Shown here: positions 1-59,316 of the stretch, one piece after another
Layout of the letters: the number at the start of each line of letters is the position of its first letter
Position numbering within the stretch: the first letter of the stretch is position 1
Source of the DNA: Pseudomonadota bacterium
GTDB lineage: Bacteria; Pseudomonadota; Alphaproteobacteria; SP197
Reading direction: 5' to 3'
DNA: 59,316 nucleotides
NCBI GenBank assembly: GCA_039028155.1
Contig: JBCCIS010000032.1
Span: 1 to 59,316 of the forward strand
Notes under the pieces: model-generated
What the model saw: the letters and a program-made list of their open reading frames with translations, nothing else
Told to the model about the DNA's origin: nothing
The model's database searches: none
Position numbers and translations under genes: made by a program

Positions 1-110
1 CGGCTGACGGTCAGTTCCTGGGCCGCGCGGGTGATGCTCAAATGCCGGGCGGCCGCCTCGAAGGCGACCAGGCTGTTGACCGGCGGCAGGCGCATACGCA
101 GGCTTTGCAT
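1..110 (-). CDS. LysR-family regulator, N-terminal fragment cut by window edge
   Basis: Reading the minus strand from the ATG at 110 gives a start typical of GcvA/LysR-type regulators (MQSLRMRLPPVNSLVAFEAA, then RHLSITRAAQELTVS), the first half of the winged helix-turn-helix. The effector domain lies beyond the left edge. A second in-frame ATG at 95 could also be the start. The gene is divergent from the flavin reductase gene at 216 with about 105 bp between, the usual layout for a LysR regulator controlling the neighbouring catabolic run; that role is inferred. Confidence 0.8.
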   Translation of the reverse strand, partial: MQSLRMRLPPVNSLVAFEAAARHLSITRAAQELTVS

Positions 111-215
111 GAAAAAAAGCTTACGCGAAGATCAGCCTTTTTCAAGTTTACCGTGGCCCCGCGAAGCGCCTCTACTGCCGGTTGTCGCAAGCGGCCATAG
201 GCAAGAGGTCCGATC

Positions 216-731
216 ATGAGCTTTTTCGAGTGCGCTCCCCGTCTCGGCTTTCACGACGCCTTTCGCCAGGCGATGCGCGGCGTCGCCGGCACGGCGCATT
301 TGATCACCGCGGTCGACAAGGAAGGCGCCTGGTACGGCATGGCAGCGACCGCGGTATCGTCGGTGTCGATGGCGCCGCCATCGATTTTGGTCTGCATCAA
401 CCGCGACGCCGCCACCTGCGCGCCGATCGACGAGCGCGGCCAGTTCTGCGTCAACGTGCTGGCCGACGATCACCGCGACCACTGCGCGCGCTTCGGCCGC
501 CCTGACGCGCGCCACACCCGGTTCCAACACGGCGAATGGCGGGATCATGACGGCCTGCCCTATCTGGGCGACGCCCAGGCCGCCATCTTCTGTGACGTCG
601 CGCAGCGCGTCGTGCACGGTACGCATATGGTCTTCATCGGCAATGTCAGTGACATCATGCTGCCGCGCGAGACGGTCAATCCCCTGGTCTATCTCGACCG
701 CAACTTCGTCTCGCTATCCGCCTCCGCTTGA
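216..731 (+). CDS. Flavin reductase family protein
   Basis: The 171-residue product matches the FMN-binding flavin reductase-like domain across its length: an N-terminal FRQAMRGVAGTAHLIT strand, SVSMAPPSILVCIN at the flavin-binding turn, and the C-terminal GTHMVFIGNV and PLVYLDRNF signatures. Such proteins use NAD(P)H to reduce FMN for partner monooxygenases. No FMN-dependent monooxygenase lies beside it, so the partner is unknown. The start follows a purine-rich AAGAGG. It is first in the plus-strand run leading to the crotonase and BKACE genes, about 100 bp before the crotonase, so it may have its own expression. Confidence 0.82.
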   Translation: MSFFECAPRLGFHDAFRQAMRGVAGTAHLITAVDKEGAWYGMAATAVSSVSMAPPSILVCINRDAATCAPIDERGQFCVNVLADDHRDHCARFGRPDARHTRFQHGEWRDHDGLPYLGDAQAAIFCDVAQRVVHGTHMVFIGNVSDIMLPRETVNPLVYLDRNFVSLSASA

Positions 732-833
732 AATCACAGAGTACTCGTCTGACGGCCGGTTGACGTCGGATCCGCGATTGCCGCGGACCGCGCGACGTGG
801 CATGTCGCAATAAGAACAGGAGAGACATCGCCC

Positions 834-1646
834 ATGGCTGACACCGACACCGGCATGCGTCTTGAACGGCGCGGCCATGTTCTGGAGATCACGTTGGATC
901 GGGGCAAGGTCAACGCGATCGACAACGCCATGAGTCGCGAACTCGGCAAGGCGTTCGTTACCTTGCGCGATGATCCCGAATTGCGTGTCGGTCTGATTAC
1001 CGGCGCGGGCGAGAAGATCTTCTCCGCCGGCTGGGATCTGAAGGCGCTCGACAGCGGCGATCAGGCCCTCGACAACTGGTGGGAGACCGAGGACGCGGCG
1101 TCCGGCGGCTTTGCCGGCATCACCGAGATGTGGGACCTGAACAAGCCGGTGATCGCTGCGCTGAACGGCATGGCGATCGGCGGCGGCTTCGAGATCGCGC
1201 TCGCCTGCGATCTCATCATCGCGGCCGACCACGTCCAGTTCCAACTGCCGGAAATGCCGCTTGGTATCGTGCCTGATGCCGGCGCCCTTCAGCGCCTGCC
1301 GCGCCGCCTGCCCTACACCATCGCGCTGGAGATGCTGCTGATGGGCCGGCGCATGCCGGTCGAGGAAGCCCAGCGCTATGGCCTCGTCAACCTGATCGTG
1401 CCGGCGGCAGATCTTATGGCAACGGCGCGCGCCTGGGCCGATCAGCTCGCCGAGTCGGCGCCGCTCGCCGTCCAAACGGTGAAGGAGGTGTTGCGCGCGG
1501 TCGAAGACGACACCATTCAGAACGCCTTTCACACCATGCGCACCGGCGATCTGCCGACCTATCGTCATATGCTGCGCTCCGACGACGCCAAGGAAGGCGT
1601 GCGCGCGTTCGTCGAGAAACGCAAACCCAACTTCAAAGGCGCCTAG
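834..1646 (+). CDS. Enoyl-CoA hydratase/isomerase family protein, CaiD-like
   Basis: A 270-residue crotonase-fold enzyme. The oxyanion-hole segment SAGWDLKAL (near residue 65) and the core NGMAIGGGFEIALACDL (near 115-130) are present, followed by LPEMPLGIVPDAGALQRLP, which resembles carnitinyl-CoA dehydratase CaiD more than general crotonases. Family chemistry is hydration, dehydration or isomerisation of acyl-CoA thioesters. The gene stops 10 bp before a carnitine-dehydrogenase-like gene and has an AGGAGAG ribosome site. The substrate is inferred to be carnitine-like; an ordinary enoyl-CoA hydratase is the alternative. Confidence 0.85.
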   Translation: MADTDTGMRLERRGHVLEITLDRGKVNAIDNAMSRELGKAFVTLRDDPELRVGLITGAGEKIFSAGWDLKALDSGDQALDNWWETEDAASGGFAGITEMWDLNKPVIAALNGMAIGGGFEIALACDLIIAADHVQFQLPEMPLGIVPDAGALQRLPRRLPYTIALEMLLMGRRMPVEEAQRYGLVNLIVPAADLMATARAWADQLAESAPLAVQTVKEVLRAVEDDTIQNAFHTMRTGDLPTYRHMLRSDDAKEGVRAFVEKRKPNFKGA

Positions 1647-1656
1647 GAGCCTCGCG

Positions 1657-2613
1657 ATGGCAAGAAAAGAACCCGGCGCAGTCACGCGCATCACCAGCAT
1701 CGGCGCCGGTCCGATCGGCGGCGGCTGGTCGACCTATTTCCTGGCCAAAGGCTATGACGTCACCGCCTATATCCATGACGCCAGCGAAGAGGAGCCGCTG
1801 CGCGCGCTTATCGACAACGCCTGGGCCGCGATGGAAGAGCTGGGCGTGGCCGACGGCGCGTCGCGCGACCGGCTGACCTGCACGACCGATCTGGCGGCGG
1901 CCGTCGCCGAAGCCGATTTCGTTCAGGAAAGCGTGCCGGAAATCCTCGACCTCAAACAGTCGATCTACGCCCAATTGGGCGATCTGGTGCCCGACGACGT
2001 CGTCATTGCATCGAGCACCTCGGGCCTGATGATGACCGACATCCAGGCCACGTGTTCGACGCCGGAACGCACGGTGACCGGCCATCCCTTCAACCCGCCC
2101 TATCTGATGCCCCTGGTCGAGGTCGTCGGCGGCGAGAAGACGGCGCCCGAGACCGTTGCCTGGGCCGGCGCGTTCTACGAGCACGCCGGCAAGGCGCCCT
2201 TGATGATGACCGCCGAGGTGCCGGGATTTGTCGCGACGCGCCTGCAGGAAGCGATCTGGCGCGAAGCCCTTCACATGGTCAACGAGGGCGAAGCCACGCC
2301 GGAGCAGATCGACACCGCCATCGTCAACGGGCCGGGGCCGCGCTGGGCCATCATGGGACCGTGCATGGTCTATCACGTTGGCGGCGGCGAAGGCGGCATG
2401 GAGTATTGCCTGGAGCAGTTCGGCCCGGCACTGAAACTGCCGTGGACCCGCCTGGTGGCGCCGGAGCTAACGCCGGAACTGCGCGCGAAGATGATCGAGG
2501 GCTGCGACCGGATGGCCGGCGACAAGGACTTCCGCCAGTTGACCCGCGAAATGAACGACAGCCTGGTCGCTATCGCCAAGGCGCTCAACGCCATCAGGGC
2601 GATGTCAGGCTGA
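1657..2613 (+). CDS. 3-hydroxyacyl-CoA dehydrogenase family, L-carnitine dehydrogenase-like
   Basis: The 318-residue product begins with a Rossmann NAD-binding site (SIGAGPIGGGW near residue 15), then the catalytic GHPFNPPYLMPLVEVVGGE region and a C-terminal 3HCDH domain containing GPGPRWAIMGP and EQFGPALKLPWTRL. The last motif is what I associate with L-carnitine 3-dehydrogenases rather than fatty-acid beta-oxidation enzymes. Carnitine dehydrogenases are often fused to, or next to, a betainyl-CoA thioesterase; this one ends without that domain. Its close spacing to the crotonase supports one operon. Substrate remains inferred. Confidence 0.82.
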   Translation: MARKEPGAVTRITSIGAGPIGGGWSTYFLAKGYDVTAYIHDASEEEPLRALIDNAWAAMEELGVADGASRDRLTCTTDLAAAVAEADFVQESVPEILDLKQSIYAQLGDLVPDDVVIASSTSGLMMTDIQATCSTPERTVTGHPFNPPYLMPLVEVVGGEKTAPETVAWAGAFYEHAGKAPLMMTAEVPGFVATRLQEAIWREALHMVNEGEATPEQIDTAIVNGPGPRWAIMGPCMVYHVGGGEGGMEYCLEQFGPALKLPWTRLVAPELTPELRAKMIEGCDRMAGDKDFRQLTREMNDSLVAIAKALNAIRAMSG

Positions 2614-2712
2614 CGGGAACGTCGCTTTTCGTGTCGAAATTCGCTTGGTGCGCCCGATGGGATCGTGAAGGATGCGCCAGAACGAATCGCGATTAGCAAA
2701 GGGGCAGGCGCC

Positions 2713-3240
2713 ATGGCCGTACCGGCGGAACTGAAGGCCGTGTTCGGGGCCGATACATCGGACAACGCCAAACTGGACGCGCTGATGAAGGTCATGTGCG
2801 ATGTGCTGCACTGCGATCGCTGCCTGCTTTTTCTACGCGACCCCGACAGTCGGAAGTCGCGCTGTACCCACGGCTATCAGACCAAACCCTCCTACGCGCT
2901 TGACCGGCCCGATGATGGCTGGGCGGCAGAACCGGAGAACCTGGTCGGCGACGACCCCATGTTCGCGGAGGCCATGCACAATCCCGAAGCGCTCTACATC
3001 GACAACATCGAGACCGCCTCGCCCGATCTGGTCAACGCGGCCTATGAGCGCGAACACTTCAAACACCAGGCGCTGGTCCATGCGCCGCTGCAGCATGACG
3101 GTAAGCTCTACGGCATCCTGGAACCCTGCACGATCGAAGCGCCGCGCCAGTGGACCGAGGCCGATCGCGAGGCGATTGCCTGGACCATGAAACAGCTAAC
3201 CCCTATCGCCGTGGCCTATGTCGCCGCGAATTGTCACTAA
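2713..3240 (+). CDS. GAF-domain protein
   Basis: A 175-residue soluble protein that looks like a single GAF domain: [20 protein letters not shown] at the N-terminus, a central variable loop, and the closing [19 protein letters not shown] strands. It carries no output domain. Cysteines sit in the predicted ligand pocket (DVLHCDRC), which could suit haem, redox or small-molecule sensing, but no ligand can be read. The ATG at 2713 is preceded by AAAGGGG; a GTG at 2665 is a weaker option. It lies between two catabolic enzyme genes, so it may sense the pathway substrate (inference). Confidence 0.72.
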
Positions 3241-3304
3241 TCCTGCTGCGATCCCCAAGCCTACTGAAACCGGGGTCGTACCAACACGTGAGGACCAAAC
3301 GACC

Positions 3305-4192
3305 ATGAACACCGATGTCATCATCACCTGCGCCGTCACCGGCGCCGGCGACACCACCGGCAAGAGCGATAAGGTGCCGGTCACGCCCGAGCAGATCGCC
3401 AATGCCGCCATCGACGCCGCCAAGGCCGGCGCCGCCGTCGCCCACATTCACGTGCGCGACCCGGAGACCGGCAAGGGGTCGCGCGATGTCGGCTTGTTCC
3501 GCGACGTCGTCGAACGGGTCCGGGCCAGCGATGTCGACGTTATCATTAACCTGACCGCCGGCATGGGCGGTGATCTGGTCGCCGATCCCGACAACCCGTC
3601 GGTGCCTGCGGAGGGCAGCGACCTGATCGGTCCTTCAGAGCGGCTTGCCCATGTCGCAGAGCTGATGCCGGAGATCTGCACCCTGGACTGCGGCACCATG
3701 AACTTCGGCAACGGTAACGAGACCTATCTGAACACCGCGGCCTTCATCCGCCAGATGGCCGCCGACATCAAAGACCTCGGCGTCAAGCCGGAGCTTGAGG
3801 TGTTCGACCTCGGCCAGGTGCGCCTGGCGAGCACGTTGGTCACCGAAGGTCTGATCGCCGATCCGCCGCTGTTCCAGGTCTGCCTCGGCATTCCCTGGGG
3901 CGCGGGCGCCGACACCCGCTCGATGGCCGCCATGGTCGACGGCCTGCCCGAAGGCGCCAACTGGGCGGGCTTCGGCATCAGCCGCATGCAGATGCCCATG
4001 GTCGCGCAGGCCATGCTGCTGGGCGGCAACGTGCGTGTCGGTCTGGAGGACAACATCTATCTCGACCGTGGCGTTCTGGCGTCAAACGGCGATCTGGTCG
4101 CCCGCGCGGGCGAGATCATCCAGCGCCTCGGCGGCAAGGTCCTGAACCCCGAAGAGGCCCGCCAGAAGCTTGGATTGCCGACAAAGCACTGA
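3305..4192 (+). CDS. Beta-keto acid cleavage enzyme (BKACE, DUF849)
   Basis: The 295-residue protein shows the BKACE signatures: TCAVTGAGD at the N-terminus, the zinc-binding HIHVRD (His47 and His49), [19 protein letters not shown], and the VGLEDN glutamate near the C-terminus. The family condenses a beta-keto acid with acetyl-CoA, giving acetoacetate and a new acyl-CoA; one established substrate is 3-dehydrocarnitine. A carnitine-dehydrogenase-like gene upstream makes that substrate plausible here. The ATG at 3305 has GTGAGGA upstream and matches the family N-terminus; an earlier in-frame start at 3218 would add unrelated residues and overlap the previous gene. Confidence 0.88.
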
Positions 4193-4201
4193 GACCGGAT
4201 C

Positions 4202-4279
4202 GCGGTGAGGTGGAACCGCTTGACGGTTTCACCTCACCGCGTGAATCCGCTCTCCATTGATTGAGTAGAGCGGGTTCAC
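4202..4279. repeat. Intergenic palindromic repeat, family 1 copy A
   Basis: Two hairpins stand side by side between convergent genes. The first has 17-nt arms at 4202-4218 and 4224-4240 with one wobble mismatch and a 5-nt loop. The second has arms GTGAATCCGCTCT (4241-4253) and AGAGCGGGTTCAC (4267-4279). A 17-nt core, CGCGTGAATCCGCTCTC, recurs exactly at 34284-34300. There is no T-run, so it is not a classic intrinsic terminator in either direction, though it could still end transcription or protect both mRNAs. The remaining 4280-4462 shows nothing recognisable. Confidence 0.75.
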
Positions 4280-4462
4280 CTGCCTTCCCGGCATCGCGCC
4301 GCGATGCCATCACAAAAGGACCTGCTCTATTGGATCGAAAGTATTAGGAAGACTTATCCACAAGGGGTGTCTTCTTTTACCCCCTATTGGTTAGTACTTC
4401 GTTCGGCTTTTGTTTCGCGATGTTCTCATTTCCGAGCAGCCAGCTCGGGATTCATCGCGGAA

Positions 4463-5221
4463 TCAGCTGGAATCGCTCGATAGCGCGCCGCCATCCATGG
4501 CCAGCATAGAACCTGTCATGAACGCGGCCGCTGGCGAGCAGAGGAACAGAATACCCTGGGCGACCTCCTCAGGCGTCCCGATACGGTCCAGCGGGTACCA
4601 TTCCTTCAGGTCGTCTCGGGTCGCGCCCGGCTTGCCGAAGATATCCAGGTTCTGATCGCCCATCTCGGTCGCGATGACCGCCGGGCAGACGCAGTTGACG
4701 CGAATGTCGGGCGCCAATTCCTGCGCCATCGCACGGGTCAGGTTCACCACCGCGCCCTTGGTCGCGCAGTAGATTGTCGTCTGGGCGGAGCCGGCGAGGC
4801 CAGCGCTGGAACCGAGATTGACGACGGCGCCCTTCGACGCGCGCAGCACCGGCAACAGCGCGCGCGACAGGAAGAACGTCGCCTTGACGTTGATGTCGTT
4901 CAGGCTGTCCCAGGCCGCCTCGTCGCTGTCCTCCATGGAAGCGACGACATAGATCCCGGCGTTGTTGACCAGATAGTCCAGCCCACCAAGGCCATCGACG
5001 GCGTTCTTGGCGACCACCTCACAGACGGCGACCTCGGAAAGATCACCGGGTGCCGCCACCATCCGGTCGCCGCCAAGCTCGTCCATCAACCGGTTGACGC
5101 TTGCCTGGCTGCGGCCGTTGACTGCCACGCTCGCGCCGGCCTCGAGAAAGGCCGCCGTCGTCGCGCGTCCGATGCCACGGGTGGCACCGGTCACCAGAAC
5201 CTTCTTGCCGGAAAAATCCAT
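4463..5221 (-). CDS. SDR-family NAD(P)-dependent oxidoreductase
   Basis: A classical 252-residue short-chain dehydrogenase: cofactor motif TGATRGIG near residue 11, NNAG near 90, and a catalytic Ser with YCATK (Tyr and Lys) near 155-160, ending with the usual GSMLAMDGG. Substrate specificity cannot be read. It is convergent with the BKACE gene and separated from it by the palindromic repeat. The HAD hydrolase gene lies 9 bp upstream on the same strand, so the two are probably co-transcribed. CGAGGAG-like purines precede the ATG. Confidence 0.88.
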   Translation of the reverse strand: MDFSGKKVLVTGATRGIGRATTAAFLEAGASVAVNGRSQASVNRLMDELGGDRMVAAPGDLSEVAVCEVVAKNAVDGLGGLDYLVNNAGIYVVASMEDSDEAAWDSLNDINVKATFFLSRALLPVLRASKGAVVNLGSSAGLAGSAQTTIYCATKGAVVNLTRAMAQELAPDIRVNCVCPAVIATEMGDQNLDIFGKPGATRDDLKEWYPLDRIGTPEEVAQGILFLCSPAAAFMTGSMLAMDGGALSSDSS

Positions 5222-5230
5222 CGTCCTCTC

Positions 5231-6109
5231 CTACCAGCGCAACAGGGGTATGGCCGCCACCGGGCTCACATTGGCCTCGCGGCAGGCGGTGTCGACCAAG
5301 TCTTGGTCAGGCATGACGTCAGGTGCAATACCCCAGTCGTGGGCCGGCAGGCCGCCGGTGATCCAGACCGCGTCAAGGCCGGCCAGGCGCGCACCGAGGA
5401 TATCGGTGTGCAAACCGTCGCCAATCGCCAGCGCTGAAGCGCTTGGCGCCTCGTGGAGCACATCAAGGCAATGGCGGTAGACGCCGGGCAGCGGCTTGCC
5501 CTCCTGGCGCATGTCACCGCCCAGCTCGACATACCGCTCGGCAATGCGTCCAGCGCAGAGTTCGCGCGAGCTGCCGCGTAGCACCGATTTGTCCGGATTG
5601 GTACAGACCATGGGCAATCCGAGTTCCAGGAACTCGGCCAACATGTCTTCGAAGTCACCGAGCTGCTCGTCCCGGCTCCTGATGCCGCAACACAGGACGA
5701 AGTCGGCGTTCTTGGCGTCCGGCACACGCTCGAAGTCCAGGCCATCCAAGAGCTTGGCGTCGGGCTCGGTACCGATATGGAAGAAACGGCGGCCCAGACC
5801 GGCATACCAGGGATCGGTCGCCTCCTCGATCTCCAGCCTGACCGCCTCGCCAGCCGTCATGATGGCATCGTAGGTGCCGGGCTCGACCCCCATGCGCACC
5901 AGTTGCTGAGCGACGGCCGAGGACCGGCGCGGCGCGTTGGAGAGGAAGATGACCTTGGCGCCGTCGCCCCGGACCCGCGCCATCCAGTCAAGCGCGTCTG
6001 GATAGGCCGCAATGCCGTTGTGAAGACAGCCCCACAGGTCGACCACGTAGACGTCGTAGCCGGCGCCCAGTTCCTGGAGACCGGCCAGTCTCGGTACGCC
6101 CGATGTCAC
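5231..6109 (-). CDS. HAD-superfamily class IIA hydrolase (TIGR01459-like)
   Basis: The 292-residue protein follows the NagD-like HAD plan: motif I DLWGCLHNG near residue 24, motif II FLSNAPRR, a motif III lysine in GKPLPGVY, and motif IV IGDGLHTDILGA. The position usually holding the second motif-I aspartate is Trp, which I recall as normal for this subfamily (DxWG) and not a local lesion. These enzymes act on phosphate esters; the physiological substrate is not known to me. It lies between an SDR and a DUF302 gene on the minus strand with very short gaps. Confidence 0.85.
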   Translation of the reverse strand: MTSGVPRLAGLQELGAGYDVYVVDLWGCLHNGIAAYPDALDWMARVRGDGAKVIFLSNAPRRSSAVAQQLVRMGVEPGTYDAIMTAGEAVRLEIEEATDPWYAGLGRRFFHIGTEPDAKLLDGLDFERVPDAKNADFVLCCGIRSRDEQLGDFEDMLAEFLELGLPMVCTNPDKSVLRGSSRELCAGRIAERYVELGGDMRQEGKPLPGVYRHCLDVLHEAPSASALAIGDGLHTDILGARLAGLDAVWITGGLPAHDWGIAPDVMPDQDLVDTACREANVSPVAAIPLLRW

Positions 6110-6112
6110 GCC

Positions 6113-6574
6113 TCAGCCGCCGGAGGTCGCGGCATCGGTCATGCCGCCGAGGCCCTTGTTCATCATCTCGATGCGCTCGGCCTCGCCCTCGATGCCGTAG
6201 CGCTCGACGATCAGCGCTTCAGGTTTGGCGTAGGCGAGCCAGACGTTGCCGTCGGCGTCTTCATAGACGACCACCTTGATCGGCAGGTCGATGCCGATGA
6301 GCGGGTTCTTTGCCATCAACGGCGTGCCGAGCGCGGGTTTGCCGAAGATCAGGACCTGGTTCGCCGCCAGTTCCATATCGACAGATGCGGCCGCTGCCGC
6401 ATGATCAACCCGCGCGATGACAACGAAGTCTTTCTCCTGAACGATCGCCTCCAGGCGATCCATCGTCTCCTGCACCGAATGGGCGCTTGGTTTGATGACA
6501 AAGTCATCGTTGGCCGCCGCCAGGCCTGGCAGAGCAACGGCAAACATCAGCATCAGAACGGTTCGTCGGATCAT
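6113..6574 (-). CDS. DUF302-domain periplasmic protein
   Basis: A 153-residue protein with a clear signal peptide (MIRRTVLMLMFAVALPGLAA) followed by a DUF302 fold: FGKPALGTPLMAKNP and IDLPIKVVVYEDADGNVWLAY are typical. The start at 6574 is preceded by GGGGAGA; longer frames toward 6628 have no such site and would bury the signal peptide. The family has no settled biochemical role. It sits 3 bp upstream of the HAD hydrolase gene and likely heads a DUF302-HAD-SDR transcript. Confidence 0.85.
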   Translation of the reverse strand: MIRRTVLMLMFAVALPGLAAANDDFVIKPSAHSVQETMDRLEAIVQEKDFVVIARVDHAAAAASVDMELAANQVLIFGKPALGTPLMAKNPLIGIDLPIKVVVYEDADGNVWLAYAKPEALIVERYGIEGEAERIEMMNKGLGGMTDAATSGG

Positions 6575-6674
6575 GGCGATCTCCCCAGATTTCGGCGCCC
6601 GGCGCACAATGCCAGATAGGCACCACATGCCGTCAAGGACCGAACACGGCCGGCACTTCTCCTGGCCTTGCTTT

Positions 6675-7814
6675 CTAGAGCTCCTGCAGGCTTCCCAGAC
6701 CGCGATCGAGGATCGTCTCGACCGCCAGCATCATGGTGACGTAGCCCTGCCAATCCACGTCGTCGGGGTCGACATGGGTGAAGCTCGACACCAGAAAGAG
6801 CTCGGTGTCCGGTACGGTTGTCCGAAGATTCAAACTCTCGGTATAGGGCACGATCTGGTCGTCCAGGCCGTGCACCAAGATAAGCTTGCCGCCCAGGGAT
6901 TCGAGGTCATGGCGTGACGGCGACAGCGTCGTCAGCGAGGTCAGAATGGACGGCGGTAACGCCTGAAGCAGCGCGCCCGACCTGTCGGGATCGCGGTTCT
7001 CGAACAGCTCCATCAGCGCGACGGCATCGCTCCCCAGATAGGCGCGTAGGTTGGAGAGATCGACATCCGGGTTCTCCGCCCGCAGCCGCGCTGCTTCCTG
7101 CAACAATTCGCCTTCGGCGGGGTCAGGCCAGCGCTCGGCGTTGGCCGCCATGAAGACCCAGCCGGCGCGCAGATTGCCAGGGCCATACTGCCATTCGGTC
7201 TCGCCCGTTTCGCGGAAGGCGCCAGTGGTCAGGTAGGTGATCACGCTTTCGGCGTCGTGGTAGCCGCCCAGGGCGACGACGTAATCGACCCGGTCGGCAA
7301 CGCGCGCGTCGATCGCGGCGACCATCGCCGGTCCGGCGGCATAGGACACCGCCGCGATACCGACCGGCGTCTCGTCGACCGCCTCGCCGGTCCGTGCCTT
7401 GATCGTCGCGATCAGTCCTTCGACGTCGACCTCGCTGACCATCAGGCTGCGTGATCCCGGCAGATCGGGCACGTGAACCGCGAAACCGGCGCGCGCGAAC
7501 GTCTTGGCGAGCGCCATCAGCCGCCCGTCGTCCTTGCCGGCGGGCGAGAAGCCGGGCACCAGGATCAGATGACCGCGATAGCCGTTGCGGTCTACATAAG
7601 TGTCGACCGCCAGGGTGTCGCCGGACATCGGCACGAACCCGGTCGAGCGGACCGGCTCGTCGGTCATCTCCTTGATCAGGCTGGACCCACCGGCAGCCAC
7701 CATGTCCTCAAGCACCATGGTCGGCGTGGCGAAACGCCACAGCAGAAAGCCGACGACAAGCAGGCAGACGAGGACCAGACCAAGGCCGGTCCGGAACAAA
7801 AGCCGGCGCGTCAC
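6675..7814 (-). CDS. Membrane-anchored alpha/beta hydrolase
   Basis: The protein (379 residues from the GTG at 7814) begins with Arg-rich residues and one long hydrophobic helix (GLGLVLVCLLVVGFLLW), a likely signal anchor leaving the enzyme outside the membrane. The hydrolase fold shows HLILVPGFSP at the oxyanion strand, a nucleophile elbow AVSYAAG in place of the usual GxSxG, an acid in GLDDQIVP and the histidine in SFTHVDP. An upstream ATG at 7856 is possible but lacks a ribosome site and would precede the anchor with Cys-rich residues. Substrate unknown. Confidence 0.75.
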   Translation of the reverse strand: MTRRLLFRTGLGLVLVCLLVVGFLLWRFATPTMVLEDMVAAGGSSLIKEMTDEPVRSTGFVPMSGDTLAVDTYVDRNGYRGHLILVPGFSPAGKDDGRLMALAKTFARAGFAVHVPDLPGSRSLMVSEVDVEGLIATIKARTGEAVDETPVGIAAVSYAAGPAMVAAIDARVADRVDYVVALGGYHDAESVITYLTTGAFRETGETEWQYGPGNLRAGWVFMAANAERWPDPAEGELLQEAARLRAENPDVDLSNLRAYLGSDAVALMELFENRDPDRSGALLQALPPSILTSLTTLSPSRHDLESLGGKLILVHGLDDQIVPYTESLNLRTTVPDTELFLVSSFTHVDPDDVDWQGYVTMMLAVETILDRGLGSLQEL

Positions 7815-7879
7815 GGGCTTGCTTTCTTCACCGCAGGGCCCCAAGCATGGGCGCATGAACTGGTCTAGTGGATTGCGGC

Positions 7880-8437
7880 ATGGTCGAAGTGCCTGAACTC
7901 TCTACTGAACGGCTGATATTAAGGCCGCTTGATGATGGCGATCATGGGGCGATGGCGGAGCTGTTCGCCGACGCCGACGCAATGTGGGACCTGATAGGCA
8001 TTCCCGGCCGACCAAGCGATGGCGACGGTCTGGCACGCTATTACATCGAGCGTTCGATGTGGAGTTGGCAGCACTACCGCGCGGGGTTGTGGAGCCTGTC
8101 GTTGCGCCATCCCGACCCAAACCAGGCGGTCTTTGCCGGCTACGCCGGCTTTGTCATTGAACACGGCGAGAAACTCGACCCCGCCGAGAGCATCGAGCTC
8201 GGCTGGGCGCTGGCGCCGGACCAGCGCGGAAAGGGCCTGGCGATTGAGGCGACAAAGGCCGCCATGACCTATGCCTTCGACGTCCTGGGCAGCCGCCAGG
8301 TCGCCGCGATCACCAGCCCCGACAACTGGCCGTCGCGCCGGCTGATGGAACGCCTCGGCATGACCTATGAAAAGGACGTCACCGCCTATCAGGGCCGACA
8401 GGTCTACTACGCCATCGCGCGACCCGACGATGGCTGA
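7880..8437 (+). CDS. GNAT N-acetyltransferase (RimJ/RimL type)
   Basis: The 185-residue product has the hallmarks of the RimJ/RimL-like GNAT group: STERLILRPL at the start, ELGWALAPDQRGKGLAIEA as the acetyl-CoA pyrophosphate loop, and the late NWPSRRLMERLGM motif. It would transfer an acetyl group to an unidentified amine. GTG at 7868 is an alternative start; the ATG at 7880 gives the standard N-terminus. It diverges from the membrane hydrolase gene, and its stop codon abuts that of the convergent oxygenase gene with no spacer. Confidence 0.85.
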   Translation: MVEVPELSTERLILRPLDDGDHGAMAELFADADAMWDLIGIPGRPSDGDGLARYYIERSMWSWQHYRAGLWSLSLRHPDPNQAVFAGYAGFVIEHGEKLDPAESIELGWALAPDQRGKGLAIEATKAAMTYAFDVLGSRQVAAITSPDNWPSRRLMERLGMTYEKDVTAYQGRQVYYAIARPDDG

Positions 8438-9412
8438 TCAGGCCGACTTGCGCCGGTGATCGAAGTTGCGGTTGGTGAACGCCAGGATGTGATCGAGATA
8501 GCGGATTGGCGGATGCTCGGGCGGTCTGTCGGCGCTTTGACATGTCGGCAGGCACGCGATCTCCGCCTCGAAATCGGGATCGAAGAAGAACGGGATCGAA
8601 TACCGTTCAACGCCCGCCAGATTGACGACCCGGTGCGGCGTCGACGGATAGATCCCGTTGGTCCAGCGACTTAGGATCTGGCCAATGTTGACCAGGAACA
8701 TGCCGGGCATCACGGGCGCGGGGAACCATTCGCCGTCGCGGCTTTGTATGTCGAGCCCGCGTACATCGGCCTGCGCCAGATAGGTGGTAAAGCCGGCATC
8801 GGTATGCGGCCCGGTGCCAAACTCCTCGCCGTCGAACGCGTCCTGCGGCGGGTAGTGCGAAATCCGCAGCGTGATGCTTGGTTCGCGGAACGATTTACCG
8901 AAGTGGTCGAGCGGCAGGTCGAGCGACGCGGCGAACAGCGGCAACATGCGCTGGCCCAACGCCTCCATCGCGTTCATGTAGGTCAGCATGGCGGGTCGGA
9001 ACGCGGGCAGCTCCGCGGGCCACTGGTTCAGACCGCGCAACGGCAAACCCGCAACGACGGCGGGGTCGTCCGGGTCGCGCTCGCGTTTCATGAAGTAGGA
9101 AGCCACCAGATTGGGACGCGTCGCCTGATGCACGGTCGACGTTCGTTGCATGCTGGTTTGCGAGGCCATGTAGCCGATGTTGTGTTCGTTAATCGTGTAG
9201 GCCTGCTTGACGTCAAGTGGTAGCGCATGCAACGCGCGGGTCTCGGCAAAGGCACCATCGACCGTGTCATCGGGCACACCGTGCCCGGCCAGGAAGAAGA
9301 AACCGACATCGATGCAGGCGGCCCGCAGTTCACTGCCGAGGCGCTTGTATGAGGCTTCATCGCCCGTGTTCAGCGCACTGATGTCGATGACCGGAATGCC
9401 GCCGCTACCCAT
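8438..9412 (-). CDS. 2-oxoglutarate/Fe(II)-dependent oxygenase, isopenicillin N synthase-like
   Basis: A 324-residue non-haem iron oxygenase with an N-terminal DIOX_N region (GIPVIDISAL; GFFFLAGHGV) and a C-terminal 2OG-Fe(II) domain. The facial triad is His203-x-Asp205 (GPHTDAG) and His260 (STPHRVVN), with Arg270 in RYSIPFFF positioned for the 2-oxoglutarate carboxylate. The ATG at 9412 has CGAGG upstream; a longer frame would run into the next gene. It lies 52 bp downstream of the HAL-like gene on the same strand, so both may act on one amino-acid-derived compound (inference). Substrate unknown. Confidence 0.88.
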   Translation of the reverse strand: MGSGGIPVIDISALNTGDEASYKRLGSELRAACIDVGFFFLAGHGVPDDTVDGAFAETRALHALPLDVKQAYTINEHNIGYMASQTSMQRTSTVHQATRPNLVASYFMKRERDPDDPAVVAGLPLRGLNQWPAELPAFRPAMLTYMNAMEALGQRMLPLFAASLDLPLDHFGKSFREPSITLRISHYPPQDAFDGEEFGTGPHTDAGFTTYLAQADVRGLDIQSRDGEWFPAPVMPGMFLVNIGQILSRWTNGIYPSTPHRVVNLAGVERYSIPFFFDPDFEAEIACLPTCQSADRPPEHPPIRYLDHILAFTNRNFDHRRKSA

Positions 9413-9464
9413 TACAAACCTCGATTCGTGTGTCGGATACCCGTCATGGTAGGCCACCCGGCGG

Positions 9465-10976
9465 TTAACCGCTACCCGCGTCAAGGCACGCATCGAACGC
9501 ACCGTCGCGCAGCATGGTCGTAACCCTCTCCAGATCTGCCGTCATGCTGCGGTCGTTGTCCAGGGGTTCGACGGTTTCGCGAACGCGGTCGCGAAGTGCC
9601 CGTGCCACCGGCGCGATCTGGTCCAGACCGCGCAGATCGAGCGCCTGGGCAGCGACGATTAGTTCCGTCGCCATCAACTGCTCCATGAGGTCCAGCGCCT
9701 CGGCGGCCTTACGCACCGCAAGCGGCGTCATCGGTGCGTGATCCTCGACAGGGTAACCCATCGAGTCGAACACACTGGCCGGTTGCGCCTTCATGGCGAT
9801 TTCCTTGGCCAGTGTCTCGGCCGTCAACGACAGCAGCGCGACGCCGGTATGGGTCATCCCACGCTTTGTCAGCAAATCGGGCAGATCGGTAAACTCGTTC
9901 TTCATCAGCCGAGCGACCCGTTGCGCGGCCAGCGATGCGGTCTGCGACAAAGCCAGCGCTAGGGTATCGAAGGCCACGGCCATCGCCGGGGTATGGAAGT
10001 TCCCGTTCGAGAGGATCTCCTCGTCATCGGCCAGCACCAGTGGGTTGTCGCCGGCGCCGTTGATTTCGACCAGCACGTTGGGTGCGCAGAAGTCGATTGC
10101 CGCGCGCAGGCTGCCATGAACATGGCTGACACAACGCAGGCTGATCGGGTCCTGCAGGCGCCGCGGCTCGCCGGCATCGAATAAGGCGCTGCCCGCCAGC
10201 TTCTCGCGCAGGCTTGCCGCCGCCCGCGCCTGCCCCGGTGCCGCGCGCGACCGCACGACACGGGGATCAAGCGGGCTTGGGTTGGCGCGGAACGCTTCAA
10301 AGGTCAAAACGGCGATGCCGTCGAGCAGTTCGGCGATATGGGCGGCGTCGTGAAGCGCAAGCGCGCCGTACCCGGCCGAGATCGAATTAGCGCTGCACAG
10401 CGCGAGACCTTCTTTTTCGAGCGGCTCAACCGGTTCAAGACCGGCCCGCGCCATCGCCTCGGCGCCTGCGACGGTCTCGTCGCGGTAGACCGCGCGGCCC
10501 TCGCCGATCAGGGGAAGCGCCAGATTGGCCAGCAGCGGCAGATCCGACGCGCCGACGGAGCCGACCGACGGCACAAGCGGATGGACGCCGGCGTTCAGCA
10601 TGGCGCACTGGGTCTCGACGATGAGCGGCCGGACGCCGGCGCCGCCCTGGGCCATGCTGCTGGCACGCGCGGCGAGTGCTGCGCGGATTACTTCTTGCGG
10701 CAAGTAGGGCCCGGCGCCGCAGGCGCGCGCCAGGACGACAATGCGACTGAACCCTTCGCGTTCACCTTCCTGGATCTCGTGGACCACCCGTCCGCCGAGT
10801 CCCCGGGTGATGCCGTAGACGGGCCTGCCCTCGTCGGCGAAACGTTCGATCAACGCGCGCGACTGGTTCATGCGTTGGCGCGCCATGTCATCCAACGCCA
10901 CCGTGCTCCCGCCACGCGCGACGGCCACAATCTCGGCGATGCCGATCGCCTCGCCGCCCAAATGAATGTCTGCCAT
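9465..10976 (-). CDS. Histidine/aromatic ammonia-lyase homologue with altered active site
   Basis: The 503-residue protein has full HAL/PAL length and fold signatures (VYGITRGLG, GSVGASDL, EGLAL, GDNPLVL, GNFHT, VEDHAPM). The loop that normally reads Ala-Ser-Gly-Asp-Leu reads Ala143-Ser144-Asp145-Leu, one residue short, so the glycine needed for the MIO cofactor is missing. Asn of the NGT motif is Ser195 and the catalytic Tyr of DPYSLR is Ile278. Tyr54, Arg281, Phe327 and Glu411 remain. It belongs to the family by descent, but ordinary MIO ammonia-lyase chemistry is doubtful. GGAGG precedes the ATG. Probably co-transcribed with the downstream oxygenase. Confidence 0.85.
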   Translation of the reverse strand: MADIHLGGEAIGIAEIVAVARGGSTVALDDMARQRMNQSRALIERFADEGRPVYGITRGLGGRVVHEIQEGEREGFSRIVVLARACGAGPYLPQEVIRAALAARASSMAQGGAGVRPLIVETQCAMLNAGVHPLVPSVGSVGASDLPLLANLALPLIGEGRAVYRDETVAGAEAMARAGLEPVEPLEKEGLALCSANSISAGYGALALHDAAHIAELLDGIAVLTFEAFRANPSPLDPRVVRSRAAPGQARAAASLREKLAGSALFDAGEPRRLQDPISLRCVSHVHGSLRAAIDFCAPNVLVEINGAGDNPLVLADDEEILSNGNFHTPAMAVAFDTLALALSQTASLAAQRVARLMKNEFTDLPDLLTKRGMTHTGVALLSLTAETLAKEIAMKAQPASVFDSMGYPVEDHAPMTPLAVRKAAEALDLMEQLMATELIVAAQALDLRGLDQIAPVARALRDRVRETVEPLDNDRSMTADLERVTTMLRDGAFDACLDAGSG

Positions 10977-11115
10977 CGCGCTACCTCCTCTGTGGGCGGA
11001 ACAAACCCGCCACGCCTCCAGCTTCTAGACGTACCGCCGCGCCCTGCCAATCGCCCGAAACCCCCGGCCAGGTGACCATGATCACTAGCAATTTCACCCG
11101 ACGGACCAACATTTA

Positions 11116-11135
11116 GGTTGTTCATAAGAACAACC
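11116..11135. promoter_or_regulatory. Perfect inverted repeat, candidate operator
   Basis: GGTTGTTC and GAACAACC face each other across the 4-nt spacer ATAA, a perfect 8-bp dyad. It lies about 140 bp upstream of the HAL-like start and 315 bp upstream of asmA. The size and symmetry fit a dimeric regulator, but I cannot name one, and the same sequence could fold as an RNA hairpin. Confidence 0.45.
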
Positions 11136-11176
11136 AGTTTCGAAGACAGCGCAAACCTCTTCGAATCAGCACTTTA

Positions 11177-11211
11177 GCCCCCGCTGAGCCAGGCCTCGGG
11201 ACAGCGGGGGC
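11177..11211 (+). ncRNA. Stable hairpin, part of a possible short RNA or leader
   Basis: GCCCCCGCTG (11177-11186) pairs with CAGCGGGGGC (11202-11211), a 10-bp GC-rich stem over a 15-nt loop. It is followed by CTTCATG rather than a T-run. With the terminator-like hairpin at 11297-11331 on the same strand it could be the body of a small RNA or a leader. No promoter was identified with confidence. Confidence 0.35.
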
Positions 11212-11296
11212 CTTCATGTCTGCACCCCAAAAACCCGCCAATCCACAAAAACACCCCTTTTGATCCGCTCACCGCGGTGACAAAAAGGTGTGATGA

Positions 11297-11331
11297 GGGC
11301 CATCAATGCGATCGCCTTGATGGCCCTTTTT
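11297..11331 (+). terminator. Rho-independent terminator, plus strand
   Basis: GGGCCATCAA (11297-11306) pairs with TTGATGGCCC (11317-11326), followed directly by TTTTT. The T-run exists only in plus-strand reading, yet no plus-strand gene lies upstream within 2.8 kb. It therefore ends either an unannotated short RNA or an attenuated leader of asmA, whose start is about 120 bp downstream. Confidence 0.65.
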
Positions 11332-11450
11332 GGACGCCCCCGACGCTGACAAAAAGCGCAATCGGCCATTGCTCCGGGACCGATGGACGTCTTATCAAGA
11401 ACACATTCTGGCCCTATTGATTCGGCCGGGGCTGTTGAGTGGGGACTGTT

Positions 11451-13511
11451 ATGAAAAAGATTCTGATTGGCGTTGGCGTCGTCATCGTCGTTTTGATCCT
11501 GGTCGTGCTGATAGCGCCGATGTTCATCCCAATCGATTGGGTGAAGGAAAAGGTCATCGCGCAGGTGAAGGAGAGCACCGGCCGCGATCTGAAACTGGAC
11601 GGCGATGTCAGCGTTTCGCTGTTGCCCACAACATCGGTGGCATTGACCGACGTCGCGCTGAGCAATCGGCCGGGCAGCGATGTCGCGGACATGATCACGC
11701 TGAAGGGTCTGGAACTGGATGTCGGATTGTTTCCGCTGATTGACGGCCAGCTTGAAATCAACCGCTTCGTCTTGATCGAGCCGAATATCCATGTTGAGGT
11801 CGACGAACAGGGCCAGGGCAACTGGGTGTTCGAAGGCCAAGGCGGCGACACGACGACGACCGCCGAAGACACCTCCGGCGACACGTCATCGGGCGGCGGC
11901 ACAGATCTGGGCAGCATCAAGCTTGGCGACGTGCGGATCGAAAACGGCCGCCTGACTTATGCCGACCTGGCGACCGGCGAAAAGACCGAGATTTCCGATC
12001 TGAACATCACGTTCGATCTGCCGGATATGGACAGCCCCTTTGTCGGCGACGGCAGCCTGACCTTCAACAACCAGCCGGTGAACTTCACGATTTCGACGGG
12101 CGCGCCGGCGGCGCTCCAAGCCGGCCAGCCGGTTGACGCGTCCTTTGAGCTGACCAGCGACAGCATCACGACAAAATTCAACGGCACCATGGCAACCGGA
12201 GACGGCCCTGCGCTGAACGGCGAATTGGATCTTCAGATCCCCAGCCTGTCTGGCCTCGTCGCGTGGGTCGCCGAACCCCTGCCCGAAGAGACGCCGGCAC
12301 CGGAGACCATTTCGATCACGGGTCAACTCGACCTGGCCGCCGCGCGCTACGCGTTTAACAGCGCCTCGATCAAGATCGACGAGATGACGACCGAAGGCGA
12401 CATGGCCGTCGACATGAGCGGCGCCGTTCCGATGGTGACCGCGTCGCTGGCCGTCGATCACATCAACCTCAATCCCTATATGGGCGAGCCGGCCGGCGAT
12501 GATGCCGGCGCTTCCGGCGATGGCGACAGCACCGGCGGAACAGAAGGCGGCGATACGGGCGGCCAGCAGCAGGGCTGGAGCGAAGAGCCGTTTGACTTCT
12601 CCGCGCTCGACCTTCTGAATGCCGATCTCTCGCTCACCGCCCAGGCGATCACGATCCAGGAGATCAAGATCGGTCCCAGCGCTGTCGACGTCGACATCAC
12701 CGACGGTTCGATGAACGTGAACCTGAAGGAAATGGCGCTTTACGATGGCCAGGGCACGGCGACCGTCGAACTAAACCGCGGCGGTTCGGTACCGCAGATC
12801 AACAAGACCCTGAATGTTCAGTCGATCCAGGCCCAACCGCTGCTGACCGATGCGGCCGGCTTTGACAATCTCTCAGGCACCGGCGCCATTCAGATGCAGG
12901 TCACCGCCTACGGCAATTCGCAAAAGGACATGGTCGACACGCTGAACGGCGACGGCAGCATCATGTTCCAGGATGGCGCCTTCCAAGGCATCAATCTGGC
13001 CAGCATGCTGCGCAACTTCTCCTTGGACGCGCTGCAGGGCGCCATGGACTCGACGCAGAAGACCGACTTCGCGGAACTGTCGGGCACCTTCACCATCAAC
13101 AACGGCATCGTCAGCAACAACGACCTCTTGATGGTCGCGCCGCTGCTGCGCGTGACCGGCGAAGGCACGATCCCCATGCCCCCACGCACGCTCGACTACT
13201 TGGTGGTGGCCAAGGCCGTCGCTTCGCTGGAGGGCCAGGGCGGCGAGACGGATCAGGATGGCGTTCCTGTGCCGCTGAAGATCACAGGTTCCTGGGACAA
13301 CCCGTCGGTTCAGCCGGACATGGAAGCCATGGCGCGCGGTCTCTTGGAAAACCCCGACGCCATCGGCGACCAGTTGGAGCAGCTTCAGGACGGCCTGGGT
13401 GGCGGCGAAGACGGTTCGGGTGGCGTCGGCGATCTGCTTGAAGGGGTTACCGGCGGCGGCGAGGACGGCTCCGACGACGCGACTGACGCGATCAAAGGCC
13501 TCTTCGACTAG
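11451..13511 (+). CDS. AsmA-family protein
   Basis: The 686-residue protein starts with a single membrane anchor (MKKILIGVGVVIVVLILVVL) and then the AsmA N-terminal signature VKEKVIAQVKESTGRDLKLD with LTDVALSNRPG. The C-terminal AsmA-like domain contains GTGAIQMQVTAYG and FQDGAFQGINLASMLRN. Acidic Gly/Ser/Thr-rich linkers near residues 140-150 and 350-380 and a Gly/Asp-rich tail separate the parts. AsmA-type proteins are linked to envelope lipid traffic; the exact role here is not known. The ATG at 11451 is chosen over a GTG 12 bp upstream because it starts directly at the anchor. Downstream it is convergent with the kinase gene. Confidence 0.88.
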   Translation: MKKILIGVGVVIVVLILVVLIAPMFIPIDWVKEKVIAQVKESTGRDLKLDGDVSVSLLPTTSVALTDVALSNRPGSDVADMITLKGLELDVGLFPLIDGQLEINRFVLIEPNIHVEVDEQGQGNWVFEGQGGDTTTTAEDTSGDTSSGGGTDLGSIKLGDVRIENGRLTYADLATGEKTEISDLNITFDLPDMDSPFVGDGSLTFNNQPVNFTISTGAPAALQAGQPVDASFELTSDSITTKFNGTMATGDGPALNGELDLQIPSLSGLVAWVAEPLPEETPAPETISITGQLDLAAARYAFNSASIKIDEMTTEGDMAVDMSGAVPMVTASLAVDHINLNPYMGEPAGDDAGASGDGDSTGGTEGGDTGGQQQGWSEEPFDFSALDLLNADLSLTAQAITIQEIKIGPSAVDVDITDGSMNVNLKEMALYDGQGTATVELNRGGSVPQINKTLNVQSIQAQPLLTDAAGFDNLSGTGAIQMQVTAYGNSQKDMVDTLNGDGSIMFQDGAFQGINLASMLRNFSLDALQGAMDSTQKTDFAELSGTFTINNGIVSNNDLLMVAPLLRVTGEGTIPMPPRTLDYLVVAKAVASLEGQGGETDQDGVPVPLKITGSWDNPSVQPDMEAMARGLLENPDAIGDQLEQLQDGLGGGEDGSGGVGDLLEGVTGGGEDGSDDATDAIKGLFD

Positions 13512-13537
13512 AGCCTACCAAGGAGAACCTAAAGGGT

Positions 13538-14899
13538 TCAGCCGGTGTCGCGCTCGCCGTGCCGGGGCGAGATCATGCGAGAGGCCGGCAGCCTGATCGA
13601 CACCTTGGTACCGACGCCCGGCCGGCTGTCGAGGCGAAGGGTGCCACCGTGAAGCTCGGTCAGCGCCTTGGACAACGGTAGGCCCAGTCCTGTGCCTTGA
13701 TTGCGTGATTCGCCGGACTGGCCGAAGCGCTCGAGGACGCGGTCTTGGTCGGCCGGGTCAATGCCGACACCGGTGTCCTCGACGCAGATCGAGAAGTCCC
13801 CGTCGCTTTCGACGAAGCCGGACAGCGTGACCTTGCCACCATGACTGGTGAACTTGACCGCGTTGTCGAGCAGGTTCAGCAGGATCTGCTTGAGCTTCCG
13901 ACCGTCAGCCAGCAACACCGCGTCGTCGGGTGATGACCAAGTCTCCAGCCCAATCGATATACGGCTGGCGCGCTCGCGCAAAAACCAGATGGATGAGTCG
14001 AAGGCCTCACGGACAATGACCTCTTCCTCGCGCAGTATCAGTTCGCCGGCTTCGTATTTGGAGAGGTCAAGAATGTCGTTGATCAGATCCAGTAGATGTT
14101 CGCCGCTGTCACGGATGAAGACGGCGTAGTCACGGTAGGCATCGTGGCCCAGGGCTCCGAGTTTTTGGTCAATCAGCAACTCGGAAAAGCCGCTGATCGC
14201 ATGCAGCGGCGTTCTGAACTCGTGGCTGATGTTAGCCAGGAACTCTGTCTTCGAACGGTTCGCGGCGTCCGCCTCCAGCCTGGCGCGTTCCACGTTGCGC
14301 TCGGTCATCTTCAGGTCGGTGACGTCGTGGACGGTGTAAATGACGCGTGCCCAGGTTTCGCGATAGGCCGGCGGGACGTAATAGCTCTCCTTGATCCAGC
14401 GCGGCGCGCCATCCGGATAGGGTTGGCACTGGCTGGTCCAGGAGTGGCTGACGGCACCGCTGTCCAACGCCGCCAGCATGACGGCTGCCGATGACAGGGA
14501 GCCAAAGGGCGGGTCGTCATACAGACGTTCGACCAGAGCGCGCTTCGATGTCTCCGAGAAGAACGCCAGTGCCGCGTCGTTCATGTCCAATTGAACGACA
14601 TGACTGTAGACGTCCATCAACAACGGCAGGTTCTGCTGAAGCTCTTGCTGCAGATCAGGACGCTCTCGCAGTCCCTTTTCTTCAAGTGCCGGCATCACGC
14701 CAGACCAGTCCTCGATCCAGATGGGCGTTGGCATCTGGTTGAAGACTTCGGCATAGACGGCCTCATCAATCCGCAGGGTCGGCTGCGCGTTGTTGAGCCG
14801 GTCCATGGCCTCAACCCATGCCTGGCTGCGGGCCTTCTCAAGATCGCTCGTCAAGTCGGAGGGCTCCCATAAAGCTTCCAACACCGGCAATTCTGCCAC
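13538..14899 (-). CDS. PAS-type sensor histidine kinase
   Basis: A 453-residue soluble kinase. Residues about 45-195 form a PAS-like sensor (PTPIWIEDWSG; VIYTVHDVTDLKMTER at its end), and the dimerisation helix holds the H-box FLANISHEFRTP with phospho-acceptor His226. The ATPase domain has Asn346 in the N-box LLDNAVKF, VEDTGVGID and GTGLGLPLSKAL. No transmembrane segment is seen, so the signal is cytoplasmic. No response regulator is adjacent, making it an orphan kinase. It lies about 40 bp upstream of the convergent-facing asmA stop region and just downstream of pyrD on the same strand. Confidence 0.88.
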   Translation of the reverse strand: MAELPVLEALWEPSDLTSDLEKARSQAWVEAMDRLNNAQPTLRIDEAVYAEVFNQMPTPIWIEDWSGVMPALEEKGLRERPDLQQELQQNLPLLMDVYSHVVQLDMNDAALAFFSETSKRALVERLYDDPPFGSLSSAAVMLAALDSGAVSHSWTSQCQPYPDGAPRWIKESYYVPPAYRETWARVIYTVHDVTDLKMTERNVERARLEADAANRSKTEFLANISHEFRTPLHAISGFSELLIDQKLGALGHDAYRDYAVFIRDSGEHLLDLINDILDLSKYEAGELILREEEVIVREAFDSSIWFLRERASRISIGLETWSSPDDAVLLADGRKLKQILLNLLDNAVKFTSHGGKVTLSGFVESDGDFSICVEDTGVGIDPADQDRVLERFGQSGESRNQGTGLGLPLSKALTELHGGTLRLDSRPGVGTKVSIRLPASRMISPRHGERDTG

Positions 14900-14938
14900 G
14901 ACCCGCCGCCGGATGCGAAGACCGGTGCCGGCGCGGCA

Positions 14939-16000
14939 TCAGGCATGATCGGCGCCCACCGCATCGGCGGCGGTCTTGAAGCCGTCTCGGCGCAACAGAT
15001 CCGCCAGACCACTGTCAATCAGCCGGATCAGGCGCGGCCCGCCATAGACGAGTCCGGTATAGAGCTGGACCAATGTCGCACCGGCCCTCATCTTGGCGTA
15101 GGCGTCCTCTGCGCTCGCAATGCCGCCGACGCCGATCAACGGCAGCCGCCCGGCCGTTTCACGATAGACGTGACTTAGAAGCGCGGTCGAACGGGCAAAC
15201 AGGGGGCTGCCCGACAAGCCGCCAGCTTCGTCCCGGTGGTGCGAGACCAGGTCATCAGGCCGGACCACCGTCGTGTTCGAGATAGTCAATCCATCCAGGC
15301 CCAGTTCAAGCGCCAAGTGCGCGACCTCCACGGCATCCTCGTTTGCCAGGTCCGGGGCGATCTTCAGGCAAATCGGACACGCGCTCGCCGCGCCGCTCAA
15401 TCCCTGCCGGGCGGCGATCAGCGCCTCGAGCAGCGGGCGAAGACTGTCGATCGCGTGCAGGTCGCGCAGGCCGGGCGTGTTGGGCGAGGAGATGTTGACG
15501 ACGACGTAGTCGGCCAAGGGCGCCATGACCTTAAGCCCGGCGACATAGTCCGCGATGGCGTCGGTGCTGTCCTTGTTGCGGCCGATGTTGGCGCCGACCA
15601 AGCCATCACCGGTTCGGGCCACGAGGCGGCGCGCGGCGGCCTGCAGACCGTGATTGTTGAAACCCAGCCGGTTGATCACCGCGGCATCGTCGACCAGCCG
15701 GAAAACGCGTGGTTTGGGGTTCCCGGGCTGGGGAAGCGGCGTCACCGTGCCTGTTTCGACAAATCCGAAACCCAGCGCCAGCATCGCTTTGAAGACGCGG
15801 GCGTCCTTGTCGAAGCCGGCGGCCAGGCCGACCGGGTTGGGAAAGGCGCGACCCCAGCAGTTTGTCGCCAGGATCGGGTCGCTTCTGGCGCCGCCACCAC
15901 CGGCAAGCCCCGCCTCCAGGGCGCGCAAGGTCAGGTTGTGCGCCGCCTCCGGCTCCAAACAACGTAAGACGGGGCCGAACAGACGAAATGGATCCGGCAC
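14939..16000 (-). CDS. pyrD: Dihydroorotate dehydrogenase (quinone), class 2
   Basis: The 353-residue enzyme oxidises dihydroorotate to orotate in pyrimidine synthesis, passing electrons to quinone at the inner membrane. Class 2 features are the N-terminal helical tunnel segment (LEPEAAHNLTLRALE), NPVGLAAGFDKDA, FVETGTVTPLPQPGNPKPR, NRLGFNNHG, and the catalytic-serine motif NISSPNTPGLRDL. The FMN-phosphate site is near LIGVGGIASAEDAY. Length is normal. It is divergent from the aminotransferase gene at 16120 across about 120 bp. Confidence 0.95.
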   Translation of the reverse strand: MPDPFRLFGPVLRCLEPEAAHNLTLRALEAGLAGGGGARSDPILATNCWGRAFPNPVGLAAGFDKDARVFKAMLALGFGFVETGTVTPLPQPGNPKPRVFRLVDDAAVINRLGFNNHGLQAAARRLVARTGDGLVGANIGRNKDSTDAIADYVAGLKVMAPLADYVVVNISSPNTPGLRDLHAIDSLRPLLEALIAARQGLSGAASACPICLKIAPDLANEDAVEVAHLALELGLDGLTISNTTVVRPDDLVSHHRDEAGGLSGSPLFARSTALLSHVYRETAGRLPLIGVGGIASAEDAYAKMRAGATLVQLYTGLVYGGPRLIRLIDSGLADLLRRDGFKTAADAVGADHA

Positions 16001-16119
16001 ATTCCCTCACCGCGAGTTGACGCGCCCGTCAGCCTAACGCAAGCGCGTAAGACTGCACAGAAGGCTGGAGACGTGATAACAAGCCGCCCCTCCAGATTCC
16101 CAGCAAGAAGGATCGCGCC

Positions 16120-16971
16120 ATGCAGTCCCTGACCTATTACGACGGCGACTTTACCGAAGGCAATCCCATGATCATGGGACCGATGGATCAGTCCTTCTGG
16201 TTTGCCACGATGATCTTCGATGGCGCGCGGGCCTTTGATGGCGTCCTGCCGGATATCGAGAAGCACAGCGAGCGCTGCCTGAAGTCCGCCCGCATCATGG
16301 GCATGGAGCCGAAGGAAACGCTGGAGGAGCTGATCGACTTGACCATCACCATGGCGCGCAAGTTTCCGCGTGACATGCAGCTCTACATCCGCCCGACCTA
16401 TTGGTGCGGCGAGACCGACGCGCTTTATCCTGACCCGGATCTCACCAAGTTCCTGCTGTGCGTTCACGAGGCGCCGATGGAGGAACCTAAGGGAGGAAGC
16501 GTGATGCTGTCATCGTTTCGCCGTCCGGCGCCGGACATGGCGATGACTCTCGCCAAGGCCTCGAGCCTTTATCCGGTGACCGGCGAAGCGCTACGTGAGG
16601 CCCGGGCCAAGGGTTTCGGCAACGCGGTCATGTTGGACCACGAAGGCCATGTCGCGGAGTTTGCGACCTCGAACCTGTTCACCGCCAAGGACGGCGTCGT
16701 GCACACGCCGGTGCCCAACGGCACCTTCCTGAACGGCATCACGCGCCAACGGGTGATCGGCCAGCTTCGCGATACCGGCGTCGAGGTCGTCGAACGCTCG
16801 ATGACCTATGATGACGTGGCGAGCGCCGACGAGGTCTTCTCGACCGGCAACTACAGCAAGGTCCTGCCGGTTACCAAGGTCGACGACCGCGATTTGCAGC
16901 CCGGCCCGATCTATCGCAAGGCCCGCGAGCTCTATTTTGATTTTGCACGGGAATCCGCCACCACTTACTGA
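16120..16971 (+). CDS. Class IV aminotransferase, branched-chain type
   Basis: A 283-residue fold-type IV PLP enzyme resembling branched-chain amino acid aminotransferases. FDGARAFDG marks the small domain, Lys146 in TLAKASSLYPV is the expected PLP-linking lysine, and EFATSNLF plus NGITRQRVI form the cofactor phosphate region. It would exchange amino groups between branched-chain amino acids and 2-oxoglutarate; a D-amino-acid or aminodeoxychorismate lyase activity is possible in this fold. AAGGA precedes the ATG. A methyltransferase gene follows after 23 bp. Confidence 0.85.
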   Translation: MQSLTYYDGDFTEGNPMIMGPMDQSFWFATMIFDGARAFDGVLPDIEKHSERCLKSARIMGMEPKETLEELIDLTITMARKFPRDMQLYIRPTYWCGETDALYPDPDLTKFLLCVHEAPMEEPKGGSVMLSSFRRPAPDMAMTLAKASSLYPVTGEALREARAKGFGNAVMLDHEGHVAEFATSNLFTAKDGVVHTPVPNGTFLNGITRQRVIGQLRDTGVEVVERSMTYDDVASADEVFSTGNYSKVLPVTKVDDRDLQPGPIYRKARELYFDFARESATTY

Positions 16972-16994
16972 CGGATCCCGATGGGATGAGAACG

Positions 16995-17804
16995 ATGAAT
17001 GAAGCACACGAGATCAACAAGAAATGGTGGAACGAGGTAACGCCGGTGCATGTCGGCAGCGACTTCTATGCGGTCGACCGGTTTCTGGCCGGCGAGAACA
17101 AGCTGGGCGCGGTCGAGTGCGAGGCGGTCGGCGACGTCACCGGCAAGCGGCTCCTGCATCTGCAGTGTCACTTCGGCCTGGACACGATGTCGTGGGCCAG
17201 GCTGGGAACGAAGGAGGCGATCGGCGTCGACTTTTCCAGTGAAGCGGTAAAGGCGGCCACGGACCTCGCGCAGAAAGCGGGGCTCGCCGAGTGCGTGCGT
17301 TTTGTCGAAGGCGACGTCCAGGAAGTCGGCGTGGTCGAAGGCGGTGGCTTCGACGTCATCTACACCTCCTTCGGCACCATTGTCTGGCTGTCGGATCTGA
17401 AAAAGTGGGGCCAGACGATTGCCCAAAACCTCGCCAAGGACGGCTTCTTCTACTTCCTCGACAGCCATCCGACCTATCTGATGTACGACGAGGGCAAGAG
17501 CGATCTGACGTTGGCCTACGACTACTTCCACAACGAAGAGCCGATCATCGATCCGCCCGGCAGCGTCAGCTATGCCGACGAGAACTATACGATCCAGTCG
17601 GGCACCCACGAGTTCCAGTGGCCGCTGCAGGACATGTACGGCGCCCTGGAGGACGCGGGCCTGACCGTGTTCGAGACACGCGAGTACCCGTTCGGCGCCT
17701 GGCGCATGCTGCCGGATATGGAGATCGCCGAGGACGGCTACTGGTACCGCAAGCAGGCTGGTCTGCGCATTCCCCTGCTGCTCGGCTTCAAGGCGCGCTG
17801 GTAA
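16995..17804 (+). CDS. Class I SAM-dependent methyltransferase
   Basis: The 269-residue protein has a methyltransferase core with an unusual motif I, LLHLQCHFGLDTMSWAR, where the glycine-rich loop carries Gln-Cys-His-Phe before the glycine, then IGVDFSSEAVKAA (motif II acid) and FDVIYTSFGTIVWLSDL. The long C-terminal part, rich in Tyr, Trp and acidic residues, may form the substrate lid. Substrate unknown. The ATG at 16995 follows GGGATGAG; another ATG three codons earlier is less well placed. It directly follows the aminotransferase gene. Confidence 0.8.
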   Translation: MNEAHEINKKWWNEVTPVHVGSDFYAVDRFLAGENKLGAVECEAVGDVTGKRLLHLQCHFGLDTMSWARLGTKEAIGVDFSSEAVKAATDLAQKAGLAECVRFVEGDVQEVGVVEGGGFDVIYTSFGTIVWLSDLKKWGQTIAQNLAKDGFFYFLDSHPTYLMYDEGKSDLTLAYDYFHNEEPIIDPPGSVSYADENYTIQSGTHEFQWPLQDMYGALEDAGLTVFETREYPFGAWRMLPDMEIAEDGYWYRKQAGLRIPLLLGFKARW

Positions 17805-17846
17805 GGCCATGAAGGCTCCTCGATGGAGCCATAAGACACTCGACCC

Positions 17847-17874
17847 TTGACATAAAGATATCTTTATATACTAA
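17847..17874 (+). promoter_or_regulatory. Promoter with 16-bp palindromic operator, probably leaderless
   Basis: A TTGACA -35 element (17847-17852) is followed by the perfect palindrome ATAAAGATATCTTTAT (17852-17867) and a weak -10-like TACTAA (17869-17874). The expected transcription start falls at about 17881-17882, the ATG itself, and no ribosome site precedes that ATG, so the mRNA would be leaderless. A palindrome filling the promoter spacer suits repression by the ArsR-type product of the gene. The sequence resembles the site I recall for SahR methionine-cycle regulators; that match is from memory. Confidence 0.65.
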
Positions 17875-17881
17875 TGTTCCC

Positions 17882-18859
17882 ATGCCTGGAGACGCTACGT
17901 TCGATTCCATGCTGGCGGCGCTCAGGGCGGTCGGTGAGCCGACGCGGCTGCGCCTCTTGTGCCTGTGTGCCCACAACGACCTGACCGTCTCGGAACTGGT
18001 CCAGATCCTGGGCCAGAGCCAGCCGCGGATCTCCCGGCATCTGAAGCTCTTGTGCGAAGCCGGCCTCTTGGAGCGCCGTAGCGAAGGCAACTGGGCCTAT
18101 TTTCGCGTCACCGACCGTGGTGCGGTGGCTGATCTCAGCCGCCATCTGGTCGACCTCCTGGGCCCCAGTGACACCGTGTTGCAGGGCGACCTCGAACGCC
18201 TGGACGGTCTGATCCGCGCGCGCATCGAACGCGCCGATGCCTACTTCGCGGCGAACGCTGCGCGCTGGCACGACATCCGTTCGCTCCATGTTGATGATGC
18301 CCAAATCGAACGCTGCCTGATCGATGCGATGACGGGCGAGACCGTCGACGACCTGCTCGACATCGGCACCGGCACCGGACGCATGGTGGAACTGCTGGCG
18401 CCCCATGTCGGCCGCGCCATCGGCATCGACCAGTCGCGCGCCATGCTGCAGGTCGCGCGCGCCACCCTGGAACGCCACGGGATCAAGAACGGCTCGGTCC
18501 AGCGTGCCAACATGTACAGCCTGCCCATGGCACCGCGTTCGTTCGACGGCGTTGTCATGCACCAGGTCCTGCACTACGCCGAGCGCCCGGCCGAGGCGAT
18601 CGCGGAGGCCGGCCGCGTGCTGCGCGACGGGGCACCGCTTGCCATCGTTGATTTCGCCCGCCACGAGCGGACTGACCTTCGCGACAACCACGCCCATCGC
18701 TGGCTCGGCTTTGATCCCTCCGATGTCGCCGCGTGGGCCGCCCACGCAGGCCTTGCTGTCGACGACACGGTCGACCTGCCCGGCGGTGAGCTCACCGTTC
18801 TCATCTGGATCCTTCGCCGCCCACCTGCCGATACCCGACCGAACAGGAGTGCCCGATGA
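17882..18859 (+). CDS. ArsR-family regulator fused to a methyltransferase domain
   Basis: Residues about 5-90 form an ArsR winged helix (LRAVGEPTRLRLLCLC; VSELVQILGQSQPRISRHLK; a wing near RRSEGNWAYFRV). Residues about 140-310 form a class I methyltransferase (DLLDIGTGTGRMVELL, IGIDQSRAMLQ, FDGVVMHQVLHY). Such fusions beside metF are thought to read the SAM/SAH state and control the methionine cycle. The metF start overlaps its stop, so the two are translationally coupled. A palindrome lies in its promoter, pointing to autoregulation. Whether the second domain still transfers methyl groups is unknown. Confidence 0.88.
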   Translation: MPGDATFDSMLAALRAVGEPTRLRLLCLCAHNDLTVSELVQILGQSQPRISRHLKLLCEAGLLERRSEGNWAYFRVTDRGAVADLSRHLVDLLGPSDTVLQGDLERLDGLIRARIERADAYFAANAARWHDIRSLHVDDAQIERCLIDAMTGETVDDLLDIGTGTGRMVELLAPHVGRAIGIDQSRAMLQVARATLERHGIKNGSVQRANMYSLPMAPRSFDGVVMHQVLHYAERPAEAIAEAGRVLRDGAPLAIVDFARHERTDLRDNHAHRWLGFDPSDVAAWAAHAGLAVDDTVDLPGGELTVLIWILRRPPADTRPNRSAR

Positions 18860-19761
18860 CCTCAGCGCTTAACCTGACCGCGATGAGCGAGCGCGTTCAC
18901 CCGCTCTCCCTGCCCCACGTATCCTTCGAGTTCTTCCCGCCGAAGTCCCGCAAGATGGAAGGCGCGCTGTGGCGCGAGATCAAACGGCTTGAACCGTTGG
19001 CGCCGCGTTTTGTCTCGGTCACGTTCGGTGCGGGCGGCGGCACGCGCGACACGACCCAGGCGACCGTCACGCGCATCCGCCAGGAGACGCGCCTGCAACC
19101 GGCCGCGCACCTGACCTGCGTCGGGCTGACCACCATGGAGGTCGACGACATCGCACGGTGCTACTGGGAGGCCGATGTCAAACACATCATCGCCCTGCGC
19201 GGTGATCTCCCGGGCGACGGCAGCGACGAGGTGGTCGGCGAACGCTATCATTCGGCGGCGGATCTGGTTGCCGGTCTGCGCGAGGTCGCGGATTTCGACA
19301 TCTCCGTTGCCGCCTACCCGGAGGTCCATCCGGACGCCGCCAGTCCCGGCGCCGATCTGGATAACCTGAAACGCAAGCTCGATGCCGGCGCGTCGCGCGC
19401 TATCACCCAGTTCTTCTTCGATCCCGATCTCTTCCTCGACTTTGTCGAGCGCGCCCGCGCCGCCGGGATCACGGCGCCCATCGTGCCGGGCATCCTGCCG
19501 GTCACCAACATTCAGCGCACCATAAGCTTCGCCGAGCGCTGCGGCGCCACCGTGCCCGGATGGCTAATCGCGCTGTTCGACGGCATCGCGCCGGACGACG
19601 AGGAGACGACCAATCTGGTTGGCGCCGTCGCCGCCGCGGAGCTGTGCCGCTACCTGCAGGCACGCGGGATCGAAGAGTTTCACTTCTACACCCTCAACCG
19701 CGCCGACCTGACGACGGCCATCTGCCGCATTCTGCAGACACCGGTGCTGACGACACCTTAG
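18856..19761 (+). CDS. metF: 5,10-methylenetetrahydrofolate reductase
   Basis: A 301-residue flavoenzyme that makes 5-methyl-THF for methionine synthesis. Visible signatures: SFEFFPPKSRKMEGALW at the N-terminus with the catalytic Glu, VSVTFGAGGGTRDTT, HLTCVGLT, IIALRGDLPGD, and AITQFFFD near the FAD site. Length is normal. The start codon overlaps the stop of the ArsR-methyltransferase gene (ATGA) and AGGAG sits upstream, so its expression follows that regulator. No metH is present in this window. Confidence 0.95.
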   Translation: MTSALNLTAMSERVHPLSLPHVSFEFFPPKSRKMEGALWREIKRLEPLAPRFVSVTFGAGGGTRDTTQATVTRIRQETRLQPAAHLTCVGLTTMEVDDIARCYWEADVKHIIALRGDLPGDGSDEVVGERYHSAADLVAGLREVADFDISVAAYPEVHPDAASPGADLDNLKRKLDAGASRAITQFFFDPDLFLDFVERARAAGITAPIVPGILPVTNIQRTISFAERCGATVPGWLIALFDGIAPDDEETTNLVGAVAAAELCRYLQARGIEEFHFYTLNRADLTTAICRILQTPVLTTP

Positions 19762-19844
19762 AGACTGGTCGCAAAGGCAATTCCACTCCACGCCCAACTA
19801 CATTAGGTTCGCGGCTCGGTTCGTTAGCCCTGTGGAGTTGCCCC

Positions 19845-20690
19845 GTGCGTTTTGAAGGTACCGATACCTATGTTGCGACCGAGGATCTGGCGGTCAGCGT
19901 CAATGCCGCCATCGCGCTGGAGCGCCCGCTCTTGATCAAGGGCGAACCCGGCACCGGCAAGACCATCCTGGCCGCCGAGATCGCCAAGTCGCTGGGGCGC
20001 AACCTCATCGAGTGGACCATCAAGTCGACCACCAAGGCGCAGCACGGACTCTACGAGTACGATGCTGTGGCGCGCCTGCGCGACGGCCAGTTGGGCGACG
20101 AGCGTGTCCACGACATCGCCAACTACATCGTGCCCGGCAAGCTGTGGCAGGCGTTTGTCGCCGACGACACGCCGGTGCTGCTGATCGACGAGATCGACAA
20201 GGCCGATATCGAGTTCCCCAACGACCTGCTCCAGGAACTCGACCGCATGGAGTTCTTCGTCCACGAGACCCAGGAGACCGTGCGCGCGCAACAACGCCCG
20301 ATCGTCGTCATCACCTCGAACAACGAGAAGGAACTGCCCGACGCCTTCCTGCGCCGCTGTTTCTTCCACTACATCCGGTTTCCCGACGCCGACACCATGG
20401 CGCAGATCGTCGAGGTGCATCACCCCCAGATCAAACCGCGCCTGGTCAGCGAGGCGCTCAACGTCTTCTTCGAACTGCGCGACGTGCCGGGCTTGAAAAA
20501 GAAACCGTCAACGTCGGAACTGCTCGACTGGCTGAAGCTCCTGATGGTCGAGGACCTGCCGCCGGACGCGCTGCGCGCGCAAGACACCGGCACGCTCATC
20601 CCGCCACTCTACGGTGCCTTGCTCAAGTCCGAGCAAGACGTGCATTTGTTGGAACGGTTGGCGTTCCTCAATCGCCGCGAACGAGGCTGA
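19845..20690 (+). CDS. MoxR-family AAA ATPase
   Basis: The 281-residue ATPase starts at GTG 19845 (GGAG upstream) with RFEGTDTYVATEDL. Walker A is GEPGTGKT near residue 28, Walker B is LLIDEIDKAD, sensor 1 lies in VVITSNNEKELPDAF, and RRCFFHY holds the arginine finger region. MoxR ATPases work with VWA-domain partners to mature or insert cofactors in other enzymes. The VWA gene follows after 6 bp. An in-frame extension back to 19560 overlaps metF and has no family similarity. The client enzyme is not identifiable. Confidence 0.9.
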   Translation: MRFEGTDTYVATEDLAVSVNAAIALERPLLIKGEPGTGKTILAAEIAKSLGRNLIEWTIKSTTKAQHGLYEYDAVARLRDGQLGDERVHDIANYIVPGKLWQAFVADDTPVLLIDEIDKADIEFPNDLLQELDRMEFFVHETQETVRAQQRPIVVITSNNEKELPDAFLRRCFFHYIRFPDADTMAQIVEVHHPQIKPRLVSEALNVFFELRDVPGLKKKPSTSELLDWLKLLMVEDLPPDALRAQDTGTLIPPLYGALLKSEQDVHLLERLAFLNRRERG

Positions 20691-20696
20691 CGCCAG

Positions 20697-21875
20697 ATGT
20701 TCGTCACGCTGTTCACCGAATTGCGTGATGCCGGCGTGCCGGTCTCGCTTAGGGAGTATCTCGATCTCCTGGAAGCGACAGACTACGGGCTCGCCAATTA
20801 CAAGGTCGACGACTTCTATTACCTCTCGCGCACAGCGCTGGTGAAGGACGAGAAGTATCTCGACCGCTTCGACCAGGTGTTCGGTCATGTCTTCAAAGGT
20901 CTGGAGGCGCCTGACGGCAAGGACGGCACCGCCGAAATCCCAGAGGAGTGGATCAAGCGTCTCGCCGAACTCAACCTGACCGACGAAGAGAAAGCAGCGA
21001 TCGAAGCCATGGGTGGTTTCGAGAAGCTCATGGAGACACTCAAGAAGCGCCTGGAGGAGCAGGAGAAGCGCCACCAGGGCAGCAGCAAGTGGATCGGCAC
21101 CGCCGGCACCTCACCCTTCGGCGCCTATGGCTACAACCCCGAAGGTGTCAGGATCGGCCAGGACGGCAACCGCAACTTCAGCGCCGTCAAGGTGTGGGAC
21201 AAGCGCGAGTTCCGCGACCTGGACGGCGAATCGGAGATCGGCACCCGCAACATCAAGGTGGCGCTGCGCCGCCTGCGCCGTTTCGCCCGCGAGGGCGCGG
21301 CCGACGAGCTCGATATCGACGACACCATCCGCTCGACCGCCAAGAACGGCGGCTGGCTGGACCTGAAGATGGTGCCGGAACGCCACAACGCCGTGAAGGT
21401 GCTGTTGCTGCTCGATATCGGCGGTTCGATGGATTGGCACATCCGCGCTTGCGAGGAGTTGTTTTCCGCCGCGCGCACGGAGTTCAAACACCTCGAGCAC
21501 TATTACTTCCACAACTGCCTCTATGAGAGCGTGTGGCGCGAGAACGCGCGGCGTCACCGCCAGCGCACGCCGACCTTTGATCTCATGCACACCTATCCCG
21601 CCGACTACAAACTGGTCTTTGTCGGCGACGCCTCCATGAGCCCTTACGAGATCGCCGTGCCAGGCGGCAGCGTCGAGCACATGAACGAGGAAGCGGGCGA
21701 AATCTGGCTGCGCCGCATGCTGGCGCTCTACACCAAGGCCGTCTGGCTCAATCCGATCCCTGAGGACCGCTGGCGCTACACCGGCTCCATCGGCATGATC
21801 CGCGAGATCATGGAAGGCCGCATGTTCCCGCTGACCCTCGAAGGCCTCGACGACGCCATGCGCGCGTTGGTCTGA
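20697..21875 (+). CDS. VWA-domain protein, CoxE-like partner of MoxR
   Basis: A 392-residue protein. The N-terminal half is helical and charged, with a Glu/Lys-rich segment near residues 110-130 (KLMETLKKRLEEQEKR). The C-terminal half is a von Willebrand factor A domain with a metal-site motif DIGGSM near residue 240 and a later VGDASMSPYEI. Family knowledge pairs these with MoxR ATPases as chaperones for metalloenzyme assembly. The tight spacing supports a two-gene operon. It ends before the palindromic repeat that separates it from convergent ureD; a role in nickel enzyme assembly is only a guess. Confidence 0.85.
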   Translation: MFVTLFTELRDAGVPVSLREYLDLLEATDYGLANYKVDDFYYLSRTALVKDEKYLDRFDQVFGHVFKGLEAPDGKDGTAEIPEEWIKRLAELNLTDEEKAAIEAMGGFEKLMETLKKRLEEQEKRHQGSSKWIGTAGTSPFGAYGYNPEGVRIGQDGNRNFSAVKVWDKREFRDLDGESEIGTRNIKVALRRLRRFAREGAADELDIDDTIRSTAKNGGWLDLKMVPERHNAVKVLLLLDIGGSMDWHIRACEELFSAARTEFKHLEHYYFHNCLYESVWRENARRHRQRTPTFDLMHTYPADYKLVFVGDASMSPYEIAVPGGSVEHMNEEAGEIWLRRMLALYTKAVWLNPIPEDRWRYTGSIGMIREIMEGRMFPLTLEGLDDAMRALV

Positions 21876-21910
21876 CGTCTGTTGGAGTTAACGCACGACA
21901 GGACCTGCAA

Positions 21911-22080
21911 CCCTCCCTCTCCCCAGCGAGGGAGAGGGCCGGGGTGAGGGGGCCGCGCGGGACAGCGCGCATGGATAACTGGCGCTGGCGTCTCCAGCGC
22001 ACGCACCCCTCACCCTACTCCGGCAATGGCGCTGACGCGCCCAAGCCTACGTTTCCCTCTCCCTCAAGGGGCGAGGGAAA
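21911..22080. repeat. Composite palindromic intergenic repeat, family 2 copy A
   Basis: Between the convergent VWA and ureD genes lie nested inverted repeats: CCCTCTCCC (21915-21923) with GGGAGAGGG (21930-21938); GGGGTGAGGGG (21941-21951) with CCCCTCACCC (22006-22015); and TTTCCCTC (22052-22059) with GAGGGAAA (22073-22080). A related element occurs at 42653-42784 with its two modules in the opposite order. It encodes nothing recognisable; the type matches palindromic repeats known from many proteobacteria. Confidence 0.75.
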
Positions 22081-22116
22081 ACAGCGAAACACGCGATCTC
22101 TAAAACCAGGTTACGC

Positions 22117-22965
22117 TTACTTCCGCCGAGAAGGCGGTTCAATGCCGGTCAGGTGCTTGCGCGCCGTGCGCCAAAGCACGTCCATCGCCGCGCGATAGGC
22201 AACGCCGTCGCGCGCGAGGATACGGCCCCATAGGCCGCTCTCGCCCGGCAAGGTCGACAAGCCGCAATAGGTGCCGTCGACACCGTCGACGGCTTCGCGC
22301 AAGACGGTGAGCAAGCCTTCGCGGTCATCGTCGGTGACGACACCAAACGAAGCGTGAATGGGATAACCGCCAGTCGCTGCGGCGCCATCGGCTGACATCA
22401 CGGCACCATCGATCACGAACCGGTCGACCGCCGTCACCTCGTTACTGCGCGACAGCACGGTCTCCGATGCCAGTTCCGAGAATCGGCCGTCGCCGCCTTT
22501 GGGGTCATGCATGATGACCCCGTCGCACCACAGGGCGGTCGCGCCCGGTTCGATGTCGAGCAGCAGCCGCGTTTTCAACCGGCTTTCGGGAAACAGAATG
22601 AGCGCGTCGGGTAGATACTCGACGAACGCGCCGGCGCGCGCGGTGACGTGGGCGGTCTGCTCGGCATGGTCTTCGCTCATGCTGTGCACGACCGTCGAGG
22701 CCTGGGTCGTCAGATGGACGGCGGCGGCGCTTTCGGCCTCGAGCGCCATGTCGATGCGGTCGCCCTGCAGAATGCCGGCGCCGATCGATTGGACGATCAA
22801 GGTCGCCATGCCCTCCGGTTTGGTATCGAGCGAAAACGGCCGGGTGATATGGAATGGGAAACCGGCGGTCTGTCTCGCCAGAAAGGTCGCGCCATCGGGC
22901 GCACGCCGGAACGTGAGATCGAGCTGGCGGCCGATGCGGGCGGGATCGCCGAGTGCCCTATTCAT
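22117..22965 (-). CDS. ureD: Urease accessory protein UreD
   Basis: The 282-residue protein matches UreD/Ure[32 protein letters not shown] (the family GGLVxGD-type motif), [28 protein letters not shown], and [10 protein letters not shown]. UreD scaffolds the apo-urease activation complex with UreF and UreG. Its start overlaps the ureG stop by 8 bp. It is the last gene of the cluster, whereas ureD often comes first in alphaproteobacterial urease operons. The downstream side ends in a palindromic repeat. Confidence 0.9.
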
Positions 22966-23590
22966 CGAACAGGACGTCGCGGGCGATCTGGTCGACTACC
23001 GCGTCCAGCCCCTCTCCGGCCCGGCAGTTGGTCACGATAACCGGTTTGTCACCGCGTATCGCTCGGGCCTCGGCGACCATCCGGTCGAGGTCGACACCCA
23101 CGTGAGGCGCGAGATCGGCCTTATTGATGATCAGGAGATCGGCCTGCACGACGCCCGGTCCGCGCTTGCGCGGTATGTCGCCGCCGCCGGCGACATCGAT
23201 GACGAAGAGCCAGTAGTCGACCAGTTCCAGCGAGAAGGTCGAGGCCAGGTTGTCACCGCCGGATTCCAGCAGAATCAGATCGAGCGGCGCGAAGCGCGCC
23301 TCCAGCGTGTCGGCGGCATCCAGGTTCAGCGTCGGGTCTTCACGGATGACCGTATGGGGACAGGCCCCCGCTTCGACCGCCATGACGCGATCAGGCTCAA
23401 TCAGGCCGCTTTCGCGCAGCCGCTCGGCGTCTTCCTTGGTCACCAGATCATTGGTGATGACGGCGAGCGCGTTACCGCGCGCGCCAAAACGAGGAATCAG
23501 CTGTTCGACCAGCGCCGTCTTGCCCGAACCGACCGGGCCGCCGATGCCGACACGTGCCGCACCGGGTTCGGACGATTGTGCAAGGCTCAT
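22958..23590 (-). CDS. ureG: Urease accessory GTPase UreG
   Basis: A 210-residue SIMIBI GTPase: P-loop [15 protein letters not shown] near residue 17, the nickel-binding Cys-Pro-His motif in [26 protein letters not shown], and the guanine-specificity motif INKADL. UreG hydrolyses GTP to deliver nickel to urease. The CPH context differs a little from the common GGCPHTAIRED but keeps the metal ligands. The N-terminus lacks the His-rich extension of some UreG proteins. Spacing to ureF is 18 bp. Confidence 0.94.
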
Positions 23591-23608
23591 CGTTGCTTCC
23601 TCTCGGCG

Positions 23609-24283
23609 TTAAGTGGCGAACAGGCGGGCATCGCCGGTTTCGTGGCGCATGACAGCGATCTCGGCCGCCGGCGTGAAGGCATGGGGCAGGTCCGGAACCG
23701 GCTGGTCCAATAGCACCGTGATGTCCTCGCGCAGATCCGCCAGCAGGGCCTGGGCCTCGAGCGGCCCCAGGATCGCCAGACGAATGGCCGCCTGGGTAAT
23801 ACCGCTGGCCAGCGTGAAGGCCGCAACCGTCTCGACCTCCGGCAAGCCAAGTCCCGCGCCCGACCAGGCGACCGCCTGTGCGACTGGCAGGTGGCCATAG
23901 GCGTCGCCGCTCTTGACCGACGCCTGATAAGCAGCGACGCCCGGTGTCGCCAGCTTGGCATGGGCGCGCAACAACGAGCGTCCGGCGCGGCGCGAACCCG
24001 CGCGCATCTCCGCCGGCAAGGTCAGCGCTTCAACTTCCTGATCGAGCGCCACCAGATGCTCGAGGTCGTCCGGTGCCTGGGCAGCACGGCGCAGGAACAC
24101 CCTGTCCGATGTCGCCCAACGGAAGGCCAACTGGCTGCGCGCGAAAGCCACAACGCCGGCCGCATCGCGCACCAAGCCATCAGCCTTCAGCGTTTCCAAT
24201 CCCCACGAAAACGCGAAACCGCCGGAGGGAAAGGCGCTGTCGCCATGTTGCAGCGCGACCAGGAGGGCGCTTGCGTCAGTCAT
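23609..24283 (-). CDS. ureF: Urease accessory protein UreF
   Basis: The 224-residue product begins TDASALLVALQHGDSAFPSG, the standard UreF N-terminus, followed by FAFSWGLETL and a largely helical body with AYGHLPVAQAVAWSGAGLGL. UreF acts in the UreDFG complex that loads nickel into urease. The ATG at 24283 overlaps the end of ureE by 8 bp; longer frames back to 24508 only read ureE out of frame. The gene looks intact. Confidence 0.9.
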   Translation of the reverse strand: MTDASALLVALQHGDSAFPSGGFAFSWGLETLKADGLVRDAAGVVAFARSQLAFRWATSDRVFLRRAAQAPDDLEHLVALDQEVEALTLPAEMRAGSRRAGRSLLRAHAKLATPGVAAYQASVKSGDAYGHLPVAQAVAWSGAGLGLPEVETVAAFTLASGITQAAIRLAILGPLEAQALLADLREDITVLLDQPVPDLPHAFTPAAEIAVMRHETGDARLFAT

Positions 24284-24725
24284 GGTCAACCACCAGGGCG
24301 CGGCCATCGGCCAGGTAAGCCTCGAGCCGATCCAGATAGACCTGTTCAGGTCCTTCAAGCGCGATCGCCAGGGTGCCGGCGTTGAAGTGGACGCGCCAAT
24401 GCATGTTTCCGGCGTGATAGCCCAGTTCCAGCGCGGCCGCGGCGTCGCGAGGTTCCAGCCGCAGCCAGCGTTCATCGGCAGCGCGCACGACAATCGCCCG
24501 GTCGTCATCCAGAAGAAGCACGGCGCCGTCTTCCAGATCCCGATCGCGCGGCAGAGCGACGGCGCAGACGGTGCCCCTGTCGGTCTCCGCGCGCAGGCGG
24601 TGGCGTTTCATATCGCCGCGCTCCAGGCGGATCGTCTCGACCGCATCGCGATGAGCGAGGTCGTGCAGACGTTCGTGCACATCGTCGTCAGTCGCCAAAC
24701 CGACAATGGTGGTGAGCTTCAACAT
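24276..24725 (-). CDS. ureE: Urease accessory nickel chaperone UreE
   Basis: The 149-residue product has an N-terminal UreE peptide-binding region (HDLAHRDAVETIRLERGDMKRHRLRAETDRG in part) and a C-terminal nickel-binding domain with ELGYHAGNMHWRVHF, which holds the conserved His. The C-terminal His-rich tail of Klebsiella-type UreE is absent; it ends in VVDHD. The ATG at 24725 matches the family start. It heads the accessory operon and is divergent from the EamA transporter gene. No ureA, ureB or ureC is visible in the window. Confidence 0.82.
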   Translation of the reverse strand: MLKLTTIVGLATDDDVHERLHDLAHRDAVETIRLERGDMKRHRLRAETDRGTVCAVALPRDRDLEDGAVLLLDDDRAIVVRAADERWLRLEPRDAAAALELGYHAGNMHWRVHFNAGTLAIALEGPEQVYLDRLEAYLADGRALVVDHD

Positions 24726-24841
24726 GGCGTCACGATGCCGCCCCGGGGGCCGATAAACAAGACCAGGTGGCGACGGCCCCGTTTCTGCTTGCCACGCCAC
24801 GCGCGCTGGTGACCAATGGCGCCTCCCTGCCGGATCCCACC

Positions 24842-25726
24842 ATGCGCCTCATCGATATCCTGACTGCCATCGCCGTTCCGATGATCTGGGGGTTCGGATT
24901 CGCGCTTGCGAAGGACGCGTTCGACCAGTTTCCGCCGATCTTCCTGATGTGTATGCGTTTCGGGTTTGCCGCCCTGGTGCTGATCTGGTTCGTCGGCAGG
25001 CTAAGGCCCGGCGAAGCGCCGCGCCTGGCGCTCATCGCCTTTGTCGGCGGCACCCTGGCCTATGGCATGCAGTTCACCGGCCTGGAGGGCCTCGACGCGT
25101 CGACCGCGGCCTTGATCGTCCAGCTTGAGGTGGTGTTCGCCACCATCTTCGCCGCCGTCTTTCTGGGCGACCGGATCGGCTGGGTGCGCGCGGGCGCGAT
25201 GGCTTCGGCCTTCATCGGCATCGGCCTCATCGCCGGCGAGCCCAGCCTGCACAACAGCCTGTTTCATCTGACGCTATTGATCATCGGCGGTATCGCCTGG
25301 GCCGGCGGGCAGGTCCTGATCAAGACCCTCGGCGACTTCGGCGGCCTGCGTCTGATCACCTATTTCGCCGCCTTCGTCGCGCCGCAGATGCTGGTCGTCT
25401 CGCTGATCGTCGAGGACGGGCAGTGGCAGGCGGTCGCGACGGCGAGCGCCATGGATTGGACCAAGGTTATCTATCTCGCCTTCATCATGACTGCAGCGGG
25501 CTATGCGCTGTGGTACAGGCTGGTCGGGCGCTATCGGCTCAGCCAGGTGATGCCGTTCATCCTGCTGGTGCCGGTCACCAGCGTCGCCGGCGGCATTGTC
25601 ATGCTGGGCGAAAGCCTGACCTTCAACATCGCGTTGGGTGGCCTGATCATCATGGGCGCGGTCGCCGCCATCCAGTTGATCCCGCCGCCGCCCGAACGCC
25701 GGCCAACCGGCGAAGCCGCGGACTAG
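24842..25726 (+). CDS. EamA-family (DMT) transporter
   Basis: A 294-residue integral membrane protein with two EamA repeats: about ten hydrophobic segments, PMIWGFGFALAKDAF and LIWFVGRLRPGE in repeat one, AGGQVLIKTLGDFGG opening repeat two, and PVTSVAGGIVMLGESL near the end. Such proteins export metabolites or amino acids; the substrate cannot be read. The ATG at 24842 puts the first helix at the N-terminus; an earlier start at 24767 would add a polar stretch. It is divergent from ureE. Confidence 0.88.
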   Translation: MRLIDILTAIAVPMIWGFGFALAKDAFDQFPPIFLMCMRFGFAALVLIWFVGRLRPGEAPRLALIAFVGGTLAYGMQFTGLEGLDASTAALIVQLEVVFATIFAAVFLGDRIGWVRAGAMASAFIGIGLIAGEPSLHNSLFHLTLLIIGGIAWAGGQVLIKTLGDFGGLRLITYFAAFVAPQMLVVSLIVEDGQWQAVATASAMDWTKVIYLAFIMTAAGYALWYRLVGRYRLSQVMPFILLVPVTSVAGGIVMLGESLTFNIALGGLIIMGAVAAIQLIPPPPERRPTGEAAD

Positions 25727-26040
25727 GCTTAGCTGGCATCTGGATGCTGCCATCGGTGGCCGGGCGGGGAAGCGGGCCCGGGCCGAGTTAGCGCAAACAG
25801 GTCAACCACCAAGCCACGGAATCATCACAAAACGCCCTAACTTGCGCCCTGATTGGCGCGCCTCATAGCCTTGCCGGTCCAACCGCCGGCAACGCGTGAG
25901 ACAGCCGGATACAGCGGCATTCGCGCACATGACGCGACGGACCGGGGTGACGCCCTTCAAAGTCCCCTGCGCCGCCCGGCAGCCCCCCGGGTCAGACGCA
26001 AACCTCCAAGCCCCGGTTCGTACGCGCCTTCCTCTAACAC
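25727..26040. other. Gene-free stretch between convergent genes
   Basis: This 314-bp interval between the EamA transporter gene (plus) and the FecR-domain gene (minus) shows no coding frame with family similarity, no T-run terminator and no long inverted repeat beyond short GC-rich runs such as GCGGGCCCGGGCC. I see nothing else in it. Confidence 0.6.
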
Positions 26041-26679
26041 TCAGGGATCGAACGTAACCGTCTCGAAGGCGCGCGCCGTTTTGTCGTCGGGCCAGATGAC
26101 TGGATCGGACGGCGGCGTTCCGGCATCGGTCACAGTCGTGCCCTCGCCCGTCGCTGACAAAACGACGGTCCCCGCATCGGTCGTCACAGAGATCGAACCT
26201 TCCAGCAGCAGAACACCGTAGTTGCCGTCGATCGGGCCACCCCAGAACTGGGTGCCGCGAATGCCGACCACCGCCAGATTGGTTCTGACGGTGACGTTGT
26301 CGGGGTCCTGTTTGCCGATGTCACCGGTCGCCATCAGGAACGCGCCGGTGATCATGTCCAGCGTGCTGACGCTGTTGTCGCCATCGGGATCGTAGATGAA
26401 GTCGGTGACCTCGAGCACGGCGTTCTGGCCGAGCGTGACGACCGTGCCGTCGACAAACGTCACTTCAAGGCGCGCCTGGCGGCCCGTCGACAGCACATCG
26501 CCGTCAAAGATGTCCGAACCCGATTGAAGCGTGCGGTTTTCGTCGACGTTCTTGGCGGTTGCCTCGGCCTGCAGCCGTGTCACCTCGCCGACCGGCTCGG
26601 CGGCCATCGCTGGTGTTCCGACCGTCAGAGCCGCGGCAGCCACGATGACGACCGCAAGAAACCTTTGCAAAACAAGCAT
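26041..26679 (-). CDS. FecR-domain periplasmic protein
   Basis: A 212-residue protein with a signal peptide (MLVLQRFLAVVIVAAAALTV) and a FecR-like beta domain: GDVLSTGRQARLEVTFVDGT, VTLGQNAVLEV, VRTNLAVVGIRGTQFW. This layout resembles FecR-domain secreted proteins rather than the anti-sigma FecR that pairs with a TonB receptor; no sigma factor or receptor gene is near. Function unknown. The start at 26679 is preceded by GGAAGGA. Residues 60-110 include acidic Asp-rich loops that could bind cations (inference). Confidence 0.8.
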   Translation of the reverse strand: MLVLQRFLAVVIVAAAALTVGTPAMAAEPVGEVTRLQAEATAKNVDENRTLQSGSDIFDGDVLSTGRQARLEVTFVDGTVVTLGQNAVLEVTDFIYDPDGDNSVSTLDMITGAFLMATGDIGKQDPDNVTVRTNLAVVGIRGTQFWGGPIDGNYGVLLLEGSISVTTDAGTVVLSATGEGTTVTDAGTPPSDPVIWPDDKTARAFETVTFDP

Positions 26680-26903
26680 GTTCCTTCCCCCGTTTGACAC
26701 CCGCTAGATGGCACCGGCAGACCGGCAGGGCAACCCGGCGAAGTGTTGCATTAGGGTTTCAATGGTTCGCCGATCTGGCCCGATTGGATCATGGCGGCAC
26801 GTTAGGCCAAGCCTAGCGCGGATGCCGGACAAAGACAGCAGGTGTCAGCAGGTAGGCAAGCGGCCGCTGGCATCGCGCCCCAGAAGTTAGTAGGACTGGG
26901 GCC

Positions 26904-28115
26904 ATGACCGAGATGCCCCTTCAGCTCAGCAACCGGCAGGCCCGCCATCTGTTCATGGACCTGCAGGGTCTGGCCGATCCTTGCCACCTGAAGCTCACCA
27001 AGGACGCGCTCTATGACTTGATCGAGCGCATGGGCTTCGTCCAGCTCGACAGCATCTCGACCGTCGAGCGTGCCCATCATCTGACGCTCTATTCGCGCTA
27101 TCAGACCTATCGTCCGCGCCATCTGGAGCGGCTGATCGAAAAGGATCGGCTGCTGTTCGAGAACTGGACCCACGACGCGTCGGTCATCCCGACCCGGTTC
27201 TATCCCTATTGGAAGCACCGGTTCACGCGCCGCCGCGACGAGCTGCACGCCAACGCCTGGTTTAATGAACGAGTCGGCGAGAACGGCCATGAGGTCATCG
27301 CCAGGCTGATCGATCACGTGCGCGAAAACGGTCAATCGATGTCGCGCGACTTCACTGATGACGAGCACAACGGCGTCAAAGGCGGCTGGTGGCATTGGGG
27401 TCCGTCGAAAGCAGCGCTGGAGTACCTGTGGCTGACCGGCGAACTGGCCGTCGCCAAGCGCATCAACTTCCAGAAGGTCTATGACCTCGCCGAACGCATC
27501 ATCCCGGGCGAACATCACGAACCCGAACCGGATTGGCAGCAATGCGTCGACTGGCACTGCTCGGCGGCGCTCGACCGTCTGGGCACGGCAACGCCCGGCG
27601 AGCTCGCTCAGTTCTGGGACGCCTTTTCGCCGGATGTCGCGAAAACATGGTGCGCGGAAAACAAGGACCGGCTGCAGGTTGTCGAGGTCGCCCCGGCCGA
27701 CCGAGGCAAACCACGCGCGGCGTTCGCCTGGCGCGACCTGGAAGACCGACTGGCGCGCGTGCGCGAGCCGGCAGCGCGGTTGCGCTTCCTGAGCCCGTTC
27801 GATCCGGTCATTCGCGACCGCAACCGTGCCCAGCGCCTGTTTGGCTTCGACTATCGTTTCGAAGCCTTCGTACCCCAGGCGAAACGGCAATACGGCTACT
27901 ACGTGCTGCCGATCCTGGAGGGCGAGCGCTTTGTCGGCCGCATCGACATGAAACACCATCGCGCCGAGGGCCGGCTGGCGGTCAACGGCCTGTGGTGGGA
28001 ACCGAAGGTCAAGGCCGGCAAGGGTCGCGTCCTGGCGTGCCAGGCCGAATTGGAGCGCCTCCGGCGTTTCATCGGTGCCGAGACCATCGACGACAGCACC
28101 GGCCAGCTTAGCTGA
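26904..28115 (+). CDS. YcaQ-family winged-helix DNA glycosylase-like protein
   Basis: The 403-residue protein matches the HTH_42/YcaQ family: an N-terminal winged helix (LSNRQARHLFMDLQGL), the Gln47-x-Asp49 motif in FVQLDSI, RAHHLTLYSRY, and a C-terminal LSPFDPVIRDRNRAQRLFGFDY segment. In the characterised member the QxD residues excise interstrand crosslinks and alkylated bases. Length is normal. It is transcribed alone or with the following GNAT-like gene, 21 bp downstream. Damage specificity is inferred from family. Confidence 0.85.
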   Translation: MTEMPLQLSNRQARHLFMDLQGLADPCHLKLTKDALYDLIERMGFVQLDSISTVERAHHLTLYSRYQTYRPRHLERLIEKDRLLFENWTHDASVIPTRFYPYWKHRFTRRRDELHANAWFNERVGENGHEVIARLIDHVRENGQSMSRDFTDDEHNGVKGGWWHWGPSKAALEYLWLTGELAVAKRINFQKVYDLAERIIPGEHHEPEPDWQQCVDWHCSAALDRLGTATPGELAQFWDAFSPDVAKTWCAENKDRLQVVEVAPADRGKPRAAFAWRDLEDRLARVREPAARLRFLSPFDPVIRDRNRAQRLFGFDYRFEAFVPQAKRQYGYYVLPILEGERFVGRIDMKHHRAEGRLAVNGLWWEPKVKAGKGRVLACQAELERLRRFIGAETIDDSTGQLS

Positions 28116-28136
28116 TTCGTTTCGAAGGAATCCGAC

Positions 28137-28643
28137 ATGAACCATCACAAACCCTTCGTGCCGACCGCGTTCGACATACCGGAGAGGCTGGAAACCGATC
28201 GTTTCATCCTGCGCATGCTGACCATCCACGATCTGGTCAAGGACTACGACGCCGTCATGTCGAGCAAGGATCATCTGAAAGGCAGCTACAGTGACGTCTC
28301 CGGCAGCACCTGGCCGGAAGGGCTGACGCTGGAAGAAGACCTGGTCGATCTGGCCTGGCATCAGCGCGAGTTCACGATCCGCTCCTCGTTCGCTTACACC
28401 ATGATGGCGCCGGACGAGTCGGTCTGCCTGGGCTGTGTCTATATCAATCCCAGCATCAAGCAGGGTTATGACGCCATGGTCGTGCTGTGGGTCCGCGCGT
28501 CCGAGCTGGACAGCGGTCTCGACGACGAACTCTATGCGAATGTCAAAGCGTGGATCACTCGGGACTGGCCGTTCGAGAACGTCGCCTATCCCGGTCGCGA
28601 CATCAGCGCCGCCGACTGGAACGCCCTCTCTGACAAGGCGTGA
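28137..28643 (+). CDS. GNAT-fold acetyltransferase-like protein
   Basis: The 168-residue product begins like a GNAT protein (ERLETDRFILRML) and has a central strand AYTMMAPDESVCLGCVYINP, but the acetyl-CoA loop (R/QxxGxG/A) is not seen; the matching region reads MVVLWVRASELDSGLDDELY. It may be a degenerate GNAT that binds without transferring, or a distinct subfamily. GAAGGAA precedes the ATG. It follows the YcaQ-like gene and ends just before the convergent GcvT-like gene. Confidence 0.68.
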   Translation: MNHHKPFVPTAFDIPERLETDRFILRMLTIHDLVKDYDAVMSSKDHLKGSYSDVSGSTWPEGLTLEEDLVDLAWHQREFTIRSSFAYTMMAPDESVCLGCVYINPSIKQGYDAMVVLWVRASELDSGLDDELYANVKAWITRDWPFENVAYPGRDISAADWNALSDKA

Positions 28644-28667
28644 AGCCCGCCCGGCGGCAGGGCGCCG

Positions 28668-29831
28668 TCAGGGAATTGTCTTGTCCAGGCCGCGCGCGAT
28701 CTTCTTTTCTGGATCGTAGAACGGCAGATCGACGATCTCGCAGGCATGGCTCGTTCCGTCCTGCTTTCCCAGGGTCAATCGGCGACCCGACCAGTCGCCC
28801 GCTTCGCCGAACTGCACGTAGCCGATATTGGTCTTGAGAAAGGGCGAATAGGCGCCGGCGGTCGTGCGCCCGACCACCCGGTCACCGTCAAGCACGTCGC
28901 CGTTCATGACCGGCATCGCGTCTGTCGATTTCACGCCATAGATCCGCGTCGCCCGGTCGGCATCGACCAAGGCGTCGCGACCGATGAAGTCGTTCTTGTC
29001 CATGTCGATGAAGCGTTCCAGCCCGGCCTGGAACGGCGTCATGGACCAATCCATGTCGGTGATGTTGTCCAGGATGCCGGCCTCCAAGCGACGAATCTCC
29101 ATTGAGCTACCGCTGGAAAACGCCATGCCGTGCGGCTCGCCGGCCGCCGTCAGATGATCCCACAGCCGCTGATATTCTGTCTTATCGCCCTGGCTATAGA
29201 CCTCGTAGCCAAGCTCGCCGGTCCAGCCGGTCCGTGAGACATAGAGCTCCTGGCCGCCCAGGTCGAAGAAGCCAGCATGGAAGTACCCCATGCTCTCGTC
29301 GATGGCGCCGTCGGACGCCGCGCGCATGATCTCCAACGATGCCGGTCCTTGGATCTGGAGCACCCGCGACTTCGGATCGCTGACCGTGATGTCGTAACCG
29401 CCGCTGTGGGCGACCAGCCAGGTCTCCAGCGCGCCGTCGGGCTGCACATACCAGAAGCGGTTCTCTGCGAGCTTGAACAAAAGCCCATCCATGAAAATGC
29501 CGCCTTGCGGTGTGCAGGCGATCGCGTAACGCCCGCGCCCTTCCTTCAGCGTCCCGACGTGCCGGGCGAAGACCTTTTCCAGGAACGGCACGACGTCGGG
29601 CCCCGAGATCTCTACCGGCCGCTCCGGCACGTCGTAGATCGCTGCCCGGCGCCGCAGCGCCCAATACTTCTCAGCGGGATCGTCGCCATTGAACATCGGA
29701 TAGAGGCGCCCGGCGTAGACACCGCACACCATGTCCGGCCTGCTGTAGCAGGGAAAGTAGGGCGACTGCTCGAACCGCCTGGCGCTGATGGGTACGGTCC
29801 GGCTGGCATCGCCGTGAATGGACTCGCTCAT
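28668..29831 (-). CDS. GcvT-family methyltransferase, DmdA/aminomethyltransferase-like
   Basis: A 387-residue folate-dependent enzyme of the GcvT fold: YDVPERPVEISGPDVVPFLEKV, RYAIACTPQGGIFMDGLLFKL, VLQIQGPASLEIM, VSRTGWTGELGYEVY and FIGRDALV. The sequence between the N-terminal extension and DVPER resembles the DMSP demethylase group as much as glycine-cleavage T protein, and no gcvH or gcvP is nearby. It probably takes a methyl or methylene group from a methylated compound to THF; the compound is unknown. GGAGG precedes the ATG. A LysR regulator is divergent. Confidence 0.8.
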   Translation of the reverse strand: MSESIHGDASRTVPISARRFEQSPYFPCYSRPDMVCGVYAGRLYPMFNGDDPAEKYWALRRRAAIYDVPERPVEISGPDVVPFLEKVFARHVGTLKEGRGRYAIACTPQGGIFMDGLLFKLAENRFWYVQPDGALETWLVAHSGGYDITVSDPKSRVLQIQGPASLEIMRAASDGAIDESMGYFHAGFFDLGGQELYVSRTGWTGELGYEVYSQGDKTEYQRLWDHLTAAGEPHGMAFSSGSSMEIRRLEAGILDNITDMDWSMTPFQAGLERFIDMDKNDFIGRDALVDADRATRIYGVKSTDAMPVMNGDVLDGDRVVGRTTAGAYSPFLKTNIGYVQFGEAGDWSGRRLTLGKQDGTSHACEIVDLPFYDPEKKIARGLDKTIP

Positions 29832-29976
29832 GGCACTTCACCTCCCATAGCTACAGAATGAAGGTTTTCTTACCGAGAAGGACATGTTGAGGAACCGGAT
29901 GGCCAACAACAAAGATCGCCTCAGTATCGACAGAAGGCGGGATTTACCAAGGCATTTGTGCTGACGTTAGAAGTTA

Positions 29977-29982
29977 GATAAT
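29977..29982 (+). promoter_or_regulatory. Candidate -10 box of a near-leaderless lysR transcript
   Basis: GATAAT lies 10 bp before the lysR ATG at 29992, and the intervening CTTACCTTT is not a ribosome site. Transcription would start within about 3 nt of the ATG. A -35 element is not clear (TTTGTG near 29955). Confidence 0.35.
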
Positions 29983-29991
29983 CTTACCTTT

Positions 29992-30909
29992 ATGGAATCC
30001 TGGCTGCCGTCCCTAAACGCGCTGCGCGCCTTTGAGACTGTGGCGCGACATCTGAACTACCGCAAAGCCGCCGAAGAGCTCAGCGTCAGTCCGGCCGCGG
30101 TCAAGCAGCTCGTGCGCAAGCTCGAAGAGACGATGGGGACAGCGCTGCTTGAGCGCCGCGGACGCGGTCTCGCGCTGACCGAGACCGGCGCTGCGGCACT
30201 TCACGATCTTTCCAGGGGGTTTCGCCAGATCATCGATGCGGTCGAGACGATGCGTCACGCCGATGGCGGCGGGCGTCTTATCGTCACGAGCGATCCATCC
30301 TTCGCGGCAGTCTGGCTCGTCCCCCGCCTGGAGTCCTTCAAAGCGGACAACCCGGGCATCGACGTGTTGGTCGACTCCTCGACACAGATCGCCGACCTCA
30401 GAAGCGGGGCGGCCGATATCGCCATTCGCTTCGGCGTGCCGCGTGACGAAAGCCTCCACTGCCAGCGTCTGTTCGATGAAACGTTCGCCGCCTATTGCAG
30501 CCCCTCCCTGGCCAATGGCGAGCCAGGTCTGCGGCGCATCGAAGATCTCGAACGGGTGCCTTTGCTGCGTTGGGATCTCTCGCAGTCCCGCTGGGCGTCG
30601 GTCACGGCCCAATGGAACAGCTGGCGTCACTGGCTCGGCGAAGTCGGCGCGCCGCATGTTCGGCCCAGCCACGGGCTGCGCTTCAGCGACTACAATCTGG
30701 CACTTCAGGCGGCCATTGCCGGTCAGGGCGTTGTCCTGGGAAGCGCGCCCATTCTGCGCGATCTCGTCGACGCCAAGCTGCTCGTCAACCCACTTCCCCA
30801 AATCGCCGTTACCGACATCGGCTACGACCTCGTCACGACACCGGGCGCCGTCGCGCGGCCGGAGGTCGCGCGTTTCCGCGATTGGATCGTCGCGCAGTCA
30901 TCCTCGTGA
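29992..30909 (+). CDS. LysR-family regulator, GcvA-like
   Basis: The 305-residue protein has a classic LysR N-terminus (PSLNALRAFETVARHLNYRK, then AAEELSVSPAAVKQLVRKLE) and a PBP2 effector domain starting near residue 95 (LIVTSDPSFAAVWLVPRLESF). The GcvA-like group often controls a divergent metabolic gene; here that is the GcvT/DmdA-like gene, with 160 bp between the starts. No ribosome site precedes the ATG. The effector is probably the compound processed by that enzyme (inference). Confidence 0.9.
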   Translation: MESWLPSLNALRAFETVARHLNYRKAAEELSVSPAAVKQLVRKLEETMGTALLERRGRGLALTETGAAALHDLSRGFRQIIDAVETMRHADGGGRLIVTSDPSFAAVWLVPRLESFKADNPGIDVLVDSSTQIADLRSGAADIAIRFGVPRDESLHCQRLFDETFAAYCSPSLANGEPGLRRIEDLERVPLLRWDLSQSRWASVTAQWNSWRHWLGEVGAPHVRPSHGLRFSDYNLALQAAIAGQGVVLGSAPILRDLVDAKLLVNPLPQIAVTDIGYDLVTTPGAVARPEVARFRDWIVAQSSS

Positions 30910-31040
30910 TCAGCCGTCGTCAGCACCCCGCGAGGGGACCAGCGCTTAGAGAGGGGGCGCGGTTGAACCCCATGCGGGGAAACGCCGAATCGACTTCGAA
31001 ACTCCCACGTCTTTCGGCTGCCTCTATACCGTGGCGTTGG

Positions 31041-32621
31041 TCAGGCAAGGTTGAAGTGCCCCGGCGCGATGATGCCATTTGGATCGAGAACCGACTTGAT
31101 ATCCCGTGTGACCTGCCAGAACACGTCGTCTGGATCGACGGCAAGATCCATGAAACCGACAAACAGGCGGTTGGGATGGAACCCGGCCTTCATGAATGCC
31201 TGATTGAGTTCCTTGGCCAGAGCATATGATTCGTCACGCGCTTCATCATCATTGCGATCGAAATGGGTCGAGATGCTGAACTGGGTGGTCTTGTCATCCA
31301 CGAGCCCGAACGCGTAACTCGCCTCCACCTTCTTGTAGTGCGCGTTGACCTCGTGGACGATGGCGTCCGCCTCTTGTACCAGCTTGACGTCCATTGGAAC
31401 GGTCGGGACGATGAAGTGCATGCCGATATCGGTGTGATCGGGGTTAGTCCAACCGTCGGGAAGCTCGGTCGCGGTCGACCAGTAAAGGCTCATCAGCGTC
31501 TGATCGGTCGGCTCTCCCAGGGCCATGCCGTAAAACCCGGCGCAAGACTTCACAAAGCAATGCATCTTCTTCCAGCCGACAAGCTTGGTGGCAGAGAGCC
31601 CAAGCGAAATCAGCCCGTCGGTGACATAGAACGTCCTCCCATAGGGCCGCAGCGCCCTCAGGGCTCTTCGCGCTGCCCTCACATGATGTTTGGAGCCGCC
31701 GATGTTCGAAAAGATCATGCCGTCGCCGAAGGTGTAGCGGTCAAGAAACGCCATGACCTCCTCGCGGCTTAACTGAACTCCCTGGTCCTCAAGCTCTTGA
31801 TGGAGCACCGGAGCGAGACCGTTCTGCACGCGCAGTTTTTCATAGTAATGGGTCACCGAGGTCACGACGTTCCGTTGTTTGAGTTTCTTGAGCGCTCCAA
31901 TCGCCTCACCAAGGTGGTCTTTGCTCTTCAGAACGGTGATAAACATGCAGTTCTTTTCCGGCCGTGGCAGCAGCTGGACCGTGGCGCGGACAACGATGCC
32001 GAAATTCGACTGCAGAAACATCCGAAGATAGGAAGGGCCAATACCATCGGGAAACGTATGGACTGCTCTACACCCCTCGTAGTGCCCAAAGCCGGTCTTG
32101 AACATCCGGCCATCCCCTAAGATGATCTCAAGATTAGTCAGTTGCTTGAAGCGCTCTACATTGTACCCCACGCCCTTATCGAGCGCGTTTCCCAAGACGC
32201 TCGTTTCTGCGCCGGACCCCGTTGAGTCACAGATATAGCCCGAGCCGTTCTCTTGGAGATGCGTGAAGAGCTGACGCTGCGTAACGCCAGGTTCGATAAT
32301 CGCGTAACCGAAATCCTCATTCACGTCGATGATCTTGTTCATCCGATGGAGGTCGACAAGCACGAGCCCGCCTCGCGTCGACAGCTTGGACCCAAGCCCC
32401 CAGGACTTCCCCGTACTGTATGGTTGCAAACCGACTTTGAACCGGTTCGCGGCCAGGACGATGTGGCGCACCTCTTCAGCCGATTCAGGATAGAGGATCA
32501 GGGGCACGTCGACGTCATATGACGTGACGTTCTCCACCTGCTTAGCAATCTCGTCTTTTCCCGCCAGAATCTGTTCCGGTTGCAACAGGTCTTTCACGTC
32601 CGAGACAAAATCTTCAAGCAT
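31041..32621 (-). CDS. VAO-type FAD-binding oxidase/dehydrogenase
   Basis: A 526-residue flavoprotein of the vanillyl-alcohol oxidase/4-cresol dehydrogenase family. The PP-loop FAD domain shows PLILYPESAEEVRHIVLAAN, YSTGKSWGLGSKL, YAIIEPGVTQRQL, GSGAETSVLGNALDKGVGY and FGHYEGC; the C-terminal cap ends in FVGFMDLAVDPDDVF and LDPNGIIAPG. It would oxidise a phenolic or related alcohol/amine; no cytochrome partner gene is adjacent. Sampled parts look a little lower in GC than the rest of the window, not enough to argue transfer. The ATG at 32621 has AGAGGG upstream. An MFS exporter gene lies upstream. Confidence 0.87.
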   Translation of the reverse strand: MLEDFVSDVKDLLQPEQILAGKDEIAKQVENVTSYDVDVPLILYPESAEEVRHIVLAANRFKVGLQPYSTGKSWGLGSKLSTRGGLVLVDLHRMNKIIDVNEDFGYAIIEPGVTQRQLFTHLQENGSGYICDSTGSGAETSVLGNALDKGVGYNVERFKQLTNLEIILGDGRMFKTGFGHYEGCRAVHTFPDGIGPSYLRMFLQSNFGIVVRATVQLLPRPEKNCMFITVLKSKDHLGEAIGALKKLKQRNVVTSVTHYYEKLRVQNGLAPVLHQELEDQGVQLSREEVMAFLDRYTFGDGMIFSNIGGSKHHVRAARRALRALRPYGRTFYVTDGLISLGLSATKLVGWKKMHCFVKSCAGFYGMALGEPTDQTLMSLYWSTATELPDGWTNPDHTDIGMHFIVPTVPMDVKLVQEADAIVHEVNAHYKKVEASYAFGLVDDKTTQFSISTHFDRNDDEARDESYALAKELNQAFMKAGFHPNRLFVGFMDLAVDPDDVFWQVTRDIKSVLDPNGIIAPGHFNLA

Positions 32622-32806
32622 TGGCCCTCTTGAGCATCCTCCGTCATCAGGGTCGGACTGAATCAAACTCCTCCTGATCGAGCGCCATGCCCGATCCCTC
32701 GCTGGCTGGGTTCAAATCGTCCGAGCATCGTCCCGGCGATAGGCCGGCCGCATCACCGCAGCCGGTGAGCAATACCGGGCAACTCTACCAAGTCGCGCTT
32801 TACGGG

Positions 32807-34162
32807 TCAGTCCACACCGCGGCGCCGTTGTTCGATCGCCGCCCAGCCGAACAACAACGTCACGAGCATCAGCGCGGCCGTCACCAGAAAGACAATCGCG
32901 AAGCTGCCGGTCGCCACGACAACCGTGCTGGAAATCGACACGGCGGCCGTCCCGCCAACAAGGCGCGACGTCGCGCTGATGCCGCTGGCCTGACCCTGCT
33001 TTTCCGGCGCCACCGAATTGGCGATCAAACGCAATGCCGGGACATAACAAAACGGCATGCTAAGGCCCCAGCCGATCAGGCCGGGCAACAGCAGGAGATA
33101 ATCGTCCCACGTGGATGCCACGCCAAGCCAGGCCATCGCCACGGTGGCGACCGCCAGACCGGCCAGGACAGGTCGCCTGGCGCCGTGTTTGTCGGCGATG
33201 CGGCCCACGGGGCCAGTGAGAATGGGGAAACCCGCCACCGCAACCAACAGCGCAAACCCGGTAGTCAGTGGGCTCATGCCCAAAGCATCCTGGAGATAAA
33301 CCGCGCCAAAGACGACGACGACAAGCTTGCAGTACTGACCGATGAAGAGCACCAAGGTCGTTGCGCTGAACGAGGCGGAACGAAAAAGATCGACCTCCAG
33401 CAAGGGCGTCTCGGTCCTGCTTTCAATCACGACGAAGAGCACAATGGCGACGAGGCCGCCCACGATCAGGCCGAGAATGACGGGCTGCGTCCAGCCCCAG
33501 CTCGCGCCCTGCATGACGGCGAAGGTGACCATGCCCAGGCCGGCGACCAGCGTGACAAGACCGGCGTAATCCAGGCGCGGCCGCTCGCTGTCACGCGGCG
33601 GGTCGTCCCAGGCAAACGTGATGACGACGATGATCCCGAGCACCACGGGCACGTTGATCCAGAAGATCCACGGCCACGACAGCAGTTCGGTCAGCAGACC
33701 GCCGACCAGCGGACCGGTCGCCATGAATATGGTGGCAATGGCGCCGTAGACACCAATGGCCATGCCGCGTTGCTCGGGCGGGAAGGCAACCGCGACCATG
33801 GCCATGGAGGCCGGGAATAAGACGGCCGCGCCGAGTCCCTGAACGGCACGCGCCGCGATCAGGACCGCGCCATCGGAGGCGAAACCGCAGACCACCGAAG
33901 CCAAGCCGAACAGAGTTCCGCCAACCAAGACAACGTTCTTGAAGCCGATGATGTCGCCCAACTTGCCGCAAACCGCGGCGAATGCCGTGAAGGCTAGGAA
34001 GTAGACGCTGATAACCCAGTGGGCCTGGGTCTGAGTCATACCAAGGTCCTGCCGCATGGACGGCAGGGCAACACCGACCACCGTCTCGTCGAGCAGCAAC
34101 AGCCCGGCAACCGCGCCCAAGGCGATCAACACCCACCACTTGCGGCTTTCGCTGCTGATCAC
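32807..34162 (-). CDS. MFS drug/metabolite exporter (DHA2-like)
   Basis: A 451-residue membrane protein with the DHA2/EmrB signature LLLLDETVVGVALPSM in the first helix, GKLGDIIGFKNVVLVGG (motif A), ARAVQGLGAAVLFPASM, and GPLVGGLLTELLSWPWIFWINVP (motif C). Many hydrophobic segments suggest 12-14 helices. The family exports drugs or metabolites by proton antiport. It sits upstream of the VAO-type gene on the same strand with a 185-bp gap, so a shared pathway is possible but not shown. Confidence 0.88.
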   Translation of the reverse strand: MISSESRKWWVLIALGAVAGLLLLDETVVGVALPSMRQDLGMTQTQAHWVISVYFLAFTAFAAVCGKLGDIIGFKNVVLVGGTLFGLASVVCGFASDGAVLIAARAVQGLGAAVLFPASMAMVAVAFPPEQRGMAIGVYGAIATIFMATGPLVGGLLTELLSWPWIFWINVPVVLGIIVVITFAWDDPPRDSERPRLDYAGLVTLVAGLGMVTFAVMQGASWGWTQPVILGLIVGGLVAIVLFVVIESRTETPLLEVDLFRSASFSATTLVLFIGQYCKLVVVVFGAVYLQDALGMSPLTTGFALLVAVAGFPILTGPVGRIADKHGARRPVLAGLAVATVAMAWLGVASTWDDYLLLLPGLIGWGLSMPFCYVPALRLIANSVAPEKQGQASGISATSRLVGGTAAVSISSTVVVATGSFAIVFLVTAALMLVTLLFGWAAIEQRRRGVD

Positions 34163-34236
34163 GTGACGTACCCCCGATCCCCTATCGACAGCCGCGCGGC
34201 GTTTCGACCCTCGGTATCGACGTGTCGTGACACCTT

Positions 34237-34361
34237 AGAGCGGATCGCAATTAATCAGAGCCATCGAGCGGCTCTCGTTAATCGCGTGAATCCGCTCTCG
34301 ATCACATAATTAGAGCAGATTCACGCATTCTATCTAGATCGCAAGCGATTCAGATAGAATG
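34237..34361. repeat. Intergenic palindromic repeat, family 1 copy B
   Basis: AGAGCGGAT (34237-34245) pairs with ATCCGCTCT (34290-34298) around an inner stem; GTGAATCCGCTCT (34286-34298) can instead pair with AGAGCAGATTCAC (34312-34324); and GCATTCTATCT (34325-34335) pairs with AGATAGAATGC (34351-34361). The middle segment shares a 17-nt identical core with the copy at 4202-4279. The alternative pairings are mutually exclusive. The rest of 34163-34406 holds nothing recognisable. Confidence 0.75.
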
Positions 34362-34406
34362 CGATCTGCTCTGGTCGCCTTCCGTCGCGGGAGAAGCAGA
34401 GAGGCC

Positions 34407-35171
34407 CTAAATGCCGACCACCGGATCACCGCCGTTGGGACACAACACCTGGCCGGTGTAATAGGCACCGTCGGGCGACATCAGAAAGACAGCCGTGGCG
34501 GCGATCTCGTCGGGTTCGGCCCAGCGCTTGATCAGGTTGTCCTGGGCTTCCTCGTGCACTGCGTCGATACCGTGCGCCATGGTCATCGGCGTCTTCACCA
34601 CACCCGGCGCGATGGCGTTGACCTGGATACCCGATGGCGCCAGTTCCTTGGCCCAGGCCTTGGTCAGGCCAATCAGTGCCGCCTTGGCGCCCGAATAGTG
34701 CGACCCCGAGGTAAACCCGACCTGCCCCCGGTTGGACGCGATGTTGACGATGCGACCGAAGCCGCGCTGCTTCATGCCCGGCACCACCATCTGTGTGACC
34801 TGAAAGGCGCCCTTCACGTGCACAGCGAACATGCGGTCGAAGTCTTCCTCCGTGACATCGACCAGGTCACCCGGTCCCATCAACCCGACGCCGGCGTTGT
34901 TGACCAGAAGGGCGACATCGCCCAACTGGGCGACGGCGTCATCGTAGGTCGAGCGCATCGCCGCTGCATCGCGGATATCGACGGCTATGGTTGCGACATC
35001 GACGCCGAGGTCGCGGATTTCCGTTGCGGTCGCCGCGAGCTTGTCGGTCTTGATGTCGTGCAGGATGATCGACGCGCCTTGCTCGGCCAGCCGGTAGGCG
35101 ATCGCCTTGCCGATACCGTCCGCCGAGCCGGTCACCAATGCAACGAGCCCGACGAGCGCCCGGTCCATCAT
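34407..35171 (-). CDS. SDR-family oxidoreductase
   Basis: A 254-residue classical [15 protein letters not shown] cofactor loop near residue 15, Asp in LHDIKTD suggesting NAD preference, [32 protein letters not shown] with catalytic Ser, Tyr and Lys, and an SDR C-terminus. Substrate unknown. Its ATG overlaps the lysK stop (ATGA), so it is translationally coupled to a lysyl-tRNA synthetase, an unrelated partner by function. An ATG one codon later is an equal start. Confidence 0.88.
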
Positions 35172-36772
35172 GCCGCCGGCGCGCCGCCCGCGACGAGGTC
35201 GCCGCGCAACGCCTCCTCGATCAGCGCCAGGGTCTCGCTACGACCATAGAGCGCCACGAACGAGCCGAAGCGCGGCCCCTGGCTCTGGCCCAGCAGGACC
35301 TCGTAGAGCGCCTTGAACCAGGCCCGCAGCGGATCGAAGCCGTGTTCCTTGCCGACCGCGTAGACCTCGGCCTGGATCGTCTCGCTGTCCGCATCGTCCG
35401 GCAGCGCCGCAATTCGTCCCGCCAGATCTTCTATGGCGTTCTTCTCCATGTCGCTCGCCGCGCGGAACACGCGCTGGGGCTTGACGAAGTCCTGATAGTA
35501 GTTGACCGCGAGCCCGGCGAGCTGGTCGAGCAAAGGCGCAGTTTCCGCCGTCGTACCAGGCAGATAGCGGCTGATGAAACCCCACAGGACACTCCTGTCC
35601 TCGGCGTTGCACACGCTCGCCAGGTTCAGCAGCACCGCGTAGCTCAGCGGCTGTTCGGCAAGCGACGGGTCGCCGTTATGGATGTGCCACAGCGGATTGT
35701 CGATGCGCTTGGCCGGGTCGTCATCGCCGGCGTATTGCGCCGTGTAGGCCGCGTAGTCGTCGACGTTCTTCGGAATGACGTCGAAGAAGAGGCGCTTCGC
35801 TGTACGGGGCTTCACATACATGAAGAGAGAGAGGCTATCCTCTGTGCCGTAGCGCAACCATTCCTCGATGGTGAGGCCGTTGCCGCGCGACTTCGAGATC
35901 TTCTCGCCATCCTCGTCCAGGAAGAGTTCATAGTGGAAACCGGCCGGCGGCTTGCCGCCCAGGACTTTCAGAATTGTGTTGGCGACCTTGACCGAATCGA
36001 TCAGGTCCTTGCCCGACATCTCGTAGTCGACATCCAGCGCCTTCCAGCGCATCGCCCAGTCCGGGCGCCAGTTGAGCTTGCAGTGGCCGCCGGTGACCGG
36101 CTGTTCGACCACCGTGCCGTCCTCGTCTTCGAACGTGATCGTGCCAGCGTCCGGATCGGTCGCGATCGTCGGCACCTGGAGCACCTTGCCGGTCTTAGGC
36201 GAGATCGGCAGGAACGGCGAATAAGTCTGGCGCCGTTCCTCGCGCAAGGTCTTCAGCATGATCGCCATGACGTCGTCGTAATGGCGCAGCACGTTCAGGA
36301 GTTCGCCGTCGAACCGACCACTGTTGTACCAGTCGGTCGAGCTTTGGAACTCGTACTCAAATCCGAACTGGTCAAGGAACGCACGCAGGCGCGCGTTGTT
36401 GTGGTGGCCGAAGCTGTCGTACTCATTCGAGAAGGGATCGGGCACTTTGGTCAACGGCTGGCCGATGTACTGCTCCATGACGTCCTTGTTCGGCACGTTG
36501 TCCGGCACCTTGCGCAGGCCGTCCATGTCGTCGGAGAACGCAAAGAGGCGTGTCGGCATGTCGCTGAGGACCGAGAAAGCGTGACGCACCATGGTCGTGC
36601 GCACGACCTCGCCGAACGTGCCGATATGTGGCAGACCGGAGGGACCGTAACCGGTCTCGAACAGCACGTAGCCCTTCTCAGGCAGCTTGCCGTCGAGCCG
36701 TTTGATCAGCTTGCGCGCTTCCTCGAACGGCCATGCTTTGCTGTCCTGGGCGAGCTCGCGCAGCGACGCCAT
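35168..36772 (-). CDS. lysK: Lysyl-tRNA synthetase, class I
   Basis: The 534-residue enzyme charges tRNA-Lys. It is the class I type: HIGH motif as [14 protein letters not shown] near residue 50, KMSKS motif as [12 protein letters not shown], plus [13 protein letters not shown], and no class II motifs. Class I LysRS occurs in archaea, spirochaetes and most alphaproteobacteria, supporting that assignment. The ATG at 36772 is preceded by GGAGG; a TTG five codons upstream overlaps that site. The downstream SDR start overlaps its stop. Confidence 0.95.
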
Positions 36773-36858
36773 CGGTCTATCCTCCAACTAAAGAAAGCGC
36801 GGCGGAAACTAGGTGGAGAGCGCCCGGGCGTCAATTGATTGCGGTCACATACCCGCCG

Positions 36859-37443
36859 TTAACCACTGCCTTCCAGATCCTCGATCAGCCTGTAATCGGT
36901 CGGCGGATCGGCGCAAATGCCGGGTCCGCATTCGATCAGCGTCGAGACCGCGTTTGCCAGCACCAGCACCAGCATCAGGACGAAAGCGAACTTGGCGAGC
37001 TTGTGGCCGCCGAATTTTTCGTGGCCCGGCTGATCCTTCAGCGGTGTTTTGTACTGACCTTCGAACAGCAACATGATTGCGGTGCCGACCAGCACCAGGA
37101 AGAAGGCGAGGCCCGCCCAGGTGTAGTAATGCAGACCCAGGAACGGCGAACCGTAGGCGCCGGTGCCCGGAACGATATGCAGCAGGATCTGGCGGATCGA
37201 GACGGACATGCCGAACAGCCCGCCGATCAGCATGATGCCGTAATGGTGCGGTTTGGCGCCATAGATCAGGTTGAGCGACAGGCCGAAACCAACCGCGACC
37301 AGTCCGACCCGCTGTAGCAGGCAGAGCGGACACGGCAGCTCGCCGAGCGCGAACTGAAAGGCATAGGCCGCGATCAGGATGAAACAGATGACCAGAAGGC
37401 CAATGGCATTCAGGGTCCGTGACGGATGCGGTGCAACAATCAT
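36859..37443 (-). CDS. Disulfide bond formation protein B
   Basis: A 194-residue inner-membrane protein with four or more helices. The first periplasmic active site is CPLCLLQR near residue 38 and a second Cys pair is seen in ECGPGICADPP near residue 175, the expected DsbB arrangement for reoxidising DsbA with quinone. The second pair sits nearer the C-terminus than in E. coli DsbB. A small membrane protein gene is 10 bp upstream. No dsbA is in the window. Confidence 0.85.
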   Translation of the reverse strand: MIVAPHPSRTLNAIGLLVICFILIAAYAFQFALGELPCPLCLLQRVGLVAVGFGLSLNLIYGAKPHHYGIMLIGGLFGMSVSIRQILLHIVPGTGAYGSPFLGLHYYTWAGLAFFLVLVGTAIMLLFEGQYKTPLKDQPGHEKFGGHKLAKFAFVLMLVLVLANAVSTLIECGPGICADPPTDYRLIEDLEGSG

Positions 37444-37453
37444 CGCCCGGCCC

Positions 37454-37609
37454 TCACAGCTTGATTTCGAGTGTTGTCGTCGCGTGGTAGTCGAACCAGT
37501 AGATGCTCAACAGGAGCGACACCGCGAACAACCAATAGGCCGACCGCCAGCGGTCGAACCACGCCAACACCATCGCCACAGCGAACAACGCAAACAGAAG
37601 CGCAATCAT
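37454..37609 (-). CDS. Small membrane protein upstream of dsbB (DUF5993-like)
   Basis: A 51-residue protein consisting of two hydrophobic helices (MIALLFALFAVAMVLAW and AYWLFAVSLLLSIYWF) joined by a charged turn. It resembles the small family I recall as DUF5993, commonly next to dsbB. Starting at 37609 puts the helix at the N-terminus; an ATG at 37645 would add 12 residues. Its 10-bp spacing to dsbB suggests co-translation and perhaps a subunit role (inference). Confidence 0.6.
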   Translation of the reverse strand: MIALLFALFAVAMVLAWFDRWRSAYWLFAVSLLLSIYWFDYHATTTLEIKL

Positions 37610-37769
37610 GAACTCAATCCCCCACAATCCGTCGGCCGCAAGCAATCATAGCATGAATTGAGTGTGGAGCGCTCGCCCACAAAGCAGCAATCCTGGTGCG
37701 CGCCGGCGTCATGACACCGGCGCCGCGACGTGCTTACATCGCCTACCCTCGAAATCGGAAGGTCACGCG

Positions 37770-38126
37770 ATGCAACACGAAGGCGGCTGCCACTGCGGCA
37801 AGGTCCGGTTCCGCGTCTCCGCGCCGTCGGATGTGACGGTTCTGGACTGCAACTGCACGCTTTGTCAGATGATCGGCTATCTGCACCTGATCGTGCCAAC
37901 ATCAGATTTTGAACTGACCCAGGGTGACGAGTACTTGACGCTCTATACGTTCAACACAGGCATCGCAAAGCACTACTTCTGCTCGGCCTGCGGCATCAAG
38001 TCGTTCTATATCCCCCGCTCGCACCCGAACGATATCAGCGTCAACCTGCGGTGCCTGGATCCCGGCACGGTCACCAGCGTCACGACCAAGATCTTCGACG
38101 ACGCGACACGCTCGATACAGGACTAA
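37770..38126 (+). CDS. GFA/CENP-V family zinc protein
   Basis: The 118-residue protein has the cysteine pattern of glutathione-dependent formaldehyde-activating-like proteins: GGCHCGKVRF, DCNCTLCQM and FCSACGIKSF, giving zinc ligands in three groups. The family name reflects one member; most members have no proven activity. The ATG at 37770 follows AGGTCACGCG and matches the family N-terminus (QHEGGCHCG). It stands alone, divergent from the dsbB region and upstream of the helicase gene. Confidence 0.88.
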   Translation: MQHEGGCHCGKVRFRVSAPSDVTVLDCNCTLCQMIGYLHLIVPTSDFELTQGDEYLTLYTFNTGIAKHYFCSACGIKSFYIPRSHPNDISVNLRCLDPGTVTSVTTKIFDDATRSIQD

Positions 38127-38192
38127 GCACCAGCGCCTCTTCGACGCTTGATTCGGCTGGCCGTGCGCCCACTCAGGCTATAGTGCTGGCCC

Positions 38193-40925
38193 ATGCTTCA
38201 CGATGCCGACGCCCTGCCCGGTCAACGCGCCGCCGACGTTCTGGTCGCCGGAACCGCGGGCGCCTTGCTGTTGAACGGCGACGGCGAGATCGATGAGCTG
38301 ACCGCCGCCGACGCGCGCCGGCGCTGGGAAGCCGGTCCGGCACCGCTGGTTTGCCACGCCGCGTCGCTGCGCCGGCGCATCGGCGCGCGTGATGCGCCGG
38401 CACTTGATCTTCTGGAGTTGTGGGCGTTCGTGCGCCCGGCCCAGTTCTGCGTGCCGACGCCCCATGGCATGGCCGAGGCGCTTGCCATCGCCTTGCCCCA
38501 CGATCTCGCCGACCAGGCGCTGGTGCTGCGGCGCGCCGCCCAGATCCTGCTCGACGACCTGCTTGGCCTGGTCGCCGATGAACGGGAGAAAGCCCAGGCC
38601 GTCGCCGCCGCCATGGGACGCGGCGGCTGGCTTTGGGCGGACGCCGTTTTGTTCGCGCTGCGCGCCGAACCGACGGTCCGGGCCGGACTGGATGTGTGGC
38701 ACCAGATTGATGAGTGGGACGAGACAGCGCCGCGCACGCCACCTGGCCACAACCCGGTTACTGAGGACGAAGCCCGCCTGCGCCTCGCCGAACTGCTCGG
38801 CGACGGTGCCGAGGCGCGGCCCCAGCAGGCTGACTATGCGGCAGCGCTGATCCCGGCGTTTCAGCCGCGCGAGCGCACCGGTCATCCCCATGCGGTGCTG
38901 GCCGAGGCAGGCACCGGCGTCGGCAAGACGCTGGGCTACATCGCGCCAGCCAGCGTTTGGGCCAGGAAGAACGACGGGGCCGTCTGGATCAGCACCTTTA
39001 CCAAGAACCTGCAGCGCCAGGTCGACCAGGAACTCGACCGCCTGTTCCCGGACCCCGCCGAAAAGTCACGCCGTGTCGTCGTACGCAAGGGGCGCGAAAA
39101 CTATCTGTGCCTGCTGAACATGGAGAACGCCGTCCAGGCGCTCGGCGGCCGCGTGTCCGATGCGGTGGCATTGGGTCTGGTCGCGCGCTGGGCGGTGGCG
39201 ACCCGCGACGGCGACATGGTCGGCGGCGACTTTCCGTCCTGGCTGACCGACATCCTGGGAACACGGCGCACGCTGGCGCTGACCGATCAACGCGGCGAAT
39301 GCATCTATTCGGCCTGCCCACACTACCGCCGCTGCTATATCGAGCGTTCGATCCGCAAGGCGCGGCGCGCCGACATCGTCGTCGCCAACCACGCGCTGGT
39401 CCTGATCCAGGCCGCCATGGCCGAGGACGACAACGACGGTCTGCTGCCGACCCGCTACATCTTCGACGAGGGACATCACCTGTTCGACGCCGCCGATGGC
39501 GCTTTCTCCGCCCATATCACCGGCATGGAAGGCGCCGAACTGCGCCGCTGGATCCTGGGCGCGGAGGGCAGGCGCACCCGAGCGCGCGGTCTGGAGCGGC
39601 GCGTCTCCGACCTGATCGACGACGAGGGGCTTGAGCATCTTCAGGCCGCGCTCCAGGCAGCCCGCTGCCTGCCGGCGGAGGGCTGGCGCCAGCGCTTGGT
39701 GGACGAGGTGCCGCGCACACCGGCCGAAAAGTTCCTGGCCCATATCCGCCGCCAGGTCCTGGCCCGCGTCGGCGAGGACGATCGCGGCTATAACCTGGAG
39801 TGCCAGGTGACGCCCGCCGTCGACGGGCTGATCGACGCGGCGCGCGTCCTGGATGGCGCGCTTCAGGATCTGCTCGAGCCGCTGCTGCGGTTGGCCCAGA
39901 ACATCAAGGCCCAGTTGGACGACAATGCGGACAGCCTGGAGTCATCGACGCGGGTACGCATGGAAGCGGTGATCCGCGGCCTCAAGCGGCGCGGTTTGGT
40001 CACGCTCGCGGCATGGCGTCGCATGCTGGCGGAGCTCGAACAGGAAACACCGGAGGCCTTTGTCGACTGGTTTAGCCTGGACCGCATCGATGGCCGCGAG
40101 CTTGATGTCGGTATGCACCGGCACTGGCGCGATCCCGGCCTGCCCTTCGCCAACCACGTCGCCGAACGCAGTCACGGCCTTATCATCACCTCCGCGACCT
40201 TGCGCGACCGCGCCGGCGATGAGGAAACCGACGACTGGGATTCCGCGCGGCTGCGCACGGGCCTGCGTCATCTGGCCGAACCGGCTGACGTGGCGGAGGT
40301 GCTCTCACCCTTCGACTACGCCACCCAGACCCGCGTCTTCGTCATCACCGATGTCGGACGCAACCAGCCGGACCAGGTCGCTGCCGCCTATCGCGAGCTG
40401 TTCAAGGCGGCGGGCGGCGGCGCGCTCGGCTTGTTCACCGCCATCAGCCGCCTGCGCCGCGTGCACAAGACCATGGCCGCCGACCTCGATGCCGCGGGCC
40501 TGACACTCTATGCCCAGCATGTCGATGCCATGGATACGGGCACCCTGGTCGATATCTTCCGCGCCGAGACCGATTCCTGCCTTCTGGGAACCGACGCGGT
40601 ACGGGATGGTGTCGATGTCCCCGGCCGATCCCTTCGCCTGGTCGTCTTCGACCGCGTGCCCTGGCCGCGCCCGGATATCGTGCACAAGGCCCGGCGCGAG
40701 GTCTTTGGCGGCAATCGCTATGACGATCTTTTGACCCGGCTGCGCCTGCGCCAAGCCTTCGGGCGGCTGGTGCGCCGGGCCGACGACAAAGGCGTCTTTG
40801 TCATGCTCGACAAAGCGCTTCCCTCAAGGCTGCTGACCGCCTTTCCAGCGGAGGTCGAGGTAGAGCGCGTCGGGCTGGCCCAGGCGATTGCCGATATCGC
40901 CGAATTCCTGCCGAAAGAACCTTGA
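38193..40925 (+). CDS. DinG/XPD-like ATP-dependent helicase
   Basis: A 910-residue superfamily 2 helicase. A Q-motif-like RPQQADYAAAL near residue 209 precedes Walker A (AEAGTGVGKTLGY near 240), and the Walker B box is DEGHH. Cysteines in ENYLCL, ECIYSACPHYRRC suit an XPD-type iron-sulfur cluster. Motif VI is RQAFGRLVRRADDKG. The first 200 residues contain LDLLELWAFVRPAQFCVPTP, reminiscent of the DEDD exonuclease of some DinG proteins but without its acids, so it looks degenerate. The family unwinds damaged or structured DNA. Confidence 0.88.
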   Translation: MLHDADALPGQRAADVLVAGTAGALLLNGDGEIDELTAADARRRWEAGPAPLVCHAASLRRRIGARDAPALDLLELWAFVRPAQFCVPTPHGMAEALAIALPHDLADQALVLRRAAQILLDDLLGLVADEREKAQAVAAAMGRGGWLWADAVLFALRAEPTVRAGLDVWHQIDEWDETAPRTPPGHNPVTEDEARLRLAELLGDGAEARPQQADYAAALIPAFQPRERTGHPHAVLAEAGTGVGKTLGYIAPASVWARKNDGAVWISTFTKNLQRQVDQELDRLFPDPAEKSRRVVVRKGRENYLCLLNMENAVQALGGRVSDAVALGLVARWAVATRDGDMVGGDFPSWLTDILGTRRTLALTDQRGECIYSACPHYRRCYIERSIRKARRADIVVANHALVLIQAAMAEDDNDGLLPTRYIFDEGHHLFDAADGAFSAHITGMEGAELRRWILGAEGRRTRARGLERRVSDLIDDEGLEHLQAALQAARCLPAEGWRQRLVDEVPRTPAEKFLAHIRRQVLARVGEDDRGYNLECQVTPAVDGLIDAARVLDGALQDLLEPLLRLAQNIKAQLDDNADSLESSTRVRMEAVIRGLKRRGLVTLAAWRRMLAELEQETPEAFVDWFSLDRIDGRELDVGMHRHWRDPGLPFANHVAERSHGLIITSATLRDRAGDEETDDWDSARLRTGLRHLAEPADVAEVLSPFDYATQTRVFVITDVGRNQPDQVAAAYRELFKAAGGGALGLFTAISRLRRVHKTMAADLDAAGLTLYAQHVDAMDTGTLVDIFRAETDSCLLGTDAVRDGVDVPGRSLRLVVFDRVPWPRPDIVHKARREVFGGNRYDDLLTRLRLRQAFGRLVRRADDKGVFVMLDKALPSRLLTAFPAEVEVERVGLAQAIADIAEFLPKEP

Positions 40926-41063
40926 ATCGACTGCCCTCGACAAGGGGCTCTTCAATACCTACATTCCGCCCCGAGTCCGCCAGACACCAAGCGGTTAGGG
41001 CGGATTCAGCCATCTGTTTCAGGGGACATCCCGTCAACACGTTCAAGAGGTTAGCGACGCGCC

Positions 41064-41474
41064 ATGACGCAGCTCGACCACCACGCCGCGCTTATCTACA
41101 CCATGGTCATGGTATCGGCGGCCGACAGCAATATGACCGACAGCGAACTGCACGCGATTGGCGACATCGTCCGCCGGCTGCCGGTCTTCACGGACTTTAA
41201 CGAGGACGAGCTGCCCAAGATCGCCCAGTCCTGCGCGACCATGCTGAACGAGGATGACGGCTTCGAGACCGTGCTGACCGTCATCTTCGAGGCGCTGCCC
41301 GCCAAGCTGCGTGAGACCGCCTATGCGCTGGCCTGCGACGTGGCGGCCGCCGACCTGGACATCGTGGAATCGGAAATGACGGTCCTGCAGCAGCTGCGTT
41401 GGCGGCTCAGCATCGACCGCCTGACCGCCGCCGCCATCGAGCGCGGCGCACGCGCGCGCCACCAGACCGCCTGA
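41064..41474 (+). CDS. TerB-like protein
   Basis: A 136-residue all-helical protein like TerB tellurite-resistance family members: LIYTMVMVSAADSNMTDSEL with an acidic metal-binding-like loop, and YALACDVAAADLDIVESEM as the second repeat. TerB proteins are thought to bind metal and act in stress or membrane complexes; no other ter gene is nearby. It lies 138 bp after the helicase gene and 77 bp before a peptidase gene, so it may be transcribed separately. Confidence 0.75.
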   Translation: MTQLDHHAALIYTMVMVSAADSNMTDSELHAIGDIVRRLPVFTDFNEDELPKIAQSCATMLNEDDGFETVLTVIFEALPAKLRETAYALACDVAAADLDIVESEMTVLQQLRWRLSIDRLTAAAIERGARARHQTA

Positions 41475-41551
41475 TTCGACACGCCGGGGTTGAACACCCC
41501 GTCTGGGCGCGTGCTAGCTTTCGGCTGGCACCACTCGAACGGATCAACGTA

Positions 41552-42643
41552 ATGGCTAACCCCAGCGACTACTTCTCCGCTTCCTATGACGACGCGCGGC
41601 GCAAGTTTCTTGGTGCCGCGGCCGAGGCCGGGCTTGAGCCCGAGCATCACGTCAATCCCAACAAGGGCATGGCGGGTGAGGAGATCGCGACCGATGTCGT
41701 GCGCATCGGGCCCGATGACGCCGATATCGTTCTCTTCACCATGTCGGCGACCCATGGGGTCGAAGGTTTCTGTGGCTCAGGCGCGCAGGTCGGCACGCTG
41801 GTCTCTGGTCAGGCCGGCGAACTGCCTGACAACACCGCGATGGTGCTGATCCACGCAATCAATCCCCACGGCTTTTCGTGGCTGCGCCGGGTCAACGAGG
41901 ACAATGTCGACCTGAACCGCAACCATGTCGATCACTCAGCGCCCTATCCCCAAAACCACGGCTATGTGGAACTGCAGCACGCCATCTGCCCGGCCGACTG
42001 GTCGGACGACGCGCGCGCCGCGGCCGACGAGATCCTGCAGGCCTATGCGGACAAGCATGGCGACATGGCGCTTCAGGGCGCGATCTCGCAGGGCCAGCAC
42101 GTTCACCCGGAAGGCCTCTTCTTCGGCGGTCAGTTCGAGGTCTGGTCGGCCGGCCGCATGCGAGACATCGTCGCGCGCCATGCCACGGGCGCCCGTCATG
42201 TCGGTTTCATCGACTATCACACCGGCCTTGGGCCTTATGGCTATGGCGAGCCGATTTCCGATCACACGCCCGGCGAGGCTGGCCACGACCGCCTCGTACA
42301 GTGGATCGGCGATGATGTGACATCGACCGATGATGGGTCCTCGACCTCCGCACCCCTGACCGGGGTCAACGCGGTGACCATCAAAGAGGCCTCGCCGCAT
42401 GCCAGCCATACTCTGGTGACGCTCGAATATGGCACGCAGCCTGTACCGGAGGTCCTGGGCTCGTTGCGCGCCGACTGCTGGCTGCACAACCACGGCGATC
42501 TGGACAGCGACCAGGGCCGCGCCATCAAGGCGGAGATCCGCCGCTGCTTCTATGGCGACGACGATGCCTGGAAGCGCGATGTCTGGCAGCGCGCCCACGA
42601 CACCCAGCGCCGCATGCTCGCCGGCTTGGCGGCAATGGGCTAG
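41552..42643 (+). CDS. M14-type metallopeptidase-like protein (DUF2817)
   Basis: The 363-residue protein has the DUF2817 carboxypeptidase-like pattern: zinc site His and Glu in SATHGVEGFCGS near residue 70, NEDNVDLNRNHVD as the substrate-binding Asn-Arg motif, the third zinc ligand in IDYHTGLGPYG, and a likely catalytic Glu in LEYGTQPV. It probably hydrolyses an amide or ester of a small substrate rather than large proteins. The ATG at 41552 gives the family N-terminus (ANPSDYFSASYDDAR). It ends at a palindromic repeat. Confidence 0.84.
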   Translation: MANPSDYFSASYDDARRKFLGAAAEAGLEPEHHVNPNKGMAGEEIATDVVRIGPDDADIVLFTMSATHGVEGFCGSGAQVGTLVSGQAGELPDNTAMVLIHAINPHGFSWLRRVNEDNVDLNRNHVDHSAPYPQNHGYVELQHAICPADWSDDARAAADEILQAYADKHGDMALQGAISQGQHVHPEGLFFGGQFEVWSAGRMRDIVARHATGARHVGFIDYHTGLGPYGYGEPISDHTPGEAGHDRLVQWIGDDVTSTDDGSSTSAPLTGVNAVTIKEASPHASHTLVTLEYGTQPVPEVLGSLRADCWLHNHGDLDSDQGRAIKAEIRRCFYGDDDAWKRDVWQRAHDTQRRMLAGLAAMG

Positions 42644-42652
42644 GTCGCGATA

Positions 42653-42784
42653 CCCCCTCACCCAGCTCCGGCTAAGGCGCTACGCGCCTAACCCTTCACA
42701 TCCCTCTCCCTCCAGGGGCGAGGGAAACAAAGCCGCGCTCTCTCTGAGAGGGGTGGGGTGAGGGGTTGCGCGCGGCAGCGCGCC
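42653..42784. repeat. Composite palindromic intergenic repeat, family 2 copy B
   Basis: Between the convergent peptidase and serine hydrolase genes: CCCCCTCACCC (42653-42663) and GGGGTGAGGGG (42755-42765) form the outer inverted repeat, enclosing a CCCTCTCCCTCCAGGGGCGA segment. The first 80 bp resembles 22003-22085 in the same orientation, and the end resembles 21920-21970, so the two modules are swapped relative to copy A. Confidence 0.75.
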
Positions 42785-42793
42785 AGAAAGATC

Positions 42794-43873
42794 CTATCTT
42801 GCCGCCGCTAAAGTGCGTTCGATGAAGCCGTCCTGGGCCTCGTCGTCGAGCCAGCGCATGACCGCCACCATGTCGCGGTCGGGATCAACCCAGATCACGT
42901 GGCCGCCGGAACCCAACGCAAAGTAGCTGCTCTCCGGCGCGGCCGGAAACATCGCCCTGCCCGTGTTCAACCACCAAAGGAAGCCATAGGGCGCATAGAT
43001 GTCGCATGGTGTCCTGGTGAGGTCGATCCACGCCTTTGTCAGGATCTGCCGCTCGCCCCACCGTCCGTCGTTCAGGTAAAGCAGACCCAGCCGTGCAAGG
43101 TCCGAGGCTGAGACAAACATGCCGCCGCCCCAGTGGCCGCCGCCCGAGACCGACTGGTGGCGTTCGCCGTCGAGCTCGATCCACGAGTTCTCGTAGCCAT
43201 GCCACTCCCAGCCGTCCGAAGCGCCGACCGGTTCCATGATCGCCTCCTTCAGCACGACCGGCAGCGGCTGGTTGAACAACCGCATCAGGGCCAGGCTGAG
43301 CCGGTTGACCCGGACGTCATTGTACTCCCAATAGGTACCCGGCGCCTGCAAGTCGCGGTGCTCGCCCTTGCGGCTGTTGTCGCCGCCGGAGACATCGCGG
43401 TTGCGGTCAACCAGATCGGGCTTGTCCCACAAGGTGCCTTCCCACTCGCTGGTCTGCTGGAGCAGATGGCGCCACGTGATCGATGCGTTCTGCGGACTGT
43501 CGAAACCGCCATCGTCGACCAGCTCGGCGACCGGCGCATCGAGATCGGGCAACAGGCCGCGGTCGTAAGCGATGCCGGCGAGCGCCGACATCACACTCTT
43601 GGTGACACTGAACGTCATATCGGCGCGTCCGACATCACCCCATGTTGTGACGAGCCGGCCGTCGCGGACGATCAGACCGGCGGGGCCGCCGCGCGGACGT
43701 GTCGGTCCAATGATGGCGCCGTGTTCGCGGTCCAGGAACCGGCCATTCTCCAGGTGCTGGCCGACGTCCCGAGGCCACGACGTCTCGTTCGCTTCGGCAT
43801 GGGCAACAGCCTCAGCCAGCGCATCGGCGGCGAACCCCGCCTCGATCGGATCGATCGGCTCGAACGGTTTCAT
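42794..43873 (-). CDS. Serine hydrolase, beta-lactamase-like (class C fold)
   Basis: A 359-residue penicillin-binding-protein-like hydrolase. The nucleophile motif SxxK is in FSVTKSVMSAL near residue 90, the YxN motif appears as WEYNDVRVN, and the C-terminal FALGSGGHVIWVD holds the usual HxG/SxG-type strand. No signal peptide is visible, so it is probably cytoplasmic and acts as an esterase or amidase. The ATG at 43873 is chosen by the normal family start; longer frames overlap the SDR gene. It ends the minus-strand run from zapA. Confidence 0.82.
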   Translation of the reverse strand: MKPFEPIDPIEAGFAADALAEAVAHAEANETSWPRDVGQHLENGRFLDREHGAIIGPTRPRGGPAGLIVRDGRLVTTWGDVGRADMTFSVTKSVMSALAGIAYDRGLLPDLDAPVAELVDDGGFDSPQNASITWRHLLQQTSEWEGTLWDKPDLVDRNRDVSGGDNSRKGEHRDLQAPGTYWEYNDVRVNRLSLALMRLFNQPLPVVLKEAIMEPVGASDGWEWHGYENSWIELDGERHQSVSGGGHWGGGMFVSASDLARLGLLYLNDGRWGERQILTKAWIDLTRTPCDIYAPYGFLWWLNTGRAMFPAAPESSYFALGSGGHVIWVDPDRDMVAVMRWLDDEAQDGFIERTLAAAR

Positions 43874-43883
43874 TGTGCGGCTC

Positions 43884-44558
43884 TCAGAACGTTTCCTTCC
43901 ATGGTCTGAGCTCGACCTCCCAGGTCCAGGCACTGCGGTGTTGCCGATGGACATCCAGATAGGTCTTGGCGATGGCATCGGGATCGAGCTTGGTGTCGTC
44001 GTCCGATTTGCCGATGCCGCCGTCGATCACGAAGTGCGCGACGTGGATGTTCTTGGGCTGCAGTTCGCGCGCCATGCTCTGGATCAGACCGCGCAGACCG
44101 AACTTGCCCATCGCGAAGGGCGCGGAGTTGGGATACCCCTTCACGCCGGCCGACGCACCGGTGAAAAGGATGGTGCCGCCGCCCTTTTCCTCCATGCGCC
44201 GTGTCGCCTGCTGACCGACCAGAAAACCGCCGAAGCAGGTGATCATCAGCGTCTTGCGAACCTCCTCGGGATCAAGTTCAGCGACCGGCCCGCGCACGCG
44301 GTAGCTGGGGTTGAAGACGACGACGTCCGGAGTTCCCGTGTCGGCGTCGACGGCCTCGAAAAGCGCCGCGACCGAGGCCGGATCGGCGACGTCGACAGCA
44401 TAGGTCTTGGCGCCAATCTCGCTGGCGAGGTCCTTGAGCTTGTCCGTGTTGCGGGCGGACAACGAGACATCCATGCCCTCGATCTGAAAGAGGCGGGCGA
44501 CCGAGGCGCTGAGGCCTGATCCGGCACCGACGATGAGAGCGGTTTCCTTCTTCGCCAT
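43884..44558 (-). CDS. SDR-fold protein lacking the catalytic tyrosine
   Basis: A 224-residue SDR-like protein with a normal cofactor loop (VGAGSGLSASVARLF), a Ser136 in FTGASAGVK, but Phe148 where the YxxxK tyrosine belongs (SAPFAMGK; Lys152 retained) and FNPS in place of NNAG. I recall this FAxxKF pattern as characteristic of a subfamily, so it is not a recent mutation. Conventional ketoreductase chemistry is doubtful. It lies 15 bp downstream of the amidinotransferase-like gene and 10 bp upstream of the serine hydrolase gene. Confidence 0.82.
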   Translation of the reverse strand: MAKKETALIVGAGSGLSASVARLFQIEGMDVSLSARNTDKLKDLASEIGAKTYAVDVADPASVAALFEAVDADTGTPDVVVFNPSYRVRGPVAELDPEEVRKTLMITCFGGFLVGQQATRRMEEKGGGTILFTGASAGVKGYPNSAPFAMGKFGLRGLIQSMARELQPKNIHVAHFVIDGGIGKSDDDTKLDPDAIAKTYLDVHRQHRSAWTWEVELRPWKETF

Positions 44559-44573
44559 GGTGTTTTCCTTGCG

Positions 44574-45608
44574 TTAGACGGAATCGCGGGCAAGCGGCGC
44601 GGAGTTGCAGCGCAAACCGCCGCCGGAACTCCAGCACGCCTCATAGTCAAGTTGGATGACCTCGACCCCTCGGGCCTCCAGCGTTTCGCGGGTGCGCGGC
44701 GACATTTCGCTGGCGATCACGCGGCCCGGCCCAAGCGGCACCAGATTGACGGCAAAGGGCGGATCCTCTGGCGACAGCGCGATCGGCTCGATGCCGCGCT
44801 CCTGCAAGACCTGAACGAAGTCATAGGGTAGCAGCGTCGGATTGATCAGCGCCTTGTCGGTGTCGATCATCGAGCAAAAGCCGTCAAGGTGTTGGCCATA
44901 GCCCGGCACCTGGACGGTAATCAGATCGACTCCGACATGGGCCAGCACCTCGCGCACCTGCTCGACCCCCTCCCGGTTGGCGCAAAGGCCGGTGCTGAGC
45001 GCAGCGGTCTTCGCGTCGATCCACATGAAGCTGCCGCCTTCGACAATGCCGGTGCCCGATATCGTGCGGATGATCGGGCAACCCATCTCCATCACCCGGC
45101 GCGCCGCCCAAAAACTCTCCTCACGGCGTCCCTTGGCGTTGGGGCGGCAGACAATCGCGCCGCCGGGCACACCGATGACGATATCGCGCGGCGACATCTG
45201 CTTGATCGGCACCGGCCGGTTGGTCGGCTGGCCGTTCTCGTGGATATAGGCGACCTCGACACCGTTCTCCCGCAGAATGGATGTGAACTGGTCGTGCGCC
45301 TGCTGCATCGCCGGCAGATCGGGACCGTTGCGGCCGCGCCACCAGATCCCTTCCTCGCGGTTGCAGTAACTCTCGAGCTCCGGATCGTACCAGTCCTCGG
45401 TCACCCGCTTGATCTCGTCGCCCGGCCGATGGACCAGGATGGTGCGCAACGTGCCGACTTCGCTGTCTGCGCCCCAGACGGCGCCCCAGATCTTCTCCTG
45501 CTGGCCGGCATCCTCGAACGCGGGCGCGGCGGGCGTGTCGAAGGTTTCCATCAAGCGCTGATAACGGAAACGATCTGCGGTCGCGTTGGTTATGGTCTCC
45601 CGGGACAT
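44574..45608 (-). CDS. Amidinotransferase/arginine deiminase-related hydrolase
   Basis: The 344-residue protein belongs to the guanidino-modifying pentein fold. The acid is Glu190 in TGIVEGGSFMWID, the histidine is His240 in GQHLDGFCSMID, and the nucleophile is Cys334 in GGGLRCNSAPL near the C-terminus. Members hydrolyse or transfer amidino groups of arginine, dimethylarginine or creatine-type compounds; the exact substrate is not readable. The ATG has AGGAG-like purines (TAGGAGT) upstream. It lies between the CocE-type hydrolase and the SDR-like gene. Confidence 0.88.
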   Translation of the reverse strand: MSRETITNATADRFRYQRLMETFDTPAAPAFEDAGQQEKIWGAVWGADSEVGTLRTILVHRPGDEIKRVTEDWYDPELESYCNREEGIWWRGRNGPDLPAMQQAHDQFTSILRENGVEVAYIHENGQPTNRPVPIKQMSPRDIVIGVPGGAIVCRPNAKGRREESFWAARRVMEMGCPIIRTISGTGIVEGGSFMWIDAKTAALSTGLCANREGVEQVREVLAHVGVDLITVQVPGYGQHLDGFCSMIDTDKALINPTLLPYDFVQVLQERGIEPIALSPEDPPFAVNLVPLGPGRVIASEMSPRTRETLEARGVEVIQLDYEACWSSGGGLRCNSAPLARDSV

Positions 45609-45641
45609 GGTAGAACTCCTATGGATGCGGGCGGCGGCAGT

Positions 45642-47690
45642 CTACACGTTGTCGCGCGGAATGGTCTCGTCCCAGCGCCGGGAAAAGATGCGCCTGCCGC
45701 CATCGAAGGCGTCGATGTCCGCCGCGAAAACGAAGTCCTTGGCGGTCGCATGAATGGTCATGGCGCTGCGGGTTTCAACGTCATAGTCGGTGCCGTCGCG
45801 CCGCCTGCCGTTGTGCCAGCGATAGGTGATCTGCGCGCTTAAGGGGTCGTCGTCCTGGATGCACGCTTCCCACGTCACGCCGTCGGCGCAGGTGACATCG
45901 ACCGGCGCCAGGTACCAGACGCCGCCATCCTCGACGACGCGCACAAGCTGTTCGGCCGTCGCCAAATTGCGTTCGACCGTGCGCGTGCCAGCACCGTCTT
46001 CGATGACCCGCGTTTCAACCAGCGGCGCCATTTGCGGCGCCGGGAAGGCCGTGACGTCCGTATCGGTACCGCGCACCGGAAGGACCAGCGCGCTGGTCCC
46101 AGCAGCCAGTGAAAGGGTGACCGGTTCCGGCGATGGCCAGACCATCGGCCAATAGGTTGTCGAGATGGCGACGCGGATCCTGTGGCCCGGCCGGAACACG
46201 TGACCGATGTCATTGAGCTGCACGGTGACCTCGTCGAATGCGCCCGGCGTCATCGGCTCGGGGAACTCGTGGCTCTTGCGGTGGCTCAGGTTCAGCACGC
46301 CGAAGGTAATCCGCTGCACCTGACCGTCCGGGTGCACATCGTTCAGGCGCACGGCGACAAAACCCTGGGGCCGGTCGATGGCGAGTTTCAAGCGCACCAC
46401 CGGCGCGCCCATGATGGCGATCGGTTCGGCCAGCGGCGCGCCATCGAAACAGAGTGAGCGTGCGTCGTCTTCGCGCTGATCGATCGGCAGATCTGGGCTC
46501 GACCCGCCCAGGCCATAAGGACACCAGACGCCGGCCGCGACACCGACCGTCTGCGGCGAGCGGTGCTCCAGTACGGCTTCGTCGCCCGCCTTATCCGCCA
46601 AGCCGTCGGCATTGATGGCGAGCGTCTCGGTCGCGATGTTCGGCGACGGCCACGTCGGCTCGGTGACCCAGCGACCGGGAACCACCGCCTGGCTGGCCTC
46701 CGGTTTGGCTGGTTCGCCCATCCAGACGCGGTACATCGGCTCGTCCATGATGCCGGTGTCCTGGTCCTTCAGCCAGTGATCCCACCAGCGCAGCGAGTCC
46801 TGCAGGAAGCCGATGGAGGGCGCAGGGATCGCGTCCTGCGGGTACTTGTGTCCCCACGGCCCGACCAGACCTTTGCGCGGGCACGTGAGGTTCGCCAGCA
46901 TCCGCGGAACCGCGTTCGAGTATCCGTCGTTCCAGCCGCCGACCGCGTAAACCGCGCAGGTGATGTCGTCATAGTTCTCGCACACCGAGCCGTGTTTCCA
47001 GTAGGCGTCGCGGCGCTGGTGCTGCATCCAGATCGACGTCAGCGCCGGTTCGGCGTTTTCCAGACGCACCTTCCATGCCTCGCGCCAGCCGTCGCCGACG
47101 ATCGCCGGGTCGGGTTGCTTGGACGAGATGATGTGGAAGCCCGAGCCCCAAAAGAAGCCGTCCGACAGCACACAACCGCCCATGAAATGCACGTCGTCGG
47201 CGTACCGGTCGTCGGTCGAGCAGTGGGTGATGATCGCCTTGAGTGCCGGCGGCCGGCGCGCGGCGACCTGCAGGCTGTTGAATCCGCCCCAGGAGATGCC
47301 GGTCATGCCGACATTGCCCGTGCACCAGGGCTGCGCGGCGATCCAGGCGATCGCCTCGACCGCGTCGTCCTGTTCCTGCAGGGTGTATTCGTCGGTAATC
47401 AGGCCTTCCGATTCACCGGTGCCGCGAATGTCGAGACGGATCGACGCGTAACCGTGGCCCGCCCAATAGGCGTGGCGCGGATCGTCCCAGCCGCGCGTGC
47501 CGTCGCGCTTGCGGTAGGGGATGTATTCCAGGATCGCCGGCACCGGATCGGTCTCGGCGTCGTCGGGCAGCCAGATGCGCGCGGACAGACGAACACCGTC
47601 GCCCATCGGTATCCACTGGTGCTCGATCTCTTTGATCGCGCAGGGGAAGTCGGTGATGACGGCAGGCTCGTTGGGATCGGGACAAATCAT
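45642..47690 (-). CDS. CocE/NonD family hydrolase
   Basis: A 682-residue alpha/beta hydrolase. The N-terminal catalytic domain has IWLPDDAETDPVPAILEYIP, RGTGESEG and the nucleophile elbow GISWGGFNSLQVA; the C-terminal jelly-roll begins near FDGAPLAEPIAIMG and contains HVFRPGHRIRVAISTTYWP. X-Pro dipeptidyl peptidase and cocaine esterase-like acylases share this plan. No signal peptide is seen. Its start overlaps the 5-FCL stop by 4 bp (ATGA), so it is translationally coupled to a housekeeping gene. Substrate unknown. Confidence 0.9.
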   Translation of the reverse strand: MICPDPNEPAVITDFPCAIKEIEHQWIPMGDGVRLSARIWLPDDAETDPVPAILEYIPYRKRDGTRGWDDPRHAYWAGHGYASIRLDIRGTGESEGLITDEYTLQEQDDAVEAIAWIAAQPWCTGNVGMTGISWGGFNSLQVAARRPPALKAIITHCSTDDRYADDVHFMGGCVLSDGFFWGSGFHIISSKQPDPAIVGDGWREAWKVRLENAEPALTSIWMQHQRRDAYWKHGSVCENYDDITCAVYAVGGWNDGYSNAVPRMLANLTCPRKGLVGPWGHKYPQDAIPAPSIGFLQDSLRWWDHWLKDQDTGIMDEPMYRVWMGEPAKPEASQAVVPGRWVTEPTWPSPNIATETLAINADGLADKAGDEAVLEHRSPQTVGVAAGVWCPYGLGGSSPDLPIDQREDDARSLCFDGAPLAEPIAIMGAPVVRLKLAIDRPQGFVAVRLNDVHPDGQVQRITFGVLNLSHRKSHEFPEPMTPGAFDEVTVQLNDIGHVFRPGHRIRVAISTTYWPMVWPSPEPVTLSLAAGTSALVLPVRGTDTDVTAFPAPQMAPLVETRVIEDGAGTRTVERNLATAEQLVRVVEDGGVWYLAPVDVTCADGVTWEACIQDDDPLSAQITYRWHNGRRRDGTDYDVETRSAMTIHATAKDFVFAADIDAFDGGRRIFSRRWDETIPRDNV

Positions 47691-48268
47691 GCTCGCTCGA
47701 ACGCCGTCGCGCCCTCCTCGGTAACGATCCAATCCAGCGGTTGATCGAAGTGATTGCGGGGCACCGCATCGACCCGCTGCGCCGCATAGGCAACGCCGAC
47801 CGCCAGCGTCGACGAGTTGGACGCCTTCAGCAACGATAACGTTCTGTCATAGAAGCCGCCGCCGTAACCCAGGCGGTAGCCGACGGAGTCAAAGGCTAGC
47901 ATCGGCACCAGCAGCAAGGTGGGCGCGACGACCGGCGCGTCATCGGGCGGCACCGGGATGTTGAGCGCACCGTCGACCAGCGGGTCGCCGGGCGCCCAGG
48001 CGCGGAACACCAGGGGCTCGGCCTTGCCCGGCACAAACGGCAGTCCGGTCGCGCAGCCATGCTGGTTGGCGGCGGCGAGAAACGGCACGACGTCAAACTC
48101 GTCGTCGACCGGCAAGTAGCCCGACACGACGGCACCGTTGGGAAAACCTATGGCGTCCTGAAAGTGTCCGAGCGCACGCTCCGTCGCGCCGGCTTGGCGG
48201 CTATGAGCCTCGGCGCGGCGCGCGCGCGCTTCGGCGCGCATGAGCTTTTTTTGCTTCTTGACGTCCAT
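47687..48268 (-). CDS. 5-formyltetrahydrofolate cyclo-ligase
   Basis: A 193-residue enzyme that converts 5-formyl-THF to 5,10-methenyl-THF using ATP. Family signatures are the N-terminal KKLMRAEARARR, VSGYLPVDDEFDVVPFL, and GYRLGYGGGFYDRTL for phosphate binding. This gene follows zapA and a 6S RNA in many proteobacteria, as it appears to here. The CocE gene overlaps its stop. Confidence 0.93.
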   Translation of the reverse strand: MDVKKQKKLMRAEARARRAEAHSRQAGATERALGHFQDAIGFPNGAVVSGYLPVDDEFDVVPFLAAANQHGCATGLPFVPGKAEPLVFRAWAPGDPLVDGALNIPVPPDDAPVVAPTLLLVPMLAFDSVGYRLGYGGGFYDRTLSLLKASNSSTLAVGVAYAAQRVDAVPRNHFDQPLDWIVTEEGATAFERA

Positions 48269-48285
48269 AGCCCCCGGATCGGTCT

Positions 48286-48452
48286 GGACGGGGCCGCCTC
48301 GGCCGGCAACCGCAGTCTACCTTCCACTGTGGCCTGCATCAGCAGGTGGGCGCCGCGTAACGAGGGCAAGACCCCCGACAGAGACAGCTCCCAGTGAAAG
48401 CGCATTGGCCCCAGGGAACGGATACGGCCATCGCACCGCGCAGCGCCCGTCC
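48286..48452 (-). ncRNA. ssrS: 6S RNA
   Basis: The zapA to 5-FCL gap (minus strand) is the conserved site of 6S RNA. Reading the minus strand, GGACGGG at the 5' end pairs with CCCGTCC at the 3' end (7-bp closing stem), GGCCG with CGGCC follows, then an open region with TTCCCTGGGGCCAAT, the typical 5' bubble sequence type, and UUUCACUG pairs with CAGUGGAA (one wobble) to start the terminal stem. Length about 167 nt is normal. 6S RNA mimics an open promoter and binds RNA polymerase holoenzyme. Ends are approximate. Confidence 0.78.
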
Positions 48453-48464
48453 AAGCTATGTTAG

Positions 48465-48776
48465 TTAGTGGCTCTCCAGGTGGCCCGCAAGCGCCTCGAT
48501 GCGCCCGGCCAGATTTTCGATCGCCGCGGCGCGGGTTTCCGAGACCTGATCGACGACCGGCTGACCGGCGGTTTCACGGGCTTCCCACAGCTCGTCAGAG
48601 ATCACCAGCGCCGCCAGGACCAGCAACCGCTGGTCGCCGAGATTGCCGAGCGAACCCTTCAGGCCGGCGATCTTGCTGTCGACATAGGCGGCGAGCTGTT
48701 CGATCCGCTGCTCCTCGCCATCGCCGCAGGAGACGGAGTACGCGCGCCCGTTAATGATGACCTGTATCTGAGCCAT
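48465..48776 (-). CDS. zapA: Cell division protein ZapA
   Basis: The 103-residue product begins AQIQVIINGRAYSVSCGDGE, the ZapA fold that binds FtsZ, followed by EEQRIEQLAAYVDSKI and LLVLAALVISDELWEAR and a C-terminal coiled coil. It promotes Z-ring bundling. The ATG at 48776 is the family start; longer frames enter the upstream coiled-coil gene, whose stop is 1 bp away. The 6S RNA follows its stop. Confidence 0.92.
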   Translation of the reverse strand: MAQIQVIINGRAYSVSCGDGEEQRIEQLAAYVDSKIAGLKGSLGNLGDQRLLVLAALVISDELWEARETAGQPVVDQVSETRAAAIENLAGRIEALAGHLESH

Positions 48777-48777
48777 G

Positions 48778-49026
48778 TCAGGCGCCAAGCACGGTGCGCA
48801 GGTCGTTGATCGCGCCGTCGATCTGCTTGCCGGCATCGCGCACCCGGCCTTCAAGATCCGCGCGGGCGGCCTTGGCCTCGCTCAACGCGGCGCGAAGCTG
48901 CTCGTTTTCCTGTTCGATCTGCCCAAGCTTGGCGTCGCCTCCTTGTTGCGCACGCTCCGTCAGCGCGGCCTCAAGGTGGGTGATCGCACGTTCCAGCTTT
49001 CTAAGGGCGGTGTCCTCAACCGTCAT
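48778..49026 (-). CDS. Small coiled-coil protein upstream of zapA (DUF4164-like)
   Basis: An 82-residue protein that is one long heptad-rich helix (LRKLERAITHLEAALTER; QIEQENEQLRAALSEAKAAR), like the DUF4164 family found beside zapA in alphaproteobacteria. It may act with ZapA at the divisome, comparable to ZapB, but that is inference from position. The start at 49026 is likely; a GTG three codons earlier is possible. It is divergent from transketolase. Confidence 0.75.
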   Translation of the reverse strand: MTVEDTALRKLERAITHLEAALTERAQQGGDAKLGQIEQENEQLRAALSEAKAARADLEGRVRDAGKQIDGAINDLRTVLGA

Positions 49027-49236
49027 TTGCGGCACTTTTCAATACGTTGCCTTGGCTTTCTACCATAGCGCCTTATCGCGTGCCGATAAAGTACCTGGTG
49101 ATCCCTATCGACCGCCCCTGAAATGCGGGTCTTGCGCGGGATAAGTCGGTTGACGCTCTGGGCCGGTGACGCCATGTTGCGCCCGCTTTCGACCGGCGCC
49201 AATCGCGGCGGTTTTTTCTTTCGGGACATCCATCGA

Positions 49237-51228
49237 ATGACGCGCGAATCCACAAGCCAGGTTTCGGAACGCGACATGGCCAACGCGATCCGGGCGCTGG
49301 CCATGGACGCCGTGCAGAAGGCCAATAGCGGCCATCCCGGCATGCCCATGGGCATGGCCGATGTTGCGACCGTGCTGTTCACCCGGTTCCTGAAGTTCGA
49401 CGCCGGCGCGCCCGAATGGCCTGACCGCGACCGCTTCATCCTATCGGCCGGCCACGGCTCGATGTTGCTTTATGCGCTCCTGCACCTGACCGGCTATCAG
49501 GACATGACGATGGACGAGCTGCGCAACTTCCGTCAGCTCGGCAGCAAGACGGCTGGCCATCCTGAGTTCGGCCACGCCGCCGGTATTGAGACAACCACCG
49601 GTCCGCTCGGCCAGGGTTTCGCGAACGCCGTTGGCATGGCACTTGGCGAACGCATCATGGCCGCCGAGTTTTCCGATCTCGTCGACCACTACACCTATGT
49701 CATCGCCGGCGACGGCTGCCTGATGGAAGGCATCAGCCACGAGGCTGCCTCCATGGCCGGCCATCTCAAGCTCGGCAAGCTGATCGTGCTGTTCGACGAC
49801 AACGAGATCTCGATCGACGGGCCGACCTCGCTCGCCGAATCCGACGATACGCTGCAGCGCTTCGATGCCTATGGCTGGGACACCATGGCGGTCGACGGCC
49901 ACGACAACGATGCAGTCGCCGCGGCCATCGAGGCGGCCCAGAAGACTAGTGAGCCGAGCCTGATCGCCTGCCGCTCGATTATCGGATACGGCGCTCCCAA
50001 CAAACAGGGCACCGCCGCGACCCACGGCGCGGCGCTTGGTCACGACGAGGTCGCCGCCACCCGGGACGAACTCGGTTGGCCGCATGAACCGTTCGACATT
50101 CCCCATGCGGTCGTCCAGGCATGGCGCAAGGCAGGCGCCCGAGGCGCAGAAGCGCGGACGGCATGGCTGAAAACCCATGACGGCACCAGCGCCGCGCTGC
50201 GCCACGAGTTCGACCGGCGCATCGCCGGCGACCTGCCGGGCGACATCGCCAAGGCCGTCGCGGCCTACAAGAAGGACCTGATGGCCGAGCCGCAGAAGGT
50301 CGCGACCCGCAAGGCGAGCGAGCTGGCGCTGAACGTTCTGATTCCGGCCGCCCCAGAAATGATCGGCGGCTCAGCCGACCTGACGGGCTCCAACAACACG
50401 CGTACCGGCAACATGAAGGACATCGCCCCCGGCGACTTCGCCGGTCGCTACGTGCGCTACGGCGTACGTGAGCATGCCATGGCCGCCGCCATGTCCGGCA
50501 TGGCGCTGCATCGCGGTATCATCCCTTATGGCGGCACGTTCCTGGTGTTCACCGACTATTGCCGCCCGTCGATCCGGCTTGCCGCGTTGATGGAACAGCG
50601 GGTCATCTACGTCATGACCCACGACTCGATCGGCCTTGGCGAGGACGGGCCGACCCATCAGCCGGTCGAGCACCTGGCGTCGCTGCGCGCCATGCCGAAC
50701 CTCAACGTGTTCCGCCCGGCCGATGTGGTCGAGACACTGGAGTGCTGGCAGGTCGCGCTTGGGGCGGCCAAGACCCCTTCGGTTCTGGCATTAACCCGCC
50801 AGGGCGTGCCGCAACTGCGCCTTGAACCCAGCGACGACAATCCTTGCGCGCGCGGCGGCTATGTGCTGCGGGCCGAAGGCGGCGATCACAAGGCGACCAT
50901 CGTCGCGACCGGTTCGGAGGTCTCGTTGGCCTGCGACGCTCGCGACAGCCTGGAGGCCGACGGCATCGGCACCCGGGTCGTCTCCATGCCATGCTGGGAG
51001 CTGTTCGCCGATCAGGACGCCGCCTACCGCGACGGCGTCATGGGCAACGGCGTTGCCAAGGTTGGCGTCGAAGCCGCCTCCGGCTTTGGCTGGCAGGAGA
51101 TCCTGGGCGGCGACGGCGGTTTTGTCGGCATGACCGGCTTCGGCGCCTCAGCGCCGGCCGGCGACCTCTACAACCACTTCGGCATCACCGCCGACGCGGT
51201 GGTCGCGGCGGTCAAGCAGCGCGTCTGA
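49237..51228 (+). CDS. tkt: Transketolase
   Basis: A 663-residue thiamine-diphosphate enzyme of the pentose phosphate and Calvin cycles. [13 protein letters not shown] holds the conserved His, the TPP motif starts at [18 protein letters not shown], the middle PYR domain has [12 protein letters not shown] and [11 protein letters not shown], and [19 protein letters not shown] follows. Length is normal. The ATG at 49237 is the family start; upstream in-frame residues do not match. It begins the tkt-gap-pgk-fba backbone and is divergent from the zapA gene group. Confidence 0.94.
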
Positions 51229-51253
51229 CGCGAAACGCTAAAGCGCAGCTGCT

Positions 51254-52393
51254 CTACCCCTCGACCAGGCAATCGACCAGGCCGTCGGCGATGCCGTTCA
51301 TCAGCTGACCGTAGAGCGCTGGACCCGGCTCATACTCCGCGCCCAACGGGTCGAGAACGCCGACCCTGACATCTGTGCCCTCGATGATGGTGTCGATGAC
51401 GCGCGGCGAGAACTGCGGCTCGCGGAACACGCAGACAATCTCCTCATCGGCCAGACGATCCTGGATCGCCGCGATGCGCGCGGCGCCCGGCTGGCGTTCC
51501 GGAGAGACGACCACCGAGCCCACGGCGTCCGCCCCGAAATGATCGCCGAAATACTGATAGGCATCGTGGAACACCAGGTAGGGCCGATCGCCGACCGGCT
51601 CAAGCTTGGCGGCAATCTCGGCAGACATCGCATCAATCTCGCCCGTTAACCGATCGCCATTGGCCTGATAGGCCGCGGCGTTGTCGGGATCCATCTCGAC
51701 CAGTTCATCGACGACAATCGTGACAATCGCCTTGGCGTTGTCGGGATCGAGCCAAATGTGGGCGTCGGCGCCTTCGTGAGCGTGGTCGTCGTGACCATCG
51801 TGGTCATCGTGTTCGGCATGATCGTCATGGCCGTGATCGTCATGGTCATGTTCGCCATGCTCGTCGTGATCATCATGATCGTCGTGTTCGGCATGATCGT
51901 CATGGTCATGATCGTCGTGCTCCGCATGATCGTCGTGGTCATGATCGTCGTGATCGTCGTGCTCCGCATGATCGTCGTGATCATCGTGCTCCGCATGATC
52001 GTCATGGTCGTCGTGGGCGTGATCCTCCCAGTTGTCGCCTTCGCGATACTCCAGCGTCATAACACCGGGCGTTTCGACCAGTTCCACCACATGTGCATTG
52101 GTCGCCAGGTTCGGAATGGCGTCGACCAGGAAAGACTCCAGATTTTCGCCGACCCAAACCACGAGATCGGCCTGTTGCAATGCTTCCGCTTCCGACGGCT
52201 TGAGCGCGTAGGCATGGGGCGATCCGGCGCCGCGCACGATCAGCGCGGGCTCGCCGACACCGTCCATCACGCCGGCGACGAGCGAATGGATCGGCTGGAT
52301 CGAGACCACCACGTTGGGTGCGTCCGCGGCTCTGACAGCAGCAGCCGGAACGAGGCAAAGCGCGGCTACACCGCTTAGCAGATAGTTTCTCAT
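51254..52393 (-). CDS. znuA: Zinc ABC transporter substrate-binding protein, ZnuA-like
   Basis: The 379-residue periplasmic protein has a signal peptide (MRNYLLSGVAALCLVPAAAV) and the cluster A-I zinc sites: His60 in GSPHAYALKPS, a second in ADAHIWLDP and a third in FHDAYQYFGDHF. Between them, residues about 125-212 are a loop with roughly 30 histidines alternating with Asp and Glu, likely a zinc-buffering loop. It binds zinc for an ABC importer, but no znuB or znuC is adjacent. It sits inside the tkt-gap-pgk set on the opposite strand. A Zur-like box precedes it. Confidence 0.88.
   Translation of the reverse strand: MRNYLLSGVAALCLVPAAAVRAADAPNVVVSIQPIHSLVAGVMDGVGEPALIVRGAGSPHAYALKPSEAEALQQADLVVWVGENLESFLVDAIPNLATNAHVVELVETPGVMTLEYREGDNWEDHAHDDHDDHAEHDDHDDHAEHDDHDDHDHDDHAEHDDHDHDDHAEHDDHDDHDEHGEHDHDDHGHDDHAEHDDHDGHDDHAHEGADAHIWLDPDNAKAIVTIVVDELVEMDPDNAAAYQANGDRLTGEIDAMSAEIAAKLEPVGDRPYLVFHDAYQYFGDHFGADAVGSVVVSPERQPGAARIAAIQDRLADEEIVCVFREPQFSPRVIDTIIEGTDVRVGVLDPLGAEYEPGPALYGQLMNGIADGLVDCLVEG
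51758..52021 (-). repeat. His/Asp-coding repeat inside znuA
   Basis: This 264-bp stretch consists of near-repeats of CATGA(T/C)GA(C/T)-type units coding for HDD, HAEHDD and similar triplets. It is coding, but its repetitiveness makes length changes by slippage likely. The opposite strand reads as a long Met/Val/Ile-rich frame that is only its mirror. Confidence 0.8.
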
Positions 52394-52433
52394 GGTTGTA
52401 CGTCAGCTCCCTGAATTCTCAGCATCCATGGCA

Positions 52434-52448
52434 TGTTATGATATAACA
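52434..52448. promoter_or_regulatory. Zur-type operator upstream of znuA
   Basis: TGTTAT and ATAACA flank the 3-nt spacer GAT, giving a 15-bp dyad 40 bp upstream of the znuA start and about 140 bp upstream of gap. It matches the alphaproteobacterial Zur motif as I recall it (TGTTATAATATAACA-like). Zinc-replete Zur would repress znuA. An effect on gap is possible but less likely at that distance. Confidence 0.65.
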
Positions 52449-52590
52449 AACAATACCCTTTGGCAGCGCGCCGACCATGCTCGCTTGAGGCCGCGCCCAT
52501 TGTCGTTGACCTGCCGCACGGCGCTGGCTAGGAAGGCGCCATCAAGTCGCGCCGACGCGCGCAACGCCTTACCGCCATCGGGAGATCAGC

Positions 52591-53598
52591 ATGACCGTTC
52601 GTGTCGCCATTAACGGGTTTGGCCGCATCGGCCGCCTGGTGTTTCGCGCCGCCATGGAATCCGGCCGCAAGGACATCGAGTTCGTCGCCATCAACGATCT
52701 GGGCTCACCGGCCGACAACGCGCACCTGCTGGCGTATGACACCGTGCACGGCCGGTTCCCGGGCAAGGTCTCGGCGAGCTCGCGGTCGATCCGCGTCGGC
52801 GGCAAAAGCGTGCGCGTGTTTTCCGAGCGCGATCCCTCGGCCTTGCCCTGGGACAGCCTGGGCGTCGACATCGCGCTTGAATGCACCGGCATCTTCGCGA
52901 CCAAGGAAAAGGCGTCGATGCATCTGGATGCCGGTGCCAAGAAGGTCCTGGTCTCAGCCCCTTGCGCCGACGCCGACCTGACCGTCGTCTACGGCGTCAA
53001 CTCCAACAAGCTGCGCAAGAGCCACAAGGTCGTCTCCAACGCCTCGTGCACGACCAACTGCCTGGCTCCGGTCGCCATGGTTCTGGACAAGGCGGTCGGC
53101 ATCAAACACGGCTTCATGACAACGATCCACGCCTTCACCGGCGATCAGCGCACGGTCGACACCCTGCACAAGGACCCGCGCCGGGCCCGCGCCGCCTCGG
53201 TCTCGATGATCCCGACGTCGACCGGTGCCGCCAAGGCGGTCGGCCTTGTCCTGCCCCAGCTCGCCGGCAAACTGGACGGCACCTCGGTGCGCGTGCCGAC
53301 ACCCAACGTCAGCCTGATCGACTTCAAGGTCGAAGCCAAACGCAAGACCACGGGCGAAGAAATCAACAACGCCATGATCAAGGCGGCCGAGGGCAAGCTG
53401 AAGGGTGTCCTCGACGTCAACGACGCGCCACTTGTCTCCGTCGACTTCAACCACAGTCCGGCCAGCTCGACCTTCGATCTGACCGAGACCAAAGTGATCG
53501 ACGGCAGCTTCGTGCGCGTCCTCGCCTGGTACGACAACGAATGGGGTTTCTCCAACCGCATGAGCGACACTGCCGTCGCCATGGGCAAGCTGCTCTAA
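52591..53598 (+). CDS. gap: Glyceraldehyde-3-phosphate dehydrogenase, type I
   Basis: A 335-residue glycolytic/gluconeogenic enzyme. The NAD domain begins [20 protein letters not shown]; Asp36 in the NDLG segment favours NAD. The active Cys153 is in SNASCTTNC and His180 in [25 protein letters not shown], then [12 protein letters not shown], are the standard later motifs. Length is normal. pgk follows after 16 bp. Confidence 0.95.
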
Positions 53599-53614
53599 GC
53601 CGCACGACGCCGCC

Positions 53615-54811
53615 ATGACTGCGTACCGCACCCTCGACGACCTGGACGTCGCCGGGAAGCGCGTCCTCGTACGCCTCGATCTCAACGTACCGATGGCCGA
53701 CGGCCGGGTGACCGACGCCACCCGCATCGAACGCGCGGTCCCCACCATCCGCGACCTCGCCGACCGCGGCGCCCGCGTGATCCTGCTCAGCCACTTCGGC
53801 CGGCCCAAAGGCAAGGTCGTTCCCGACATGTCGCTCGCGCCGCTTCAGCATCCGCTTGCCGACGCGCTCGGCAAGCCGGTCGCCTTTGCGGGCAAATGCA
53901 TTGGCGAGACGGCAGCTGCAGCCGTCGCCGGCTTGCAGGACGGCGATGTCCTGCTCCTCGAAAACCTGCGCTTTCACGGCGGCGAGGAAGCCAACGACCC
54001 GGCTTTCGGCGACGCGCTGGCTGCGCTCGGCGACCTCTATACGAACGACGCCTTCTCCGCGGCCCACCGCGCCCATGCTTCGGTCGTTGGGCTGGCCGAG
54101 CGGCTGCCTGCCGCGGCCGGGCGGTTGATGCAGGAAGAGCTGGACGCGCTCGATAAGGCGCTCGGCAACCCCGAACACCCGGTGGCGGCAGTGGTCGGCG
54201 GCGCCAAAGTCTCCACCAAGCTTGATCTGCTGGCCAACCTGGTCGGCCGGGTCGATTTGCTCGCGATCGGCGGTGGCATGGCGAACACGTTCCTGTTCGC
54301 GCAAGGTGTCGAGGTCGGCGCGTCGTTGTGCGAACGCGACATGGCCGACACCGCCCGCGACGTTCTGGCACGCGCCAAGGACGCGGGATGCGAGATCGTG
54401 TTACCGAACGATGCGGTGACGGCGACCAAGTTCGAATCCGGCGCACCGTCAACCGTCGTCGGTGTCGCCGACGTAACGGGCGATGCCATGATCCTGGATG
54501 TCGGCCCGAAGAGCGCGGAGGTCCTGGCCTGCCGCCTCGCGGACTGCCGCACCCTCGTCTGGAACGGCCCCATCGGCGCCTTCGAACTGGAAGGTTTCGA
54601 CCACGGCACCAACCGCGTTGCCCAGGCGGCCGCCGAACTGACAAAAGCAGGTAAGCTGCTCTCTGTCGCCGGCGGCGGCGACACGGTCGCCGCCTTGGCC
54701 CATGCCGGCGTGCTTCAGGACTTTAGCTATGTTTCGACTGCCGGCGGCGCGTTCCTGGAATGGCTGGAAGGCAAGGAGCTGCCCGGCGTTGCGGCGCTGG
54801 TCAGCGCGTAA
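53615..54811 (+). CDS. pgk: Phosphoglycerate kinase
   Basis: A 398-residue monomeric kinase converting 1,3-bisphosphoglycerate and ADP to 3-phosphoglycerate and ATP. Visible motifs: [76 protein letters not shown] and the C-terminal [11 protein letters not shown]. It is directly downstream of gap, most likely in one operon. It appears complete. Confidence 0.95.
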
Positions 54812-54955
54812 GCCGCGTCCCTCCGGCGCAACGTAACCGCAACGGACTCGACATCACGTCGTCTGGTGAAAGACACTTCGCGATCACTTGATGGTCGTGC
54901 CGCAACCGCGCCGTGGCGCCAAGAGCGCGGCACGCATGCCGCTAAGGAGGCGATC

Positions 54956-56113
54956 GTGGATACAGCCAACATGCCGGTTGTCGAGATCAAGGGCACAGCG
55001 CGCCAACGCGGTCAAGCGCATGGCGAGGCGCTGCGCCCATCGATCACCGAGACGGTCGCGCGTTGGCGTGAGTCCATCGCGGCAGACTACGACCCCGATG
55101 TCGATGGTTTCATCGACGCCTTCCTGAACGCCAACCGCTTTCCGGCCGCGCTCGAGCGCTGGACGCCGGGGCTGATGGATGAGATCGAGGGCATCGCCGA
55201 GGGCGCCGGCCAGGCGGAGCGCGAGATCCTGGCCATCCAGTTCGGCGACGAACAATGGTGGTTCGACCAGGAGCGCAAGGCCGACGTCGAGGCAAAGGCG
55301 ATCACGGCCCAGGGCAAGGGCTGCACCGCATTCGGCGAAGCCGGCGACGCGACGCTTGTCGGCCAGACCATGGACATCGAGTCCTGGTCGGAAGGCTTGC
55401 AGGCCCTGCTTCACGTGCGCGAGGAGGACGGGTCGGAGACCTTCATCTTCACCTTCGCCGGTTATCTCGGCCTGCTCGGCATGAATAGCCATGGCGTCGG
55501 CATCTGCTGCAACGCGCTTCTGCAGCTTGATCACAGTGACGATGGTCTGCCCGTGGCGGCCGTCGTACGCGGCGTACTCGCCCGCCGCGACGTGGATGAG
55601 GCGGCCGCCTTCGTGCGTCAGATCAAGCATGCGTCGGGCCAGAACTACGTCATCGGCAGTTCCGGCAAGGTCGTCTCGTTGGAATGCTCGGGTTCGAGCG
55701 TCGCGGCCTATACGCCCGACGATGGCGGCGCCCGCCTTTGGCACACCAACCATCCGCTCAGCAACGACGATACCGGCCACTTCCAGGATCGTCTGGCGAG
55801 AAGCAACCGCGATCCCGAGGGCTTGGACGACAACACGGTGACCCGCTTCGCCACAATGGCGCAGCGTTTTGGTGAACTCGGGCGTCCGGCCAGCCTCGAC
55901 GACGTCAAGGCGGCGCTTGCGTCGGAGGACGACGGGCGCTTCCCGATCGCGCGCCGGCTCGACCCCGACAACCGGGATGCCACGAGCTACACAGCCGGCA
56001 CGGCGGTCTATCAGCTTGACGAGCCGCCGGCGCTACACCTTGCCGCGGGTCCGGCCTCGATCACGCCGTTCCGAACCTTCCGTTTCGCGTCAGCGACGCA
56101 ATCCGCCGCCTAG
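54956..56113 (+). CDS. C45-family autoproteolytic acyltransferase/hydrolase
   Basis: The 385-residue protein resembles the acyl-CoA:6-aminopenicillanate acyltransferase-like NTN hydrolases. After an N-terminal propeptide, Cys123 in GKGCTAFGEAG would be the autocatalytic nucleophile, followed by TLVGQTMDIESW and GYLGLLGMNSHGVGICCNALL. Such enzymes cleave themselves and then hydrolyse amides. The GTG at 54956 is chosen because AAGGAGG lies 5 bp upstream; an ATG at 54866 has no such site. Its stop overlaps the stop of the convergent MFS gene. Substrate unknown. Confidence 0.86.
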   Translation: MDTANMPVVEIKGTARQRGQAHGEALRPSITETVARWRESIAADYDPDVDGFIDAFLNANRFPAALERWTPGLMDEIEGIAEGAGQAEREILAIQFGDEQWWFDQERKADVEAKAITAQGKGCTAFGEAGDATLVGQTMDIESWSEGLQALLHVREEDGSETFIFTFAGYLGLLGMNSHGVGICCNALLQLDHSDDGLPVAAVVRGVLARRDVDEAAAFVRQIKHASGQNYVIGSSGKVVSLECSGSSVAAYTPDDGGARLWHTNHPLSNDDTGHFQDRLARSNRDPEGLDDNTVTRFATMAQRFGELGRPASLDDVKAALASEDDGRFPIARRLDPDNRDATSYTAGTAVYQLDEPPALHLAAGPASITPFRTFRFASATQSAA

Positions 56114-57300
56114 GTTCCGGTCTCGTCGTTTTCGTCGCCGGCCTTCCGGCGTCTCATGAACGAGACGATCGGAAACGGCAGGTAAATCAGCAGCAGGCCG
56201 ACAACCGCGATCGGCAGACCGTGGGGCGGCAACAGATCCATGACGGCACCGGCGACCGGCGGACCGACAATGCTGCCGATGCCCCACATGGAACTGAAGA
56301 CGGCGGTGGAGGCCGCCAGATCGGCACCGCGAAACTGCTCGCCCAACAGCACCAGGCCCAGCGTGTAGAAACTGCCGAGGATGCCGCCGACAACAAACAT
56401 GAAGAGCCAGTTCCAGGGTATGGCAGCAGCCACAAGCGGCAGCGCGGCAAAAACGACCGCGACGACAAAGACGCTGACCGCGAGCAAAAGGCGACGGTCC
56501 ATGTGATCGGCCAGCCAGCCGATCGGTACCTGGCAGGCGATACCCCCGACACCCATCGCGACGATCATATAGAGCGCGAGATCCTCCATCAGACCTCGGT
56601 CAATGGCATAGAGCGGCAGAAAGGTGATCAGGACGCTGTCGACGGCGGCGGCGGTGAAATTGGCCAACATCGCCGCCGGCGCCAGCAGCAGGAACATGAA
56701 GAGGCGCGCCGACGTTTTGCCATGCATGACCGGCGCGACCGATTGCGCGAACAACAGGGGTATCGCTGAAACCGCGATCAAGGACGCGGCCAGGATGAAG
56801 GGCAGCCAGCCCTCGCTGCCGGATTGCGCCAGCACCAGCGGTCCTAGCGCGAAGCCGCCGGCCAGCGCGGCGCTGTACAAACCCACGATACGGCCGCGCG
56901 AGCGTTCCTCGGCAATCTCGTTGACCCAGACTTCGCCGGCGATCCATAGAAACGCGTTGGCGGAACCCAGCAGAAAGCGGATCAGGAACCAGGCGTAGAC
57001 GTTCGGAAAGACGGGCAGGAGCAGGAACAGCGCCAGGCTTAGAGCCACCGACATCACCATCAGGCGGGCCGGGCCGAGACGGGTGATGACCCGCGACGCG
57101 ATCGGCGCCACCGCGAAGACGGCGAGCCCCTGCGCGGCCGTGTTCAGGCCGATAACCGTATCGTCGACGCCCTGCCTTTCCAGGATCAACGCCAGAAGCG
57201 GGTAGCTGAAACCGTAGATCAGGCTCGTCACCGCCATCGACGAGACGACGGCGATCAGACTGAGCCGTCGTTTTCCGGCGCCGTCCGTGGCGGCGTTCAT
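56110..57300 (-). CDS. MFS transporter
   Basis: A 396-residue, 12-helix-type permease: LIYGFSYPLLALILERQGVDD in helix 1, APIASRVITRLGPARLMV (motif A), IAGEVWVNEIAEERSRGRIVGLY, and IGWLADHMDRRLLL as the second-half motif A, ending in a charged tail (RRRKAGDENDE). Transport substrate unknown. It is convergent with the C45 peptidase gene with stop codons overlapping, and the DUF6687-like gene lies 43 bp downstream of its 5' end on the same strand. Confidence 0.88.
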   Translation of the reverse strand: MNAATDGAGKRRLSLIAVVSSMAVTSLIYGFSYPLLALILERQGVDDTVIGLNTAAQGLAVFAVAPIASRVITRLGPARLMVMSVALSLALFLLLPVFPNVYAWFLIRFLLGSANAFLWIAGEVWVNEIAEERSRGRIVGLYSAALAGGFALGPLVLAQSGSEGWLPFILAASLIAVSAIPLLFAQSVAPVMHGKTSARLFMFLLLAPAAMLANFTAAAVDSVLITFLPLYAIDRGLMEDLALYMIVAMGVGGIACQVPIGWLADHMDRRLLLAVSVFVVAVVFAALPLVAAAIPWNWLFMFVVGGILGSFYTLGLVLLGEQFRGADLAASTAVFSSMWGIGSIVGPPVAGAVMDLLPPHGLPIAVVGLLLIYLPFPIVSFMRRRKAGDENDETGT

Positions 57301-57343
57301 GATCGGCGCGACATCGACGGCGTATCCGCTTACCTGACCGGCG

Positions 57344-58354
57344 TCAGTCGTAGGGGTCCCAGGCCGGCGCGCCCGTTGTCAGCGCATCGGCAATCAGCGT
57401 CACGAACTGATCGGGATCGATCGTGCTTTCGACCGCATTGGTCAAGTGCAGCGCCGGCGTGATTTGTTCCACGCCATCAAACTGCCAGGTGGCGGCGCCA
57501 CCCTCCATTGCCGTCAATGTCTCCGCCAATGCCTTGAGATCGCGGCGCGCAGGCGGCGGATCGTTGACCTTCTGCACCCAGCTCTCGTAACGATAACCAA
57601 ACCACAAACGCTGGCCGCACACCGTCGCGACACGATTGCACGGGGTCCGGTTGTGAATGGCCATTGGATGGCACAAAACCTGACGATCCTGGGTGAACTG
57701 GTGTGCCGGCCTTTCGCGCCACGTCGCGGGAATGCGCACGACGACGAGATCGGCGTCCTTGTGTTCTTCGAGCTTGATCTCGCCGCGCTCGATTCCCGCC
57801 TCGCTATCATCCAGCAATGCTTCTTCGGCCTGCCAGAGACTGCGGTAATCATCGGTGTTGACCGCAACGTCCGCGACCATCGGGATAAGGCGCGTATAGA
57901 GCTCGGCGCATAGCGCCATGTAGTCGTCGGGGAATGCCTCCGGCGGCAGGGTCGACGTTTCTTTGTTGGCCAGCGCCGCGAACGTGAACGCAATGCGCGC
58001 CGCCTGGCGCGAGCGATAGGTCGCGAAATCGCCGGCATGGGACGCATCACACAAGAGCTCGCGGTTGGCGAGCGCCGTTTCCGGGTCGATGATCACAAAC
58101 AGCGCGATCAGACCATCTTCGTCGAAGTGGTCGTTGGTGACGACCTCGACCGGTTTGTGGGCCGACGCGTCATCGAGATAGCGGTAGACGATTTCGACCG
58201 AGGTGTCGGCTTTCAGCGCATTCGGCGTGCCGCTCTTCGGCCAGTGCGACAGCGCCAGCGCCGTGTGTTCGTTGGCGCCGCCGTCAACCACGATGTTGTC
58301 GACCTTGGCGGCTTCGGCGTAGGGCACATAACGATGATGGACGGGCAGTGTCAT
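57344..58354 (-). CDS. Conserved protein of unknown function (DUF6687-like)
   Basis: The 336-residue product reads YVPYAEAAKVDNIVVDGGA, ALALSHWPKSGTP, VEIVYRYLDD and VVTNDHFDEDGLIALFVIIDP. The last segment resembles the DHxDxDG boxes of DHH-type phosphoesterases; overall it matches a family I recall as DUF6687, with no characterised activity that I know. AGGAGGG precedes the ATG at 58354. No signal peptide or membrane helix. It is divergent from the short unknown gene at 58423. Confidence 0.6.
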   Translation of the reverse strand: MTLPVHHRYVPYAEAAKVDNIVVDGGANEHTALALSHWPKSGTPNALKADTSVEIVYRYLDDASAHKPVEVVTNDHFDEDGLIALFVIIDPETALANRELLCDASHAGDFATYRSRQAARIAFTFAALANKETSTLPPEAFPDDYMALCAELYTRLIPMVADVAVNTDDYRSLWQAEEALLDDSEAGIERGEIKLEEHKDADLVVVRIPATWRERPAHQFTQDRQVLCHPMAIHNRTPCNRVATVCGQRLWFGYRYESWVQKVNDPPPARRDLKALAETLTAMEGGAATWQFDGVEQITPALHLTNAVESTIDPDQFVTLIADALTTGAPAWDPYD

Positions 58355-58422
58355 GACAGGTCCCTCCTGACGGTTCATCATGACAATCCTCTTTTATTTG
58401 TAAAGGAATATGTTTCTTAATT

Positions 58423-58818
58423 ATGGCCATCGAGTCCTGCATGGCTGTGATCGTGCACACGGCGGAGCATGTGCGCCTTGTCGTTGAGATCACCGGTACC
58501 GCCCGACCCCTCGTGCTGACGGCGCCTGGCGCCCAGGCCTATGCAGGGGTTGCCTATCTTTGGACGATGACCGCGCCGGCGCGCGATGATGGGTTAGACG
58601 TTCATATCGACTGCGGCGACGACGCGGGCTTTGCCATGGCGGCCATCCGTACCGGCTGGCGGCACATCCTGATGAGCGGCGACAAGGCCATGCTCGACAA
58701 GATCGACGACATGATCACACAGCTTGGCGGCACGCTTAACCGGTCGCGCCCTCCCGCCATCGATCTCGGCGAGACAGACGATCCCCGGACCGCCTTGAAA
58801 GGCCTGATTCCTCCCTGA
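58423..58818 (+). CDS. Hypothetical protein upstream of fba
   Basis: I do not recognise this 131-residue protein. It has alternating strands and helices (VRLVVEITGTARPLVLTAPG, VDIHIDCGDDAGFAMAAIRTG), no signal peptide and no membrane segment. RTGWRHILMSGDKAMLDKID suggests a small alpha/beta fold. AAGGAA stands about 20 bp before the ATG, weak for a ribosome site; ATG 58441 is an alternative. It lies 75 bp before the aldolase gene and may share its transcript. Confidence 0.6.
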   Translation: MAIESCMAVIVHTAEHVRLVVEITGTARPLVLTAPGAQAYAGVAYLWTMTAPARDDGLDVHIDCGDDAGFAMAAIRTGWRHILMSGDKAMLDKIDDMITQLGGTLNRSRPPAIDLGETDDPRTALKGLIPP

Positions 58819-58893
58819 GCCCCGTTGCATTGGCCGGTGCCGTGGGCTATCCAGCAGCGAGCGCCAAAACGGTGAAGATCGGGGACGGAAACC

Positions 58894-59316
58894 ATGAAGA
58901 TTACGCGTCGCGTCAAGCAGATCCTTTCCTATTACGAAGGCGAAACGCCGGGCGTGAAGGCCAACATTGCGCGTATTCTGATGCATGGCCGCCTGGGCGG
59001 TTCCGGCCACGTCGTGATCCTGCCTGTCGACCAGGGATGGGAGCATGGTCCGGCGCGCAGCTTTGCCAAAAACCCGCCCGCCTATGACCCCCACTACCAC
59101 TACCAACTCGCGATCGATGCCGGGCTTAACGCCTATGCCGCGCCGCTCGGGTTTCTGGAAGCCGGCGCCGATACCTTTGCCGGCGCGATCCCGACGATCC
59201 TCAAGGCCAACAACTCGAACAGCCTGGCGACATCGAAAGACCAGGCGGTCACCGCCTCGGTCGAGGACGCGCTCAGGCTCGGCTGCTCGGCCATCGGCTT
59301 CACCATGTATCCGGGC
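58894..59316 (+). CDS. Class I fructose-bisphosphate aldolase (DhnA-type), 5' part
   Basis: The first 141 codons are inside the window and the gene runs off the right edge. KITRRVKQILSYYEGE, ILPVDQGWEHGPARSFAKNP, YQLAIDAGLNAYAAPLGFLE and LKANNSNSL match archaeal-type class I aldolase (FbaB/DhnA), which forms a Schiff base; the active Lys lies beyond the edge. It would complete the tkt-gap-pgk-fba set. GGGGACGGAAACC precedes the ATG. Confidence 0.9.
   Translation, partial: MKITRRVKQILSYYEGETPGVKANIARILMHGRLGGSGHVVILPVDQGWEHGPARSFAKNPPAYDPHYHYQLAIDAGLNAYAAPLGFLEAGADTFAGAIPTILKANNSNSLATSKDQAVTASVEDALRLGCSAIGFTMYPG

Follow-up and report, generated by a model that had tools for sequence, protein, structure and literature searches.

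In HAL-type enzymes, the nitrogen of the Gly in the Ala-Ser-Gly triad closes the ring of the MIO cofactor. To our knowledge, the only characterised member of the family that is free of MIO releases trimethylamine. This is ergothionase, the ergothioneine trimethylamine-lyase of Treponema denticola (PDB 6s7j/6s7q), described in passages of two reports as lacking MIO and freeing trimethylamine from ergothioneine (PMC13405746; PMC7653990). MIO-less relatives of HAL are therefore already known through ergothionase, and proteins of this kind are not unprecedented. In the literature that we searched, largely without subscription journals, we found neither MIO-less HAL relatives other than ergothionase nor a description of the clade analysed here, which is represented in a 59,316-nucleotide alphaproteobacterial DNA stretch (the window).

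A full-length HAL/PAL-family protein with a shortened MIO loop

The lyase gene of the window runs on the minus strand from 10976 to 9465, with an ATG start and zero internal stops across its reading frame.

9465..10976, minus: gene for an MIO-less HAL/PAL-family protein of 503 aa, PF00221 (open reading frame, Pfam, NCBIfam, AF2 model and fold match)
10984..10989, minus: AGGAGG, ribosome-binding-like site of the lyase gene, 7 bases upstream of the ATG (sequence)

A promoter and terminator scan of 8300–11500 gave no clear excess above shuffled sequence. The initial annotation had described a full-length HAL/PAL homologue without a standard MIO triad, and this is borne out: the match to PF00221 (449.6 bits) covers residues 13–467, that is, the full length, and the loop is one residue short. 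The score against the NCBIfam hutH model, 392.2 bits, does not reach the equivalog cut-off of 539. The genome of the window contains two PF00221 matches, the short-loop protein and a separate HAL with Ala-Ser-Gly.

In alignments, the loop reads GSVGAS-DL in the window protein and GSVGASGDL in HAL. The gap falls at the Gly, and Asp145 aligns with the Asp found directly after the Ala-Ser-Gly of normal HAL; this rules out a Gly-to-Asp exchange in the triad and indicates a deletion. No intact Ala-Ser-Gly is found elsewhere in the same loop. Some PDB entries for HAL write the MIO as a single X and hence only seem short, whereas the ergothionase chain carries the real letters GEGD.

10542..10550, minus: shortened MIO loop, Ala143-Ser144-Asp145, with the Gly of Ala-Ser-Gly absent (alignments)
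10803..10805, minus: Arg58 (alignment columns)
10725..10727, minus: Arg84, at the place of HAL His83 (alignment columns)
10392..10394, minus: Ser195, at the place of HAL Asn195 (alignment columns)
10143..10145, minus: Ile278, at the place of HAL Tyr280 (alignment columns)
9825..9827, minus: Leu384, at the place of the family Lys (alignment columns)
9804..9806, minus: Lys391 (alignment columns and predicted helix)

The residues singled out by the initial annotation (Ala143-Ser144-Asp145, Ser195, Ile278, Tyr54, Arg281, Phe327 and Glu411) were all read directly; Arg58, Arg84 and Lys391 are further notable residues that were absent from its list. Tyr54, Gln275, Arg281, Phe327 and Glu411 are kept, and in reading them we assume the roles that we take these residues to have in HAL. 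The window protein thus has the fold and length of HAL (hutH; 1b8f, 1gkj), 31–32% identity to it and the Asp after the triad, but it differs in having no Ala-Ser-Gly, Ser for Asn195, Ile for Tyr280 and Arg for His83, and in falling below the hutH cut-off.

The short loop is conserved under purifying selection

The clade of the window protein comprises 15 loci here (the window, L033–L045 and L098), 14 of them intact and one (L045, the same as L016) broken. Matches with 63–68% identity occur in 13 of the 14 other genomes of the same family; one genome of the same genus holds a 66-residue piece that is 91% identical, and named records with clade matches include a Kiloniellaceae genome. Tyr54, Arg58, Arg84, Ser144, Asp145, Gln275, Ile278, Arg281, Phe327, Lys391 and Glu411 are invariant in all 14 intact members. 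Variation is seen at positions 143 (Ala in 13, Gly in 1), 195 (Ser in 12, Ala in 2) and 384 (Leu in 11, His in 2, Met in 1). The one-residue-short loop is present in every intact clade member and in all 28 other short-loop and ergothionase-like rows of our alignment, and the full loop in all 36 Ala-Ser-Gly rows, a group defined by that triad; L045 was left out of the loop counts because its gene is broken.

The clade gene is under purifying selection, with dN/dS values of 0.045–0.292 over ten pairs, in five of which dS is greater than 1. That the short loop is a sequencing or assembly error, or that the gene is a pseudogene, is scarcely credible: although the lyase of L045 (8001–9335) really is broken, with a stop and a deletion that spans the MIO loop, the same gap recurs in all 14 intact members from separate assemblies, and dN/dS is low. 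The suggestion of the initial annotation that this is a repurposed scaffold and not a pseudogene accordingly agrees with the intact orthologues and their dN/dS values.

The protein belongs to a wider short-loop group

Our alignment of 88 sequences contains 36 with Ala-Ser-Gly, 42 with a one-residue-short loop, 9 with a three-residue-short GSVGY loop and the broken L045. The 42 one-residue-short rows consist of 14 from the window clade, 4 that are ergothionase-like and 24 others. Two trees were built from it. The careful tree used 59 of the 88 rows, with the loop and other trait columns left out and near-duplicates, L045 and the long rows L029 and L030 dropped; the quick tree used 68 rows and all columns, with near-duplicates and the broken L045 dropped. 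In the careful tree, the short-loop rows and ergothionase lie on one side of a branch, with 1 change; the window clade (100/100) groups with L104, L055 and L107 (97/96), and the window protein falls outside the separate clade (100/100) of the four ergothionase-like rows. The quick tree agrees with this (SH-aLRT 99 and 100), and in both trees the GSVGY rows split off between the rows with Ala-Ser-Gly and those with the short loop. The trees are unrooted, and the number of MIO losses (one or two) is not readable from them. Aligning the HAL/PAL family and clustering it by the MIO loop, as had been proposed, thus groups the window protein with the short-loop rows and ergothionase, and it fits this MIO-less PF00221 group both by its short loop and by lying on the same side of the branch when the loop columns are left out.

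A profile built from ten short-loop rows found at least 14 places in at least 9 of 398 Pseudomonadota genomes at 591–764 bits, and the other places listed scored 405 bits or less; at most three candidates per genome were scored, which makes these counts lower bounds, and loops were read for 10 of the 14 high-scoring places. Six short-loop or ergothionase-like genes are named histidine ammonia-lyase in public records. Because they lack the MIO triad, the short-loop proteins, including several with this annotation, probably do not deaminate histidine.

The GSVGY rows represent a second MIO-less PF00221 type, with the loop GSVGY---L (L072, L073, L076, L077, L080, L081, L083, L088 and L103). They are three residues short, have Pro at the place of Phe327 and come from Pseudomonadota of other classes. 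The GSVGY copy adjoins an Ala-Ser-Gly copy at L072, L073, L080 and L083, and a short-loop copy at L103.

The family comparison also bears on the idea that Ala-Ser-Asp still cyclises to an MIO-like group and that the protein is an ordinary ammonia-lyase, raised by the initial annotation as an 'MIO variant with Asp'. Ser144 is indeed present in all 14 intact clade members. However, the Asp is the ordinary one that follows the triad, the ring-closing Gly is deleted, and Asn195 and Tyr280 are gone; moreover, one clade member has Gly-Ser-Asp, and 23 of the 24 other short-loop rows carry Ala, Gly or Asp instead of the Ser. No known family that makes MIO from Ala-Ser-Asp turned up in the literature searched, which was mostly open-access. 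We consider cyclisation very improbable.

Short-loop genes annotated as hutH also occur on plasmids of Rhizobium, Sinorhizobium, Martelella and Paracoccus (L053, L054 and L057–L060). They have the same short loop without the MIO triad, are 36–39% identical to the window protein and retain Thr58 and the family lysine; five of the six are annotated as histidine ammonia-lyase and L060 carries no annotation. Their neighbours are OCD-family, betaine-binding-protein-like and CoA-transferase, SDR and MaoC genes, in sets that vary. At L057–L060 and L099, the short-loop gene lies with CoA-transferase, SDR and MaoC genes, and L058–L060 and L099 also have HutC and betaine-binding-protein-like genes. These loci possibly serve the catabolism of a betaine, and the CoA-transferase, SDR and MaoC proteins of the Rhizobium loci would suit side-chain oxidation of the acrylate formed by the lyase.

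Residues that set the clade apart from ergothionase

Ergothionase is 29% identical to the window protein and lies on the same side of the branch as the window clade in both trees. The two share the HAL fold, a one-residue-short loop (GEG-D in ergothionase), Ser at the 195 place, an aliphatic residue at the 278 place, Arg at the place of Arg58 and the conserved Tyr, Gln, Arg, Phe and Glu set. By contrast, the window clade has Arg84 in place of His, Leu384 in place of Lys and the additional Lys391, and stands outside the ergothionase-like clade (100/100). The Lys of the QKT stretch (the 384 place) is presumably one of the essential residues of ergothionase, and we take the His at the place of HAL His83 to stand on its imidazole side. 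Leu384, Arg84 and the tree rule out ergothionase proper as the identity of the window protein, and on these sequence grounds we do not file the clade as ergothionase. A search for EgtD gave no match in the 14 family genomes; control genomes gave one weak hit only, which leaves the sensitivity of the search unproven, and uptake would need no EgtD.

Twenty columns are invariant in the clade; among the 28 other short-loop and ergothionase-like rows, no more than 8% match the clade residue at any of these columns. Of special interest among the features of this contrast are Arg58, the loss of Lys384 and Lys391, which split the clade from its sisters together, so that a correlation between them is not assessable. 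Thr occupies place 58, which belongs to the Tyr loop, in 35 of the 36 Ala-Ser-Gly rows and in 23 of the 24 other short-loop rows (the 24th is truncated here); Arg is found there in two of the four ergothionase-like rows (ergothionase and one relative) and is hence not unique to the clade. At place 84, the other short-loop rows have Arg (17) or His (7), and all four ergothionase-like rows have His. Lys at place 384 is present in all 24 other short-loop rows and three of the four ergothionase-like rows but in none of the 14 clade members; given the nested position of the clade in the trees as drawn, we interpret this absence as a derived loss. This lysine is common in the short-loop group but does not define it, being absent also from L095. 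Lys391 is confined to the clade: all 14 intact members have it, and the 73 outside rows all lack it. In the AF2 model it is seven residues on from 384 (i+7), two helical turns further along the same predicted helix (377–396).

Two loci with ergothionase-like genes differ in their surroundings. On a Paracoccus saliphilus plasmid (L094, 6911–8599), the gene lies beside hutI, hutH, hutG and hutU, and could feed urocanate from histidine betaine. On pSymA of Sinorhizobium meliloti (L095, 6929–8569), a 'hutH' of this kind has Ala for the family lysine; a gene annotated as dimethylsulfoniopropionate lyase is situated about 2.7 kb away.

The model itself has a pLDDT of 81 and a pTM of 0.85. Residues 56–68, 73–85, 141–143, 276–278 and 406–412 fall under pLDDT 50, as expected when a single chain is modelled, because the pocket of HAL-type enzymes lies between subunits; active-site geometry from the model was set aside for this reason. 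Its fold matches are 7tqr (HAL, Z 38.6), tyrosine aminomutase (37.2), ergothionase 6s7j (36.4) and 1b8f (35.1). HAL and aminomutase chains thus tie with or exceed ergothionase, so the modelled fold alone does not choose between the three. By raw sequence score, the nearest solved proteins are HALs (247 and 241 bits), with ergothionase at 232 bits.

Along with the MIO triad, the clade has lost Asn195, Tyr280 and the family lysine, as it might if catalysis had been given up and the fold served as a binding or regulatory protein. We regard this as improbable, because Tyr54, Gln275, Arg281, Phe327 and Glu411 are fixed, as are one Lys and one Arg that are unusual elsewhere, and the gene is under purifying selection.

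Distinct gene neighbours

Neighbours were compared between the 15 clade loci and 23 other family loci using a single reference protein set (tblastn, E 1e-15), in which the references for the oxygenase, the HAD-IIA hydrolase, the alpha/beta-hydrolase-like protein and the molybdopterin oxidoreductase came from the clade and those for the OCD-family and betaine-binding proteins from the others.

8438..9412, minus: 2OG-Fe(II) oxygenase, DIOX_N + 2OG-FeII_Oxy (Pfam; best solved relatives 9ovh and 6jyv)
6675..7856, minus: alpha/beta-hydrolase-like protein, conserved neighbour, a weaker case (8/15 clade loci)
5231..6109, minus: HAD-IIA hydrolase TIGR01459, conserved neighbour, a weaker case (NCBIfam; 9/15 clade loci)

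The oxygenase gene starts 52 bases past the lyase stop on the same strand. A DIOX_N 2OG oxygenase adjoins the lyase at 8 of the 15 clade loci (one gene further on at L043) and at none of the 23 others, although flank lengths differ and part of such contrasts may be divergence or missing flank; the oxygenase is a probable partner of the lyase. The same contrast holds for the alpha/beta-hydrolase-like gene (8/15 versus 0/23), a relative of which matches Pfam Abhydrolase_1 only below the cut-off, for the HAD-IIA gene (9/15 versus 0/23) and for a molybdopterin oxidoreductase (7/15 versus 0/23), which is absent from the 25 kb of the window that were searched. Conversely, an ornithine-cyclodeaminase-family (OCD) gene, the commonest partner at the other loci (15/23), and a betaine-binding-protein-like gene (9/23), labelled in the records as glycine betaine binding protein, are found at none of the 15 clade loci.

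Methylated-amine genes lie at single loci. DMGDH-like, TauD and AMP-ligase genes are found at L043, and the broken lyase of L045 is followed by sarcosine oxidase and MTTB genes. In the window, genes resembling crotonobetainyl-CoA hydratase, L-carnitine dehydrogenase and 3-keto-5-aminohexanoate cleavage enzyme (BKACE) occupy 834–4192 on the plus strand, all under their NCBIfam cut-offs; they possibly form a carnitine-like degradation cluster, 5–9 kb from the lyase and on the opposite strand. Elsewhere in the window, the reading frame at 51254–52393 (minus) has a translation with an extended tract rich in His, Asp and Glu and, by eye, resembles the binding protein of a zinc ABC transporter.

The nearness of MTTB at L045 and L104 is weakened as support by the abundance of MTTB matches (9–15 in each of nine genomes searched), and TIGR03105 (type III glutamate-ammonia ligase), which exceeded the cut-off in eight of nine genomes, was too unspecific to serve as context.

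The separate HAL of the window's genome (L001, G000:C62:5814-7277) adjoins two MTTB-type methyltransferase matches (G000:C62:7476-8972 and 9133-10632). PF00221 and MTTB matches also lie no more than about 1.6 kb apart in G002, G003, G004, G006 and G012, but not in G008; these pairings are by coordinates, with Ala-Ser-Gly read only for G000 and G002, and G007 has no second PF00221 match. MTTB beside HAL could reflect demethylation of histidine betaine (hercynine) feeding HAL.

At L040 and L042, the gene for phosphonoacetaldehyde hydrolase (PhnX) runs to 8004 and shares 4 bases with the start of the lyase gene; PhnX of L042 scores 304 bits against the phosphonatase model (cut-off 220). PhnX was set aside as a general partner, because it is intact at only these two of the 15 loci. 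The overlap nevertheless fits an MIO-free lyase or isomerase with the same pocket and a leaving group other than a quaternary ammonium, for example with Arg58 and Arg84 holding a substrate that is anionic or bears a phosphonate or sulfonium. Both arginines are present in all 14 intact members, and the 2OG oxygenase and molybdopterin oxidoreductase partners are unlike those of the rest of the family. With PhnX intact at so few loci, reduced to a 76-aa remnant at L041, and with trimethylamine freed by the one characterised MIO-free member that we know of, we judge such a leaving group unlikely, although it deserves weight.

A proposed MIO-independent elimination

We favour, with moderate confidence, a reading in which the window protein is an MIO-independent lyase of the ergothionase-related short-loop family, acting on a pre-activated, amino-acid-like (betaine-like) substrate with a good leaving group. 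By analogy with ergothionase, this group would most probably be a quaternary ammonium, lost as trimethylamine from an amino-acid betaine. Some of the HAL chemistry would persist: the conserved Tyr would take a proton from the beta-carbon, Arg281 would hold the alpha-carboxylate and the alpha-nitrogen would leave. With a good leaving group already present on the substrate, MIO would be dispensable; a quaternary ammonium could leave without electrophilic activation, a logic that would fit the whole short-loop group. The substrate should differ from ergothioneine, because the clade has Arg84 instead of His, lacks the family lysine and has fixed Arg58 and Lys391.

For an MIO-free lyase speaks the short loop common to ergothionase and 27 further proteins outside the clade, and for trimethylamine the quaternary-amine context, seen in the nine betaine-binding loci among the 23 others, at L043 and L045 and in the carnitine-like genes of the window. 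The trees, the five residues kept in all 14 intact members, the modelled fold and the separate HAL of the genome also speak for this reading. Against this reading stand the missing family lysine and the lack of a betaine-binding-protein match at all 15 clade loci. The OCD-family partner is likewise absent from the clade and does not itself suggest trimethylamine chemistry, the PhnX overlap at L040 and L042 points to another substrate there, the L045 copy is broken, the active-site loops of the AF2 model are poor, and HALs are nearer than ergothionase by raw sequence score and tie with or exceed it, as do aminomutase chains, by fold.

Arg58 and Arg84 may, speculatively, point to an anionic side group. 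We tentatively sketch a rebuilt acid–base set, a possible course of events but not the one we would expect, in which the family lysine moved from 384 to 391, Arg58 came in, and the enzyme eliminates an amine; its substrate would be new, of betaine type and probably anionic, used by bacteria that live on methylated amines, and the pathway would include a 2OG oxygenase of its own.

If betaines are the substrates from which short-loop proteins free trimethylamine or another tertiary amine, then pathways leading from plant and marine betaines to trimethylamine would have gone unrecognised in many genomes, and the window clade would show how one scaffold changes its catalytic residues after the loss of its cofactor.
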